DNA from: Paraburkholderia flava
Lineage (GTDB): Bacteria > Pseudomonadota > Gammaproteobacteria > Burkholderiales > Burkholderiaceae
DNA: 64,000 nucleotides
Direction of reading: 5' to 3'
NCBI RefSeq assembly: GCF_004359985.1
Contig: NZ_SMRO01000002.1
Span: 372,001 to 436,000, forward strand
A program made the translations under genes and the position numbers. Under the pieces are notes generated by a model. It did no database searches, was not told where the DNA came from, and saw only the letters and a list, made by a program, of their open reading frames with translations. Position 1 is the first letter of the stretch, and each line of letters starts with the position of its first letter. Positions 1 through 64,000 of this stretch are shown here, one piece after another.

Positions 1-193
1 GCGCATCGGCGAGCGGGCCGAGAATCGCGCGGCCGATATCGCCGGGCAGCAGCTGGCCGCCCGCGAACACGATCACCGACAGCAGCCACAGCGTGACGAG
101 CGACAGCAGCGCGCGCGTCGCGAGAAAACGCGCGATGCGTCCCGCGTTGCTGCGCGCGACCCGGGCGACGGAAGACGAAACCGTAGTCGACAT
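1..193 (-). CDS. ABC transporter permease, DppB/OppB type (partial, N-terminal part only)
   Basis: Only the first 64 codons are in the window; the gene runs off the left edge. The protein starts MSTTVSSSVARVARSN, with a basic stretch (residues 9-27) followed by a hydrophobic segment (about 28-46) ending in the LPGD motif typical of the first transmembrane helix of dipeptide/oligopeptide/nickel-type permeases. The start ATG lies 42 bases after the stop of the upstream substrate-binding protein gene on the same strand, so the two probably form one transport operon. The periplasmic-side LPGD motif and position after a family 5 binding protein are the evidence. Substrate cannot be told from this fragment. 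Confidence 0.8.
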   Translation of the reverse strand, partial: MSTTVSSSVARVARSNAGRIARFLATRALLSLVTLWLLSVIVFAGGQLLPGDIGRAILGPLADA

Positions 194-235
194 CGATGTT
201 CCGGTAGTGACCTCGTGGCTCGCTGCGTCGAACGC

Positions 236-1909
236 TTACGCAAGCACCGCGCGATCGAAGTACAGCTGGGCGAGCGCCGTGAAGCGCATGCCGCGCAACG
301 ACGCACGCGCGGCGATCAACTGGTCGTAGAAAAACGGAATGATGACCGGCGTTTCGTCGAGCAGCAGCGTCTGGATTTCTCCGGCCACCTTTTTCTGCGA
401 CGCGATGTCGAGTGTGGCGACGAACTGTGCGACGAGCTTGTCGTACTGCGGATTACGGAAGTGCGCAGCATTCCATGTGCCTGAGCTTGTGAGCGGGGCG
501 TTCAGGAACACGTTGGGCACGCCGCGATGGCCGTAGTCGGTGATGCCGAGCGGCGAGTCGAGCCAGTCCGACTTGCCGGGCGTACCCGCGCCGTAATAGA
601 GCGACTGGCTTTCGACCTTGAGATTGATGCGCACGCCGATCGCCTTCGCCGCGTTCTGCACGACGACCGCGAGGTCGGGAATCTCCATGTACTTTTCGGT
701 GGTGAGCGTGACGTCGAAGCCGTTCGCGACGCCGGCCTGCGCGAGCAGCTGCTTCGCCTTCGCGATGTCGATTTTCCGCTGCGGCACGCCCGCATCCGAC
801 GACGGAAACACCGGCGCAAACGGACTGTCGTTGCCGATCTGCGCCCTGCCACGGAAGAGGCCACGCACGATCACATCGCGATCGAGCGTCAGTGCGAGCG
901 CCTGGCGCACGCGCTTGTCCTTGAACAGCGGATTGTCGTTGCGCATGTGAATCTGCCGATGCGCGCTCGACTTCACGCCCATCACCTGGAACTCGGGATT
1001 GTTCATGATGCCCGAGCCGCCCTGCACGGTGAACGTGCCCATCACGTCGGCCTGGTGTCCCTGCAGCGCGAGGATCTGCGCCTGCTCGTCCGCATAGAAC
1101 GAAAACTGCACGCGCTGCGGCAATGCCTTTTCGCCCCAGTAGTCCGGATTGCGTACGAACGATGCGCCGACCTTCGGCTGATACTTCTCGAGTTTGAACG
1201 GACCCGTGCCGATGAAACTCTTCTCGTAGTTGCCCGCGTAGTTCGCGGGCAGGATCACGCCGTTGTAGTTATCCGACGACACGTAGTACGGGAAATTGCC
1301 GTTCGGTGCATCGAGATGAAACGCGACGGTATGCTCGTCGACGACCTTCGCACCGCCTTTCGACAGCACGCCCTTCAACACCGATAGCGCAGCCGAACCG
1401 GTTGCCGGATCGGCGAGGCGATCGAACGTTGCGACGACGTCCTTCGCGCTGAACAGCTGGCCGTCGTGGAACTTCACGTTGGGCCGCAGCTTGAAGGTCC
1501 AGACGTCGCCCTTGTCGTTCGGTTTCCACGACAGTGCGAGCGCGGGCTTCAACACGAGTTGCTGACCGTCGTCGTCGATCAGGAATTCGCCGGTCTGGTT
1601 CAGCAGCGCGAGACTGGCGGCGTCGGTGACGGTGAGCGGGTCGACTGCGCCTGCGGGTGTCAGATGTGCGACGCGGATCGTCGCGTTTGCACCGGCGGTA
1701 CCTGCAGCACCCTGGGCGCGCGCGCTCGGCATGCCGAGCAGGCCGCCCGCTGCGAGCGACAGGCCAAGCACACTCGCATGGCGCAGCAGTTCGCGGCGCG
1801 ACAGACGGCCTGCAACGAATTCGTCGATTGCGTGATTGCCGTGAGAGTCGGCGGTGCGGCGTGCTGCTTCGAGAGCGATGGTAAGGGAGCGGTCCGCGGG
1901 TGTCTTCAT
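236..1909 (-). CDS. Peptide-type ABC transporter substrate-binding protein (SBP family 5), Tat-exported
   Basis: About 557 aa. The N-terminus carries a cytoplasmic lead and a twin-arginine signal (SRRELLRHASVLGLSLAAGG) ending near SARAQG, so it is exported folded to the periplasm. The body has the extracellular solute-binding family 5 layout, including a VWTFKLRPNVKFHDG-type block near the start of the mature protein, as in DppA, OppA and NikA. I chose the ATG at 1909 because the sequence upstream (to 2065) has no protein-like character; no clear Shine-Dalgarno is seen. It delivers a peptide or a metal-chelate to the permease that follows. A NiCoT gene lies upstream on the same strand, so a nickel or cobalt complex is a possible but unproven ligand. 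Confidence 0.85.
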   Translation of the reverse strand: MKTPADRSLTIALEAARRTADSHGNHAIDEFVAGRLSRRELLRHASVLGLSLAAGGLLGMPSARAQGAAGTAGANATIRVAHLTPAGAVDPLTVTDAASLALLNQTGEFLIDDDGQQLVLKPALALSWKPNDKGDVWTFKLRPNVKFHDGQLFSAKDVVATFDRLADPATGSAALSVLKGVLSKGGAKVVDEHTVAFHLDAPNGNFPYYVSSDNYNGVILPANYAGNYEKSFIGTGPFKLEKYQPKVGASFVRNPDYWGEKALPQRVQFSFYADEQAQILALQGHQADVMGTFTVQGGSGIMNNPEFQVMGVKSSAHRQIHMRNDNPLFKDKRVRQALALTLDRDVIVRGLFRGRAQIGNDSPFAPVFPSSDAGVPQRKIDIAKAKQLLAQAGVANGFDVTLTTEKYMEIPDLAVVVQNAAKAIGVRINLKVESQSLYYGAGTPGKSDWLDSPLGITDYGHRGVPNVFLNAPLTSSGTWNAAHFRNPQYDKLVAQFVATLDIASQKKVAGEIQTLLLDETPVIIPFFYDQLIAARASLRGMRFTALAQLYFDRAVLA

Positions 1910-2205
1910 CGGGGGAGTATCCGTTCGGTTTTGGGGGAACGTCGCACGATGGCGGCGCGGCAAGGCGAGCGGTGCTGCGATGGCGGGCTGGGCGTTCAGT
2001 GTAAGCGATTGCCCGTCGATCCGGAACGCCTGCGGCGCACGAGACGTGTCGTCGCGACAACGCATTGCTGCGATGCCGCGCGCGATTCGTGCGGTTAGTG
2101 TGCCGCAGACATGCTGTCACTCAGCTGCCAATTCGCTGCCAGGCGAAGGCGATGCGACAGCCTCGCGTCGCGCGAAGTGTCGTGCGACGACGCTTTAGAA
2201 GCGGT
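1910..2205. other. Intergenic stretch between NiCoT and binding-protein genes
   Basis: 296 bases with both flanking genes on the minus strand. I see no convincing gene, no intrinsic terminator with a T-run and no strong promoter. An open frame continuing upstream from the binding protein covers part of it but is rich in Arg and Pro and lacks a ribosome binding site. Confidence 0.5.
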
Positions 2206-3267
2206 TCAGTCGTTATCGTGGCGACGGTGGCCGCGGTGACGGTGTATGCGTGCGGCGAGCGTGACCGGCGCACGCCAGCGATGAAACAGCACCGAGCCGA
2301 TCCAGCACGCCATGAACAACGCGACGATGCCGTAGCCGATCGCGCCGAAGCGCTCGTTGACCGCACCGATCGCATCCCACGCGCCGCCGCTCAGACCAAA
2401 CTTGTCCGACAGTAGCCCCAATGCCTCGACGCCGCCAATCACGATCGCGACCAGCGCCGACACGAACGTGATGCTCGCGTTGTAGTAGAGCTTGCGCTTC
2501 GGGTCGTCCATTGCCCAGCCGTATGCGTGGACCATCAGCACGTTGTCGGTGGAATCGACGAGCGTCATGCCCGCCGTGAAGAGCGCGGGGAACACGAGGA
2601 TCGAATACAGCGGCAGACCCTTGCCTGCTTCCGCTGCGGCGATCGCGAGCAGGCCGATTTCGGTCGCGGTGTCGAAGCCGAGACCGAACAGCACGCCGAC
2701 CGGGTACATGTGCCAGCTTTTCGTGACGACGCGAAAGAGCGGCCGCAGTGCGCGCGACAGCAGACCCGCCGGCGCGGTTGCGGTTTCATCGTCGGCGAGC
2801 GGTTCGCCGCTGCGCTGCGCATGACGGTAGCGGCGCCACACATCGCGCAGGATCACGAGATTCACGCCGGCCAGCACAAGCAGAAACACGGCGGACACGA
2901 TCGTGCCGATCGTCCCGCCGATCGCCTTGAACGCATCGAATCGATCGTGGAACTTGAGCGCGGTCAACGCGATGCCGACGGTGGCCGCGACGACGATCGT
3001 CGAGTGACCGAGCGAGAACGCGAGGCCGACACCGAGCGGTCGTTTGCCCGCCTGCATCAGCTTGCGCGTGACGGCATCGATCGCGGCGATGTGGTCCGCG
3101 TCGACCGCGTGGCGCAGACCGAAACCATACGCGAGCAGCGCGGTGCCGAGCAGCAGCGGATAGTGGCGGAACGCGACGAACGCCCACAGCCAGGCGGCGA
3201 GATTGGCGCCGATCAGCACGGCGTACAGCGTGACGAGGCGAGGGCGCAGCGCAGCGGTCGAGGTCAT
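2206..3267 (-). CDS. NiCoT-family nickel/cobalt transporter (HoxN/NixA type)
   Basis: 353 aa integral inner-membrane permease importing Ni2+ and/or Co2+. The family signature RHAVDADHIAAID is at residues 52-64 in the second transmembrane helix; its His and Asp residues bind the metal in characterised members. Further family blocks are LAFSLGHST (about 81-89), GLGFDTATEIGLL and DSTDNVLMVHAYGWA. The C-terminus is His/Arg rich (RIHRHRGHRRHDND). I use the ATG at 3267; a longer frame would overlap the preceding cupin gene, which stops 34 bases upstream. The cupin and this transporter are probably co-transcribed. Ni versus Co preference cannot be read from the sequence. Confidence 0.9.
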   Translation of the reverse strand: MTSTAALRPRLVTLYAVLIGANLAAWLWAFVAFRHYPLLLGTALLAYGFGLRHAVDADHIAAIDAVTRKLMQAGKRPLGVGLAFSLGHSTIVVAATVGIALTALKFHDRFDAFKAIGGTIGTIVSAVFLLVLAGVNLVILRDVWRRYRHAQRSGEPLADDETATAPAGLLSRALRPLFRVVTKSWHMYPVGVLFGLGFDTATEIGLLAIAAAEAGKGLPLYSILVFPALFTAGMTLVDSTDNVLMVHAYGWAMDDPKRKLYYNASITFVSALVAIVIGGVEALGLLSDKFGLSGGAWDAIGAVNERFGAIGYGIVALFMACWIGSVLFHRWRAPVTLAARIHRHRGHRRHDND

Positions 3268-3301
3268 GACGTAGCGAAGAAACGATGGATGAACGAGTGC
3301 T

Positions 3302-3817
3302 TCAGTGTTCGTGCGGATGACGGTGAATCGGATCGACCCAGTGAACGGTCTGCGGCGATTCGACTGCATCGATGTCGAGATTCACGACGACCGCTTCGTT
3401 GTCGCTGCGCACGAGCACGCATTCGAGCGGCTCGTCGGTACTCGCGTTGATCTCCTGATGCGGGACGAACGGCGGCACGAAGATGAAGTCGCCGGGACCT
3501 GCCTCGGCAACGAATTCGAGGTGATCGCCCCAGCGCATCCGCGCGTGACCGCGCACGATGTAGATCACGCTTTCGAGCGCGCCGTGGTGATGGGCACCGG
3601 TCTTCGCATCCGGATGGATCGTCACGGTGCCGGCCCAGATTTTCTGCGCGCCGACGCGCGCTGCGTTGATCGCGGCCGCGCGGTTCATCCCCGGCGTCTG
3701 CGCGGTGTTGGTGTCCAGCTGATCGCCCTTGATGACCTTCACGCCGTGCTCGCGCCAGTCGACGGGTGCGGTGGGTTCATCGTCATGATGATGCGGATGG
3801 TCGTGATCGTGGCTCAT
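3302..3817 (-). CDS. Cupin-domain protein with His-rich ends
   Basis: 171 aa, cytosolic (no signal peptide). A single cupin barrel is visible: motif 1 GAHHHGALESVIYIVRG and motif 2 PGDFIFVPPFVPHQEIN, supplying the His/Glu metal ligands. The N-terminus (HDHDHPHHHDDE) and C-terminus (HRHPHEH) are unusually His-rich, which suggests metal buffering. A good Shine-Dalgarno (AAGGAG) precedes the ATG. It lies directly upstream of the NiCoT gene on the same strand, 34 bases apart, so a role in nickel/cobalt supply is a reasonable inference. The reaction, if any, is unknown. Related cupins are often annotated only as cupin-domain proteins. Confidence 0.8.
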   Translation of the reverse strand: MSHDHDHPHHHDDEPTAPVDWREHGVKVIKGDQLDTNTAQTPGMNRAAAINAARVGAQKIWAGTVTIHPDAKTGAHHHGALESVIYIVRGHARMRWGDHLEFVAEAGPGDFIFVPPFVPHQEINASTDEPLECVLVRSDNEAVVVNLDIDAVESPQTVHWVDPIHRHPHEH

Positions 3818-3928
3818 GGTGTCTCCTTCTGCATGTGGCTTCCGGCGAGCTGCCCGGTGTCGTCAGGCATTTTTGCACGTTCAAAAAACGGATGGGTGGA
3901 CGCGCGATACGAACCGCGTGGACGGGCG

Positions 3929-3959
3929 AAAAAAAGCCCGTTCACATGGAACGGGCTTT
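3929..3959 (-). terminator. Intrinsic terminator downstream of fusA
   Basis: Inverted repeat AAAGCCCGTTC/GAACGGGCTTT (3933-3943 and 3949-3959) with a 5-base loop. On the minus strand it is followed by a T-run (3935-3929). It lies 40 bases after the fusA stop. Confidence 0.9.
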
Positions 3960-3998
3960 CGGGTGTTGCCGCGAGCCGCCTTAGCAGCGGCACACGTG

Positions 3999-6101
<2,103 letters not shown>

Positions 6102-6315
6102 GTGAATCTCCTTGGAGTTGGGCGCGCCGATGGAAAAACGTCGAACGGCTGGATATGCCGTCCGGACGATCGGGGTGCTGCGGTACGAAGACTATAAGGA
6201 TAGCGCCTGCGTCAGGCTTTTGCAGGATTCTTGCTGGGCGGGCAGTTTGGGACGATGACGGTGGCGGCGCGGCACGTGAATCGAACCTGTCCGGCGCGCC
6301 GGTCGGATGAATACG

Positions 6316-6341
6316 AAAAAGCCGGCATGCCGCCGGCTTTT
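6316..6341 (-). terminator. Intrinsic terminator of the DUF192 gene
   Basis: Stem AAAAGCCGGC/GCCGGCTTTT (6317-6326 and 6332-6341) with a 5-base loop and a T-run on the minus strand, about 60 bases after the DUF192 stop. The stem ends in A and T runs on both sides, so it could work in both directions. Confidence 0.8.
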
Positions 6342-6399
6342 CTGTTTCCGGTGCCGGGTGCGCATCGCCGTCGACCCATCGCGACGCGCGCTCTGGCGA

Positions 6400-6909
6400 T
6401 CACTGCGGTGCGGGCAGCCCCTGAATCTTCGTCCCGGGTTTGATGCCCTTCGACGTGAACCAGCCCTTGCTCATCTCGAGCGCATAGACGCCGTTGTTGC
6501 GCGGGCAGTGGTTGTTCTCCGTCTCGGCCTGCATCTCGTCGATGTCGGTGACCGTGCCGTCGGCGCGCATGAAGGCGATCGACAGCGGGATCAGCGTGTT
6601 CTTCATCCAGAAGCAGTGCACCGCGTTTTCGTTGAAGACGAACAGCATGCCTTCGTTGGGCGCGAGCTGCGAACGATACATCAAGCCCTGTTCGCGATCG
6701 GCATCGTTGGCGGCGACGGCTGCGTCGATCACGAACATGCCGGCAGTAAGTTTCGCACGCGGGAAATCGCCGGGCTGCTTCGCGCCTGCGGGCATCTGCT
6801 GTGCGTGAGCGGTAACGGGCGCGGCAAACCAGGCCGACGATAAAGCAGCGAGGGGCAACATGATCGCAATCGCGACACGTGCCATCGACAAGCGCAGGGG
6901 AAATCGCAC
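6400..6909 (-). CDS. Secreted DUF192-family protein
   Basis: 169 aa. An N-terminal signal peptide (hydrophobic about residues 10-35, cleavage near AHAQQ) directs it to the periplasm. The rest is one DUF192 domain with its typical blocks REQGLMYR, GMLFVFNENAVHCFWMKNT and IPLSIAFM. The start is GTG at 6909, supported by AAGGAG seven bases upstream. The family is widespread and its function is not established. The gene stands alone, flanked by terminators on both sides. Confidence 0.88.
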   Translation of the reverse strand: MRFPLRLSMARVAIAIMLPLAALSSAWFAAPVTAHAQQMPAGAKQPGDFPRAKLTAGMFVIDAAVAANDADREQGLMYRSQLAPNEGMLFVFNENAVHCFWMKNTLIPLSIAFMRADGTVTDIDEMQAETENNHCPRNNGVYALEMSKGWFTSKGIKPGTKIQGLPAPQ

Positions 6910-6966
6910 GACAACACTCCTTGCCTCGAAAATAACCCGCGCATGTTACGCGAGCGCGTCAAAAAC

Positions 6967-7000
6967 AAAAAGGCAGATCGCCTTGCGGTGATCTGCCTTT
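6967..7000 (-). terminator. Intrinsic terminator of the small Ala/Lys-rich gene
   Basis: Stem AAAGGCAGATC/GATCTGCCTTT (6969-6979 and 6990-7000) with a 10-base loop and T-rich tail on the minus strand, 56 bases after the stop of the 67-aa gene. Confidence 0.9.
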
Positions 7001-7055
7001 CAACGCCGTAAGAACGGCAATACTGCTGGTTCTTGACTGCGTTTTACAAGCTAAC

Positions 7056-7259
7056 TTATTCCGAAGCGCCCGAAGCTGCAGCAGCTGCTGCTGCCTTCTT
7101 GTGCGACTTCTTTGCGTGATGCTTCGTAGCCTTCGTGGCCTTCTTGGCCGACGAAGCAGCAGCAGCCGGAGCAGCCGAAGCAGCGACCGGAGCCGAAGCT
7201 TGTGCGAAAGCAGCCGTTGCGAACAGGCCAGCGACCAGAGCGGCGATCAGTTTGTTCAT
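7056..7259 (-). CDS. Small exported Ala/Lys-rich protein
   Basis: 67 aa. Residues 1-20 (MNKLIAALVAGLFATAAFAQ) form a classical signal peptide with an AFA-Q cleavage site. The mature part is almost only Ala, Ser, Lys and His (KKATKATKHHAKKSHKK), so it is strongly basic and of low complexity, resembling histone-tail-like periplasmic proteins. GAGGA lies eight bases before the ATG and the gene has its own terminator, so it is very likely expressed. Function unknown; a cation-rich periplasmic buffer or envelope binder is only a guess. Confidence 0.75.
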   Translation of the reverse strand: MNKLIAALVAGLFATAAFAQASAPVAASAAPAAAASSAKKATKATKHHAKKSHKKAAAAAAASGASE

Positions 7260-7644
7260 TTTGTAAATCCTCAGCTTGAGTTGCGGTTAATTAACCAGAT
7301 GACCCGGTTCTTGAGTCATGCCGGTAAACGTGCCATCCACCTTTCGGTTGACAGACCCGTCGAAGAATTTTTCCGACGGGCACTGCTAGCGCTCGAACTA
7401 TTCGTGCAGGCCGTTGGAGCGGCGTGCACAAAGGCTCTTATGGCTGAATGCCGGATAGCTTCGGTGGCATCTGCGTCGAATAACGCGTGAGTTCGGCACA
7501 CGGTTGACGAAATTCTTTCGTGAAATTTCGGGATTGTTTATTCGCGTGTGATTGCGTTGACGTTGGCGTGTTCGTTTCGATAAGAAATACGTGCCGCCAC
7601 AACGGGTTAGGCGTCGGATGGACGATTGTCCCGGGACGTCTGGA
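7260..7644. other. 385-base intergenic region upstream of the 67-aa gene, with several palindromes
   Basis: No gene seen. It holds a perfect 12-base palindrome GGTTAATTAACC (7285-7296), which is 26 bases before the small gene's start. It also holds an inverted repeat CCCGTCG/CGACGGG (7356-7362 and 7374-7380) and another CGAAATT/AATTTCG (7508-7514 and 7524-7530). These are candidate regulatory or leader structures for the minus-strand gene; no T-run makes any of them a clear terminator. Confidence 0.5.
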
Positions 7645-8214
7645 TTACGCGATACCGTCCCACGGCGCATTCGCACGGAGGTCGATGCTTTCGCCGGGCT
7701 GCAGTCCGAGCGAAAAAATATCGAGTGCACCGACGCCGACACGCACGAGCCGCAGCGTCGGAAATCCGACCGCGGCCGTCATCCGCCTCACCTGGCGATT
7801 CTTGCCCTCGGTGATCGACAGTTCGATCCATGTGGTCGGAATCGCAGCGCGATAACGGATCGGCGGATTGCGTGGCCATAGCGTATCCGGCGGTGTGACG
7901 AAGGCGGCCTTGCACGGACGCGTCACGTAGTCGCCGAGATCGACGCCGCGTGCGAGCGCTGTGAGCGTCGACGGGTCCGGTGCGCCTTCCACCTGGGCCC
8001 AGTAGCGTTTGACGAGCTTGTGCCGGGGCTCGGCGATGCGTGCCTGCAATGCGCCGTCGTCGGTGAGCAGCAGTAGGCCCTCGCTGTCCGAATCGAGCCG
8101 GCCGGCCGGATAAACGCCGGGCACCTTGACCCAGTCCGCCAGCGACGCGCGCGTCTCGTGCGGCGAGAACTGGCAGATCGTGCCGAAAGGCTTGTTGAGG
8201 GCGAGCAGACGCAT
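7645..8214 (-). CDS. rluE: 23S rRNA pseudouridine synthase, RluE type
   Basis: 189 aa, a single-domain pseudouridine synthase of the RsuA/RluB/E/F family without the N-terminal S4 domain, as in RluE, which modifies 23S rRNA position U2457 in E. coli. The catalytic motif is AGRLDSDSEGLLLLT, with the active Asp inside GRLD. The start block MRLLALNKPFG and the later GKNRQVRRM block are also typical. The gene diverges from icd, and the 312 bases between them contain palindromes. Confidence 0.88.
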   Translation of the reverse strand: MRLLALNKPFGTICQFSPHETRASLADWVKVPGVYPAGRLDSDSEGLLLLTDDGALQARIAEPRHKLVKRYWAQVEGAPDPSTLTALARGVDLGDYVTRPCKAAFVTPPDTLWPRNPPIRYRAAIPTTWIELSITEGKNRQVRRMTAAVGFPTLRLVRVGVGALDIFSLGLQPGESIDLRANAPWDGIA

Positions 8215-8526
8215 ACGGATCGGTGGGTCGGGGAAGCCCCGGCTGGCGCGGGTTAGCCCGCGAGCGCGTTGGCAAATGGCGAGATATTAATGCATAATAT
8301 GAAACAGCAAGTCTTTTGTCTTATATAAGACTTGGGAACCCGGGTACGACCGTCCATGCAAAAACGTCGTGTCCAGGTGCGGGCGTGCAGTCGTCGGCGT
8401 GGGCTAGAATAACGCCCTGGCCGCTTGCTGGCGCCCGGCACCGCGCGCAACGAGGCGCCCGGTTCCGCAGTTCATAGTCTGCTTTCCCCACAGCTTCCAT
8501 CAGCACAGCTATCACTGGAGTCGACC
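8215..8526. promoter_or_regulatory. rluE-icd divergent regulatory region with two nested palindromes
   Basis: No gene. ATATTA/TAATAT (8284-8289 and 8295-8300) is followed 18 bases later by the perfect 14-base palindrome GTCTTATATAAGAC (8318-8331). The latter sits within a larger repeat CAAGTCTT/AAGACTTG (8308-8315 and 8327-8334). The symmetry and spacing look like transcription-factor sites controlling icd; the AT-rich sequence around CATAAT may also supply a -10 element. The regulator is not identifiable here. Confidence 0.6.
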
Positions 8527-9783
8527 ATGCCGTATCAGCACATCAAGGTCCCGACCGGCGGAGACAAGATCACCGTCAATGCGGATTTCTCGCTCAACGT
8601 TTCCGACCAGCCGATCATCCCCTTCATCGAAGGCGACGGCACGGGCGCGGACATCACGCCGGTGATGATCAAGGTCGTCGATGCGGCGGTCGAGAAAGCG
8701 TACGCGGGCAAGAAGAAAATCCACTGGATGGAAGTCTATGCCGGCGAGAAGGCGACCAAGGTGTACGGTCCGGACGTGTGGCTGCCGGAAGAAACGCTCG
8801 AGGTCGTGAAGGAATACGTCGTGTCGATCAAGGGTCCGTTGACGACTCCGGTCGGCGGCGGCATCCGTTCGCTGAACGTCGCGCTGCGCCAGGAACTCGA
8901 CCTGTACGTGTGTCTGCGTCCGGTGCAGTACTTCAAGGGCGTGCCTTCGCCGGTGCGTGAGCCGGAAAAGACCAACATGGTCATCTTCCGCGAGAACTCG
9001 GAAGACATCTACGCCGGTATCGAATGGGCGGCCGAGTCGGAGCAGGCGAAGAAGGTCATCAAGTTCTTCCGCGAAGAAATGGGCGTGAAGAAGATCCGCT
9101 TCCCGGAAACGTCGGCGATCGGCGTGAAGCCGGTGTCGCGCGAAGGTACGGAGCGTCTGGTGCGCAAGGCGATCCAGTACACGATCGACAACGACCGCCG
9201 CTCGCTGACGCTAGTTCACAAGGGCAACATCATGAAGTTCACGGAAGGTGCGTTCCGTGACTACGGTTATGAACTCGCGCAGAAGGAATTCGGCGCCGAG
9301 CTGATCGACGGCGGCCCGTGGATGAAGTTCAAGAACCCGCGCACGGGCAACGATATCGTCGTGAAGGACGTGATCGCCGACGCATTCCTGCAGCAGATCC
9401 TGCTGCGTCCGGCCGAATACGACGTGATCGCAACGCTGAACCTGAACGGCGACTACATCTCGGACGCACTGGCTGCGCAGGTCGGCGGCATCGGTATCGC
9501 GCCGGGTGCGAACCTGTCGGATTCCGTGGCGATGTTCGAAGCGACGCACGGCACGGCGCCGAAGTATGCGGGTAAGGACTATGTGAACCCGGGTTCGGAA
9601 ATCCTGTCGGCGGAAATGATGCTGCGCCACCTCGGCTGGACCGAAGCGGCTGACGTCATCATCAAGTCGATGGAAAAGTCGATCCTGCAAAAGCGCGTCA
9701 CGTACGACTTCGCACGCCTGATGGAAGGCGCGACGCAAGTGTCGTGCTCGGGCTTCGGTCAGGTGCTGATCGAAAACATGTAA
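8527..9783 (+). CDS. icd: NADP-dependent isocitrate dehydrogenase
   Basis: 418 aa, the usual length for the homodimeric prokaryotic enzyme that oxidises isocitrate to 2-oxoglutarate in the TCA cycle. The conserved active-site segment [13 protein letters not shown] is present; Ser115 in it corresponds to the serine phosphorylated by AceK in E. coli. Further family blocks are [24 protein letters not shown] and [13 protein letters not shown]. The ATG is preceded by GGAG. A strong terminator follows. Confidence 0.97.
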
Positions 9784-9804
9784 AGCAGTTCGGAGCGATC
9801 CGAT

Positions 9805-9846
9805 AAACCCCGGCAGACATATCGTGTCCGCCGGGGTTTTTCTTTT
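9805..9846 (+). terminator. icd terminator
   Basis: Stem AAACCCCGGC with GCCGGGGTTT and additional inner pairing, followed by a T-rich run (9837-9846), starting 21 bases after the icd stop. Confidence 0.92.
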
Positions 9847-10258
9847 TAAGCGCGAATTTATTCGCGCGCGTTCTACGTCAATTCCGTATGCCGCGTGCGC
9901 TCCGCGATCCGCGTGAGTCTGTTCAGCCGCTGCCGCGCCTGTGCGATTCACGATCGCATGCATCGATACAAAAATACAAAACACGCAGCAGATCCCGGTG
10001 CCGCGTACCAATCGCAAGGGCATTCACCCCGTCGCGCTTCACTTCTATCTCATTAAGCGGAATGTGCCGTTTAGCGAATAAACTAAATTCGCAAACTTCG
10101 CTTGTTTAGCAAAACGAATAAACATAATGCGATAAGAATACATCGTTGACATTGGCAAATTACTCCGTCTAGACTGAGTTTAAATAGAATTCTTACACGC
10201 TTTTCACCACTAAATTGTTTAGGAAATCTACTAAACAAAGAATGAAAAGGAGACGGCA
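9847..10258. promoter_or_regulatory. AT-rich regulatory region upstream of the GH92 cluster
   Basis: About 410 bases without a gene; from about 10040 it is clearly more AT-rich than the rest of the window. It contains an inverted repeat GCGAAT/ATTCGC (10074-10079 and 10087-10092, with flanking GTTTA/AAAC symmetry). TTGTTTAG occurs at 10102-10109 and again at 10215-10222, the latter facing CTAAACAA at 10231-10238 as a perfect 8-base inverted repeat. These repeats around a good promoter suggest regulated expression of the mannosidase genes. Confidence 0.55.
10146..10175 (+). promoter_or_regulatory. Candidate sigma-70 promoter for the GH92 cluster
   Basis: Exact -35 TTGACA (10146-10151), 18-base spacer, -10 TAGACT (10170-10175; 4 of 6 consensus). 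Transcription would start near 10182, giving a leader of about 77 bases that includes the TTGTTTAG/CTAAACAA hairpin. Confidence 0.6.
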
Positions 10259-13213
10259 GTGAAAAGAAATCAGGAGATATTTGCGGCCCTGTTAATGCTC
10301 GGTGCATTGGCAGGATGCGGCGGCGACGTGCATTCGGGCAGCGGTCAGGCTGCGACGACGCCCGTGGTGACCGGCAGCGGATCCGCGCAGTCCGGATCGG
10401 CAGGCGGCAGCACGGGAAGCAGCAGCACCGGCGGTAGCAGCGGCAGCGGTACCGACACGGCACCGCCCGCCAACCTCGCGTTGACCCAGTACGTGAATCC
10501 GCTGATCGGCACGCTCGCGAGCAATTCGCCGAACCCGGTGCCTGCCGGACAGGCCGGCAGCGTAGTGCCGGCAGCGGGTCTGCCGTCGGGCATGGTGCAA
10601 TGGGCACCGGACACGAACACCGGCACGGCACCGTCGAACAGCAAGGAGCCCGGCTCTCCCGCGGGCTACTACTACGACCTGTCGAACATCCAGGGCTTCA
10701 GCCTCACACACATGAGCGGCGCCGGCTGCTCGGGCAACGACGGCGAGTTCCCCGTCATGCCGACCACCGATGCGACCCAGCTCGCGCCTTCGTTCAAGCA
10801 CACCAACGAACACGCGGCGGCCGGCTTCTACTCGGTCGTGCTGGACAGCGGCGTCAAGGTCGAACTCACCGCGACGCTGCGCACGGGCTTCGGACGCTTC
10901 ACGTATCCGGCTGCGAAGCCGTCGATCGTCGTGCTCGACACCACGCACACCAACACGAATTCGCAGGTAGCTGGTTCGGTGACGAAAGTGGCCACCGACA
11001 CGATCTCCGGCAGCACGACCGGCGGTGGCTTCTGCGGCAACTCGACTCAGGTGCCGGTCTACTTCTACGCGCAGTTCAGCCAGCCGTTCGATACGACGTC
11101 GTCGTTCAGCAACGGCCGCGCGGTGTTGAACTTCAAACCGGGCGCAACCGTGTTGATGAAGATCGGCATCTCGTACGTGAGCACCACAAACGCACAGGAC
11201 AATCTCGCGAAAGAAAACTCCGCGTGGGATTTCGACGGCATCAAGACGCTCGCCGACAGCGCATGGAACTCGCGCCTGAACGCGATTCAGGTGACCGGCG
11301 GCACGCCTGATTCGATGACGAAGTTCTACACCGCGCTCTATCACGCGCTGTGGGCACCGAGCGTGTTCAGCGATGCAAACGGTCAGTACCAGGGGTTCGA
11401 CAACACGGTTCATACCGTCGCATCGGGTCACGCGCAGTACACGAGCTTTTCGGGCTGGGACGTCTATCGCTCGCTGATTCCGTTGAAGGCGGTGTTGTTC
11501 CCTCAGGAAACCAGCGACATGATGCAGTCGCTCGTGAACGACGCCGATCAGTGCGGCGCGATTCCGCACTGGGTCAACGACAACGTCGAAGACGGCGTGA
11601 TGCCGGGCGATGCAGGCTCGGCGATGGTCGCGGGAGGCTATGCGTTCGGCGCGACGGCGTTCGACGCGCAAGGCGCGCTGAAGCACATGATCAAGATGGC
11701 GAACATTCCTGGCACTGCATGCCAGCAATCCGGGATGACGAGCTACGGTGGTCTGAACGACTTCCTGGGCCAAGGTCATCTGGTGCCTGGCGACGGCGTG
11801 TGGGGCGGAGCGTCGACGAATCTCGAATACACGAGCAGCCATTTCGCGATCTCGAGCCTCGCTGGTGCACTCGGCAACACTGCGATCCAGAAGATGATGC
11901 TCAGCCGCTCGGCCTACTGGCAGTACGTGCTGAACACGTCGCTCGCAACACCGCTTCTCGCTGCACGAAACGGCGACGGCAGCTGGACCTCGGAGGACCC
12001 TTCGAGCACCGACAACTACGTCGAAGGCAACGCCGAACAGTACACATGGATGGTGCCGTTCGACCCCGCCGGCCTCTTCGGACAACTCGGCGGCAACAGC
12101 GTCGTCGTGCCGCGTCTGAACAACTTCTTCACCGTGCTCAACGCCGGCATGAGCCTGCCCAATTTCTACATGGGCAACGAGCCGACTTTCGAAGTGCCGT
12201 GGCTGTACAACTGGGCCGGTTCGCCGTCCGGTACGCAGAACGTCGTCCAGCAGATCATGAACACGGCATTCAGCACGCAGCCCGATGGCTTGCCCGGCAA
12301 TGACGATCTCGGCGCTGTGTCGGGCTGGTATGTGTGGGGTGCGCTCGGGCTGTATCCGGAGATTCCGGCGGTCGGCGGTTTTGCGATCGGCAGTCCGCAG
12401 TTCCCGGCGATCGCGGTGCGTCTCGGCAACGGCAAGATGCTGAAGATTTCGGCACCCGATGCGCCCGCTTCGAACTACATCCAGAGCCTCACGGTGAACG
12501 GCACCGCGCAGACCAGCACGTGGCTGCCGCTCGCCGCGCTGAGCAACGGCGCGACGATGAACTTCACGATGGGTTCGGCGGCGTCGAGCTGGGGCACGGC
12601 AGCAAAGGACGCGCCGCCTTCGTTCGGCGTGCCGGTCGCGCTGAACGTCGCCGATGCGTTCAATAACCACGGCATCGCCACCGATGGCAGCGCAAACACC
12701 GACGGCACCGGCGCGGATTTCGACGGCGGTCTGTACGCGTACTCGTCGGCGGCGATGGCGGCGGCCGGCTGGAAAGCGGACCAGGCGTTCTCGTTCGACG
12801 GCGCGACCTTCACGGCGTCGGGCGGATCGATGCTCGATAACGCCGTCGCGGTCGGACAGACGATCACGCTGAGCCCCGCACAGCCCGGTAGCAATCTCGT
12901 CGTGCTGGGCGCTTCGAACAACGGGCCGAGCAGCGGCACCGCGCGTGTCAATTATTCGGACGGTACGTCGTCGACCTTCACGCTCGCATTCGACGACTGG
13001 ACGCTCAACGGCGGCAGCAAGACCGCGAGCGCCGACATCGCGCTGACGATGCCGTATCGCGACACCGGCAGCGGCCAGAAGGACAACACGAAGACCTATG
13101 TGTTCGCGGTCAAGGTGCCGCTGACGGCGGGCAAGACCGTCGCCAGCGTGACGCTGCCCCGGCAGGTGAATACCGGAAAGATGCACGTGTTCGGGATGGC
13201 GGTTGGGACGTGA
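10259..13213 (+). CDS. GH92-family alpha-mannosidase-like lipoprotein 1, with C-terminal beta-sandwich-like domain
   Basis: 984 aa. GTG start at 10259 with AAGGAG six bases upstream. Lipoprotein signal with lipobox LAGC (Cys20), then a Gly/Ser/Thr-rich linker to about residue 77, then a GH92 catalytic region. GH92 enzymes are calcium-dependent exo-alpha-mannosidases. Family blocks include YVNPLIGT, GMVQWAPDT, GFSLTHMSGAGCSGNDGEF, FSGWDVYRS, EGNAEQYTWMVPFD (Glu589) and GNDDLGAVSGWYVWGALGLYP (Asp682/Asp683), where characterised members have their catalytic acid and base. After about residue 790 comes an extra domain of about 190 aa (NNHGIATDG... to the end) that resembles the C-terminal sandwich of some actinobacterial GH92 proteins and may bind carbohydrate. 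Linkage specificity is unknown. Confidence 0.88.
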   Translation: MKRNQEIFAALLMLGALAGCGGDVHSGSGQAATTPVVTGSGSAQSGSAGGSTGSSSTGGSSGSGTDTAPPANLALTQYVNPLIGTLASNSPNPVPAGQAGSVVPAAGLPSGMVQWAPDTNTGTAPSNSKEPGSPAGYYYDLSNIQGFSLTHMSGAGCSGNDGEFPVMPTTDATQLAPSFKHTNEHAAAGFYSVVLDSGVKVELTATLRTGFGRFTYPAAKPSIVVLDTTHTNTNSQVAGSVTKVATDTISGSTTGGGFCGNSTQVPVYFYAQFSQPFDTTSSFSNGRAVLNFKPGATVLMKIGISYVSTTNAQDNLAKENSAWDFDGIKTLADSAWNSRLNAIQVTGGTPDSMTKFYTALYHALWAPSVFSDANGQYQGFDNTVHTVASGHAQYTSFSGWDVYRSLIPLKAVLFPQETSDMMQSLVNDADQCGAIPHWVNDNVEDGVMPGDAGSAMVAGGYAFGATAFDAQGALKHMIKMANIPGTACQQSGMTSYGGLNDFLGQGHLVPGDGVWGGASTNLEYTSSHFAISSLAGALGNTAIQKMMLSRSAYWQYVLNTSLATPLLAARNGDGSWTSEDPSSTDNYVEGNAEQYTWMVPFDPAGLFGQLGGNSVVVPRLNNFFTVLNAGMSLPNFYMGNEPTFEVPWLYNWAGSPSGTQNVVQQIMNTAFSTQPDGLPGNDDLGAVSGWYVWGALGLYPEIPAVGGFAIGSPQFPAIAVRLGNGKMLKISAPDAPASNYIQSLTVNGTAQTSTWLPLAALSNGATMNFTMGSAASSWGTAAKDAPPSFGVPVALNVADAFNNHGIATDGSANTDGTGADFDGGLYAYSSAAMAAAGWKADQAFSFDGATFTASGGSMLDNAVAVGQTITLSPAQPGSNLVVLGASNNGPSSGTARVNYSDGTSSTFTLAFDDWTLNGGSKTASADIALTMPYRDTGSGQKDNTKTYVFAVKVPLTAGKTVASVTLPRQVNTGKMHVFGMAVGT

Positions 13214-13401
13214 TGGTGGCGTCGTCGGATCGCGTGCGGTCGCTCGTGGAATAGAGCGGCCGCGCGTGACGCCGCAGCAGTGGGTGAGTAACAGTGAGAA
13301 GTGCTAGGGAGAAGTCCGGCTGCTGTGATTGAGAGCAGACCGGACGGACAAAACAATGAGGTGGCGCGAGGAATGGGCGCCGCCGACCGCTGTGCATGGG
13401 A

Positions 13402-13431
13402 CCAGAGTAAGCGCTAAAGCGCTAACTCTGG
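13402..13431. repeat. Near-perfect 30-base palindrome between GH92 genes 1 and 2
   Basis: Outer arms CCAGAGT/ACTCTGG enclose two copies of AGCGCT, itself self-complementary, around a short centre. The AAGCGCT half resembles LacI-family operators, but it could also act as an RNA hairpin 25 bases before the next gene. It is not followed by a T-run, so it is not an intrinsic terminator. Confidence 0.6.
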
Positions 13432-13455
13432 TCGACAGCTGGCCAGGAGACGAGG

Positions 13456-15837
13456 ATGAAACCAATACGCACACTGATACTGCGCGTGTCCGCCGCCGCC
13501 ATCACGGCGGCATTAATGAGCGCATGCGGAGGCGGCGTCGACAGCACGGCCATTCGCACCGGCAACGCCGTGAGTCCATCGATCGATACGCCGGCGAACA
13601 GCACAGCACCCGCGACCGGCGCGCCAGCGAGTGGCGCATCGTCGCCGGTGGTGGTCGCGAAGGATCTGCAACTGACCCAATACGTCGATCCATTGATCGG
13701 CACGCTCGCGAGCAACTCGCCGAACCCGGTGCCCGCGGGTCAGGCCGGCAGCGTGATACCTGCTGCGGGACTGCCTAACGGAATGGTGCAGTGGGCACCC
13801 GACACGAACACCACGCCAGCCCCGTCGACCAGCGCCGAACCCGGTTCGCCCGCCGGCTACTACTACGATCTGAAGACGATCAAGGGCTTCAGCCTGATGC
13901 ATATGAGCGGCGCCGGCTGCGGCGGCAACGGCGGCGAATTCCCGGTGATGCCGAGGACCGACACCGGCAAGCTCCTGCCCGGCTTCAGTCACGACAACGA
14001 GCACGCGGCGCCGGGTTATTACTCGGTCAAGCTCGACAACGGCATCAAGGTCGAACTGACCGCGACGCTGCGTACTGGCTTCGGACGCTTCACGTACCCC
14101 GCTGGGCAACCGTCGATTCTCGTGCTCGACGCGACGAGCACCAACACGAAGTCGCACACGACCGGCACCGTGACGGGCATCTCCGCGAACGAACTGCAAG
14201 GCAGTACGACGAGCCAGGGTTTCTGCAATCACACCACGCCGGTCACCGTCTATTTCGATGCGGTGTTCGATCAGCCGTTCGATGCAGCGTCGCCGATTGA
14301 GAACGGCAAGGCCGAGTTGCATTTTGCACCCGGCGCAACGGTGCAGATGAAAATCGGCATCTCGTTTGTGAAGGACCATGCGAAGCTGAACCTGACCACC
14401 GAGACGAAAGATCTGAAGTGGGACTTCGACGCAACCCGCAAAGCCGCCGACGCAACATGGAACAGCCGCCTCAACGCAATTCAGGTGACAGGCGGCACCG
14501 ACGACGACAAGAAGAAGTTCTACACCGCGCTGTATCACACGCAGTGGTCGCCGAGCGTGTTCAGCGATGTCGACGGCAGCTACATCGGCTTCGACCAGAA
14601 GACTCATAAGGTCGCCGCCGGCCACGCGCAATACACCAACTACTCCGGCTGGGACATCTACCGCTCGCTGATTCCGTTGAAGGCGCTGCTGTTCCCGCAG
14701 GAAACCAGCGACATGATGCAGTCGCTGATCAACGACGCCGACCAGTGCGGCGCGATTCCGCGCTGGGTCAACTACAACGTCGAGACCGGTGTGATGCCGG
14801 GCGATTCCGGTTCGTTGATGGTCGCGGGCGGGTACGCGTTCGGCGCGAAGGACTTCGATACGCAGGGCGCACTGAAACACATGATGACCGTCGCGAACGT
14901 GCCGGGCACTAAATGCCAGGGCGACACGACCGCCGAAGGACGCGGCAGCTACCTGAAGTATCACTACATGACAGAGGACGAAAATGGCTGGGGACCTGCG
15001 TCGTCCACACTCGAATACGCGAGCACTGACTTCGCGATGGCGCAGTTCGCCGGTGCGCTCGGCAATACGGCGTTCCAGACGACCGAACTGCAACGTTCCG
15101 GCTACTGGGCGAATCTGCTCAACACGTCCGCGACGCCGCCGCTGATCACGCCACGCGACGACAGCGGCAACTGGCTCTCGCCGGACAACAGCGCGTACGT
15201 CGAAGGCAACGCGGAGCAGTACACGTGGATGGTGCCGCACGACGTCGGCGGGCTGTTCGCGAAACTCGGCGGAAATGCGGTCGTCGTCGCGCGGCTCGAC
15301 AAGTTCTTCTCGCAACTCAATGCGGGCACCACGCAGCCCAACTTCTACATGGGCAACGAACCGACCTTCACGGTGCCGTGGCTCTACAACTGGGCGGGTT
15401 CGCCATCGGGCACGCAGCGCGTCGTCCGCCAGATCATGACGACCGTCTTCAGCACGAAGCCCGATGGCCTGCCGGGAAACGACGATCTCGGCGCGGTGTC
15501 GGGATGGTACGTGTGGGGTGCGCTGGGGTTGTATCCGGAGATTCCGGGTGTCGGCGGGCTCGCGATCGGCAGTCCGCAGTTCGACTCGATTGCGGTGAGG
15601 CTCGGTAACGGCAAGACGTTGCAGATCGATGCGCCCGGCGCGTCGTCGACGTCGAACTATGTGCAGAGCCTGAGCATCGATGGTGCGGCTCACACGAGCA
15701 CGTGGCTGTCGCTCGATGCACTGACGAACGGCGCGTCGATGAAATTCACGATGGGCACCGCGCCGTCGACGTGGGGCACGCAGGCTTCGGATGCGCCGCC
15801 TTCGTTTGCGGCTCCGGCTGCGTCGGGTTCGCAGTAG
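13456..15837 (+). CDS. GH92-family alpha-mannosidase-like lipoprotein 2
   Basis: 793 aa. The ATG follows AGGAGACGAGG. Lipoprotein signal ends LMSAC (Cys24), with a Pro/Ala/Ser/Thr-rich linker to about residue 73. The catalytic region is closely related to the preceding gene: YVDPLIGTLASNSPNPVPAG, GMVQWAPDT, GFSLMHMSGAGCGGNGGEF, YSGWDIYRSLIPLKA, EGNAEQYTWMVPHD (Glu583) and GNDDLGAVSGWYVWGALGLYP (Asp676/Asp677). It lacks the C-terminal extra domain of gene 1. Patches of near-identical DNA shared with gene 1 point to tandem duplication. It is probably anchored in the outer membrane and trims alpha-mannosides outside or in the periplasm. Confidence 0.88.
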   Translation: MKPIRTLILRVSAAAITAALMSACGGGVDSTAIRTGNAVSPSIDTPANSTAPATGAPASGASSPVVVAKDLQLTQYVDPLIGTLASNSPNPVPAGQAGSVIPAAGLPNGMVQWAPDTNTTPAPSTSAEPGSPAGYYYDLKTIKGFSLMHMSGAGCGGNGGEFPVMPRTDTGKLLPGFSHDNEHAAPGYYSVKLDNGIKVELTATLRTGFGRFTYPAGQPSILVLDATSTNTKSHTTGTVTGISANELQGSTTSQGFCNHTTPVTVYFDAVFDQPFDAASPIENGKAELHFAPGATVQMKIGISFVKDHAKLNLTTETKDLKWDFDATRKAADATWNSRLNAIQVTGGTDDDKKKFYTALYHTQWSPSVFSDVDGSYIGFDQKTHKVAAGHAQYTNYSGWDIYRSLIPLKALLFPQETSDMMQSLINDADQCGAIPRWVNYNVETGVMPGDSGSLMVAGGYAFGAKDFDTQGALKHMMTVANVPGTKCQGDTTAEGRGSYLKYHYMTEDENGWGPASSTLEYASTDFAMAQFAGALGNTAFQTTELQRSGYWANLLNTSATPPLITPRDDSGNWLSPDNSAYVEGNAEQYTWMVPHDVGGLFAKLGGNAVVVARLDKFFSQLNAGTTQPNFYMGNEPTFTVPWLYNWAGSPSGTQRVVRQIMTTVFSTKPDGLPGNDDLGAVSGWYVWGALGLYPEIPGVGGLAIGSPQFDSIAVRLGNGKTLQIDAPGASSTSNYVQSLSIDGAAHTSTWLSLDALTNGASMKFTMGTAPSTWGTQASDAPPSFAAPAASGSQ

Positions 15838-15893
15838 TCGCGGCACCGACTGCCGTACTTCTAAAAACAACGATCGACAAACAGCATCGGACA

Positions 15894-15924
15894 CGACCCC
15901 GCACGCGGCAAAGCGTGCGGGTCG
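15894..15924 (+). other. Strong hairpin in the GH92 gene 2-gene 3 spacer
   Basis: CCCGCACGC/GCGTGCGGG (15898-15906 and 15913-15921) with a 6-base loop, and further pairing outward with one bulged base. No T-run follows, so it may be an mRNA-stabilising or processing element rather than a terminator. Confidence 0.5.
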
Positions 15925-15974
15925 TCGCGATCGTCGAGCGACATCGTACCGATGCATTAAACAGGGAGGTGGAC

Positions 15975-18623
15975 ATGAAAAATCTGCTGAAGCTCGCGAT
16001 AGTCGTCGCGAGCATGGCGGCACTCACGGGTTGCGGAGGCGACGTTGGATCGTCGCAGTCCGCGACGCATACGAGCGGGAGTAACGGAGCAGGGTCGGTA
16101 AGCGGAGGCGCGGGAACGCCGGTTGGCTCTGGCGGTAATTCGACCGGCAGCAACCCGCCGGTGGTCACGCCTCCGGTGACCCGCACCGACATTGCCGGCC
16201 TGACGAAATTCGTCAACGTGTTCATCGGCACCGATACGCCGGATACGGGTCTCTCGGGCTATCCCGGCAACCTCAACCCGGGAGCGCAGACGCCGTTCGG
16301 CATGGTGAGCTTCGGTCCGGACACACCCGGCAGCAGGTCGCCGTACGGGGCGGGCTCGGGCGGTTACTTCTATGAAGATTCGAGCATCGACTTCTTCAGC
16401 CTCACGCATCTGAATGGTCCAGGCTGCCGGGGGCAGGGCGCGGTCGCGATGATCCCCGGTGGGGGCCAACTGACCTTCTCGCATGCGGACGAAAGCGCAT
16501 CGCCTGGCTACTACAAGGTGAAGACCGGCAACGGCATCGTCAACGAATTCACCGCGACGACGCGCACCGGCATGGCTCGCTTGACCTTCCCGGCGGGGTC
16601 GACGCCGACGCTTGTCGTCAACGCGCTGAAGAGCAACGGAATGAAGAGCGGTGTGTCGTCATCGCTCGTGAACATCGCCGTCGATACAACGGCCGGTGTG
16701 GTGTCCGGTCAAACGGTGGTCGGTGCGTTCTGCGGCGGGACCTGGTACAAGCCGGTGTACTTCTACATCGTCTTCGATACCGCGTTCGATCCGACGAAGA
16801 CCAAGTCGTCGAACGGCGTCGCGACGCTTACGTTCCAGCCCGCGGCTGCCGGTGCCGCGACGGTCGTGCAGGTCAAGGTCGGTATCTCGTCGGTCAGCGT
16901 CACCAACGCGAAGCTGAATCTGACGACGGAAAACCCGAACTGGTCGTTCGATACCGTTCGCACGAATCAGGATGCGATCTGGAATCACCGGCTCAACACC
17001 GTGCAGCTCGATCTTGCGCAGAGTGGCGCGATCACGAGTCTCGGTTCGAAGGCGCAGGCCGCGACCAACTACGTGACGCAGTTCTACACGGCGCTCTATC
17101 ACACGATGACGGGCCCCACGATCTATAGCGACGTCAACGGCGATTACCGAAGCATGCAGCAGGCCAATCTTGGCGCGCCCGGCAACACGGCACCGGGACG
17201 TCCGACCGCAAACGTCTCGCAATATCCGGTGCCCGGCAACGCGAATGCGTACAAGGCGCACTACTCAGGCTTCTCGATGTGGGACACGTATCGTTCGGAG
17301 ACGCAATTGCAGGCGCTGCTGTTTCCGACCGAAACGAGCGACATGATGCAGTCGCTCGTCGCCGACGCGAAGCAATGCGGCGCGCTCCCGCACTGGGTCG
17401 ACGGCAGCGACGACACCAGGCCGATGGAAGGCGACCACGCGCCGAACGTGATCGCGGGTGCTTACGCGTTCGGCGCGCGTTCGTTCGATACGACGACCGC
17501 GCGCAAGTACATGCTGCAATCGGCGTTCGGCACGGGCGGTCCGGGCAGTGCGTTTGTCGAAGGTCAGTGCAACGACCAGCCGAGCGTCGACTGGACGAAC
17601 GGGTCGAGCAGCGTCGGTAGTTTCTATCTGAAGAACGGCTACGTTTCCACCGATCTTTCGGTCAATCATCACTCGGGTTCTGTCACCCTGGAGATGGGCA
17701 CGACGGACGAATCGATCGGCAACTTCCTTGCCGCGCTCGGCCAGACCGGCGATGCAAGCACTGTCACGACGTTGCACAAACGGGCCGCCGCCTGGGCCAA
17801 CATCTTCGACGCGAACATTCCCGCGAGCCAGAACTACTTCGGCGTGACGAAGGGACTCGTGCCGAAGACTTCGAGCGGGCAATGGGTGTTCAACGATCCG
17901 CAGAACGGCGGCTTCCACGAATCGACCGAGCCGAACTACATCTGGACGATCGGCCACGACTACACGGCGCTGAACGCGGCGCTCGGCGGCAACACGGCGG
18001 CGATCACGCAGCTGAATGCGCTGTTCGGACTGGACGCGAGCAATCCGTATGGCGGCGCGCTGCCAAGTCCGCAAACGCTGAACAGCGGAGAGGGCGGCAG
18101 CACGCTGTACATTGGTAACGAGCCGTCGTTGCAAACGCCGTGGGCCTACAACTGGACCGGCACGCCGCAGCTCACGCAGCGTGTGATCCCGATCGTGATG
18201 CAGCAGACCTTCGCCAACGACCCAGGCGGCCTGCCCGGCAACGACGACATGGGCGCGACGTCCGGCTGGTATCTGTGGGCGAGCCTCGGGCTGTATCCGG
18301 TGATTCCGTCGGCACCCGGTCTCGCGATGTCGACGCCGCAGTTCAAGGGGATGACCGTGTGGCTCGCCGACGGCACGAAGAAGCTGCGCATCGAAGCCGA
18401 CGACGAAGCGTTGTTGAACACAAAGCCGTACATCAAGTCGGTGCAGCTGAACGGCAAGACGTATCAGGGATCGTGGCTGCCGCTCGCGGCAATTGCGAAC
18501 GGCGGTACGTTGACCTACACGCTGTCGGCGACGCCGACCGACTGGGCGACCGGCGCCGCGCTCGCGCCGCCGTCCGGACCGGGCGCGGACTATACGAAGG
18601 CACTCGCGACGCCGCAGCCTTGA
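15975..18623 (+). CDS. GH92-family alpha-mannosidase-like lipoprotein 3 (divergent)
   Basis: 882 aa. Start at the ATG behind GGGAGGTGGAC. Lipobox LTGC (Cys20) and a Gly/Ser/Thr-rich linker to about residue 70. GH92 layout is retained: FVNVFIGTDTPDTG, GYPGNLNPGAQTPFGMVSFGP, FFSLTHLNGPGCRGQG, FSMWDTYRSE, and GNDDMGATSGWYLWASLGLYP (Asp757/Asp758). The EGNAxQYTWMVP block of its two neighbours is replaced by HESTEPNYIWTIGHD (Glu649, Glu652), and it has insertions around residues 340-430 and 510-600. It therefore belongs to a different GH92 subgroup and may take another linkage or a substituted mannose. Lies 137 bases after gene 2 and is followed by a terminator. Confidence 0.85.
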   Translation: MKNLLKLAIVVASMAALTGCGGDVGSSQSATHTSGSNGAGSVSGGAGTPVGSGGNSTGSNPPVVTPPVTRTDIAGLTKFVNVFIGTDTPDTGLSGYPGNLNPGAQTPFGMVSFGPDTPGSRSPYGAGSGGYFYEDSSIDFFSLTHLNGPGCRGQGAVAMIPGGGQLTFSHADESASPGYYKVKTGNGIVNEFTATTRTGMARLTFPAGSTPTLVVNALKSNGMKSGVSSSLVNIAVDTTAGVVSGQTVVGAFCGGTWYKPVYFYIVFDTAFDPTKTKSSNGVATLTFQPAAAGAATVVQVKVGISSVSVTNAKLNLTTENPNWSFDTVRTNQDAIWNHRLNTVQLDLAQSGAITSLGSKAQAATNYVTQFYTALYHTMTGPTIYSDVNGDYRSMQQANLGAPGNTAPGRPTANVSQYPVPGNANAYKAHYSGFSMWDTYRSETQLQALLFPTETSDMMQSLVADAKQCGALPHWVDGSDDTRPMEGDHAPNVIAGAYAFGARSFDTTTARKYMLQSAFGTGGPGSAFVEGQCNDQPSVDWTNGSSSVGSFYLKNGYVSTDLSVNHHSGSVTLEMGTTDESIGNFLAALGQTGDASTVTTLHKRAAAWANIFDANIPASQNYFGVTKGLVPKTSSGQWVFNDPQNGGFHESTEPNYIWTIGHDYTALNAALGGNTAAITQLNALFGLDASNPYGGALPSPQTLNSGEGGSTLYIGNEPSLQTPWAYNWTGTPQLTQRVIPIVMQQTFANDPGGLPGNDDMGATSGWYLWASLGLYPVIPSAPGLAMSTPQFKGMTVWLADGTKKLRIEADDEALLNTKPYIKSVQLNGKTYQGSWLPLAAIANGGTLTYTLSATPTDWATGAALAPPSGPGADYTKALATPQP

Positions 18624-18713
18624 AGCGTTGAATCGACGCACTGCATCCGCGCGGGTTCGAAGCGCGGGTGTGGTGGGAGTGGTGGCCAGCAGCCTGACCC
18701 GTGGCTGGCTTTG

Positions 18714-18748
18714 AAACCCTGGCGGGGTGACTCGCTGGGGTTTTTTTC
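18714..18748 (+). terminator. Terminator of the GH92 cluster
   Basis: AAACCCTGGCG pairs with CGCTGGGGTTT (two G-U pairs in RNA) across an 8-base loop, followed by a run of seven T (18742-18748), about 90 bases after the third GH92 stop. Confidence 0.85.
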
Positions 18749-18864
18749 TTGCGTCGCTCATCGTGCGACGGTCGCGATAGTTGCGTTGCGGCGGTCGACC
18801 GGCTGCGGCGGCGCGCTGCGGTATGATGGCCGCACGCCTTTTTCACTTTCCACTTTCCCGTCGC

Positions 18865-19230
18865 ATGTCTTCGTTGTGGCGAATCCTCGTTGTGCTGTCG
18901 ATCGCGCTGCTGTTCACGCAGCGCGTGTCCGCACACGAACAAGACGTGCAGCGTATCGCCGTCAACAACGGTGCGCAGGTCTCTCATCGCATCGCGACGG
19001 CGGAACACGAGCACCGCGTGTCACATCTGTCCGCGCATTGCGACATGCTCCACTGTGTATGCGGTCACGCGTCGTGTTGCGCGACGATGTGCGGTGCGCA
19101 TTGCGGCGCATTGTTTGTCGCGTGGCGCTTCGAACCGTGGACGCCCGATGCATCGTTGCCGTCTTCCGCTACTGGTCCTTATCGCGCAGGCATTTCGCAC
19201 GCGCCGCCGCTGCGTCCGCCGATCGTTTGA
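18865..19230 (+). CDS. Small Cys/His-rich exported protein upstream of the copper oxidase (CopL/DUF2946-like)
   Basis: 121 aa from the ATG at 18865; start uncertain, as no Shine-Dalgarno is evident and an upstream in-frame ATG exists near 18823. Residues 1-23 form a signal peptide ending VSAHE. The mid part packs seven Cys and many His into HCDMLHCVCGHASCCATMC and GAHC, a likely copper-binding cluster; the C-terminus is Pro-rich. It lies 187 bases upstream of the multicopper oxidase in the same direction. Similar Cys-rich ORFs precede copper-resistance genes in other proteobacteria (CopL, DUF2946 leaders). Assignment to either family is by pattern and position only. Confidence 0.6.
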   Translation: MSSLWRILVVLSIALLFTQRVSAHEQDVQRIAVNNGAQVSHRIATAEHEHRVSHLSAHCDMLHCVCGHASCCATMCGAHCGALFVAWRFEPWTPDASLPSSATGPYRAGISHAPPLRPPIV

Positions 19231-19417
19231 CTTACGTGTGTGTCGCCTGCTTGGGCGCGTGATCGATGTCACGCAATCACGCAACAGCTGCGGCGCGCCG
19301 CAACGACGACGGCCGACCGCGCGCTCGCGCAGTCGCTGGCCGTTTCCCGAATGAACGAATGCGCACGCGACATTGCCCGAGCGGCAGCCGCGTGCGCGAG
19401 CAAAGAGGAATCGATCG

Positions 19418-21061
19418 ATGATCCGCAGAGAATTTATGGTTCGCACGCTGGCTGCGGCGGTGGCAACGCTAGCCGGTCGTGGCGCGTGTGCGCAGCAGGC
19501 GTCGCACGGCATGCAGGGCATGCACGATATGGCCGGCATGGAAGGGATGGAAGGCATGGCCGGAATGCCCGGCATGACGCCGAAGACGAGCGCCGCCGCA
19601 CACGCGCCTGCGCCGCTCGCTGCGGTCGATGCGCTGCCGGCAGGCCGTCCGCTCGCATCGCTGCGCATCCTTGCCAACGAGAGCCGCGAGCCAGGTGTGT
19701 TTCGCGCGACGCTCGTCGCGCATCCGGTCCAGCGCAATGTGCTCGCGGGCAGCGGCAAACCCACGACGTTCTGGCAGTACGACCCGACGACCGACGCGAC
19801 ATCGCAGGGTCCCATCGTCGGTCCGCTGATCGACGTACGCGAGGGCGACACCGTCGAGATCCACTTCATCAACCGGCTTGCACAGCCGTCGACAATTCAT
19901 TGGCACGGCTTGCCCGTGCCGCCCGATCAGGACGGCAATCCTTCCGATCCGGTCGCGCCGGGCGCGACGCACGTCTACCGTTTCACGCTGCCGCCCGGCA
20001 GCGCGGGAACGTACTGGTATCACCCGCATCCGCACATGATGTCCGCCGAGCAGGTGTTTCGCGGGCTGGCCGGTCCGATCGTCGTGCGCGCTGCTAACGA
20101 TCCGCTCGCCGGCTGGCCTGAGCGTCATCTGTTCTTCTCGGATCTGAAGCTGTCCGCCGACGGCACGATTCCGCCGAACGACATGATGGACTGGATGAAC
20201 GGCCGCGAAGGCCAGTTCGTGCTGGTCAACGGCGCTCGGCGGCCGCGCATCGTCGTCGCAAACGACGAGCGCTGGCGTGTGTGGAACGGCTGCAATGCGC
20301 GCTATCTTCGGTTGTCGCTGGGTGTGCCGTTCGCGCAGGTCGGCACCGACGGCGGTTTGCTGGAGCGTTCGCGCGACGGTCTGACCGACCTGCTGCTCGC
20401 GCCGGGCGAGCGCGCGGAGCTGATCGTGCGCGCCGGCACGAAGCCGCAACAGGTGGTGCTCACCGCCGATGTCTACGATCGCCGCAAGATGGCAATGTCG
20501 CACGGCAGTCTGCCCGCCGATCCCGCGCATGCGCTCGCCGACATCGAATTCGCACCGTCGGCCGGTGCCGATGCTGCCGCTGCGACACCACGAGCATTAC
20601 CCGCGATATTGCGCACGATCGAACCGCTGGGCACGTCGGTTGCAAAAAAATCGGTCGTGTTTTCCGAGAAGATGGACATGGCCGCGATGCATAAACCCGG
20701 CGCGTCCGTGCACGGGATGCCCGCCGGCATGTCCTTCATGATCAACGGCGCGACGTTCGATCCATCTCGCGTCACGCTGACGAGCCGGCGCGACGACGTG
20801 GAAATCTGGTCAATCGAAAATCGCACCGACATGGATCATCCGTTCCATCTGCACGGCACGCAGTTTCAGGTGGTCGAGCGGGTGCGGGGCGGTGTTGCGA
20901 CGTCCGAGCCGTATCGCGCGTGGCGCGACACGGTGAACGTCGAGCCCGACGAGATCGTGCGCATCGCGACGGTGCAGCGGATGGCGGGCGAGCGCATGTT
21001 CCACTGTCACATCCTCGAGCACGAGGACCTCGGAATGATGGCCACGCTCAAGGTGATCTGA
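19418..21061 (+). CDS. Multicopper oxidase, Tat-exported, Met-rich (CueO/CopA-like)
   Basis: 547 aa. ATG at 19418 with GAGGAA upstream. N-terminal twin-arginine signal (MIRREFMVRTLAAAVATLAG) with cleavage near ACAQQ. Then a Met/Gly/His-rich stretch (residues about 29-53, HGMQGMHDMAGMEGMEGM) typical of copper-binding tails. All four copper-ligand blocks are present: IHWHGLPVP, YWYHPHPHMMS, HPFHLHGTQF and HCHILEHEDLGMM, the last giving the type 1 site with a Met axial ligand. A second Met cluster (MDMAAMHKPG, HGMPAGMSFM) lies before the C-terminal domain. It probably oxidises Cu(I) in the periplasm for copper tolerance. Confidence 0.92.
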   Translation: MIRREFMVRTLAAAVATLAGRGACAQQASHGMQGMHDMAGMEGMEGMAGMPGMTPKTSAAAHAPAPLAAVDALPAGRPLASLRILANESREPGVFRATLVAHPVQRNVLAGSGKPTTFWQYDPTTDATSQGPIVGPLIDVREGDTVEIHFINRLAQPSTIHWHGLPVPPDQDGNPSDPVAPGATHVYRFTLPPGSAGTYWYHPHPHMMSAEQVFRGLAGPIVVRAANDPLAGWPERHLFFSDLKLSADGTIPPNDMMDWMNGREGQFVLVNGARRPRIVVANDERWRVWNGCNARYLRLSLGVPFAQVGTDGGLLERSRDGLTDLLLAPGERAELIVRAGTKPQQVVLTADVYDRRKMAMSHGSLPADPAHALADIEFAPSAGADAAAATPRALPAILRTIEPLGTSVAKKSVVFSEKMDMAAMHKPGASVHGMPAGMSFMINGATFDPSRVTLTSRRDDVEIWSIENRTDMDHPFHLHGTQFQVVERVRGGVATSEPYRAWRDTVNVEPDEIVRIATVQRMAGERMFHCHILEHEDLGMMATLKVI

Positions 21062-21097
21062 GTGATCTGAGCGTCGCGCCCTATGTGAACGCAAAAT

Positions 21098-21124
21098 GAA
21101 AAAACCCGGCATGAAGCCGGGTTT
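21098..21124 (-). terminator. Terminator of the cold-shock gene (between it and the oxidase gene)
   Basis: AAACCCGGC/GCCGGGTTT (21102-21110 and 21116-21124), 5-base loop, T-run on the minus strand. It may also slow plus-strand transcription from the oxidase gene, but no T-run follows on that side. Confidence 0.88.
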
Positions 21125-21148
21125 CAGAGGTACGGGTATCGAACGGAG

Positions 21149-21355
21149 TCAGGCGGCGGCCTGGATGTTCGATGCCTGTTTGCCTTTGGGGCCCTGCACG
21201 ACGTCGAAACTCACCTTCTGGCCTTCCTTGAGGGTTTTGAACCCGTTCATCGTGATAGCCGAAAAGTGCGCGAACAGATCCTCACCGCCTTCGTCGGGCG
21301 TAATGAATCCGAAACCTTTCGCGTCATTGAACCATTTGACTGTACCAGTTGACAT
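21149..21355 (-). CDS. Cold-shock domain protein (CspA family)
   Basis: 68 aa, one cold-shock domain and nothing else. RNP1 KGFGFI and RNP2 DLFAHF are intact, so it binds single-stranded RNA/DNA as an RNA chaperone. ATG with AGGGGAAG upstream. A promoter candidate lies about 140 bases away, giving the long 5' leader usual for csp genes. It sits beside clpS-clpA, as expected for this group. Which csp paralogue it is cannot be said. Confidence 0.92.
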
Positions 21356-21497
21356 ACCAACTTCCCCTGTAACTCATGTTCCCACCACGAGCACGCTCGA
21401 AAAGCTTAACGACCGCAGTTTGCAGCCGTCCCCTCCTCACAAGCTCACCATCGGCATTTTTTCGAAATAATTGCTGGTTGAAAAAAGTGCCAGCTTG

Positions 21498-21526
21498 ATT
21501 GTTGAGGCTCTTAATTCGAGTGTCAA
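21498..21526 (-). promoter_or_regulatory. Candidate csp promoter
   Basis: Minus strand -35 TTGACA (21526-21521), 17-base spacer, -10 AACAAT (21503-21498). Start of transcription near 21491 would give a leader of about 135 bases. Confidence 0.6.
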
Positions 21527-21860
21527 GAAAATTTTGAGACACGCTGCGGGCCGTTGCGTGAATCCCATTTTCAGGGTTTTTCCCGCTTTTCTTATGTGCG
21601 GCCGTACGAGCGGGCGGTCTTGAAAAGTCGCATAATCGACTCACATGCTGCGTAGCGGGTCGCGGAGGAACGCGGAGCCGCCAGCCGCTTCCGGCGGGTT
21701 ATGCGATACTCGATCCGACGATGGTTTGACGAATGCAGCAACGACTTTCGGGAGGGCCGGCACCGCACTCGGCTCGTCGCGGAACGCTCGCGCCGGCAAT
21801 GCTGGCCGCAGGGCCTCCGGGCAACGTTCACCGGCCAGCTGGCTGGGGGTTTTGGCAGGA

Positions 21861-21888
21861 TTGCGGGCCTGTCCGAGTTGTTTAGAAT
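21861..21888 (+). promoter_or_regulatory. Possible clpS promoter
   Basis: TTGCGG (21861-21866), 16-base spacer, TAGAAT (21883-21888). The clpS ATG at 21895 is so close that the transcript would be nearly leaderless; weak support. Confidence 0.3.
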
Positions 21889-21894
21889 GGGTGT

Positions 21895-22209
21895 ATGGCG
21901 ATTATTCCGGACAAGCAGGATGGCACCGTACTGGAGCGGCAGGAACAGAAGCTAAAACCGCCGGCCATGTATAAGGTGGTGCTGCTGAATGACGACTTCA
22001 CGCCGATGGAATTTGTCGTGATGATCGTGCAGGAGTATTTCAATAAAGATCGTGAAACCGCAACGCAGGTTATGTTGAAGGTACATCGCGAAGGTAGGGG
22101 AGTCTGTGGGGTCTATACGCGGGACATCGCGTCGACCAAAGTCGAGCAAGTCGTTACCCACGCACGGCAGGCCGGGCATCCGCTGCAGTGTGTGATGGAG
22201 GAAGCATGA
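21895..22209 (+). CDS. clpS: ATP-dependent Clp protease adaptor ClpS
   Basis: 104 aa. N-end-rule adaptor that brings substrates with destabilising N-terminal residues to ClpA. The conserved core is complete: [17 protein letters not shown] (the NDD/T-P-M binding pocket), [21 protein letters not shown] and the C-terminal [10 protein letters not shown]. Its stop codon overlaps the clpA start (ATGA), so the two are translationally coupled. Confidence 0.96.
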
Positions 22210-24503
22210 TTGCCCAGGAACTGGAAGTCAGCCTGCACATGGCGTTCATGGAAGCACGCCAGGCCAGGCACGAGTTCATCACGGTCGAACATCTTTTGCT
22301 GGCGCTGTTGGACAATCCGACGGCGGCTGAGGTGTTGCGCGCATGCGCGGCCAACATCGAGGATCTGCGTCAGAACCTGCGCAACTTCATTCATGACAAC
22401 ACGCCGACCGTGCCTGGCACGGACGACGTCGACACGCAGCCCACGCTCGGTTTTCAGCGTGTGATCCAGCGCGCCATCATGCATGTGCAGTCCACGTCGA
22501 ACGGCAAGAAGGAAGTGACCGGCGCGAACGTGCTGGTTGCGATCTTCGGCGAGAAGGATTCTCACGCGGTGTACTACCTGCAGCAGCAGGGCGTCACGCG
22601 GCTCGACGTCGTGAATTTCATTTCGCATGGCATCGCGAAGACGAACAGCACCGACGCCGCGAAAGCGAGCGACGCGAATGCCGAGTCCGACGAAGCCGGT
22701 GCGCAGAAGGAAACGCCGCTCGCGCAGTTCACGCAGAACCTGAACCAGATGGCAAAGGACGGCCGCATCGATCCGCTGATCGGACGCGAAGCGGAAGTCG
22801 AGCGCGTCGTTCAGGTGCTGTGCCGTCGTCGCAAGAACAATCCGCTGCTGGTCGGTGAAGCGGGCGTCGGCAAGACGGCGATCGCCGAAGGTCTTGCGTA
22901 TCGGATCACGCGCGGCGAAGTGCCGGACATTCTTGCGGATGCGCAGGTCTATTCGCTCGATATGGGCGCGCTGCTCGCCGGCACGAAGTATCGCGGCGAT
23001 TTCGAGCAACGCCTGAAGACGGTGTTGAAGGAACTGAAGGAACGGCCGCACGCCATTCTGTTCATCGACGAAATCCATACGCTGATCGGCGCAGGTGCTG
23101 CGTCGGGCGGCACGCTCGATGCATCGAATCTGCTGAAGCCGGCGTTGTCGTCGGGTGTGTTGAAGTGCATCGGCGCGACGACGTTCACCGAATATCGCGG
23201 CATCTTCGAGAAGGACGCAGCGCTGTCGCGCCGCTTCCAGAAAGTCGATGTGACCGAGCCGACCGTCGAACAAACGGTGGCGATCCTGCGTGGCTTGAAG
23301 TCGCGCTTCGAAGAGCACCACGGCGTGAAGTATTCGTCGGGTGCGCTGTCGGCGGCGGCGGAGCTGTCGGCGCGCTTCATCACCGACCGTCATCTGCCGG
23401 ACAAGGCGATCGACGTGATCGACGAAGCCGGTGCGGCGCAACGCATCCTGCCGAAGTCGAAGCAGAAGAAGACGATCGGCAAGGGCGAGATCGAGGAAAT
23501 CATTTCGAAGATCGCGCGCATCCCTCCGCAGAGCGTGTCGCAGGACGACCGCAGCAAGCTGCAGACGCTCGATCGCGATCTGAAGAGCGTCGTGTTCGGA
23601 CAAGACCCGGCCATCGATGCGCTGTCGGCCGCGATCAAGATGGCGCGCGCGGGCCTCGGCAAGACGGACAAGCCGATCGGCGCGTTCCTGTTCTCGGGCC
23701 CGACCGGTGTCGGCAAGACCGAAGTGGCGCGGCAGCTCGCGTTCACGATGGGCATCGAACTGCTGCGCTTCGACATGTCGGAATACATGGAGCGTCATGC
23801 GGTGAGCCGTTTGATTGGCGCGCCGCCGGGCTACGTCGGGTTCGATCAGGGTGGTTTGCTGACCGAAGCCGTCACGAAGAAGCCGCACTGCGTGCTGCTG
23901 CTCGACGAAATCGAGAAGGCGCATCCGGACATCTACAACGTGCTGCTGCAGGTGATGGACCACGGCACGCTGACCGACAACAACGGCCGCAAGGCGGACT
24001 TCCGCAACGTCATCATCATCATGACGACGAATGCGGGCGCCGAGTCGATGCAGAAGTCGACGATCGGTTTCACGACGCGCCGCGAAACCGGCGACGAAAT
24101 GGCCGATATCAAGCGGATGTTCACGCCGGAGTTCCGTAACCGTCTGGACGCGACGATCAGCTTCCGCTCGCTCGATGAAGAAATCATCATGCGCGTGGTC
24201 GACAAGTTCCTGATGCAGCTCGAAGACCAGCTGCACGAGAAGAAGGTCGACGCGCTCTTCACCGACGCGCTGCGCGCGCATCTTGCGAAGCACGGTTTCG
24301 ATCCGTTGATGGGTGCACGTCCGATGCAGCGCCTGATCCAGGACACGATCCGTCGCGCGCTCGCCGACGAGTTGCTGTTCGGCAAGCTGGTGACGGGCGG
24401 CCGCGTGACGGTCGACGTCGATGGCAACGACAAGGTGCAGCTGACGTTCGACGAGCATTCGGAGCCGGGCAGTCCGAATCCGGAAGCGGTCGAGGCCGAA
24501 TAA
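22206..24503 (+). CDS. clpA: ATP-dependent Clp protease ATP-binding subunit ClpA
   Basis: 765 aa. Hexameric AAA+ unfoldase that feeds proteins to ClpP. Order: N-domain (about 1-145, where ClpS docks), first AAA module with Walker [15 protein letters not shown] and Walker B ILFIDEIH, second module with [14 protein letters not shown] and [14 protein letters not shown]. The ATG at 22206 overlaps the clpS stop. A terminator follows 19 bases after the stop. Confidence 0.97.
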
Positions 24504-24521
24504 GCTTCAAGAGCAGCAATA

Positions 24522-24556
24522 AAAAACGGCGCGGGCTATAAACCCGCGCCGTTTTT
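24522..24556. terminator. Bidirectional terminator between clpA and dut
   Basis: GC-rich stem AAAACGGCGCGGG with CCCGCGCCGTTTT and a short AT-rich loop, T-run on both strands. It ends convergent clpA (plus) and dut (minus). Confidence 0.92.
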
Positions 24557-24591
24557 CTTTTGCGTGGCGTATTTGTCCTGCGTATCGACGT

Positions 24592-25038
24592 TCAGTGCTT
24601 GCCGGTACTACCGAATCCACCCGCGCCGCGCGCGCTCTCCGCAAAGTCGTCGACGATGTTGAACTGCGCCTGCACGACCGGCACGATTACCAGTTGCGCG
24701 AGACGTTCGAACGGATTCAGCGTGAACGTGGTCTGGCCGCGGTTCCACGTCGAAATCATCAGCTCGCCCTGGTAATCCGAATCGATCAATCCCACCAGAT
24801 TACCCAGCACGATGCCGTGCTTATGACCGAGGCCCGAGCGCGGCAGGATCAGCGCGGCGTAGCCCGGATCGCCGACGTGGATCGCGAGGCCGGTCGGCAC
24901 GAGCGCGGTCTGTCCCGGTTCGAGGATCAGCGGCGCGTCGAGACATGCACGCAGATCGAGGCCCGCGCTGCCCGGCGTCGCGTAGTGCGGAAGCTGGTCG
25001 CGCATCTTCGGGTTGAGAATCTTCAGGTCGAGTTTCAT
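24592..25038 (-). CDS. dut: Deoxyuridine 5'-triphosphate nucleotidohydrolase (dUTPase)
   Basis: 148 aa, normal for the trimeric enzyme that hydrolyses dUTP to dUMP and keeps uracil out of DNA. The five dUTPase motifs can be followed: [37 protein letters not shown] and the C-terminal [10 protein letters not shown]. Start ATG at 25038; no strong Shine-Dalgarno, which fits being the last gene of the ribF-ileS-lspA-coaBC chain. Gap to the preceding oxidoreductase gene is 32 bases. Confidence 0.96.
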
Positions 25039-25070
25039 GCGAGGTCGGGAATGGAGGTGAAGAAAAAAAT

Positions 25071-26072
25071 TCAGCGTCCCAGCTGGAACGCTTCGGCAAG
25101 CAGTTCGTACGAGCGCAGTCGCGCGCGGTAGCTGCCCGCGACGGTCAGCACGATCAGTTCGTCGGCCTCGAACTGGTCCTTCAACTCGAGTAGCCGTTCG
25201 GTCACCGTGCCGGGCGTGCCGATCACGCTGCGCGGCTTTTCGCGCGCGATGACCAGTTGCTCGCGCTCGCCGTATTCCTGCGCGAGGCCTTGCTCGATCG
25301 ATGGAATCGGCGCGTTGAGTCCGTAGGCCATCTGCACGCGGCGCAGATCGACTGCTTTTTCGAGGTCGGCGGCTTCCTGTTCGGTGTCCGCGCAGATCGC
25401 GAATACTGCGGCCGCCAGATACGGCCGCGCTTCGTTGCCGGCAGCGAAGCGCTCGCGATACGCCTGCGCCACCTGATGTCCGAAATGCGCGTTGATGAAA
25501 TGCGCGAACGCGAAGCGCAGCCCAAGCTGCGCGGCAAGCAGCCCGCCGAAGTCGCTCGACCCGAGCACCCACAGTTCAGGTCGCGTCTCGACTTGCGGTT
25601 GCAGCAGCACGCCGTGCGCGAGGTGATCGTCGGGCAGGGTGCCGTTCATCAGCCCGACCAGTTCGCCGACCTGCTGCGGAAAAATGTCGCCACGGTTGTA
25701 CGTGCCCGCCGCGACGGCCTGCGCGGTGCGCATGTCGCCGCCGGGCGCGCGCCCGACACCGAGATCGACGCGATTCGGGAACAGCGCTTCGAGCATCATG
25801 AACTGCTCGGCGAGTTTGAACGGGCTGTAGTACGGCAGCATCACGCCGCCGGAGCCGATGCGGATGCGCTTCGTCACGCTGCCGAGGCGCGCGAGCATGA
25901 CTTCGGGACACGGGTTCGATACGCCGCGCAACCCGTGGTGTTCGGCGCACCAGTAGCGCGTGTAGCCGAGGTCGTCGGCGAGTTGGGCGAGTTCGATGGT
26001 GGCCGCGATCGCATCGGCTACCGAGTGCGCGTCGATCACGGGCGTTTGATCGAGCACGGAAAGTCGCGTCAT
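25071..26072 (-). CDS. LLM-class flavin-dependent oxidoreductase (luciferase-like)
   Basis: 333 aa. A bacterial luciferase-like TIM-barrel monooxygenase using FMNH2. Recognisable blocks are RYWCAEHHG (residues about 39-47), [36 protein letters not shown] and the late [10 protein letters not shown]. It matches the group that contains E. coli YhbW and similar uncharacterised enzymes; the substrate is unknown. It lies between coaBC and dut with gaps of 22 and 32 bases, so it is co-transcribed with them. GGAG precedes the ATG. Confidence 0.88.
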
Positions 26073-26094
26073 GGCAGTACCGCTCCGGATGAGA

Positions 26095-27336
26095 TCAGCG
26101 GATCAGGCTCGTGTCCGGCAGCCGCTTCGCGATTTCGGCGATCAGCGCGCCGGCGAGCGAACGCTTGTCCGCGCGCGGCAGCTTCGTCGCGCCGCTTGCT
26201 TCGAATAGCACGACTTCGTTGTCGTCGAGGCCGAACGTCAGCGGACCGAGATTGCCGATCAGTAGCGGCACGTTCTTGCGTACGCGCTTTTCTTCGCCGT
26301 GCACGTCGAGGTCGCCGCTCTCCGCCGCGAAGCCGACGCAGAACGGCGGATGCGGCAGCTTCGCGACCGCTGCAAGGATGTCGGGGTTCTCGATGAACGT
26401 GAACGACGGCATCGGCTTGTCGGCGGTCTTCTTGATCTTGTGGTCGCTCGGGTGATCGACGCGCCAGTCGGCGACCGCTGCGACGCCGATGAAGATGTCG
26501 TAGTCGGGCACCGCGCGCATCACCGCGTCGTGCATCTGCTGCGCGGTCTGCACGTCTTCTCGATAGACGCCCCACGGTGTTTCGATGCTGACCGGACCGG
26601 CGATCAGATGCACGTCCGCGCCCGCCTGTTGTGCGGCGCGCGCGAGCGCGAAGCCCATCTTGCCGCTGGAGCGATTCGTGATGCCGCGCACCGGATCGAG
26701 CGGTTCGAACGTCGGGCCCGCGGTGAGCAACACGCGATGTCCGGCGAGCAGCTTCGGATGGAAGAACGACGCGATCGCTTCATACGTCGCTTCGGGTTCG
26801 AGCATCCGGCCGTCGCCGACTTCACCGCACGCCTGCGGACCGGAGTCCGGACCCAGCACTTCGACGCCGTCCGCGCGCAGCTGCGCGACGTTGCGTTGCG
26901 TGGCCGGGTTCTGCCACATCTGCCGGTTCATCGCGGGGACGACGAGCAGCGGACAGTCGCGCGCCACACACAGCGTGGACAGCAGATCGTCCGCGCGACC
27001 ATGCGCGAGCTTCGCGAGAAAATCCGTCGACGCCGGCGCGATCACGATCGCATCGGCTTCGCGCGACAGATCGATGTGCGGCATGTTGTTCGGAATGCGC
27101 GCGTCCCACTGGCTCGTGTAGACGGGCCGGCCGGACAGCGCCTGCATCGTGACCGGCGTGATGAACTGCGTTGCCGCATCGGTCATCACGATCTGCACGG
27201 TGGCACCTGCCTTGACGAGCAGGCGCGTGAGTTCGGCGATCTTGTAGCAGGCGATGCCACCCGTCAGACCGAGGACGAGATGTTTTCCTGCGAGTTCTCC
27301 GCCTGTGGCAGTAGTGACGGTAGTGACAGTCGCCAA
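26095..27336 (-). CDS. coaBC: Bifunctional phosphopantothenoylcysteine decarboxylase/phosphopantothenate-cysteine ligase
   Basis: 413 aa with the proposed TTG start at 27336, set by GGAGG six bases upstream; an in-frame TTG at 27357 lies upstream of that site. N-terminal CoaC flavoprotein domain (VLGLTGGIACYK; VIAPASTDFLAKLAHG; VVPAMNRQMWQNPATQRN) decarboxylates 4'-phosphopantothenoylcysteine. The C-terminal CoaB domain, from about residue 190 (VLLTAGPTFEPLDPVR, ITNRSSGKMGFALA), makes it from phosphopantothenate and Cys. Both steps are in CoA synthesis. Follows lspA by 57 bases on the same strand. Confidence 0.95.
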   Translation of the reverse strand: MATVTTVTTATGGELAGKHLVLGLTGGIACYKIAELTRLLVKAGATVQIVMTDAATQFITPVTMQALSGRPVYTSQWDARIPNNMPHIDLSREADAIVIAPASTDFLAKLAHGRADDLLSTLCVARDCPLLVVPAMNRQMWQNPATQRNVAQLRADGVEVLGPDSGPQACGEVGDGRMLEPEATYEAIASFFHPKLLAGHRVLLTAGPTFEPLDPVRGITNRSSGKMGFALARAAQQAGADVHLIAGPVSIETPWGVYREDVQTAQQMHDAVMRAVPDYDIFIGVAAVADWRVDHPSDHKIKKTADKPMPSFTFIENPDILAAVAKLPHPPFCVGFAAESGDLDVHGEEKRVRKNVPLLIGNLGPLTFGLDDNEVVLFEASGATKLPRADKRSLAGALIAEIAKRLPDTSLIR

Positions 27337-27393
27337 CGCAAGCCTCCGACTAAGCAAGTGCCGCCGGCGCAGCGCGCCGGCTTTGAAACACGG

Positions 27394-27894
27394 TCAACGC
27401 GAGCCGCGCACGCGCCGCAGCTCGTCGAACACGAGCAGCGCTGCGCCGATCGTGATCGCGCTGTCGGCGAGATTGAACGCCGGCCAGTGCCATGCGCGCA
27501 CGTGAAAATCGAGGAAGTCGATCACGTGGCCGTACATCAGCCGGTCGATCACGTTGCCGAGCGCACCGCCGAGAATCAGCGACAGCGCCGCACAGAACAG
27601 CCGCTGCGTGCCGTGCCGCTTCAACAGATAGCAGATCACGAGCGCCGCAACGATGCCGAGCGCGGTGAAGCCCCAGCGCTGCCAGCCGCCGGCAGCCGCG
27701 AGGAAGCTGAACGCCGCGCCGCGGTTGAACACCAGCAGCAGGTTGAAGAACGGCGTCAGTTCATACGGGCGACCGTACTCGAACACGCGCGCGACAGCGA
27801 TCTTCGTCAACTGATCGAACAGGATCACGATCAGTGCGACGCCCAGCCACGGTGCGAGCGATCCGCCGCCCGATTTCGACAGGGTTTTGGCCAT
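27394..27894 (-). CDS. lspA: Lipoprotein signal peptidase (signal peptidase II)
   Basis: 166 aa inner-membrane aspartyl protease that cleaves prolipoproteins before the lipobox Cys. Four hydrophobic segments; the two catalytic Asp lie in GNVIDR and FNLADSAI, and the N-terminal FDQLTK and [10 protein letters not shown] blocks are present. The ATG overlaps the last base of the ileS stop (TAATG), the usual coupling. In this window its likely substrates include the three GH92 lipoproteins. Confidence 0.97.
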
Positions 27895-30731
27895 TATGCC
27901 GCGCTCCTTGTTTCACCGCTGCCGAACAGATTGCTGATACAGCGCCCGCACAGCGTCGGGTGTTCGGCGTTCTCGCCGACGTCCGCGCGGTAGTGCCAGC
28001 AGCGCTCGCACTTGAGGTATTTCGACGCGATCACTTCGACGCCTTCGTCGGCTTCGCTGTCCACACGCACGACCGTCGCCGCCGACGTGATCAGCACGAA
28101 CTTCAGATCGGCGCCGAGGCTCGCGAGCGCATCGTGACGCGCACCGCTCGCGCGGATCTCGACTTCGGCCTGCAGCGACGAACCGATCAGGTTCGCGACG
28201 CGCGCTTCTTCCAGAGCCTTCGTGACATCGCTACGTACCGAGCGCAGCAGCGCCCACTTGTCGATCAGCGCGGCGCTGTCCTCGACCTGCGGGTACACGT
28301 GATACGTGCCGGTGAAGATCGTGTCGTTGCCCGGCTGGAAGATCTTCCATGCTTCTTCGGCGGTGAACGACAGGAACGGCGCCATGATCCGCAGCAGCCC
28401 GTGCGCGATGTGATACAGCGCGGTCTGTGCGGCACGGCGCGCGGTCGAGTCGGGCGCGGTCGTGTAGAGACGGTCTTTCAGCACGTCGAGATAGAAGCCG
28501 CCGAGATCTTCCGAGCAGAACGTCTGCAGCTTCGCGACGACCGGATGGAACTCGTATCGGTCGTAGTGCGCGAGCACGTCGGTCTGCAGCGCGGACGTCA
28601 GCGCGACCGCGTAGCGATCGATCTCGAGCCATTCGTCGACCGGGCGCGCGTGCGCGGCGAAGTCGAAGTCCGACAGGTTTGCGAGCAGGAAGCGCAGCGT
28701 GTTGCGGATACGTCGATAGCTTTCCGTCACGCGCTTGAGGATTTCCTCGGAGATCGCGAGCTCGCCGGAATAGTCGGTCGATGCGATCCACAGCCGGATG
28801 ATTTCCGCACCCAACCGGTTCGCCACTTCATGCGGATCGATCCCGTTGCCGAGCGACTTGCTCATCTTGCGGCCTTCGCCGTCGACGGTGAAGCCGTGCG
28901 TGAGCAGCGCGTTGTACGGCGGCCGGCCGTCGAGCATCGACGCAGTGAGCAGCGACGAATGGAACCAGCCGCGATGCTGGTCCGAGCCTTCGAGATAGAG
29001 GTCAGCCGGGAACTGCAGCGAGTCTTTGTGCGAGCCGCGCAGCACGTGCCAGTGCGTCGTGCCCGAATCGAACCAGACGTCGAGCGTGTCGCGGTTCTTC
29101 TCGTACAGGTTCGCGTCGTCGCCGATCAGCTCGCGCGGATCGAGCGTCTGCCACGCTTCGATGCCGCCGGTTTCGACACGCTGTGCGACCTGTTCGAGCA
29201 GTTCGAGCGTGCGCGGATGCAGCTCGCCGGTTTCCTTGTGCACGAAGAACGCCATCGGCACGCCCCATTGCCGCTGACGTGACAAGGTCCAGTCGGGCCG
29301 GTTCGCGATCATCGAGAAGAGACGTTGCTTGCCCCACGACGGATAGAACGCGGTCGCCTCGATGCCCGCGAGCGCGGTTTCGCGCAGCGTGCGGTCGCTG
29401 TCGTTCGGCTTCACGTCCATGCCCGCGAACCACTGCGACGTCGCGCGATAGATGATCGGCGTCTTGTGACGCCAGCAGTGCATGTAGCTGTGCGTGTACT
29501 TCTCGCTGCGTAGCAGCGTGCCGGCGTTACGCAATGCGTCGATGACCTGCGGATTCGCGGCCCAGATCGACAGACCGCCGAACAGCGCGAGCGATTCGAT
29601 ATAGCGGCCGTCGCCCATCACCGGATTGATGATGTCGGAGTCGGCCATGCCGTGCGCCTTGCACGACACGAAGTCCTCGACGCCATAGGCTGGCGACGAA
29701 TGGACGATACCGGTGCCGGTCTCGGTCGTCACGTACTCGCCGAGATACACCGGCGCCGTGCGCTTGTAGCCCGGATGCGCGGACGCGAGCGGGTGATGGA
29801 AGCGCAGGTTCGCGAGCTTTTCGCCGGGCGCGGTCGCGATCACGTTGCCGGTCAGCTCGAAGTCCTTCAGGCACGCTTCGACGCGCTCCTGAGCGAAGAT
29901 CAGCAGACCGCGCGGCGTATCGACGAGCGCGTAGACCACTTCCGGATGCACGTTCAGCGCCTGGTTCGCGGGGATGGTCCACGGCGTCGTGGTCCAGATG
30001 ACGATGCCGCCTTCGGCGCGCGGCAATGCCGCGAGGCCGAACGCACGCGCGGTCTTCTCCGGATCGGCGAACGGGAACAGCACGTCGATCGTCGGATCGG
30101 TCTTGTCCTTGTATTCGACTTCCGCTTCGGCGAGCGCCGAGCCGCAGTCGAAGCACCAGTTCACCGGCTTCAGGCCGCGGAACACGTAGCCCTTCTCGAT
30201 GATCTTCGCGAGCGCGCGGATTTCGCCGGCCTCATTAGTGAAGTTCATCGTGCGATACGGGTTGTCCCAGTCGCCGAGCACGCCAAGGCGGCGAAAGCCT
30301 GCCTTCTGCTTCTCGATCTGGCCGCTTGCGTACGCGCGCGCTTTCTCCATCACTTCGGCGGCCGGCAGCGATTTGCCGAACTGCTTTTCGATCTGGATTT
30401 CGATCGGCATGCCGTGGCAGTCCCAGCCCGGCACGTAGACCGCGTCGAAGCCCGCGAGATTGCGCGCCTTGACGATCATGTCCTTGAGGATCTTGTTCAC
30501 CGCGTGGCCGAGGTGGATGTCGCCGTTCGCGTACGGCGGCCCATCGTGCAGGATGAACTTTTTGCGTCCCTTCGACGCTTCGCGGATCTTCTCGTAGAGC
30601 TTGCCTTCCTGCCACTCCTGGACCCACTGCGGCTCGCGCTTCGGCAGGTCGCCGCGCATCGGAAACGGCGTGTCGAGCAGGTTGACCGGGTAGCGGGCCT
30701 GCGGTTTCGAATCGGCTTTCTTGTTGCTCAT
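27894..30731 (-). CDS. ileS: Isoleucyl-tRNA synthetase
   Basis: 945 aa class I synthetase, full length. The HIGH-like motif is in [16 protein letters not shown], and KMSKS in [11 protein letters not shown]. The CP1 editing domain lies between ([14 protein letters not shown]). A C-terminal zinc site [10 protein letters not shown] with [11 protein letters not shown] (residues about 900-935) marks the bacterial eubacterial-type enzyme. No strong Shine-Dalgarno is seen. It is in the conserved ribF-ileS-lspA order. Confidence 0.98.
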
Positions 30732-30888
30732 GATGAGGTCGGGTTAGATACGGTAAGTGCGGCCCGCGCGGCGCTGTCGTGCTGCGCGGAACATCCGGCG
30801 GCGGATCGCATGATGTGCGAGCGTTGCCGGATGCGGCGAACGGACCGTGCGGGCGCTTACGGACACTGCGCCGGCGCGGTCCACCCGG

Positions 30889-31884
30889 CTAACTAATTCG
30901 GTCGGTGGCCGAGGTGGCGAAACCCGTCGAGCGACTGCCCGGCGATGCGTCGCCCGTTGCGGCGAACCACTCGCGCGCATGGTCGACGTCGCGGGCGATG
31001 GCCGCCGTCAGCGTTTCGAGGTCGATGTACTTCTCTTCGTCGCGCAGCTTCTTCAAAAATTCGACGCGCACGAGCTTGCCGTATGCGTCGCCGTGCCAGT
31101 CGAGCAGATGCACTTCGAGCAGCACGCGGCCCGAGTCGTCGACGGTGGGCCGCAGGCCGAGGCTTGCGACGCCCGGCAGCGGCTTGTCTTCGACGCCGTG
31201 CACACGCACGACGAAAATGCCCGCGAGTGCCGGACGCTTGTGCGCGATCGGCAGGTTCAGCGTCGGGAAACCGAGGTCGCGTCCGAGCTTCATGCCGTGC
31301 ACGACGTGGCCGCTGATCACGTATTCGCGGCCGAGCGCTGCGCGTGCCGCATCGAGATCGCCGGCGACCAGCGCAGCGCGCACGCCGGAACTGGAGATGC
31401 GCGCGCCGGACGGATCGGCGACCGTCGCCATCTGTTCGACCTCGAAGCCGTACCGGTTGCCTGCCGCCTTCAGCGACGCGAAATCGCCGGCGCGCTTCGA
31501 GCCGTAGCGGAAGTCGTCGCCGATCATCACCCAGCGCGCGTGCAGCCCGTTGACGATAATCCGTTCGACGAACGTATCCGGCGACTGGCTCGCGAAGGTC
31601 TGGTTGAAATGCTCGACAACGACACGATCGACACCGTTCATCCGCAGCGCCTCGAGCTTGTCGCGCAGCATCGCGATGCGCGGCGGCGCGCCGGCCGGGT
31701 TGAAGAATTCACGCGGGTGGGGCTCGAAGGTCATCACGCAGACGGGCAGTCCGCGCGCATCGGCGGCGGCGCGCACGTGCGCGAGCAACGCCTGATGTCC
31801 GCGGTGGACACCGTCGAAATTGCCGATCGTCAATGCGCATGGCGCACGGCTTTCGGCATTGGGAAGACCGCGGAAAACTCTCAC
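30889..31884 (-). CDS. ribF: Bifunctional riboflavin kinase/FAD synthetase
   Basis: 331 aa from a GTG at 31884 (GTG-AGA-GTT-TTC, giving MRVFRGLP). The start is chosen from family length; no Shine-Dalgarno is obvious. N-terminal FAD synthetase (nucleotidyl transferase) domain has NFDGVHRGHQAL, TFEPHPREFF and ISSSGVRAAL; the C-terminal riboflavin kinase domain has HGMKLGRDLGFPTLNL. Together they make FMN and FAD from riboflavin. It diverges from purN over 121 bases. It heads the minus-strand run to dut. Confidence 0.95.
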   Translation of the reverse strand: MRVFRGLPNAESRAPCALTIGNFDGVHRGHQALLAHVRAAADARGLPVCVMTFEPHPREFFNPAGAPPRIAMLRDKLEALRMNGVDRVVVEHFNQTFASQSPDTFVERIIVNGLHARWVMIGDDFRYGSKRAGDFASLKAAGNRYGFEVEQMATVADPSGARISSSGVRAALVAGDLDAARAALGREYVISGHVVHGMKLGRDLGFPTLNLPIAHKRPALAGIFVVRVHGVEDKPLPGVASLGLRPTVDDSGRVLLEVHLLDWHGDAYGKLVRVEFLKKLRDEEKYIDLETLTAAIARDVDHAREWFAATGDASPGSRSTGFATSATDRIS

Positions 31885-32005
31885 GATAGCGGGGGGCGTC
31901 GATTGGCGCGGCTGCAATGCCGCAAAACGAACGATTATAAACGCTACAGGCCCGACACGGCTTCGCTGCGCGGTTCGGGCCCCTCCCGGATGATAAAATC
32001 CGCGG

Positions 32006-32665
32006 ATGAAAAAACTCGTTATCCTGATTTCGGGGCGGGGCAGCAACATGGAAGCGATCGTTCGCGCATGCGCGCGCGATCGCTGGCCGGCGCAGGTCGC
32101 CGCCGTGATTGCGAGCCGTCCCGACGCCGCGGGCCTTGCGTTCGCGGCGTCGCAAGGCATTGCCACGGCGGTCGTCGACCACCGCCAGTTCGCTGACCGC
32201 AGCGCTTTCGACACTGCGCTCGCCGCGGAAATCGACCGTTTCTCGCCTGACCTCGTCGTGCTCGCGGGCTTCATGCGCGTGCTGACGACCGGTTTCGTCG
32301 AGCGTTACGCGGGCCGCATGCTGAATATCCATCCGTCGCTGCTGCCGTGCTTTCCCGGTTTGAAGACGCATCAACAGGCGCTCGACGCGGGCGTGCATCT
32401 GCACGGCGCGTCGGTGCATTTCGTCACGCCGCAACTGGATCATGGTCCGATCGTCGCGCAGGCAGCGATTCCCGTGCAGGCCGGCGACGATGCCGCCGCG
32501 CTCGCTGAGCGTGTACTCGCTGTCGAACACATTCTTTATCCACGCGCGGTGCGCTGGTTCGTCGAAGGGCGTCTTGCGCTCGACGGACTGCGCGTCGTGC
32601 TGACGCCACCCGAGCCGCAATGGCTCTTCACCGAATCGACCAGCCACGCCGGGGAGGGCGCATGA
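32006..32665 (+). CDS. purN: Phosphoribosylglycinamide formyltransferase
   Basis: 219 aa. Transfers the formyl group of 10-formyl-THF to GAR in purine synthesis. Motifs: GRGSNMEAI at the N-terminus; the active region MLNIHPSLLPCFPGLKTHQQ with catalytic His/Asn neighbourhood; GASVHFVTPQLDHGPIVAQ. A TATAAT-like element (GATAAAAT, near 31992) lies just upstream. The stop overlaps the next gene's start (ATGA). Confidence 0.95.
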   Translation: MKKLVILISGRGSNMEAIVRACARDRWPAQVAAVIASRPDAAGLAFAASQGIATAVVDHRQFADRSAFDTALAAEIDRFSPDLVVLAGFMRVLTTGFVERYAGRMLNIHPSLLPCFPGLKTHQQALDAGVHLHGASVHFVTPQLDHGPIVAQAAIPVQAGDDAAALAERVLAVEHILYPRAVRWFVEGRLALDGLRVVLTPPEPQWLFTESTSHAGEGA

Positions 32666-33921
32666 GACTGCATGGATTTCTGATTGGACAAACCGAAACG
32701 TTGCTCGCCGACGTATTGAAGTTCGCCGGCCCCGCCGATGCCGCGACCAGCCGCTTCTTTCGCGCGCATCCGAAGCTTGGGCACGGCGAGCGCGGCGTGA
32801 TTGCCGAAGCGGTGTTTGCCGTGCTGCGCCGTCGGATGGAGTTCGCGCATCTGGCCGAGAGCGGCACCGGCAGTCCCGCGCGACGCCTCGCGCTGCTTGG
32901 CCTGATGCAGACGGCCGGCCGCACCGCGCTGAAGCCGTTCGTGTCGGAAGCCGAGAGCACGTGGCTCGAACACGTCGCGAAGATCGATCCTGAGAGCCTG
33001 CCGCTGCGCATCCGGATGAATCTGCCCGACTGGATCTGCGAGGCGCTCGGCAAGCGTTTCTCGCCGGAAGAACTCGCACAGCTGGCCGCTGCGGTGAATT
33101 ATCCGGCGCCGCTCGATCTGCGTTCCAATCCGCAGAAGGCGACCCGCGATCAGGTGCTCGACGCGCTCGGCAAGGCCGGCATCGAAGCGGGCGCAACGCC
33201 GTTCGCGCCGTTCGGCGTGCGCGTGATCGGCAAGCCGCCGCTGACGAAGCTCGACGCGTTCCAGGATGGCTGGATCGAGGTGCAGGACGAGGGCAGCCAG
33301 TTGCTGTGCTCGATCGTCGCGCCGAAGCGCGGCGAGATGATCGTCGACTTCTGCGCGGGTGCCGGCGGCAAGACGCTCGCGCTCGGCGCGATGATGCGCT
33401 CGACCGGTCGGCTGTACGCATTCGACATCTCCGACCGGCGTCTCGCGAAACTCAAGCCGCGGCTCGCGCGCAGCGGTCTGTCGAACGTGAACCCGGTGCT
33501 GATCGACAGCGAGCACGATGCGAAGATCAAGCGGCTTGCCGGCAAGATCGATCGCGTGCTGGTCGATGCGCCATGCAGCGGGCTCGGCACGCTGCGCCGC
33601 AATCCCGATCTGAAGTGGCGGCAGACGCCCGAATCGATCGCCGAACTGACGCCGAAGCAGGCGTCGATTCTCGCGAGCGCTTCACGTCTCGTGAAGAAGG
33701 GCGGCCGGCTCATCTACGCGACGTGCAGCGTGCTCGACGCGGAGAACGAAGCGATCGTCGAGCAGTTCCTCGCGGATCACCCGGACTTCGCGCTGGTGCC
33801 CGCACGCGATGTGCTCGCCGAGCAGCGCATCGATCTGGACACCGGCGACTATCTGTCGCTGTGGCCGCATCGCCATGCGACCGACGGTTTCTTCGCCGCC
33901 GTGCTGGAACGTCGCGGCTGA
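32662..33921 (+). CDS. RsmB/NOP2-family RNA (cytosine-C5) methyltransferase
   Basis: 419 aa. SAM-dependent m5C methyltransferase. N-terminal helical part (about 1-140), then the Rossmann catalytic domain with VDFCAGAGGKTLALG (SAM site), VDAPCSGLGTLRRNPDLKW and IYATCSVLDAEN. The two Cys in PCS and TCS are the pair that NOP2/RsmB enzymes use for catalysis and release. The ATG behind GGGGAGGG overlaps the purN stop. Likely target is rRNA, but which position cannot be told. It is a relative of rsmB and need not be its orthologue. Confidence 0.9.
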   Translation: MRLHGFLIGQTETLLADVLKFAGPADAATSRFFRAHPKLGHGERGVIAEAVFAVLRRRMEFAHLAESGTGSPARRLALLGLMQTAGRTALKPFVSEAESTWLEHVAKIDPESLPLRIRMNLPDWICEALGKRFSPEELAQLAAAVNYPAPLDLRSNPQKATRDQVLDALGKAGIEAGATPFAPFGVRVIGKPPLTKLDAFQDGWIEVQDEGSQLLCSIVAPKRGEMIVDFCAGAGGKTLALGAMMRSTGRLYAFDISDRRLAKLKPRLARSGLSNVNPVLIDSEHDAKIKRLAGKIDRVLVDAPCSGLGTLRRNPDLKWRQTPESIAELTPKQASILASASRLVKKGGRLIYATCSVLDAENEAIVEQFLADHPDFALVPARDVLAEQRIDLDTGDYLSLWPHRHATDGFFAAVLERRG

Positions 33922-33934
33922 TCCGCACGACCCG

Positions 33935-35317
33935 ATGCCAAACCGCGCTTTCCCTCATATGTTCGGCGATCTCGGGCGCGATTTTGGTCAGCCCGTGATG
34001 CTGTGGCAGAGCGGCTTGCTGATCGGCATGCTGCTGCTCGCGTGGCTGCTTGCACGCCAGCTGCGCGGGCTGCTCGAGCGACGTCGCGAGAGTCGCTATC
34101 AGGCGGTGCGCTTCGGCGCGGAGAGTTTGAATCGGGCGCTGTTTCCGTTGCTCGGCGGCGTGCTCGTGTCGATCGCGCGGGCGATCGCGAGCCCGTTCAT
34201 GCACACGGCGCTGCTCGATCTCGCACTCGTGCCGCTGTTCGGGATCGCGCTGATCTACATCGCGTTCTACGTCGCGCGGCGCGTGTTCGGCTCGGACGGG
34301 CAGACGCACGTGTGGCTGTTCCTGTTCGAGAAGTTCGTGTCGATCGTGGTGTGGGTCGGCATGGTGCTAACCGTGATGGGCATCCAAGACGACATGATCG
34401 GCTGGATGGCGAGCGTGCGTTTTCCCGTCGCGAATACGCACATGACGCTGCTGTCGCTCGTCACCGGCCTCCTGTGGGTGTGCGTGACGATGATCGTCGC
34501 GATGTGGCTCGGCTCAACGTTCGAAGACCGGCTGATGCGGTCGAAAACACTCGATGCGAACCTGAAGGTGGTGCTCGCGCGCGTCGGCCGGGCGCTCTTC
34601 ATGCTGGCCGCGGTGCTGATCAGTCTGTCGCTGGTCGGCATCGACATCACGGTGCTCGGTGTGTTCGGCGGTGCGCTCGGTGTCGGGCTTGGTTTCGGCT
34701 TGCAGAAGATCGCGAGCAACTATGTGTCCGGCTTCATCATCCTGATCGACCGCTCGCTGCGGCTCGGCGACACGATCAACGTCGGCGGTCTGCAGGGCAT
34801 GGTCACGCAGATCCGCACGCGTTATACGGTGGTGCGCGGGCTCGACGGCAACGAAACGCTGATCCCGAACGAGAAGCTGATCACCGACGTCGTGCAGAAC
34901 CAGTCGTCGTATCTGACGCGCGGCTATGCGAAGGCCGCGGTGCAGGTGGCCTACACGTCAGACGTCGAGCACGCGATGGCATTGCTGGTCGAAGCGACGC
35001 AGGGCGTGAGCCGCGTGCTGCAGGAGCCCGTGCCGACGCCATATCTCGTGAGCTTCGGTTCCGACGGGATCAATCTCGAACTCGGTTTCTGGATCGAAGA
35101 TGCGGCGACCGGCACGTCGTCGGTGCGCTCGGCGGTGAACCGCAACATCTGGCGGCTGTTCGTCGAACACGGCATTTCGATCCCGTATGCGCAGCGCGAA
35201 GTGCGCATCGTCGGCGGGGGCAGCGACATCCTGTCGCAGGCGGTAACTATGACCGGCGCGGCTGCGAATGAAGCGAGTCCGCCGGGCAACGCCCCGCCGG
35301 AGCCGGCTGCGCGTTGA
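33935..35317 (+). CDS. MscS-family mechanosensitive ion channel protein
   Basis: 460 aa. Several N-terminal transmembrane helices (to about residue 240), then the MscS pore and upper domain: GVGLGFGLQKIASNYVSGFIIL, DRSLRLGDTINVGGLQGMV and GNETLIPNEKLITDVVQN. The channel opens under membrane tension to release solutes on osmotic downshock. The cytoplasmic C-terminal part ends in a Pro-rich tail. Start ATG at 33935, 13 bases after the methyltransferase stop; an ATG at 33959 is an alternative. Likely co-transcribed with purN and the methyltransferase. Confidence 0.9.
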   Translation: MPNRAFPHMFGDLGRDFGQPVMLWQSGLLIGMLLLAWLLARQLRGLLERRRESRYQAVRFGAESLNRALFPLLGGVLVSIARAIASPFMHTALLDLALVPLFGIALIYIAFYVARRVFGSDGQTHVWLFLFEKFVSIVVWVGMVLTVMGIQDDMIGWMASVRFPVANTHMTLLSLVTGLLWVCVTMIVAMWLGSTFEDRLMRSKTLDANLKVVLARVGRALFMLAAVLISLSLVGIDITVLGVFGGALGVGLGFGLQKIASNYVSGFIILIDRSLRLGDTINVGGLQGMVTQIRTRYTVVRGLDGNETLIPNEKLITDVVQNQSSYLTRGYAKAAVQVAYTSDVEHAMALLVEATQGVSRVLQEPVPTPYLVSFGSDGINLELGFWIEDAATGTSSVRSAVNRNIWRLFVEHGISIPYAQREVRIVGGGSDILSQAVTMTGAAANEASPPGNAPPEPAAR

Positions 35318-35532
35318 TGCGTGCGGCGCGGGCGCCTGGGCGTGGCGGTTTTTTTATTCTGCGCAGGCGTTCCGCCCTTGATACATAACAAAAAAATCCC
35401 CATTTGTTACAAAGACTTGGAACGGTTCTAGTAAAATGCCGTCCAATCCCCGACGTATGCTTTCACTTTCTTGACACCCTTTCTTGACACCCGTCTCGTA
35501 CGGATGTTTTTTCGAGCCACAGGTAAACGACC

Positions 35533-36729
35533 TTGCTGAACTCCTCGCTTGATTTCCTGGCCCATGGCCTGCTGCACTTCTCGTGGTGGCAGATCGTGCT
35601 GTTCGCACTGGCGATGACGCACGTGACGATCATCGGCGTGACGGTGTATCTGCATCGTCACCAGGCGCATCGCGCGCTCGATCTGCATCCGGCAGTGAGT
35701 CACTTTTTCCGCTTCTGGCTGTGGACGACCACCGGCATGCTGACTGGCCAGTGGGCCGCGATTCACCGCAAGCACCACGCGAAGTGCGAAACCGAAGAAG
35801 ACCCGCATAGCCCGCAGACGCGCGGCATCTGGAAGGTGCTGCTGGAAGGCGCCGAACTCTATCGCAGCGAAGCGAAGAACGAAGAGACGATGCGCAAGTT
35901 CAGTCACGGCACGCCGAACGACTGGATGGAACGCAACGTCTATTCGAAGTACCCGATTCTCGGCATCAGCCTGATGATGGTCCTCGACGTCGCGTTGTTC
36001 GGTATCGTCGGTCTGAGCGTGTGGGCCGTGCAGATGATCTGGATTCCGTTCTGGGCCGCCGGCGTGGTTAACGGTCTCGCGCACTTCTGGGGCTACCGCA
36101 ACTTCAACTCGGCCGACGCGAGCACCAACATTTTCCCGTGGGGCATCCTGATCGGCGGCGAAGAACTGCACAACAACCACCACACGTATGCGACGTCCGC
36201 GAAGCTGTCGAACAAGTGGTTCGAGTTCGATATCGGCTGGATGTATATCCGCATCCTGTCCGCGTTCCGTCTCGCGAAGGTGAAGAAGATCGCACCGACG
36301 CCGCGTCTGTCGACCGGCAAGCTCGTGCTCGACCAGGACACGCTGCAGGCCGTGCTGGCCAATCGCTATGAAGTGATGGCGAGCTACGGGAAGGCGCTCA
36401 AGCGTGCGTATCGCCAGGAACTCGCGCATCTGAAGGAAGTGGGCGCGCGTGAAAAGTATCAGCTGATGCGCAGCGCGCGCGGCTGGTTCCACAAGGAAGA
36501 GTCGGGTCTCGACGAACCACAGAAGCGTCAGCTGCCGCAGATCTTCGCGAACAGCCAGAAGCTGCGCACGTATATCGAACTGCGTAGCGAACTGGCTTCG
36601 ATGTGGGAGCGTTCGAACGCATCGCGCGAACAGCTGCTCGTGCAGTTGCAGGACTGGTGCCATCGCGCCGAACAGAGCGGCATCAAGGCGCTGCAGGAAT
36701 TCGCGACGCGACTGCGCCGCTACGCCTGA
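35533..36729 (+). CDS. Membrane fatty acid desaturase (DesA-like)
   Basis: 398 aa. The start is a TTG at 35533 with AGG upstream; there is no in-frame ATG before the first His box. Three histidine boxes that hold the di-iron centre are present: HRHQAH (about 42-47), HRKHHAKCE (about 78-86) and HNNHH (about 216-220). Hydrophobic segments lie between them. It inserts a double bond in fatty acyl chains using O2 and an electron donor. A C-terminal extension of about 140 residues is rich in Lys, Arg, Glu and Gln and helical-looking. Single-gene unit with its own terminator; membrane fluidity control is inferred. Confidence 0.9.
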   Translation: MLNSSLDFLAHGLLHFSWWQIVLFALAMTHVTIIGVTVYLHRHQAHRALDLHPAVSHFFRFWLWTTTGMLTGQWAAIHRKHHAKCETEEDPHSPQTRGIWKVLLEGAELYRSEAKNEETMRKFSHGTPNDWMERNVYSKYPILGISLMMVLDVALFGIVGLSVWAVQMIWIPFWAAGVVNGLAHFWGYRNFNSADASTNIFPWGILIGGEELHNNHHTYATSAKLSNKWFEFDIGWMYIRILSAFRLAKVKKIAPTPRLSTGKLVLDQDTLQAVLANRYEVMASYGKALKRAYRQELAHLKEVGAREKYQLMRSARGWFHKEESGLDEPQKRQLPQIFANSQKLRTYIELRSELASMWERSNASREQLLVQLQDWCHRAEQSGIKALQEFATRLRRYA

Positions 36730-36757
36730 GCAGAAATCCTTTAGAATTTCAGCACGT

Positions 36758-36787
36758 CAAAAAACCCCGCGTTGGCGGGGTTTTTTC
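36758..36787 (+). terminator. Desaturase gene terminator
   Basis: AAAACCCCGC/GCGGGGTTTT with a short loop and a T-run, 29 bases after the stop. Confidence 0.92.
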
Positions 36788-36857
36788 TTTTGGTGGCCGC
36801 CCGCACGTTGCGCACAATGCACGTTGCGCTGCCGGCTGCGCAGTGCAGAGGTGACTC

Positions 36858-37988
36858 ATGAATCAGATGATCAGGAGTGTCGAATACGATCGGCCGCAGG
36901 GACTGACGTGCGGTATAGGCGAAGCGTGGGCGAAGGTGCCCGATGCGCCGTCGGCGGAAGAAAGGGCCGCGCTTAAAGCACGTATCCGTGCGCTGCTGGT
37001 GCGCGAGAAAGCCGTGCTTGTCGCGCACTACTACGTTGATGCCGAACTGCAGGAACTCGCCGACGAAACCGGCGGCTGCGTTGCCGATTCGCTGGAGATG
37101 GCGCGCTTCGGCCGCGATCACGACGCGCAGACGCTGGTCGTCGCGGGCGTGCGTTTCATGGGCGAGACCGCGAAGATCCTGAGCCCGGGCAAGCGCATCC
37201 TGATGCCCGATCTCGACGCCACGTGTTCACTCGATCTCGGTTGTCCCGCCGACGAATTCTCCGCATTCTGCGATGCACATCCGGACCGCACGGTGGTCGT
37301 GTATGCGAATACGAGCGCGGCGGTGAAGGCACGCGCGGACTGGATGGTGACGTCGTCGATTGGTCTCGAGATCGTCGCCGATCTGCATGCGCGCGGCGAG
37401 AAGATTCTGTGGGCGCCGGACCGTCATCTGGGTGGCTACATCCAGAACAAGACCGGCGCGGATATGTTGCTGTGGCAGGGCTCGTGTCTCGTGCACGACG
37501 AGTTCAAGGGCATCGAGCTCGATCTGCTGCGCGCCGAATATCCGCACGCGAAAGTGCTCGTGCATCCGGAGTCGCCAGCGGGCGTCGTCGCGCTGGCCGA
37601 TGTGGTCGGCTCGACGACTCAGCTGATCGACGCGGCACAGCGGCTCGACGCGACGCATTTCATCGTCGCGACCGACCTCGGCATCCTGCATAAGATGCGG
37701 CTCGCGGCACCGGGCAAGACGTTCATCGAGGCACCGACTGCGGGCAACAGCGCGACGTGCAAGAGTTGCGCGCACTGTCCTTGGATGGCGATGAACGGAC
37801 TCGCCAATCTCGCCGACGTGCTTGAGCGCGGTCATAACGAGATTTTCGTCGATCCGGCTATCGGCGAGCGCGCGAAGCTTCCGATCGACTGGATGCTCGA
37901 CTTCGCCGCACGTCATAAGAAGCGGGTGCAGACGAGTGGAGATCTGGCGCGCGATGGTGCGTTGTTTTCGAACGTTGGGGCCGCGTGA
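36858..37988 (+). CDS. nadA: Quinolinate synthase
   Basis: 376 aa. Condenses iminoaspartate (made by NadB) with DHAP to quinolinate in NAD synthesis, using an oxygen-sensitive 4Fe-4S cluster. The likely cluster Cys lie in [24 protein letters not shown] and [11 protein letters not shown]. Conserved [12 protein letters not shown] and [11 protein letters not shown] blocks are present. GAGGTG precedes the ATG. It converges on nadB, which lies just downstream on the other strand. Confidence 0.96.
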
Positions 37989-38049
37989 TGTTTGTGTCTC
38001 GTTGACGCGTAGGCCGTACACGTTCGCGCGTTTCATCATTGGATGGAAG

Positions 38050-38080
38050 AAGGCCATCGCATTTTGCGATGGCCTTTTTT
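38050..38080 (+). terminator. nadA terminator
   Basis: AAGGCCATCGC pairs with GCGATGGCCTT over a short T-rich loop, followed by T6. The T-run exists on the plus strand only, so it serves nadA rather than nadB. Confidence 0.9.
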
Positions 38081-38091
38081 GTTCGAGTGCG

Positions 38092-39690
38092 TCAGAGGTT
38101 GCGGTTGCGTACTCGCTCCGGCGATAACACTGTCGGTAGCGCCTTCGGCAACGTAGCTGGCCAGTCGCGGCTGAAATGCAGCCCGCGGCTTTCGCGTCGC
38201 GAGCGCGCACTGTCGACGATCAGCGATGCAACGTCGACCAGATTGCGCAGCTCGAGGAGGTCTCGACTCACGCGGAAGTTCGCGTAGAACTCGTGGATCT
38301 CGTCGCGCAGCATCGACAGACGATGTTTCGCGCGCGCGAGCCGCTTGTCGGTTCGCACGATCCCGACGTAATTCCACATCAGGCGACGCAGTTCGTCCCA
38401 GTTGTGCGCGACGACCACTTCTTCGTCGGGATCGGACACGCGGCTTTCGTCCCAGTCCGGCAGCGGTGCATGGGCCGCGCCGCAGAAACCTTCTTCCTCG
38501 ATTGCGGCGGCGGCCGAGCGGCCGATCACGATGCATTCGAGCAGTGAATTGCTCGCGAGCCGGTTCGCACCGTGCAGTCCGGTGCACGACGTCTCGCCGA
38601 CCGCATACAGACCGGTGAGGTCGGTCCTGCCGGCCAGATCGGTGACGACACCGCCGCACGTGTAGTGCGCGGCCGGCACGACCGGAATCGGCTCTTTAGT
38701 GATGTCGATGCCGAACTCGCGGCAGCGCGCGAGGATCGTCGGAAAATGCTCTTCGAGAAACGCCGTCGGCTGATGACTGATGTCGAGATACACGCAGTCG
38801 ATGCCGCGCTTCTTGATCTCGAAGTCGATCGCGCGCGCGACGACGTCGCGCGGGGCGAGTTCGGCGCGCTCGTCGTGGGCCGGCATGAAGCGCGTGCCGT
38901 CGGGCAGCTTCAGAACGCCGCCTTCGCCGCGCACCGCTTCCGAAATCAGAAACGACTTGGCGTACGGATGGAACAGGCAGGTCGGATGAAACTGGATGAA
39001 CTCCATGTTCGACACGCGACAGCCGGCGCGCCATGCCATCGCGATGCCGTCGCCGGTCGCAGTGTCGGGGTTCGTCGTATAGAGATAGACCTTGCCGGCG
39101 CCGCCCGTGGCGAGCACCGTGTGCGGCGCTTCGATCGTGACGGTGCGGCCGTTCGCGAGGTTGAGCGCGTACAGGCCGTGACAGCGACGCCCGGGCAGAC
39201 CGAGTCGGTCCGACGTGATCAGGTCGATCGCGTAGTGATCCTCGAGCAGTGTGATGTTTGGATGGCGCCGTACCTGTTCGCTGAGCGTCGCGACGACCGC
39301 GTGGCCGGTCGCGTCGGCGGCGTGAATGATGCGGCGATGGCTGTGGCCGCCTTCGCGGGTCAGATGGAAGCCAAGCTCGGCGGCGTCGTCTTTCGTGAAG
39401 GGCACGCCTTGCGCGATCAGCCAGTCGATCGCGGCGCGGCCGTGCTCGACGATGAAACGCGTCGCTGCTTCGTCGCACAGACCTGCGCCGGCGACGAGCG
39501 TATCGCGGACGTGATTGTCGACGCTGTCGGTCGAATCGAGCACGGCCGCAATGCCGCCTTGTGCCCAGTCGCTCGCGCCTTCGGTCAACGAGCGTTTTGC
39601 GATCACCGCGACACGTCGCGTTTCCGCCAGATTCAGCGCGACACTCAGACCTGCGAGCCCGCTGCCGACAATCGCCACATCGAAATTCAT
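38092..39690 (-). CDS. nadB: L-aspartate oxidase
   Basis: 532 aa flavoprotein oxidising L-aspartate to iminoaspartate, the substrate of NadA. FAD-binding [15 protein letters not shown] at residues about 9-23; the [13 protein letters not shown] and [17 protein letters not shown] blocks and the C-terminal helical domain are present. The ATG at 39690 begins MNFDVAIVG. Convergent with nadA, 103 bases apart. Confidence 0.96.
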
Positions 39691-39831
39691 CCGCTGCTTC
39701 TCCGTCTCTTGCTGTTATTGCGACGAGTGTGACTGCGTGCCGCGCGTCCCGACGAACGAAAGAGCATACGCGCGGGGGCGGGCGAGGGAAAGTGTGAGAG
39801 GAGGTGAACTAGAAAACGCGAACGAGAAAAC

Positions 39832-39860
39832 AAAAAGCCCCGCAGAAGCGGGGCTTTTTT
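39832..39860 (-). terminator. rpmB-rpmG terminator
   Basis: AAAGCCCCGC/GCGGGGCTTT (39834-39843 and 39848-39857) with a 4-base loop and T-run on the minus strand, 20 bases after rpmG. Confidence 0.9.
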
Positions 39861-39880
39861 CGATACAGCAGAAACCAGGA

Positions 39881-40048
39881 TTATTTGATCTTGGTTTCTT
39901 TGTACGCCACATGCTTGCGGGCGACGGGATCGAACTTCGAGATCTCCATCTTTTCCGGCATGTTGCGCTTGTTCTTCGTCGTCGTGTAGAAGTGACCCGT
40001 GCCTGCAGTCGATTCCAGCTTGATCTTGTCGCGTGCGCCCTTGGCCAT
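39881..40048 (-). CDS. rpmG: 50S ribosomal protein L33
   Basis: 55 aa. It reads [20 protein letters not shown] at the start and ends in [17 protein letters not shown], the normal full length of L33. It lacks the two CxxC zinc motifs, as in other Cys-free proteobacterial L33. It follows rpmB by 10 bases on the same strand, the conserved rpmB-rpmG pair, and precedes a strong terminator. Confidence 0.95.
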
Positions 40049-40058
40049 GATTTACTCC

Positions 40059-40292
40059 TTACACTTCACCGCGTGCGCGCAGATCTGCGAGCACGGTGTC
40101 GATGCCGTTCTTGTCGATCAGGCGCAGGCCGGCGTTCGAAACGCGCAGACGCACCCAACGGTTTTCGGTTTCAACCCAGAAACGGCGGTTTTGCAGATTC
40201 GGGAGGAAACGACGCTTGGTCTTGTTGTTCGCGTGGGAAACGTTGTTGCCGCTCATCGGCGCTTTCCCAGTTACTTGGCATACGCGTGCCAT
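40059..40292 (-). CDS. rpmB: 50S ribosomal protein L28
   Basis: 77 aa from the ATG at 40292, chosen for the AGGAGTG nine bases upstream and the family N-terminus [10 protein letters not shown]. Key blocks [20 protein letters not shown] and [12 protein letters not shown] are complete. Heads the rpmB-rpmG transcript. Confidence 0.97.
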
Positions 40293-40535
40293 GAGAGCAC
40301 TCCTAATACGCTTAAATTCTGAGTTCGAATGCTGCGAAAGTTTCCGGAAAGCGAAGGCACCGATAATCGGCACTTTCTCAAGGTTTTCGGAAGACCTCGA
40401 TCAGCTTCAGAACAGGGGTTGGAAAGAAGCAAACCGCGATTCTAGCAGAAAAAAAGCCGAAAAATCAAACCTTATTTGCGGACCGGAAGCGGGCGGCCTG
40501 GTCGCTAAACATGGTGTCTGTGGGGCGGCGAAGGC

Positions 40536-41354
40536 TCACGACAGGCCCGCGCGGGCAAACGAGAACGTCTCCTGCGCGCCGACAATTAAATGATCGATCA
40601 ACTGCACGTCGATCAGCGCCAGCGTTTCGCGCAGCATGCGGGTGAGCCGCCGGTCGCTGGCGCTCGGTTTGACCGCGCCGGACGGGTGATTATGCGCCAC
40701 GATCAGCCCGGCCGCGTTCAACGCAAGCGTCCGCCGGACGATTTCACGCGGATACACCGCCATGCGCGTCAACGAGCCTCGCGAACTCTCCTCGGAGCGG
40801 ATCAGCCGGTGCCGCGCATCGAGAAACAGGCTGACGAACACTTCATACGGACGTGTGCCGATCAGCAGCCGGAGATAATCCTCAACTGCTTCTGGTGAGT
40901 CAATCAGTGGACGTTCGCGGATTTTTTCGGCGAGCGCGCGCCGCGCGGTTTCCAGAATGGCGAGCAACTGCGCGGTCTTGGCCGGCCCGATGCCGCGAAT
41001 CCCGCCGAAATCGCCGGGTGTCGCATCGAGCATCGCGCGCAATGAGCCGAAGCGGGACAACAGCGCGCGGGCGAGTTCGAGCACGTTTTGCCCGGGCAGC
41101 CCGCAGCCGAGTACCAGCGCAATGAGTTCGACGTCCGTCAACGAGCCGGGCCCCGCTTCGAGCAGGCGCTCGCGCGGCATGTCGCGATAGGCGGGCTTGC
41201 GGGTGCGGCGTGCAGTCGCAGGGGCGGGTGGGCTGCTGATTGACACCACAGTGGCGGATCTCCGGACAGCCGCCACTGTAGTGACCGCGGTGGCCGACGC
41301 GTCGGTCACTGTGTCGACCGTGGCGTCTTCATGCAAATGGAGGTTGTCGTTCAT
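40536..41354 (-). CDS. radC: RadC/MPN+ (JAB) domain protein
   Basis: 272 aa from [12 protein letters not shown] at 41354 (AAGGGT upstream). After a low-complexity Thr/Ala/Val segment (about 1-55) come a helix-hairpin-helix region ([35 protein letters not shown]) and the JAB metalloprotease-like domain with the zinc motif [16 protein letters not shown]. The true function of RadC is unsettled; the old DNA-repair role is in doubt. Located upstream of rpmB-rpmG on the same strand, 243 bases away, as in many proteobacteria. Confidence 0.92.
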
Positions 41355-41516
41355 ACGTGACCCTTGTGAGTAGGGGCGATGTCCAGCGTGCGGCGACGGG
41401 CGCACGGCCGGGGTGGGATATGTGGTTTACAATGACGCCTTTGCGCGTCGCGCCGCATTGCGCGCGCCGTATGCATCGACAGCGCCGACGGCGCGTCCTG
41501 ACTGAATGAGTACCGC

Positions 41517-41972
41517 ATGAGCATCATCGACATTTCCGAAGTGAAAGCCGGTTCGCACGTGACGCTTCACTACCGGCTTTCTCTCGCCGATGGCGCCGAC
41601 ATCATCAATACGTTCGCCGACAAGCCGGCGACGTTGCTATTGGGCGCGGGGCAACTGGCTCCGCCGCTCGAAGACATTCTGCTGGGGTTGAAGGTGGGCC
41701 ACCACTCGACCTTTCAGCTAGCGCCCGGTGCCGCATTCGGTCCGCGCAATCCGGAGCTGATCCAGCGCGTGTCGCTCGCGACGCTGCGCGAAAACAGCAT
41801 GATCGGTGAGGATTTTTCGCCGGGCGATCTCGTCGAATTCAATGCACCTGGCGGCGGACGCTACGCGGGCGTGCTGAAAGAAGTCGGCGAAACGTCCGCC
41901 CTGTTCGATTTCAATCACCCGCTCGCCGGCCAGCCGCTGGCGTTCGAAGTGAAAATCATCGGGATTCTGTAA
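41517..41972 (+). CDS. fkpB: FKBP-type peptidyl-prolyl isomerase, SlpA/FkpB type
   Basis: 151 aa. One FKBP domain of the SlyD/SlpA class ([43 protein letters not shown]) with the flap insert and no His-rich SlyD tail, so SlpA/FkpB rather than SlyD. Cytosolic, acts on X-Pro bonds and as a chaperone. It is followed by ispH after only 5 bases; this fkpB-ispH pair is common in proteobacteria. A TACAAT -10-like element lies at 41427-41432. Confidence 0.92.
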
Positions 41973-41977
41973 ATATC

Positions 41978-42937
41978 ATGAGCACCACGGACACGACCCT
42001 CGCCGAAACCGAAATCCTGCTGGCGCAGCCGCGCGGATTCTGTGCCGGCGTCGACCGGGCGATCGAGATCGTCGAGCGCGCCATTCAGTTGCACGGTTCG
42101 CCGATCTACGTACGACACGAGATCGTCCACAACGCGTACGTCGTCGAAGACCTGCGCAAGAAGGGCGCGATTTTCATCGAGCAGCTCGAAGAGGTGCCCG
42201 CCGGCAATACCGTGATCTTCAGCGCGCACGGCGTGTCGAAGGCGGTGCGCAGCGAGGCGGAATCGCGCGGGCTGCGTGTGTATGACGCGACCTGTCCGCT
42301 CGTGACCAAGGTGCACATCGAAGTCGCGAAGATGCGTCAGGACGGCTTCGACATCGTGATGATCGGCCACAAGGGCCATCCCGAAGTGGAAGGCACGATG
42401 GGGCAGACGGGCGAGGGCATGTACCTCGTTGAAGATATCGAAGACGTGCAGGCACTGTCGCTCGCGGACCCGGAGCGGATCGCATTCGTCACGCAGACCA
42501 CGCTGTCCGTCGACGACGCCGCCGAAATCATCGGCGCGCTGAAGTCGAAATACCCGTCGATCCGCGAGCCGAAGAAGCAGGACATCTGCTACGCCACGCA
42601 GAATCGTCAGGACGCCGTGAAGTTCATGGCGCCGCAGTGCGACGTGGTGATCGTCGTCGGCAGCCCGAACAGCTCGAATTCGAACCGGTTGCGCGAAGTG
42701 GCCGAGAAGCGCGGCATTCCCGCCTATATGGTCGACTCGCCGACCCAGATCGACCCCGCGTGGATCGTCGGCAAGCGACGCATCGGCGTGACGGCCGGCG
42801 CGTCCGCGCCCGAAGTGCTCGCGCAGGCGGTGATCGCCAGGCTGCACGAACTCGGCGTGCGCAACGTGCGTGCGCTCGAAGGCATCGAGGAAAACATCGC
42901 GTTTCCGCTGCCGCGCGGGCTGGGTTTGCCAGCCTGA
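41978..42937 (+). CDS. ispH: 4-hydroxy-3-methylbut-2-enyl diphosphate reductase
   Basis: 319 aa. Last enzyme of the MEP isoprenoid pathway, yielding IPP and DMAPP with a 4Fe-4S cluster. The three cluster Cys are in [26 protein letters not shown] and [11 protein letters not shown]; the substrate-binding [10 protein letters not shown] and GVTAGASAP blocks are intact. Coupled to fkpB and followed by a terminator. Confidence 0.97.
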
Positions 42938-42969
42938 CCCGCACGGATCGGCAACTTCGACAAATGATC

Positions 42970-42993
42970 AAGCGCGCTTCGGCGCGCTTTTTT
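42970..42993 (+). terminator. ispH terminator with a UUCG loop
   Basis: AAGCGCGC/GCGCGCTT (42970-42977 and 42982-42989) closed by a TTCG tetraloop, then a T-run, 33 bases after the stop. Confidence 0.92.
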
Positions 42994-43494
42994 ATTGGCC
43001 TTCGCTCTCCGTTGCCGCTTTGAAGCCTGTAAAGGCGATGAAAAAATTAAGGGGCGCATCATCAAAAAGGACACTTCGACAGGCGTTTGCAGCCTTCATT
43101 TTTGAAGCAAACACGATTATTTCAGCGCCTTTCAACTCACTCGATCCCCATTTTCGTATAAATCGGCTGTTCACTGGATTTTTGGCGGCTGAAACTCCGG
43201 CCCATGGAAGCATTGGTTCAGAGCGAGTTCGCTTCAACAGGCGCGCGACTCCGCCGGACGCGGCCGCAACACTTGATGACGATCATCTCCGGCACGGTGC
43301 AACTGATGCGCGAAAAGCAGGCGCAACCAGGTTGCACTGATATCCGGAGTTGAGTCTCAAAATCAGGTTGCAATGCAGGAAAACCCTGCCGGCTCAATAT
43401 ATTGGCCGCCGCATAATTGGAGTTACAATGCGCGCGTTCTGAAGCCCTGTGGGCCTTGGAATATCGGATTTTGCAAGGCGCAGGAGACCAGTCA
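42994..43494. other. 500-base region between ispH terminator and the livK-like gene
   Basis: No supported gene. It is AT-richer than average between about 43030 and 43200. A 49-codon frame (43204-43353) has no ribosome binding site and no family match that I recognise. A short palindrome GCAACC-A-GGTTGC lies at about 43322-43334. The final 70 bases contain possible -10 elements (TATATT, CATAAT, TACAAT) for the livK-like gene. Confidence 0.45.
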
Positions 43495-44331
43495 ATGCGA
43501 GTCAGGTTTGCTCACGCGGAGTCCGTCGCAGCCGCGGTTGCACTGTTGACCGCATGCGGCAAGAAAAGTGATGGCGAAGCGGGTAACGGTGTGTCGACGG
43601 CGATGGCTGCGGCAGTGCCGGCAGGCAGTGCGACGGTGGTGAAGATCGGCCATGCGGCTCTTTTGACGGAGCCCATCGCGCATCTCGGCAACGACAACGA
43701 AAATGGGGCGCGGTTGGCGGTCGAACAAATCAACGCACAGGGTCGGACGGTCGACGATCGCTGCATCGGGTTGCAACCCGATGCGCGGCACGGCGTGATC
43801 GCTCCGCAAGCGGCGCAGGACAACGTTGCGTATCAAGCGACGAACGACCGCGCCGTCCTCACGAAGATCAGCAGCGCTCAGCCGGACGGGATTCTGTCCG
43901 GCGGAATGAACGCGCCGGGCGAGCCGTTTACGAAGCAGGCGGCACCCGGCATCGGGGCACAAATCCTTGGCGGCGACGGCGTGTGTACCGACAAGGTAGG
44001 GGAGCCGGCGAATCTCGCCGCGCAGAACCTGATCCGTTTGAAAGCAGGATTCGCGCTTTCGACTATGGACAAGGGAGCCGGTTTCGAAAAGAAGTCCGGC
44101 AACCGCATTCACATGCCGGCGCGGATTGACGCGCCGTTCGCGTACGACGCCCTGCACGCGAACGTCGATGCAATGAAGCGCGCCCGCTCGATCGAGGCGC
44201 ACGGGGTACTCGCTGCGATGTCGTTCACCGCTATCGCAGGCGAAGACAACGGCGCTTCGAAAGAAGGCGCGATTACGCTTTACGACTTCAAGGACGGCAA
44301 GAAAGCGGTCCTCGACGCCGTGAAGATGTAA
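43495..44331 (+). pseudogene. Decayed LivK-like branched-chain amino acid binding protein
   Basis: 278 aa in one open frame; normal members have about 370-380. A start with AGGAGA upstream, a lipoprotein-type signal (VALLTACGKKSDGEA) and a normal N-terminal start (VVKIGHAALLTEPIAHLGNDNENGARLAVEQINAQG) are present. The C-terminal half still aligns by eye to the family (QPDGILSGGMNAPGEPFTKQA; QILGGDGVCTDKV; APFAYDALHANVDAMKRA; GAITLYDFKDGKK). Between residues about 85 and 110 some 90 residues that normally form the rest of lobe 1 and the hinge are missing, and smaller losses follow (AVDFRAILTKI-type block reduced to RAVLTKI). Those residues include much of the ligand pocket. It is upstream of intact livHMGF but separated by a terminator. 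Probably non-functional; still possibly translated. Confidence 0.7.
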
Positions 44332-44350
44332 GACGGGACGTACCAACGTG

Positions 44351-44382
44351 ACGGCACCGAACCATCCCACGGTGCCGTTTTT
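44351..44382 (+). terminator. Terminator after the livK-like gene
   Basis: ACGGCACCG/CGGTGCCGT (44351-44359 and 44370-44378) with a 10-base loop and a T-run, separating the livK-like gene from livH. Confidence 0.88.
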
Positions 44383-44558
44383 GCATCCGCTGACGGCAAG
44401 CCCGCGACCGCACCCCGGTCGCACGGCGCGACGGGAGCGGATAACCCTTACCGGTCTTTTACATCAGTACCCGCAGTGCCGTTGCGATTCCCCGACTCAT
44501 CGCCGCCCACCGGCCGATGACGAACGTGAATCCAGTCGCACGGGCTAAGGAGCTTTAA

Positions 44559-45509
44559 ATGGATATTTTCATCCAGCAGATCCTCAATGGACTGGTGCTT
44601 GGCAGCGTCTACGCCATCATCGCACTGGGCTACACGATGGTTTACGGGATTCTCGGCATCATCAACTTCGCTCACGGCGACGTCCTGATGGTGGGCGCAA
44701 TGGTGGCGCTGTCGGCCATCGGAGTCCTGCATAACCATTTCCCCGGGCTAGGCAATGTGCCGACGCTCATCATCGCGCTGGTGATTGCCGCCGTGGTCTG
44801 CGCCGTGGTCGGTTATGCGATCGAACGGATTGCGTACCGGCCGCTGCGCAAGGCACCGCGTCTCGCACCGCTGATCACCGCGATCGGCGTATCGATCCTG
44901 CTTGAGACGCTCGCGATGATGATCTGGTCGCGCAACCCGCTGCCGTTTCCGCAACTGCTGCCGACCGATCCGATCAACGTGATCAAGGCCACCGACACGA
45001 CGCCCGGCGCCGTGATATCGATGACCGAAATCGTGATCATCGTCGTCGCGTTCCTCGTGATGGCCGGTCTGCTGCTGCTGGTTCACAAGACGAAGCTCGG
45101 CCGCGCGATGCGGGCGATCGCCGAGAATCCCGGCGTCGCGAGCCTGATGGGCGTGAACCCGAACTTCGTGATCTCGGCGACCTTCATGATCGGCTCCGCG
45201 CTCGCCGCGCTGGCCGGTGTGATGATCGCGTCCGAGTACGGCAACGCGCACTTCTACATGGGCTTCATCCCGGGTCTCAAGGCCTTTACCGCGGCGGTGC
45301 TCGGCGGTATCGGCAATCTCGGCGGCGCAATGGTGGGCGGGGTGCTGCTCGGGCTGATCGAACAGCTGGGTGCGGGGTATATCGGCAATCTGACGGGCGG
45401 CGTGTTCGGCAGTAACTATCAGGACGTGTTCGCATTCGTCGTGCTGATCATCGTGCTGGTGTTCCGTCCGTCGGGTCTGCTCGGCGAACGCCTTGCGGAT
45501 CGAGCGTAA
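44559..45509 (+). CDS. livH: Branched-chain amino acid ABC transporter permease LivH
   Basis: 316 aa inner-membrane permease with about eight hydrophobic segments. Family blocks: QQILNGLVLGSVYAIIALGY, YGILGIINFAHGDVLM (start), GRAMRAIAENPGVASLMGVN (ABC ATPase contact) and VLGGIGNLGGAMVGG. AAGGAG lies upstream of the ATG. First of four close genes livH-livM-livG-livF; gaps of 16 and 18 bases and a one-base overlap show one operon. Imports Leu/Ile/Val or related amino acids with a binding protein encoded elsewhere if the adjacent livK-like gene is dead. Confidence 0.93.
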   Translation: MDIFIQQILNGLVLGSVYAIIALGYTMVYGILGIINFAHGDVLMVGAMVALSAIGVLHNHFPGLGNVPTLIIALVIAAVVCAVVGYAIERIAYRPLRKAPRLAPLITAIGVSILLETLAMMIWSRNPLPFPQLLPTDPINVIKATDTTPGAVISMTEIVIIVVAFLVMAGLLLLVHKTKLGRAMRAIAENPGVASLMGVNPNFVISATFMIGSALAALAGVMIASEYGNAHFYMGFIPGLKAFTAAVLGGIGNLGGAMVGGVLLGLIEQLGAGYIGNLTGGVFGSNYQDVFAFVVLIIVLVFRPSGLLGERLADRA

Positions 45510-45525
45510 GAAGGAGACAGGCAAA

Positions 45526-46695
45526 ATGACGTCCATTCAACCGATCGAGCCGTCCACGACGCTCATTCCCGAGAAGAACGCGGCCAAAACCCTCATCGTC
45601 GGCATCGTGATCGCGGTGATGGTGCTCGCCGCGCCGATGGTCATCGGCGCTGTCGGCGGCAACTACTGGGTCCGCGTGCTCGACTTCGCGATGCTGTACG
45701 TGATGCTCGCGCTCGGCCTCAACGTGGTGGTCGGCTTTGCCGGCCTGCTCGACCTGGGCTATATCGCGTTCTATGCGATCGGCGCGTATGTCGCGGCGCT
45801 GCTGTCGTCGCCGCATCTGACCACCCAGTTCGCGTGGATCGCCGCGCTGTTCCCCAACGGCCTGCACGCACCGATCTGGGTGGTCGTGCCGGTCGCGATG
45901 GCGCTGGCGGCCCTCTTCGGGATCCTGCTCGGTGCGCCGACGCTGCGTCTGCGAGGCGACTACCTCGCGATCGTGACACTCGGCTTCGGGGAAATCGTCC
46001 GGATCTTCATGAACAACCTCGACCGTCCGGTGAACATCACCAACGGGCCGCAGGGGATCACCGGCATCGATCCGATCCGCGTCGCGGGCTTCAATCTTTC
46101 GCAGACTCATACACTGTTCGGCTTCACGTTCACGACCGTGTACATGTATTACTACCTGTTCGTGCTGTGCGCGCTACTGGTGATCTGGGTCTGTACGCGT
46201 CTGCAGCACTCGCGTATCGGCCGTGCATGGGCCGCGATCCGCGAAGACGAAGTCGCCGCGAAGGCGATGGGCATCAACACCCGTAACGTGAAGCTGCTGG
46301 CATTCGCGATGGGCGCGTCGTTCGGCGGTCTGTCGGGTGCGATGTTCGCGGGCTTCCAGGGCTTCGTGTCGCCGGAATCGTTCACGTTCTGGGAGTCGGT
46401 CGTGGTGCTCGCGTGCGTGGTGCTCGGCGGCATGGGTCACATCCCCGGCGTGATTCTCGGCGCGGTGCTGCTGTCCGTGTTCCCCGAATTCCTGCGCTCG
46501 ACGATGGGTCCGCTGCAGAACGCGATCTTCGGTCACCAGATCGTCGACACCGAAGTGATCCGTCAGCTGCTGTACGGTCTCGCGATGGTGCTGATCATGC
46601 TGTACCGGTCGGAAGGGTTGTGGCCGTCGCCGAAGCACGAAGACAAGATCGCGAAGTTCGCGAAGCGCAGCGGCAAGAAGCCGGTGCGTGCGTAA
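45526..46695 (+). CDS. livM: Branched-chain amino acid ABC transporter permease LivM
   Basis: 389 aa from MTSIQPIEPS at 45526 (AAGGAG upstream). Longer than LivH, as usual. Blocks: LGLNVVVGFAGLLDLGYIAFYAIGAYV, RGDYLAIVTLGFGEIVRI, GRAWAAIREDEVAAKAMGIN (ATPase contact) and VLGGMGHIPGVILGAVLL. Forms the membrane channel with LivH. Confidence 0.94.
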   Translation: MTSIQPIEPSTTLIPEKNAAKTLIVGIVIAVMVLAAPMVIGAVGGNYWVRVLDFAMLYVMLALGLNVVVGFAGLLDLGYIAFYAIGAYVAALLSSPHLTTQFAWIAALFPNGLHAPIWVVVPVAMALAALFGILLGAPTLRLRGDYLAIVTLGFGEIVRIFMNNLDRPVNITNGPQGITGIDPIRVAGFNLSQTHTLFGFTFTTVYMYYYLFVLCALLVIWVCTRLQHSRIGRAWAAIREDEVAAKAMGINTRNVKLLAFAMGASFGGLSGAMFAGFQGFVSPESFTFWESVVVLACVVLGGMGHIPGVILGAVLLSVFPEFLRSTMGPLQNAIFGHQIVDTEVIRQLLYGLAMVLIMLYRSEGLWPSPKHEDKIAKFAKRSGKKPVRA

Positions 46696-46713
46696 CGGAC
46701 TAGAGAGGACACT

Positions 46714-47486
46714 ATGAGCGACAACATTCGACTGTCCGTCAAGGGCGTCAACAAACGCTTCGGCGGGCTGCAAGCCTTGTCCGACGTCGGTATCGAAATC
46801 AATGCGGGGCAGATTTACGGATTGATCGGTCCGAACGGTGCCGGCAAGACGACGTTCTTCAACGTGATCACCGGGCTCTACACGCCGGATTCCGGCGAGT
46901 TCAAGCTCGACGGCGAGAACTACACGCCGACCGCGGTGTACCAGGTCGCGAAGGCCGGCATTGCGCGTACGTTCCAGAACATCCGTCTGTTCGGTGGCAT
47001 GACCGCGCTGGAAAACGTGATGGTCGGCCGCCACGTGCGCACGCGCCACGGACTCATCGGCGCGGTGTTCCAGACCCCGTCTGAACGCAGGGAAGAGCGC
47101 GAGATCAAGGAACGTGCGATTGAGCTGCTCGACTACGTCGGCATCGCGCAGTACGCGGACTACACGTCGCGCAATCTGTCGTACGGCCACCAGCGGCGTC
47201 TCGAGATCGCGCGTGCACTCGCGACCGATCCGAAGCTGCTCGCACTCGACGAACCGGCCGCCGGCATGAACGCGACGGAGAAGGTCGAGCTGACGAGACT
47301 GCTCGACAAGATCCGTTCGGACGGCAAGACGATCCTGCTGATCGAGCACGACGTGAAGCTGGTGATGGGCCTGTGCAATCAGATGACAGTGCTCGATTAC
47401 GGCAAGGTGATCGCCCAGGGGCTGCCGCAGGACGTGCGGAAAGACCCGAAGGTGATCGAGGCATATCTGGGTGCAGGAGTCCACTG

Positions 47487-47487
<1 letters not shown>
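46714..47487 (+). CDS. livG: Branched-chain amino acid ABC transporter ATPase LivG
   Basis: 257 aa. Walker A GPNGAGKTTFFN, signature LSYGHQRRLEIARAL, Walker B LLALDEPAAGMN and H-loop LIEHDVKLVMG. The AGMN ending of Walker B is characteristic of LivG. The TGA shares its A with the ATG of livF (TGATG). Confidence 0.95.
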
Positions 47488-48203
<716 letters not shown>

Positions 48204-48251
48204 TTCTGCTGGATCGTTAGCGAGTGCCTGGGTTGTTTGCTCCGGCGCACG

Positions 48252-48289
48252 AAAAAGCCGCATGCGAAAAAAATCGCATGCGGCTTTTT
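48252..48289. terminator. Bidirectional terminator between livF and the GNAT gene
   Basis: Perfect 16-base inverted repeat (48252-48267 and 48274-48289, arms containing GCCGCATGCGA) with an A6 loop, T-runs on both strands. It ends convergent livF (plus) and the argD-GNAT unit (minus). Confidence 0.93.
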
Positions 48290-48339
48290 CTTTTGCGGCC
48301 TGCAGTGTTGCAGGCAGGCCGCGATCACACTATAAAAAA

Positions 48340-48786
48340 TCAGGCCGCCACCCCGAGCCGCTTGCCGAAGCTGATCACCTCATCGGCACGATAGCCGATC
48401 GACTCATAAAACGCGCGCACGTCGGCACGCGACGACAGCACCTGCAGGTTCAGCTTCGGACAGCCGCGCGCGGTCAGCGCCGCTTCCACGTGCGCGACGA
48501 GTTGCGTGCCGATGCCGAGCCGGCGCTGCGCCGGATCGACCGCGAGCGAATACAGCCAGCCGCGATGGCCGTCGTAGCCGCCCATCACCGTACCGATCAC
48601 ACGTCCTTCCTGTTCGGCGACGAAGAACAGCTCGGGCTGCGTTGCGAGCTTGTTCGCAATCGACAGGCGCGGGTCGCGGTGCGGCTTGTCCGGGTTCCGG
48701 TACTCGGGGAACACCTGTTGCCACAACGCGATCACGGCTTCGGTATCGCGTGCATCGAAGTAGCGGATCGAAACGATGTCGGTCAT
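48340..48786 (-). CDS. GNAT-family acetyltransferase (YpeA-like)
   Basis: 148 aa from the ATG at 48786 (GGAG upstream; a longer frame is possible). The acetyl-CoA-binding block is LAVDPAQRRLGIGTQLVAHVE (R/Q-x-x-G-x-G/A pattern), with LNLQVLSSRADVRAFYESIGYR following, as in the YpeA type. Substrate unknown. It starts 17 bases after argD, so it is co-transcribed with the aminotransferase; a link to amino-acid acetylation is only suggestive. Confidence 0.85.
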   Translation of the reverse strand: MTDIVSIRYFDARDTEAVIALWQQVFPEYRNPDKPHRDPRLSIANKLATQPELFFVAEQEGRVIGTVMGGYDGHRGWLYSLAVDPAQRRLGIGTQLVAHVEAALTARGCPKLNLQVLSSRADVRAFYESIGYRADEVISFGKRLGVAA

Positions 48787-48803
48787 CGACGGCGCTCCGG
48801 CAA

Positions 48804-49988
48804 TCACAGCGAGTCGAGCACAGTGCGCAGCATCGCGAGCATCTGGTCGATCTCGTCGCGCGTCACGTTCAGCGCCGGCATGAAGCGCAGCAGGTTGGGG
48901 CGCGCGGCGTTCAGCAGCAGGCCGTCCGGTTGCATCAGGCGCGCCTTCTCGACGATCTGCGGACCGATATCCTTGCCGAGCAGTAGCGCGCGCAGCAGCC
49001 CTTCGCCGCGTTCGCCGGCAAAGCCGCGTTCTTCCGACAGTTCGAGCAGCTTCGTGCGCAGATACTCGCTGCGCTCGCGCACGCCTTCGAGAAAACCGGG
49101 CGCCGTGAGCTGCGAGATCACCGAGTAGCCGACCGCCGTCATCAGCGGATTGCCGTTGTACGTGCCGCCCTGATCGCCGGCCTCGAACACTTCTACTTCT
49201 TTCTTCGCGAGCAGCGCGGCGAGCGGCACGCCACCGCCGATGCCCTTGCCGAGCGTCATGATGTCCGGCTCGATGTCCGACAGTTCGTACGCGAACAGTG
49301 TGCCGGCACGGCCGCAGCCGCTCTGCACTTCATCGACGATCAGCAGGAGGCCGTGCTTCTTTGTCAGCGCGCGCAGCTGCTGCATGAATTCTTTGGTCGC
49401 CGGAATCACGCCGCCTTCGCCCTGGATCGGTTCGAGCATCACGGCGACGGTCTTGCCGGTGATCAGCTTTTCAACCGATTCGATGTCGTTCAGATCGGCT
49501 TTCGGAAAGCCCGGCACCTGCGGCGCGTAGATCGTGTCCCAGCCCGGCTTGCCGCTCGCCGACATCGTCGCGAGCGTGCGGCCGTGGAAGCTGTGATCGA
49601 ACGTGATGATCTCGTACGCGCCGTCGCGGAATTTGCGGCCCCACTTGCGCGCGAGCTTGATCGCACCTTCGTTGGCTTCCGCGCCGCTGTTCGTGAAGAA
49701 CACCTTGTCGAAGCAGCTGTTCTCCGTGAGCAGGTTCGCGAGCTGCGCCATCGGCGCGTTGTAGAACGCCGGCGACGGGTTGATCAGCTGACGGGCCTGC
49801 TTGTCCAGCGCTTCGATCATGCCTTCGTTGCAGTGGCCGAGACTGTTCACGGCCCAGCCCTGGATGAAGTCGAGATATCGCTTGCCTTCGTTGTCGTAGA
49901 TCCACGACCCCTTGCCATGCGTGAAAACGATTTCGGGCCGGTTCGTGATGTACATCAACGACTCGATCGGATACTCATTGAAATTCAT
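48804..49988 (-). CDS. argD: Acetylornithine transaminase
   Basis: 394 aa class III PLP aminotransferase converting N-acetylglutamate semialdehyde to N-acetylornithine in arginine synthesis. Blocks: FFTNSGAEANEGAIKLARKWG, FHGRTLATMSASG, VMLEPIQGEGGV, LLIVDEVQSGCGRAG and the PLP lysine in TLGKGIGGGVPLAA. GGAG nine bases before the ATG. Family members that also act on succinyldiaminopimelate or succinylornithine are hard to separate by sequence. Confidence 0.9.
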   Translation of the reverse strand: MNFNEYPIESLMYITNRPEIVFTHGKGSWIYDNEGKRYLDFIQGWAVNSLGHCNEGMIEALDKQARQLINPSPAFYNAPMAQLANLLTENSCFDKVFFTNSGAEANEGAIKLARKWGRKFRDGAYEIITFDHSFHGRTLATMSASGKPGWDTIYAPQVPGFPKADLNDIESVEKLITGKTVAVMLEPIQGEGGVIPATKEFMQQLRALTKKHGLLLIVDEVQSGCGRAGTLFAYELSDIEPDIMTLGKGIGGGVPLAALLAKKEVEVFEAGDQGGTYNGNPLMTAVGYSVISQLTAPGFLEGVRERSEYLRTKLLELSEERGFAGERGEGLLRALLLGKDIGPQIVEKARLMQPDGLLLNAARPNLLRFMPALNVTRDEIDQMLAMLRTVLDSL

Positions 49989-50069
49989 GGCGACAGACTC
50001 CAGGCGATGCGGATGGAAAGGGCCGGCAAAGGGCGGTTAATCAAGGAACAGCGAAACGTGAGACAAAAA

Positions 50070-50208
50070 TACAAAAAGCCACGGCATGCCGTGGCTTTCA
50101 TGATTCGAACTGCGTGCGCCTGAACGGCGCGAATCCGTGACGAGCCAGCGGCGCCCCTAGGGGGACGGCGAGCGGCGACGTCGAAGTTCGGACTGGATGC
50201 GGTTCATG
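50070..50208 (-). ncRNA. Candidate small RNA between a promoter and an intrinsic terminator
   Basis: On the minus strand a good promoter (50244-50215) would start a transcript near 50208 that ends at the terminator 50098-50073. No convincing protein is encoded: the first ATG gives only about 16 codons. Inside is an inverted repeat GATTCG...CGAATC enclosing GCGCC/GGCGC, and a self-complementary CCCCCTAGGGG, so the RNA would be structured. It is not recognised as 6S, tmRNA, SRP RNA or RNase P RNA. Confidence 0.4.
50073..50098 (-). terminator. Terminator of the candidate small RNA / reductase gene
   Basis: AAAGCCACGG/CCGTGGCTTT with CATG loop (50075-50098), T-run on the minus strand. It lies 190 bases after the reductase stop and 85 bases before argD. 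Confidence 0.9.
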
Positions 50209-50214
50209 CGCGAA

Positions 50215-50244
50215 AGAATACGACAACGCGCGCGCTCATGTAAA
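50215..50244 (-). promoter_or_regulatory. Candidate promoter for the small RNA
   Basis: Minus strand -35 TTTACA (50244-50239), 18-base spacer, -10 TATTCT (50220-50215). Confidence 0.5.
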
Positions 50245-50288
50245 CCATGAATTTCGCGCGCTGAGTCGATTTCCTCTTCGTGGCCCTT

Positions 50289-51320
50289 TCAGACCGGGTT
50301 CGCCAGATCCGCGGCGCTGGTGAACGAGTCCGCGTAGAACTCGTCTTCCGGCAGCCGGTGATGCTGGGTGAAATCGCGCTGCGCCGACTCGACCATCACC
50401 GGTGCACCGCATGCGTACACCTGATAGCCGGACAAGTCTGGCAGATCCTCGATGACGGAGCGATGAACGAAGCCCGTGCGGCCGGTCCACGCATCGCTCG
50501 GGTCCGGCTCGGACAGCACCGGTACGAAGCGGAAGTTCGGCACGTCTTTCGCCCACTGCTCGGCGAGCTCGAGCAGGTACAGATCCTTCTTGCGGCGCGC
50601 GCCCCAGTACAGCGTCATCGGCCGGTCGATCTGCTGGAATATCGCGTGTTCGATGATCGCCTTCAGCGGTGCGAAGCCGGTGCCCGAGCCGAGCAGCACG
50701 ATCGGCTTGTCGGAGTCTTCGCGCAGGAAGAACGTGCCGAGCGGTGCCTCGAAGCGCAAGATGTCGCGCTCTTTCATCGCGCCGAAGACGTGGTCGGTGA
50801 ACGTGCCGCCGGGCATGTGCCGGATGTGCAGTTCAATCGGACCTTCGCTGTGCGGCGCGCTTGCCATCGAATAGCTGCGGCGCTTGCCGTCCTTCAGGAT
50901 GAATTCGAGGTACTGGCCCGCGAGATACTGCAGGCGTTCGTTCGCCGGCAATTGCAGTTTCAGCACGACGACGTCGTCGGCCTTGCGCTCGATCGCGTTC
51001 ACGCGGCACGGCAGCTTCTTCACCTGCACGTCACCGACGCCGGCCACTTCGCGGACGTCGATCTCGAGATCGGTGAGCGGCGTCGCGCAGCAGAAGAGCG
51101 CCATGCCGCGGGTTTTTTCATCGTTCGACAATGCCGACGACGAATGCGCGCGCTGCGCGACTTCGCCGCTGACGAGCGTGCCCTTGCACGAACCGCACGC
51201 GCCGTTCTTGCAGCCGTACGGAAGACCGATGCCCTGGCGAAGCGCGGCGGTCAGCACGGGTTCATCGGGTTCCACCTGAAACTGCCGGCCGCTTTGCCGG
51301 AGCGTGACGTTAAATGCCAT
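50289..51320 (-). CDS. NAD(P)H reductase with 2Fe-2S ferredoxin and FAD/NAD domains (CDP-6-deoxy-glucoseen-reductase-like)
   Basis: 343 aa. N-terminal plant-type ferredoxin domain (about 1-90) with Cys in YGCKNGACGSC and LFCC. FAD-binding part with GQYLEF and RRSYSMAS; NAD part with GSGTGFAPLKA and the late VYACGAPVMVE. This layout passes electrons from NADH to a partner oxygenase or reductase. In Burkholderiaceae such proteins are often named CDP-6-deoxy-delta-3,4-glucoseen reductase (AscD), but no deoxysugar genes are nearby, so that name is doubtful. No Shine-Dalgarno is obvious. Monocistronic, divergent from the epimerase gene. Confidence 0.85.
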   Translation of the reverse strand: MAFNVTLRQSGRQFQVEPDEPVLTAALRQGIGLPYGCKNGACGSCKGTLVSGEVAQRAHSSSALSNDEKTRGMALFCCATPLTDLEIDVREVAGVGDVQVKKLPCRVNAIERKADDVVVLKLQLPANERLQYLAGQYLEFILKDGKRRSYSMASAPHSEGPIELHIRHMPGGTFTDHVFGAMKERDILRFEAPLGTFFLREDSDKPIVLLGSGTGFAPLKAIIEHAIFQQIDRPMTLYWGARRKKDLYLLELAEQWAKDVPNFRFVPVLSEPDPSDAWTGRTGFVHRSVIEDLPDLSGYQVYACGAPVMVESAQRDFTQHHRLPEDEFYADSFTSAADLANPV

Positions 51321-51388
51321 AGAGAAAGATCAGATCGAAGAGTCGGTAATCGGTGCGCGCCGTTCGCGACGGCTACAATGCGTCCACC

Positions 51389-52414
51389 ATGAAAGTCACA
51401 CGAAAACTGCGCCGCCCGCGCGTACTGATTGTCGGATGCGGCGACGTCGGCATGCGTTGCGCCGAACAACTGCAACCGCGCGCACGCGTCGTCGCGCTGA
51501 CCACCCAGCCCGCGCGATGTGCCGAACTGCGTGCCGCCGGTGTGACGCCGGTGGTCGGCGACCTCGACGTGCGCCGTTCGCTCGCGCGGCTCGCGGGACT
51601 TGCGCCGACTGTACTGCACCTGGCGCCGCCGCAGAAAACCGGCGACGACGACCGCCGCACGCGCGCATTGCTTGCCGCATTGAATACCCGCCGGACCAGT
51701 CCCGCACGTGCTGCCGCGAGCGTGCCGGTGGCGCGTTTGCGACGCCTGTGCATGGCGCAGATGGAGCGCGAAACAGGCGCTATTGTACCCGACGGGGTAG
51801 CCCGGATTTCCCTGTGGAGAACCCCGCCTAAAGTGGTCTACGCGAGCACGACGGGCGTGTACGGCGACTGCGGCGGCGCACGGATCGACGAGACGCGGCC
51901 GGTGCGGCCGGCCAATCCGCGCGCGTTGCGGCGCGTGTCGGCCGAGCGCCAGTTGCGGCGCGCAACTGCTCGCGGCGCGGCGCGTGCGTGCATCGCGCGG
52001 ATTCCCGGCATCTATGCGGCGAACCGTCTGCCGCTCGCGCGGCTCGAGAAGCGCACCCCGGCGCTGATCGATGCGGACGACGTCTACACGAGCCATATCC
52101 ACGCCGACGATCTCGCGACGATCCTCGTCCGCATGACGACGCACGGTCGCACCGCGCGCGTGATTCACGCGTCGGACGACAGCGAGATGAAGATGGGAAC
52201 GTACTTCGATCGGGTAGCCGATGCGTACGGACTCGCACGCGCACCGCGCATCGCACGCGATGAAGCGGAACAGCAACTCGATCCGATGCTGCTGTCGTTC
52301 ATGCGCGAGTCGCGCCGGCTCATCAACACGCGTTTGAAGCGCGAGCTGCGGGTGCGGCTGCGTTATCCGAGTGTCGACGATTTTCTGCGGACCGAGACCC
52401 GGACAAAGATCTAG
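51389..52414 (+). CDS. NAD-dependent epimerase/dehydratase-family protein (YeeZ-like)
   Basis: 341 aa from MKVTRKLRRPR at 51389. Rossmann start VLIVGCGDVGMRCAEQL, then VVYASTTGVYGDCGGARIDE as in atypical extended SDRs, and IARIPGIYAANRLPL and SHIHADDLATIL. The region around residues 80-135 is long and Arg-rich, an insertion compared with typical SDRs. Substrate unknown. A TACAAT -10-like element lies just upstream (51375-51380). Confidence 0.82.
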   Translation: MKVTRKLRRPRVLIVGCGDVGMRCAEQLQPRARVVALTTQPARCAELRAAGVTPVVGDLDVRRSLARLAGLAPTVLHLAPPQKTGDDDRRTRALLAALNTRRTSPARAAASVPVARLRRLCMAQMERETGAIVPDGVARISLWRTPPKVVYASTTGVYGDCGGARIDETRPVRPANPRALRRVSAERQLRRATARGAARACIARIPGIYAANRLPLARLEKRTPALIDADDVYTSHIHADDLATILVRMTTHGRTARVIHASDDSEMKMGTYFDRVADAYGLARAPRIARDEAEQQLDPMLLSFMRESRRLINTRLKRELRVRLRYPSVDDFLRTETRTKI

Positions 52415-52437
52415 ACGCAGCGCGCGCAGGGTCGAAC

Positions 52438-52459
52438 GACGTCGCCGGACAGCGACGTC
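52438..52459. other. Hairpin between convergent epimerase and 62-aa genes
   Basis: Perfect GACGTCGC/GCGACGTC repeat with a 6-base loop; no T-run on either strand. May help end transcripts or protect 3' ends. Confidence 0.4.
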
Positions 52460-52505
52460 TGATCCCGATCACGCATCACACGTTGGCGCTTCCCGCGCCG
52501 ATGCA

Positions 52506-52694
52506 TCACGTCAATGCGGGCAGTGCTTCGAGTAGCAGGAAGCAGAGCATCGCACCGATCAGCGCACCGATCAGGTTTGGATGATATTGATGCCTTAGAT
52601 GCATCGCGGTCAGCAAGCCACCGACCAGAATCGCGCCTAGACCTGTGAACGCAAGCATCACGAACGAGATCTCAAAATTGCCGATAGTTATCAT
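52506..52694 (-). CDS. Small two-helix membrane protein
   Basis: 62 aa. Two hydrophobic segments (about 8-31 and 40-60) separated by a short His/Arg-containing turn (MHLRHQYHPN), so a hairpin-like inner-membrane protein. A very good Shine-Dalgarno (AAGGAGGGGG) precedes the ATG. Stands alone. Not recognised; function unknown. Confidence 0.65.
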   Translation of the reverse strand: MITIGNFEISFVMLAFTGLGAILVGGLLTAMHLRHQYHPNLIGALIGAMLCFLLLEALPALT

Positions 52695-52927
52695 GGCGCC
52701 CCCTCCTTGATTCCTTTGTAATGTTTGTTAATCAAGTATAGGGCGCACGGTCAGTAAGGGCATGCTGCGGCGCAGTGAGAAAGCGCCGCGAACGGACGCT
52801 CGATCGGCCCCGGGCCTTGCTCTGGCGGGCTTTTGCACGGCAATTGGGGCGCGCTAGATGTTTACCCCCTCAGTAAATTTCCTGAAGGATTCTGGCCTGG
52901 TGTAGCGCGATTTCAGCCCGGCGAGAT

Positions 52928-53632
52928 TCAACCGCCCCGCAACGCCGCGAGCTGCGCATCGTCGAGCCATTGCCATGTCCCTTCGGCGAGCGTCGAAGGC
53001 AACGCGAGGCCACCAATCCGCTCGCGATGCAGCGCGTCGACGCGATTACCCGCCGCCGCGACCATCCGCTTCACCTGGTGGTACTTGCCTTCGAGCACGC
53101 TCAGTTCGAGCACGTGCGAATCGCGTGCGCGTGCGTCGACGGCCTGGATCGGTTTCGCTTCGCCATGCAGCAGCACGCCGGCGCGTAACGCATCGAGTTG
53201 CGCATCGTCGAGCGCGTGACGCGTCGTCGCGATGTAGGTCTTCGGCACCTTGCGTTTCGGCGATGTGAATGCGTGGACGAACTGGCCGTCGTCGGACAGC
53301 AGCAGCAAGCCGGTCGTGTCCTGATCGAGCCGTCCGACACACTGCACACCGCGCGTGATGAACGGCGCCGGCAGCAGACTGAATACGCTCTGATGATGTT
53401 GCGGATCGCGCGAGCATTCGTAACCCGCGGGCTTGTTGAGCAGCAGATACACGCGCTCGCGATACGGCCAGAGCGTGCCGTCGACAGAGAACGTCAGCAT
53501 GTCGGTTGCGATCTGCGCATCGGCGTCGTCGCATGCGATGCCGTCGATCGCCACGCGACCTTCCGCGATCAGCGCGCGGCACTGACGTCGCGAGCCGAAG
53601 CCCTGGGTGAAGAGAACGCTTTCGAGATTCAT
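52928..53632 (-). CDS. rsuA: 16S rRNA pseudouridine 516 synthase
   Basis: 234 aa with an N-terminal S4-like RNA-binding part (about 1-55) and the RsuA catalytic domain. Active motif VGRLDQDTTGLLLLSDDG, with the catalytic Asp in GRLD; the KYHQVKRM block follows. The usual substrate is U516 of 16S rRNA. RluB-type neighbours cannot be fully excluded. Monocistronic, divergent from the MFS gene over 193 bases. Confidence 0.88.
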   Translation of the reverse strand: MNLESVLFTQGFGSRRQCRALIAEGRVAIDGIACDDADAQIATDMLTFSVDGTLWPYRERVYLLLNKPAGYECSRDPQHHQSVFSLLPAPFITRGVQCVGRLDQDTTGLLLLSDDGQFVHAFTSPKRKVPKTYIATTRHALDDAQLDALRAGVLLHGEAKPIQAVDARARDSHVLELSVLEGKYHQVKRMVAAAGNRVDALHRERIGGLALPSTLAEGTWQWLDDAQLAALRGG

Positions 53633-53825
53633 GAAGAGAGAAGGGCAGCTGGAGCGATAGGTGCAGTGATGCGCGCCCGCATTTTACCCGGGACACGTCG
53701 CGCCTCTCTCGACCGCCGACCGTCACGCTAATACCCCGCCGACACCGCGAATAACACCGCAAGAACCGGAGCGCGACGCACCAGCCATCCAGCGACGATA
53801 ACCCCATCGTCACTGGAGATCATCG

Positions 53826-55064
53826 ATGAACGCTTCGCAACCGATCCTGCCGTCCGCATTCCAGCGGCTCGCGTGGTCCAATCTCGCCGCGCAGTCAGCG
53901 GAACAGATCAGTCTCGCGGCCGCGCCGCTCGTCGCCGTGTTCGCACTCGGCGCAACCGCGCGCGATACCGGCCTGCTGCAAACCGCGCAGACACTGCCGT
54001 TCCTGTTGCTGTCGATCCCGCTCGGAATCTGGGCCGACCGCCGCTCGCGCCGCAACTTGATGACCGTTGCCGAAGCGGTCCGCGTGCTCGCGATGGTGGC
54101 CGTGCTGCTGCTGATCAGCATGCATGCACTGTCGTTGCCGCTGCTCGCGATGCTCGGTTTTCTCGGCGCGACGGGCACCGTTGCCTACAGCGTCGCGGCA
54201 CCCGCACTCGTGCCTTCGCTCGTACCGCGCGAGGCGTTCGCTGCTGCCAACGGCCGCATCGAACTCGCACGCAGCGTCGCGTATTCGGCGGGGCCGGCGG
54301 TGGGCGGGTTGCTCGTCGGCTGGATCGGCGCGGGCTGGGCATATGGTTGCGCGGCGGCGCTGTCGGCACTCGCCGTCGCGCTGCTCGCTGGATTGCGCGA
54401 ACCGGCACGCACGCAGGCCGCGCAGCGCCATTTCATGCTCGAGCTACGCGACGGCGCGAGCTTCGTCCTGCGCGATCCGCTGCTGCGTCCAATGCTTGCC
54501 ACCGCCGTGTTCTTCAACATCGGCTTCTTCACGCTGCAGTCGATGTACGTGCCGTATGCGGTGCATCGGCTGGCGCTGTCCGCTTCGGCGGTGGGCGTGA
54601 CGCTCGGCGCGTATGGCGTCGGCATGGTGTGTGGTGCGCTATCGGCGTCCGCGGTCGCGCGACGGCTCACGTTCGGCCGCATGCTGACGATCGGTCCCGC
54701 GTGCGGTCTGCTCGCATCGTTGGTGATGGTCGCGACGATCGCCGTGCCGTCGTTCTGGCTCGCCGCGCTCAGCTTTTTCCTGCTCGGCGTCGGCCCGATC
54801 CTGTGGACAGTCGGTTCGACCACGCTGCGCCAGGCCGTCACGCCCGAGCGGATGATGGGTCGCGTATCGGCGATCAACAGCACGGCCACATACGGCGCGC
54901 GGCCGCTCGGTGCATTGCTCGGCGCGGCGATCAGCGCGCACTGGGGGATGGAAGCGTGTCTGGTTGCAGCCGCCGTCGCGTTTCTGCTGCAGGCGCTGAT
55001 CATCGTGAGGTCGGCGGCCGCGCGGCTCTCGCGTATTCCCGAGCAAGGCGCCGCAGCCTGCTGA
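53826..55064 (+). CDS. MFS transporter (EntS-like)
   Basis: 412 aa with about twelve hydrophobic segments. The MFS signature between helices 2 and 3 is GIWADRRSRRNLM. Overall it resembles the EntS/multidrug exporter group (PLGIWADR; NGRIELARSVAYSAGPAVGG; TTLRQAVTPERMMGRVSAI). GGAG lies before the ATG. No siderophore genes are near, so the substrate is open. Single gene. Confidence 0.85.
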   Translation: MNASQPILPSAFQRLAWSNLAAQSAEQISLAAAPLVAVFALGATARDTGLLQTAQTLPFLLLSIPLGIWADRRSRRNLMTVAEAVRVLAMVAVLLLISMHALSLPLLAMLGFLGATGTVAYSVAAPALVPSLVPREAFAAANGRIELARSVAYSAGPAVGGLLVGWIGAGWAYGCAAALSALAVALLAGLREPARTQAAQRHFMLELRDGASFVLRDPLLRPMLATAVFFNIGFFTLQSMYVPYAVHRLALSASAVGVTLGAYGVGMVCGALSASAVARRLTFGRMLTIGPACGLLASLVMVATIAVPSFWLAALSFFLLGVGPILWTVGSTTLRQAVTPERMMGRVSAINSTATYGARPLGALLGAAISAHWGMEACLVAAAVAFLLQALIIVRSAAARLSRIPEQGAAAC

Positions 55065-55122
55065 AAGAGCGGGACGAAGGACGACGCGACATGCATAAGC
55101 ATCGTCCGGACAAACCCTCGAA

Positions 55123-55173
55123 GATGAAAATGAATTTTTTTCGGATGGATTTCCATGTAAATATTATTTCATC
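55123..55173. promoter_or_regulatory. Inverted repeat upstream of the RpiR-type regulator
   Basis: GATGAAA (55123-55129) faces TTTCATC (55167-55173) in an AT-rich stretch with a possible -10 TATTAT. RpiR/MurR-type regulators commonly bind such repeats next to their own gene, so this may be the operon's operator. Confidence 0.4.
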
Positions 55174-55208
55174 TCATTATTGTGCCGCTGCTGCACCGCC
55201 TGGCTCCG

Positions 55209-56177
55209 ATGATTCATCACCCGCCCGTTGTTTCCCGTTCCGCCGAGCAGGCGATCGCCGCACGCATCGCGGCCGCGATGCCGAGCCTCACGCCGATTCA
55301 CCGGCGCATGGGCGACTACGTGCTGACCAATCTGTTTCGCGCGGCCACGATGCGGATCGACGAATTGGCGAGTGTCGTCGGCGCGTCGGTGGCGACGGCG
55401 AACCGCTTTGCGCGCGCGCTCGGTTTCGACGGCTATCCGCAGTTTCGCGAGGCGCTCGTGCGCGGATTCGAAGCGACACTCGCGCCGGTCGAGCGATTAC
55501 GCACCGCGCAGGAATCGGCGGCGGCCGGCAACGATATCGTCGATACGTCGCTGGAACAGGCCGCGAATAATCTGCAGGCCACGCGCATTTCCGTCGACAG
55601 CGCCGTTGCCAAAGCCGCCGTCGAAGCGATCGTCGCCGCGCGCCGTGTCTTCGTGCTCGGCTACGGCGCCAGCGCGTTTCTCGCGGGTCTGATGGAGCAC
55701 GGCCTGACGCCGTATCACGACAACGTGCAGTTGCTCGCGCTGATGGGCGGACCGTCGCATGCGGCACGGCGGCTGTTCGCTTCGAACGAAGGCGATCTCG
55801 TGATCGGCATCGCGTTTCCGCGCTACGTCGAAGACACGATCAAACTCGCGCGGCGCGCGGCAAGCCGTGGCGCCCGCATCCTCGCGCTCACCGACAGCCC
55901 GCGTTCGCCGCTCGCGCAATTCGCCGATCTCTCGCTGTATATCCGTACCGACCGGCGCCTCGCGTCGAATGCCGATTCAGCCGTGCTTGCTGTGATCGAA
56001 GCGCTGTGCGATGCGGTCGCGTATCGATCGGAACGCTCGGTGAAAGCCGCGGCCGAAGTCAGCGAATTCGTGTTGCCGTGGCTGATCGATCCGCAAGCCG
56101 AGGCCGCCTCCGCAACAGGCCAGCGCGCCACACGCGCCGCACCCCGTACTCCACGCACCAACAAAACCAAACGATGA
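55209..56177 (+). CDS. RpiR/MurR-family transcriptional regulator
   Basis: 322 aa from the ATG at 55209; a GTG at 55182 is an alternative, neither has a clear Shine-Dalgarno. N-terminal HTH_6 domain ([25 protein letters not shown], in parts about residues 47-72), then a SIS sugar-phosphate-binding domain ([45 protein letters not shown]). Basic tail. Its stop overlaps iaaA (ATGA), so it heads the peptide operon and probably controls it in response to a small ligand, possibly a muropeptide sugar. Confidence 0.9.
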
Positions 56178-57166
56178 ACTCCAACGCAGTCATTGCCATT
56201 CACGGCGGAGCCGGGACCATCCTGCGCGCGTCGATGTCGGCCAGCGCCGAAGCCGATTACCACGCCGCGCTGCACGACGTGCTGAGCGCCAGTCAACGTG
56301 TGCTCGGCGAAGGCGGCAGCGCACTCGACGCCGTCAGCGAAGCCGTGCGTCTTCTCGAAGACTGTCCGCTCTTCAATTCGGGTCACGGCGCGGTCTACAC
56401 AGCGGCCGGCACGCACGAACTCGACGCCGCGATCATGGACGGCAGCACGCTCGACGCCGGTGCGATCTGCTGCGTGAAGCGCGTGCGCAATCCGATCCTG
56501 GTTGCGCGGCGCGTGCTCGAACGCAGCGAGCATGTGCTGTTCACCGGCGAAGGCGCGGAAGCCTTCGCGGCGGCACAGGGCTTCGAATTCGTCGATCCGG
56601 AATACTTTCATACCGATGCGCGTCACCGGCAATGGCTGCTCGCACGCGATCGTCCGCCGATGCTCGATCACGACGGCGCCGCGCTTGCCGCGACGTCCTC
56701 TTCGAACAACGACGACGACCCCACACCGCACGAACCGATCGATCCGAATCGCAAGTTCGGCACCGTCGGTGCGGTCGCGCTCGACCGGCACGGTCACGTT
56801 GCCGCCGCGACGTCGACGGGTGGCATCACGAACAAGCAGGTAGGCCGGGTCGGCGATACGCCGCTGATCGGTGCGGGCTGCTATGCGGACGACGCGACCT
56901 GCGCAGTGTCGACCACCGGCTCGGGCGAGATGTTCATGCGGATGGTCGCGGCCTACGACGTCGCTGCGCAGATGGCCTATCGCAACGTGTCGCTGCAGGA
57001 AGCAGCCGACGACGTCGTGATGAATCGCCTGCCCAGGATCGCGGGCCGCGGCGGTCTGATCGCCGTCGATGCGCGCGGCAACGTCGTGCTGCCGTTCAAC
57101 ACCGAAGGGATGTATCGCGGTTATGCACGACCGGGCGAAACGCCGGTGACGGCGATCTACCGCTAG
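56174..57166 (+). CDS. iaaA: Isoaspartyl peptidase/L-asparaginase (Ntn-hydrolase)
   Basis: 330 aa. Type III asparaginase; it cleaves beta-aspartyl dipeptides and L-Asn after self-cleavage before a Thr. N-terminal [16 protein letters not shown]; the scissile site is GTVGAVALD with nucleophile Thr197, followed by STGGITNK and the later GVGD-like [16 protein letters not shown] and STTGSGEMF. The linker before the Thr ([16 protein letters not shown]) is acidic. The ATG overlaps the regulator's stop. As in E. coli, it lies immediately upstream of gsiABCD. Confidence 0.95.
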
Positions 57167-57222
57167 TCGATGCGAAACCACGCTGCACGACGCAGCACCT
57201 GAACCCGTCCAAAGGAGTCACC

Positions 57223-59145
57223 GTGCCGACTTCATCGCAACCCGCCGGGTCGTTCACCGGCACCTTGCCGCCGCAACGCGTGCTGGCCGTCGATGATCTG
57301 TCCGTCGCGTTCCGCAGCGGCGAGCGCACATTCCACGCGGTGCGCAATCTGTCGCTGACGGTCGAACGCGGCGAGACGCTGGCGATCGTCGGCGAATCGG
57401 GCTCGGGCAAATCGGTAACGTCGCTCGCGTTGATGCGGCTGATCGAGCACGGCGGTGGACGTCTTGCCGGCGGCAGCATCGCGTTCCGGCGCCGCGACGG
57501 CAGCGTGCTCGATCTGGCGACAGCGTCGTCCGGCACGATGCGTTCGATTCGCGGTGCCGACATCGCGATGATTTTTCAGGAGCCGATGACGTCGCTGAAT
57601 CCGGTCTTCACGGTCGGCGATCAGATCGGCGAAGCGATCGCGTTGCATCAGGGCAAGAGCCGTTCCGAAGCGGCTGTCGAGACGCGGCGTCTGCTCGACC
57701 TCGTGCGGATTCCGGAGGCGCGTCGCGTGGCCGCGCGGTTTCCGCATCAACTGTCGGGCGGTATGCGGCAGCGCGTGATGATCGCGATGGCGCTGTCGTG
57801 CAAGCCGTCGCTGCTGATCGCCGACGAGCCGACCACCGCGCTCGACGTGACGATCCAGGCGCAGATCCTGCAACTGATTCGCGGCCTGCAGGACGAGATG
57901 AACATGGGCGTGATCTTCATCACGCACGACATGGGCGTCGTCGCCGAAGTCGCCGACCGCGTGCTCGTGATGTATCGCGGCGAGAAGGTGGAAGAGGGCG
58001 CGTCGGATGCGCTCTTTGCCGCGCCGTCGCATCCTTATACGAAAGCGCTGCTCGCAGCCGTGCCGCGACTCGGCGCGATGCAGGGCACCGATCAGCCCGC
58101 GCGGTTTCCGATTCTCACGGTGGAGCAGGCGGGTCTCTCCGGCATCGATGAAGCGGTGCGTCCCGCTGCGGACGTCGCGCGCGAAACACAACCGCTCGTC
58201 GAAGAAAGCGCACCGCCGATTCTTCGTGTACGCGATCTGGTCACGCGTTTTCCAGTGAAGAGCGGTGTGTTCGGTCGCGTGACGGGCCGCGTGCACGCAG
58301 TCGAAAAAGTCAGCTTCGATCTGCGGCCCGGCGAAACGCTTGCGCTGGTCGGCGAATCGGGTTGCGGCAAATCGACGACGGGACGTTCGCTGCTGCGTCT
58401 CGTCGAAAGCCAGGGCGGCTCGATCGAATTCGACGGCCGCGAAATCAGTTCGTTGACCGGCCCTGCGTTGCAGGCGCTACGTCGCAATATCCAGTTCATT
58501 TTTCAGGATCCGTTCGCGTCGTTGAATCCGCGCTTGACGGTCGGCTTCTCGATCATGGAGCCGCTGCTCGTGCACGGCGTCGCGCGCGGCGACGAAGCGC
58601 AGGCGCGCGTCGCGTGGCTGCTCGACAAGGTCGGCTTGCCCGCCGAAGCCGCGCGCCGTTATCCGCACGAATTTTCCGGCGGTCAGCGGCAACGGATCGC
58701 GATTGCACGCGCGCTCGCGTTGAATCCGAAAGTCGTAATCGCCGACGAATCCGTGTCCGCGCTCGACGTGTCGGTGCAGGCGCAGATCGTCAATCTGATG
58801 CTCGACCTGCAACGCGAACTGGGCGTTGCGTACCTGTTTATTTCGCACGACATGGCGGTGGTCGAGCGCGTCAGCCATCGTGTCGCGGTGATGTATCTCG
58901 GCCAGATCGTCGAGATCGGTCCGCGTCGCGCGGTGTTCGAGGCGCCGCAGCATCCGTACACGCGCAAGCTGATGGGCGCGGTGCCGGTCGCCGATCCCGC
59001 GCGCCGTCACGCGAAACGCACGCTCGCCGCCGACGAGATTCCGAGCCCGATCCGCGCGCTGAACGACGAGCCGGTCGTCGCGCCGCTGGTCGCGGTTGGA
59101 CAGGACCATTTCGTCGCACGGCATCGCGTCGGCGGTGCGTATTAA
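57223..59145 (+). CDS. gsiA: Peptide/glutathione ABC transporter ATP-binding protein (two ATPase domains)
   Basis: 640 aa from a GTG at 57223 with AAAGGAG upstream. Two fused ABC domains: first (about 20-280) Walker [12 protein letters not shown], signature LSGGMRQRV, Walker [11 protein letters not shown]; second (about 325-600) Walker [12 protein letters not shown], signature FSGGQRQRI, Walker [11 protein letters not shown]. This DppD-DppF fusion is the GsiA arrangement. Both domains look active. Energises GsiCD. Glutathione import is known for the E. coli system; the ligand here may differ. Confidence 0.93.
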
Positions 59146-59211
59146 AAGGCAGCAGCACATCCGATCCCGCAGCATCACAACCCGTTAAACCAGCAGCCCG
59201 GAGCCAACCTC

Positions 59212-60774
59212 ATGAATCTGCCCGTCCCGTCTTCTACGTTTCGTTTGCGCGCGCTGATCGGCGGTGGCGCGGTCGTGTTCGCGATGTTTGCCGGCCAGAT
59301 GGCGCACGCGGAGACCACGGCCGTGATGGCCGTCGCGTCGACGTTCACGACGCTCGATCCGTACGATGCCAACGACACGTTGTCGCAGGCGGTCGCCAAG
59401 TCGTTCTATCAGGGGCTGTTCGGTTTCGACAAGGACATGAAGCTGATCAACGTGCTCGCCGACAGCTACGTGGCCAGCCCCGATGCGCGCGTGTACACGA
59501 TCAAGCTGCGTCAAGGCGTGAAGTTCCAGGACGGCACCGACTTCAATGCGGCGGCGGTGAAAGCCAACTTCGACCGCGCGATCGATCCGGCGAACAAGCT
59601 GAAGCGTTACAACCTGTTCAACCGCATCGACAAGACCGAGGTGATCGATCCGTACACGGTGAAGATCACGCTGAAGGCGCCGTTCTCGGCGTTCATCAAC
59701 GTGCTCGCGCATCCGTCGGCGGTGATGATCTCGCCGGACGCGCTGAAGAAGTACGGCAAGGACATCGCGTTTCATCCGGTCGGAACGGGCCCGTTCGAAC
59801 TCGTGAAATGGGATCCGGCAGGCGATCTGACGGTGAAGAAGTTCCCGGGCTACTGGAAGAAGGGCTACCCGAAGATCGACGCGATCGACTGGAAGCCGGT
59901 CGTCGACAACAACACACGCGCCGCGTTGATGCGCACCGGCGAAGCGGACTTTGCGTTCCAGGTGCCGTTCGAACAGGCCGCGCAATTGCAGTCGAGCCCG
60001 AAGGTCGATCTGATCGTGTCGCCTTCGATCCTTCAGCGCTTCATCAGCCTGAACATGAACCAGAAGCCGTTCGACAACCTGAAGGTGCGCGAGGCGCTGA
60101 ACTACGCGATCAACAAGGAAGCACTGGCGAAGGTCGTGTTCGCCGGTTATGCGACGCCGGCCGACGGCGTGGTGCCGCAGGGCGTCGACTTTGCGACGAA
60201 GCTCGGGCCCTGGCCGTACGATCCCGCGAAGGCGCGCGAACTGCTGAAGGAAGCGGGCTATCCGAACGGCTTCGAAACGACGTTGTGGTCTGCGTATAAC
60301 TACTCGACTGCGCAGAAGGTGATCCAGTTCGTGCAGCAGCAGCTCGCACAGGTCGGCGTGAAGGCGCAGGTCGAGGCGCTGGAGGCCGGGCAGCGCGTTG
60401 CCCGCGTGGAGAGCGCGCCGAATCCCGCGACCGCGCCGGTGCGGATGTTCTACGTGGGCTGGTCGTCGTCGACGGGCGAGGCCGACTGGGCGCTCACGCC
60501 GCTACTCGCATCGGAATCGTTTCCGCCGAAGACGCTGAATACCGCCTACTACAAGAACGACGCGGTCGACAGCGATCTGAAGCAGGCGCTCGAAACCACT
60601 GACCGCGCGCAGAAGACCGCGATCTATGCCGACGCGCAGAAACGCATCTGGGCCGACGCGCCGTGGATTTTCCTCGTCAAGGAGAAGGTGCTGTACGCGC
60701 GCAGCAAGCGTCTGTCGGGTGCGTATGTCGCGCCGGACGGCTCGTTCAGTTTCGACGACATCGCGATCAAGTGA
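59212..60774 (+). CDS. gsiB: Peptide/glutathione ABC transporter substrate-binding protein
   Basis: 520 aa family 5 periplasmic binding protein. Sec signal peptide with hydrophobic core about residues 14-27 and cleavage near MAHAE. Typical blocks: [78 protein letters not shown] upstream of the ATG. Third gene of the operon, 66 bases after gsiA. Confidence 0.93.
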
Positions 60775-60874
60775 TGAACGGATCGTGCGTGACGGCACGT
60801 GGTTTCGGATGCACGCCGTCGCGCACGATTGATTTCCCGTCGCCCGCCTCAGCCTCATTGCCGGATTGGGTTCC

Positions 60875-61795
60875 ATGCTGAACTTCCTCGTCAAACGTCT
60901 CTTTGGTCTGCTGCCGACGCTGTTCATCGTCGCCGTGCTGGTGTTCCTGTTCGTGCATCTGTTGCCCGGCGATCCGGCGCGGCTCGCCGCAGGCCCCGAA
61001 GCGGACGACGCGACCGTCGCGCTTGTGCGCGCCGACCTCGGTCTCGACAAGCCGATGCCGCAGCAGTTCGTCAGCTTCTTCGTGAAGATCGCGCATGGCG
61101 ATTTCGGTATTTCGACACGCAGCAAGCGGCCGGTCAGCGAGGAAATTGGCGAGCGTTTCATGCCGACGCTGCTGCTGACACTGGCCAGCATGGTGTGGTC
61201 GGTGGTGCTGGGCATGGGGATCGGCATCGTGTCGGCCGTGTGGCGCAACCGCTGGCCCGATCGTCTCGGCATGACGTTCGCGGTGTCGGGTATTTCGTTT
61301 CCCGCGTTCGCGCTCGGCATGCTGCTGATGGAAGTTTTCTCGGTGCAGCTCGGCTGGTTGCCGGTGGTCGGCGACGGTTCGTGGCGCAGCTACGTGCTTC
61401 CTTCGCTCACGCTCGGCGCAGCGGTCGCGGCGGTGATGGCGCGCTTCACGCGGGCGTCGTTCGTCGAGGTGATGAACGAAGACTTCGTGCGGACCGCGCG
61501 CGCGAAGGGCGTGCCCGAGCGGCTCGTGATCGCCAAGCATTGCCTGCGCAATGCGCTGATTCCTGTCGTCACGATGATGGGACTGCAGTTCGGTTTTCTG
61601 CTGGGCGGTTCGATCGTCGTCGAGGTGGTGTTCAACTGGCCGGGCCTCGGGCGTCTGCTCGTGGACGCGGTATCGATGCGCGACTATCCGGTGATTCAGG
61701 CCGAGGTGCTGCTGTTCTCGCTCGAATTCATCGTCATCAATCTGATCGTGGACGTGCTGTACGCCGTGATCAATCCGACCATCCGCTTCAAGTGA
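60875..61795 (+). CDS. gsiC: Peptide/glutathione ABC transporter permease GsiC
   Basis: 306 aa, the same length as E. coli GsiC, from [13 protein letters not shown] at 60875; TTG at 60866 is a weaker alternative. Six hydrophobic segments, LLPGDPA after the first, and the ATPase-contact loop [21 protein letters not shown]. Works with GsiD. The 100-base gap from gsiB is the largest within the gsi genes. Confidence 0.93.
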
Positions 61796-61802
61796 GGCCC
61801 GC

Positions 61803-62717
61803 ATGAGCACGACCGCCACCGAGCCCAACACACCCAACTCGCCCAACACCGCGCCCGTCGAACGCGCGATCCGCACACCGTGGAGCGAGTTCTGGCGCAA
61901 GTTCCGCAAGCAGCACGTGGCGCTCGGCGCCGGCATTTTCGTGCTGCTGCTGATCGCCGTCGCGATCGCCGCGCCGCATATCGTCCCGTACGATCCGGAG
62001 AATTTCTTCGACTACGACGCGTTGAACGCGGGACCGTCGATCGCGCACTGGTTCGGCGTCGATTCGCTGGGACGCGATATTTTCAGCCGCATTCTGGTGG
62101 GCTCGCGCATTTCGCTCGAAGCGGGGTTTCTGTCGGTGGCGATCGGCGCAGTGATCGGTACGTTCTTCGGTCTGCTCGCCGGTTACTACGAAGGCTGGTG
62201 GGATCGCATCACGATGCGGGTCGCCGACGTGCTGTTCGCGTTTCCTGGCATTCTGCTGGCGATCGGCGTGGTGGCGATTCTCGGCACCGGAATGATCAAC
62301 GTGATCTGCGCGGTGGCGATCTTTAGCGTGCCGGCGTTCGCGCGGCTCGTGCGCGGCAATACGCTGGTGCTCAAGCAGCTCACATATATCGAGGCCGCGC
62401 GCAGCATCGGCGCGTCGGACTGGACCATCATCATGCGACACATCCTGCCGGGGACGATCTCGTCGGTGGTGGTGTACTTCACGATGCGTATCGGCACATC
62501 GATCATCACGGCCGCGAGCCTGTCGTTTCTCGGACTCGGCGCGCAGCCGCCGACGCCCGAGTGGGGCGCAATGCTCAACGAAGCGCGCGCCGACATGGTC
62601 ACCGCGCCGCATATCGCGCTGTTTCCGAGTCTCGCGATTTTCCTGACCGTGCTCGCGTTCAACCTGCTCGGCGACGGGTTGCGCGATGCGCTCGATCCGA
62701 AGCTCGACCGGCAATGA
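61803..62717 (+). CDS. gsiD: Peptide/glutathione ABC transporter permease GsiD
   Basis: 304 aa, matching E. coli GsiD length. N-terminal Asn/Pro/Thr-rich cytoplasmic lead, then the OppC-type first helix, [21 protein letters not shown], and the ATPase-contact loop [22 protein letters not shown]. Its stop overlaps the next gene's start (ATGA). Confidence 0.94.
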
Positions 62718-63790
62718 GTTCTCTCGATTCATCGCGCCCGCCGCACATCGGTGTGTTGCCCGCCGGTTCGCTCGGCACGATTGCCGATGTGGACGGCGTG
62801 ACCGTCGGGCACTGCGCGCTCGATCAAGATGCGATTCAAACCGGCGTGACCGTGATCCGTCCGCATCGCGGCGATCCGTTTCTCGACAAGGTGCCGGCGG
62901 CGGCATCGGTGATCAATGGCTTGGGCAAGAGCATCGGGCTCGTGCAGGTTGATGAACTCGGCACGCTGGAAACACCGATCGCATTGACGAATACATTTGG
63001 TGTGGCGGCGCTTGCGCAGGCGCAGATTCGTGCGGCTGTGCGGGCGAATCCGCGGATCGGGCGCGAGTGGCCGACGGTTAATCCGCTGGTGTTCGAATGC
63101 AATGACGGCTATCTGAACGACATCCAGGCGCTCGCCGTCGGTGAACGGCATTTCGACGATGCGTACGCCGCTGCAAGCGCTCATGTCGCAAGCGGATCGG
63201 TGGGTGCAGGGCGGGGTATGTCGTGCTTCGATCTGAAAGGCGGTATCGGTAATGCGTCGCGTGTGGTGAACGTGGTGGGTCGTGAGTACACGGTCGGTGT
63301 GCTCGTGCTGGCAAACTTTGGCCGGCTACCGATGTTGATCGTCGACGGTCAGCCGCTCGGACGTGTGCTGGCCGAACGTGCGGTCTCTTCGACACACGCA
63401 TCAAAGAAACCCGAGCAAGGCTCGATCATCATGATCGCCGCCACCGATGCACCGCTCGACTCACGCCAACTCAAGCGTCTTTCGATGCGCGCCGCAGCGG
63501 GTCTTGCGCGCACCGGCTCGGTCTATGGTCACGGCAGCGGCGATATCGCGCTGGCGTTTTCGACGGCTTATACCGTGCCGCACGAAGCTGAGTTCATCAC
63601 GCTCCCGCCGTTGCTTGCCGACCGATGTCTCGATCCGCTCTTTGCCGCATGCGCAGACAGCGTCGAGCAGGCGATTCTCGATGCGCTGTGGAGCGCGGTA
63701 ACGGTCGCTGGCCGTGATGGTCATCGACGCTCTTCGCTACGCGACAGCGTGCCCGACCTCGCTCAACTACTCAAACGTCCCTGCGTATGA
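62714..63790 (+). CDS. P1-family (DmpA/BapA) aminopeptidase
   Basis: 358 aa. DmpA/BapA-type N-terminal nucleophile hydrolase (L-aminopeptidase/D-Ala-esterase, beta-peptidyl aminopeptidase). The self-cleavage site Gly236-Ser237 is in [22 protein letters not shown], in the family's G-S-I-I context. Other blocks: [54 protein letters not shown]. No signal peptide, so cytosolic. Overlaps gsiD and the next gene by ATGA on both sides, so it acts on the imported peptides. Confidence 0.9.
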
Positions 63791-64000
63791 AAGTCCTCAT
63801 CTCCACCGACATCGAAGGCATCGCCGGCGTGTTTCATCCCGAGCAAACGCGCGCGGGTAACGGCGAATACGAAGCCGCGCGTCGCTGGATGACGCTCGAA
63901 GCAAACGCGGCGATCGAAGGCGCATTCGCGGGCGGTGCGACGCAGGTGTGGGTCAACGATTCGCACGGCGGCTTTCGCAATCTGCTGCCCGACCTGCTCG
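63787..64000 (+). CDS. M55-family D-aminopeptidase, DppA type (partial)
   Basis: First 71 residues; runs off the right edge. [15 protein letters not shown] holds the family's metal-binding Asp/Glu (SxDxEG), and WVNDSHGGFRNLLP the His ligand motif NDSH. B. subtilis DppA, the type enzyme, removes D-Ala from peptides such as D-Ala-D-Ala. Overlaps the preceding peptidase by ATGA. Likely more operon genes follow outside the window. Confidence 0.88.
   Translation, partial: MKVLISTDIEGIAGVFHPEQTRAGNGEYEAARRWMTLEANAAIEGAFAGGATQVWVNDSHGGFRNLLPDLL

Follow-up and report, generated by a model that had tools for sequence, protein, structure and literature searches.

GH92 family enzymes are inverting and Ca-dependent. 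In Bacteroides thetaiotaomicron, one operon encodes three GH92 enzymes that process high-mannose N-glycan one after another, according to the accessible part of PMC10154615. The roles of the catalytic Glu and Asp residues are given in the available portions of PMC5930347 and PMC12858847 which, together with that of PMC10167667, attribute the α-1,2 specificity of BT3990 to the His584-Glu585 loop and Trp88. A DED triad is described as characteristic of α-1,2 enzymes, and NDD and NED triads are reported for α-1,3 enzymes (PMC12858847, available portion); the +1 residues differ between the two α-1,3 enzymes BT3130 and 7ZGM (PMC9522356, accessible part). On the regulatory side, the motifs of LacI-family proteins are mostly even palindromes with a central CG, a minority being devoid of it, and for Burkholderiales the part of PMC4052901 at hand names a sucrose regulator only.

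The window, meaning the whole 64-kb stretch of DNA that was analysed, belongs to a Paraburkholderia, in line with the β-proteobacterial host put forward in the preliminary description. It contains a row of three GH92 genes, named g1, g2, and g3, with the following features:

10069..10083, no strand: site C, a short operator-like palindrome GTTTA-N5-TAAAC, read from the sequence
10104..10123, no strand: site A, operator-like palindrome GTTTAGCAAAACGAATAAAC, one mismatch to TGTTTAG-N8-CTAAACA
10146..10175, + strand: sigma-70-type promoter TTGACA-18-TAGACT, flanked by sites A and B (promoter scan, 10/12 matches)
10217..10236, no strand: site B, operator-like palindrome GTTTAGGAAATCTACTAAAC in the presumed 5' leader, read from the sequence
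10259..13213, + strand: g1, GH92 lipoprotein-like, 984 aa, GTG start (Pfam/NCBIfam profiles)
13400..13433, + strand: hairpin just 5' of the g2 start (fold; a covarying copy precedes another ORF of the same genome)
13456..15837, + strand: g2, GH92 lipoprotein-like, 793 aa, catalytic core only, ATG start (Pfam/NCBIfam profiles)
15893..15925, + strand: hairpin in the g2-g3 gap (fold)
15975..18623, + strand: g3, GH92 lipoprotein-like, 882 aa, second clade, ATG start (Pfam/NCBIfam profiles)
18713..18744, + strand: intrinsic terminator-like stem of 14 pairs with a T run (scan and fold)

The three consecutive genes and their assignment to GH92, both claimed beforehand, hold at the level of family profiles: 3/3 products are complete proteins with both Pfam domains, matched over near-full profile length and above the curated cut-offs (PF17678 at 180, 183, and 139 bits and PF07971 at 445, 480, and 382 bits for g1, g2, and g3, respectively), and all exceed the NCBIfam cut-off of TIGR01180. 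The match to NF035929, 'lectin_1', lies below its cut-off. The start of g3 was set at 15975, the mechanical ORF start at 15702 being too early. The g1 protein carries an extra C-terminal β-rich domain, encoded at about 12641-13210, to which no Pfam family matched. Read by eye, the N-termini show lipobox-like LAGC, MSAC, and LTGC motifs followed by Gly/Ser/Thr-rich linkers, and the lipoprotein signals and linkers noted earlier are thus retained as lipoprotein-like features.

The single good promoter and single terminator of the preliminary description were found again as the TTGACA-18-TAGACT element and the 14-pair stem. As classes, such sites occur at about the expected numbers in the region (2 promoter-like sites for 1.6 expected by chance, and 8 terminator-like sites for 8.4 expected); the stem downstream of g3 is the longest of the eight, with a fold of -23.4 kcal/mol and a z of -4.3. 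The g1-g2 and g2-g3 gaps, of 242 and 137 bp, each contain a stable hairpin that is not followed by a T run. One transcript common to g1, g2, and g3 is plausible.

The catalytic positions of the trio were located by alignment to 6F8Z and 2WVX. The general acid Glu (Glu535 of BT3130) and the base Asp (Asp637, within the NDD motif) are invariant over 14 aligned GH92 sequences. In a PDB sequence search, the best solved relative of g1, g2, and g3 is 6F8Z (BT3130; 322, 329, and 251 bits), followed by 7ZGM (306, 305, and 213 bits), with lower scores for 6F91 (BT3965, α-1,4; 248, 252, and 149 bits) and 2WVX (BT3990, α-1,2; 229, 244, and 134 bits). The characterised GH92 enzymes are distant from the trio in sequence, with best scores of 251-329 bits.

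When g2 is aligned to 2WVX, the His-Glu pair of the 580-loop is missing, a Gly takes the position of Trp88, and the triad is NDD and not DED; g1 and g3 were assessed indirectly, by aligning them to g2. BT3990 was taken here as the 2wvx/2ww1/2ww3 sequence, as indicated by the remaining papers and the complexes named in them, while PMC5930347, in its available portion, gives 2wvy as BT3990. Since the α-1,2 motifs are missing, α-1,2 activity of the trio appears unlikely. As regards the α-1,3 group, the trio has the NDD triad, and its best PDB matches are BT3130 and 7ZGM, but the +1 residues are unconserved between these two. Because both α-1,2 specificity motifs are missing, we lean toward α-1,3- or complex-mannoside-type exo-mannosidases. 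No GH76 endo-mannanase was found in the genome, so the trio would more likely trim ends than degrade mannan backbones.

The trio is flanked by a pseudouridine synthase gene and icd on one side and by a small gene, a multicopper oxidase gene, a cold-shock protein gene, clpS, and clpA on the other. Neither a regulator nor a transporter gene adjoins it, as claimed beforehand, nor does a SusC/SusD pair, the neighbours on both sides belonging to other families. Such surroundings would fit a self-contained and constitutive mannoside-trimming set, for which the palindromes before g1 would be incidental. The claim of a self-contained set devoid of any regulator is not supported: the g1 palindromes match those that precede an operon of a LacI-type regulator and an isomerase located elsewhere in the genome.

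Sites A and B, which follow the pattern GTTTAG-N8-(C/A)TAAAC, flank the g1 promoter at a distance of 113 bp from each other. Of the six GTTTAG/CTAAAC half-sites of the window, four are located in the 229 bp upstream of g1, a count reached in 0/2000 shuffles of that stretch, and the 6.97-Mb genome has no exact GTTTAG-N8-CTAAAC other than site B. With up to two mismatches, the N8 pattern occurs at 4 places, 3 of them before GH92 genes, against 8 for the reversed control, and the N9 pattern at 7 places against 3; given these controls, lone two-mismatch sites are at chance level. A wider regulon was considered from the same two-mismatch searches of the N8 and N9 patterns in this genome and is not claimed, its candidates (the secretin gene gspD at C2:2315344, a chemotaxis receptor gene at C1:1890304, an S10-carboxypeptidase-like gene at C1:2334052, and others) occurring at about the control frequency.

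The pattern recurs at GH92 genes of other genomes. Among 45 sequences of at least 9 kb (950 kb, a set that includes the window and in which some sequences are one genome taken twice), 27/29 matches to GTTTA-N8..12-TAAAC lie at most 500 bp before a GH92 gene; of the two exceptions, one stands 529 bp before such a gene, whose called start may be off, and the other upstream of the LacI gene in Collimonas humicola. The A-promoter-B layout, in which A and B start 110-113 bp apart, is present at six loci (the window, L069, L012, L068, L074, and L072), all of them Paraburkholderia GH92 loci situated at differing genome places. One palindrome plus a half-site was seen at 5/6 single-gene GH92 loci examined, the half-site not being found in L016. 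The palindrome was not found before the GH92 genes of Burkholderia L011, L018-L022, L024, L025, L027, L028, L033, and L035, of Variovorax, of Collimonas sp. OK412, or of Paraburkholderia L076-L079, which carry other GH92 clades. Perfect palindromes (N8 or N9) are present in 109/117 same-genus genomes, at 122 places by manual tally against 46 for the reversed control. The palindromes are conserved at further GH92 loci and seldom occur outside them, which is hard to reconcile with incidental sites before a constitutive set, a reading that we consider very improbable.

The operon that shares the palindrome lies on another contig. Its LacI-family gene (G000:C3:537324-538304) is preceded by an N9 palindrome and followed by an AGE-family gene. 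The regulator matches PF00356 and the sugar-binding Peripla_BP domain over their cut-offs, as do its Collimonas and Variovorax orthologues; none of the NCBIfam equivalog cut-offs for named LacI-type regulators was reached. It is the one clear orthologue in this genome of the Collimonas regulator, to which it is 61% identical (E 8e-127), the next best protein of the genome being at 34%. The AGE protein matches PF07221 at 371 bits and the D-mannose isomerase model NF051846 at 214 bits, against a cut-off of 600 bits. Its closest solved sequences are 3gt5 and 5x32, the latter a D-mannose isomerase.

The regulator was detected in 116/117 same-genus genomes, as compared with 23 for GH92, which makes their co-occurrence uninformative. 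Among the best 30 of 117 matches, GTTTAGTAAAA, one half of the palindrome, was found at 30/30 LacI loci, and an AGE-family isomerase gene lies 3' of lacI on the same strand in 30/30. In the order sample, a regulator with E ≤1e-80 was retrieved from 9/199 other genomes; the isomerase gene adjoins it in 8/9, and palindrome-like sites precede it in 3/9. Two loci of Collimonas and two of Variovorax also have the LacI gene next to a GH92 pair, a third Collimonas locus starting at the isomerase. As judged from sequence, one putative operator is common to the regulator gene and the GH92 targets.

Alternatively, the palindromes could be the sites of another regulator, with the lacI-isomerase operon and the GH92 genes both under its control and the LacI protein directed at a different target. 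What speaks for this is the shape of the site: among the places listed in the genus, the conserved central CG usual in LacI operators (PMC4052901, accessible part) is absent, and the spacer is either N8 or N9. The position of the site points the other way, since 66 of the 75 palindrome places listed out of 122 stand 154-214 bp before lacI, which suggests autoregulation (5 others precede GH92 genes and 4 are elsewhere), as does the adjacency of the LacI gene to GH92 genes in two other genera. We regard a different regulator as unlikely.

The genome harbours a second GH92 locus, where a fourth gene (L038:8360-10765) has a one-mismatch site upstream (C3:1095273) and is followed by a GH2 gene. The closest PDB entries of the GH2 protein are the exo-β-glucosaminidase 2VZO (186 bits) and the GH2 protein 9NFE (162 bits), with β-mannosidases at ≤146 bits, and homologous GH2 genes adjoin GH92 in Burkholderia singularis (L027) and Burkholderia sp. 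TSV86 (L028). A GH2 enzyme cleaving Man-β-GlcNAc would fit the use of N-glycans, but in sequence the protein is nearer to the glucosaminidase. This pair bears, weakly, on the nature of the substrate. Instead of fungal or plant glycoproteins, the enzymes might have bacterial exopolysaccharide or the cell's own mannose-containing polymer as their substrate, as would agree with the fact that no GH76 endo-mannanase was found in the genome and with a Paraburkholderia-like MAG, containing 8 GH92 ORFs, enriched on mannose-containing acidobacterial exopolysaccharide (available portion of PMC7265232). The GH92-GH2 pair under a similar site could, on the contrary, serve N-glycans, and related GH92 pairs occur in Collimonas, a genus described as fungus-feeding in the accessible part of PMC4690342; both points are weak, and we hold an exopolysaccharide or own-polymer substrate to be rather unlikely.

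Our preferred reading, which we regard as probable, is a dispersed mannoside regulon, in which the trio operon of exo-α-mannosidases is under the control of a LacI repressor encoded elsewhere together with an isomerase operon. The three enzymes would be outer-membrane or surface lipoproteins that remove terminal mannose, probably of the α-1,3 type, from the glycans of glycoproteins or mannan. The LacI repressor would bind GTTTAG-N8/9-CTAAAC before its own operon, the GH92 trio, and the fourth GH92 gene with its GH2 partner. When the inducer is absent, it would keep the lacI-isomerase and GH92 operons low, perhaps through A-B looping, which the 113-bp spacing of the two sites around the promoter makes possible. 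Basal enzyme would free mannose that enters through a transporter and is sensed, either as such or as an early product of mannose, whereupon both operons would be derepressed. Inside the cell, mannose would be converted to fructose by the AGE-family isomerase. The earlier proposal that released mannose is used elsewhere gains support here, from the isomerase of the lacI operon.

In 18 other same-genus genomes (relatives sample), icd was found with no GH92 match in the 1.5 kb beyond it. There, 8 genomes have the small gene and/or the multicopper oxidase gene (in fragments in G009), 5 have the cold-shock gene or clpS-clpA, and 5 have none of these within reach. The distance from icd to the small gene is about 9 kb in the window, and the trio therefore sits there as an insert. 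GH92 was detected in 23/117 same-genus genomes, 22 of them over the family cut-off, so its presence in the genus is real and patchy.

GH92 proteins fall into two old clades, one of the g1/g2 type and one of the g3 type, that occur as adjacent pairs in Paraburkholderia acidicola, G049, G059, Burkholderia stagnalis, Burkholderia sp. SRS-46, Collimonas, and Variovorax, and as divergent pairs in B. singularis and Burkholderia sp. TSV86. In a tree of 37 GH92 proteins (where row G078b is G106, L059, and the long branches of G075, L059, L030, L031, and others are unsure), g1 groups with G049a and P. acidicola (100/100), g2 with G059a (100/100), and g3 with G049b and P. acidicola (88/85). Elsewhere these types come in pairs: G049 and P. 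acidicola combine the g1 and g3 types, and G059 joins the g2 type with a less closely related gene of the g3 clade. Identity between g1 and g2 is 65% across the full alignment and 69% across the shared core, but other genomes contain a closer relative of each (78-80%); the trio is therefore composite. Tandem duplication was considered as its origin and is not supported, g1, g2, and g3 grouping with types of other genomes.

A broader version of the regulon can be proposed tentatively, with somewhat less than even confidence. The LacI regulator and isomerase would form a near-universal hub, and GH92 (and GH92-GH2) cassettes would come and go with ready-made operator pairs; as the gained cassettes carry these pairs, they would be wired to mannose sensing with neither a linked regulator nor a linked transporter, as plug-ins. 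In this organism the set may strip fungal or plant glycoproteins.

No description of this operon or regulon was found in the literature searched, subscription papers being mostly outside its reach. The findings suggest that neighbourhood reading alone misses the regulator of the trio, and that, outside Bacteroidota, the genes of a glycan-utilisation system can be scattered and still form a coherent whole. A specific candidate regulator, putative operator sites, and target enzymes are now named for direct testing, which offers a way into the possible use of mannoglycans from fungi, plants, or bacteria by Paraburkholderia of soil and plants.

Among known enzymes, Bacteroides BT3130 (6F8Z) and B035DRAFT_03340 (7ZGM) resemble the trio in being two-domain GH92 proteins with the Glu acid, the Asp base, NDD, and no α-1,2 motifs, but they are distant in sequence, no SusCD genes adjoin the trio, and g1 has its additional C-terminal domain. 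The mannan and N-glycan systems of B. thetaiotaomicron, which have several GH92 enzymes, include endo-enzymes and glycan import, whereas none is adjacent to the trio, the proposed regulator acts in trans, and no GH76 was found in the genome. The ManR-type LacI regulons, of which the available part of PMC4052901 gives 5 groups, likewise associate a LacI-family regulator with mannose or mannoside genes; the Paraburkholderia operator differs from theirs by the lack of a conserved central CG and by its N8/N9 spacing. The plant N-glycan genes of Xanthomonas campestris form one cluster, whereas the genes considered here are dispersed over contigs. A further counterpart is the Collimonas row, which in C. 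humicola runs from the LacI gene through the AGE isomerase gene to two GH92 genes: it brings together an orthologous regulator (61-62%), isomerase (70-72%), and members of both GH92 clades in one contiguous stretch, while the counterparts in the genome of the window are split over contigs.

A hairpin lies immediately 5' of an ORF start in the window and recurs before a different ORF start in the same genome:

13392-13438 of the window: hairpin, just 5' of an ORF start, flanks TGCATGGGACC...GGTCGACA
L114:742, - strand: other copy, just 5' of a different ORF start

The two copies share similar flanks and a covarying stem, and possibly represent a dispersed 5'-leader or REP-like element; an Rfam search with the window copy returned no match at the gathering score. 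The gene that immediately precedes the lacI-isomerase operon, in the same orientation, encodes a methyl-accepting chemotaxis receptor (L114:11466-13052, - strand).

Weak operator-like sites resembling the GTTTAG-N8/9-CTAAAC palindrome occur elsewhere in this genome:

L196 (G000:C1:2334052): before an S10-carboxypeptidase-like gene
L194 (G000:C1:1890304): before a chemotaxis receptor gene
L115:9345 (G000:C2:2315344): before a gspD secretin gene

Their frequency is at chance level, but the functions of the genes behind them are suggestive.

In other genomes, a GH92 match in the same-genus genome G105 (L060, G105:C14:115256-116026) is interrupted by an internal TGA, and one in Variovorax sp. E3 (L036:8528-12798) is not confined to a single reading frame; these are decayed copies or assembly errors.

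Beside the multicopper oxidase gene of the window lies a further ORF:

18781-19230: small Cys/His-rich ORF, 5' of the multicopper oxidase gene

A Pfam search with its product found no match, and several relatives match it at 30-38% identity; it is perhaps a copper-related partner.
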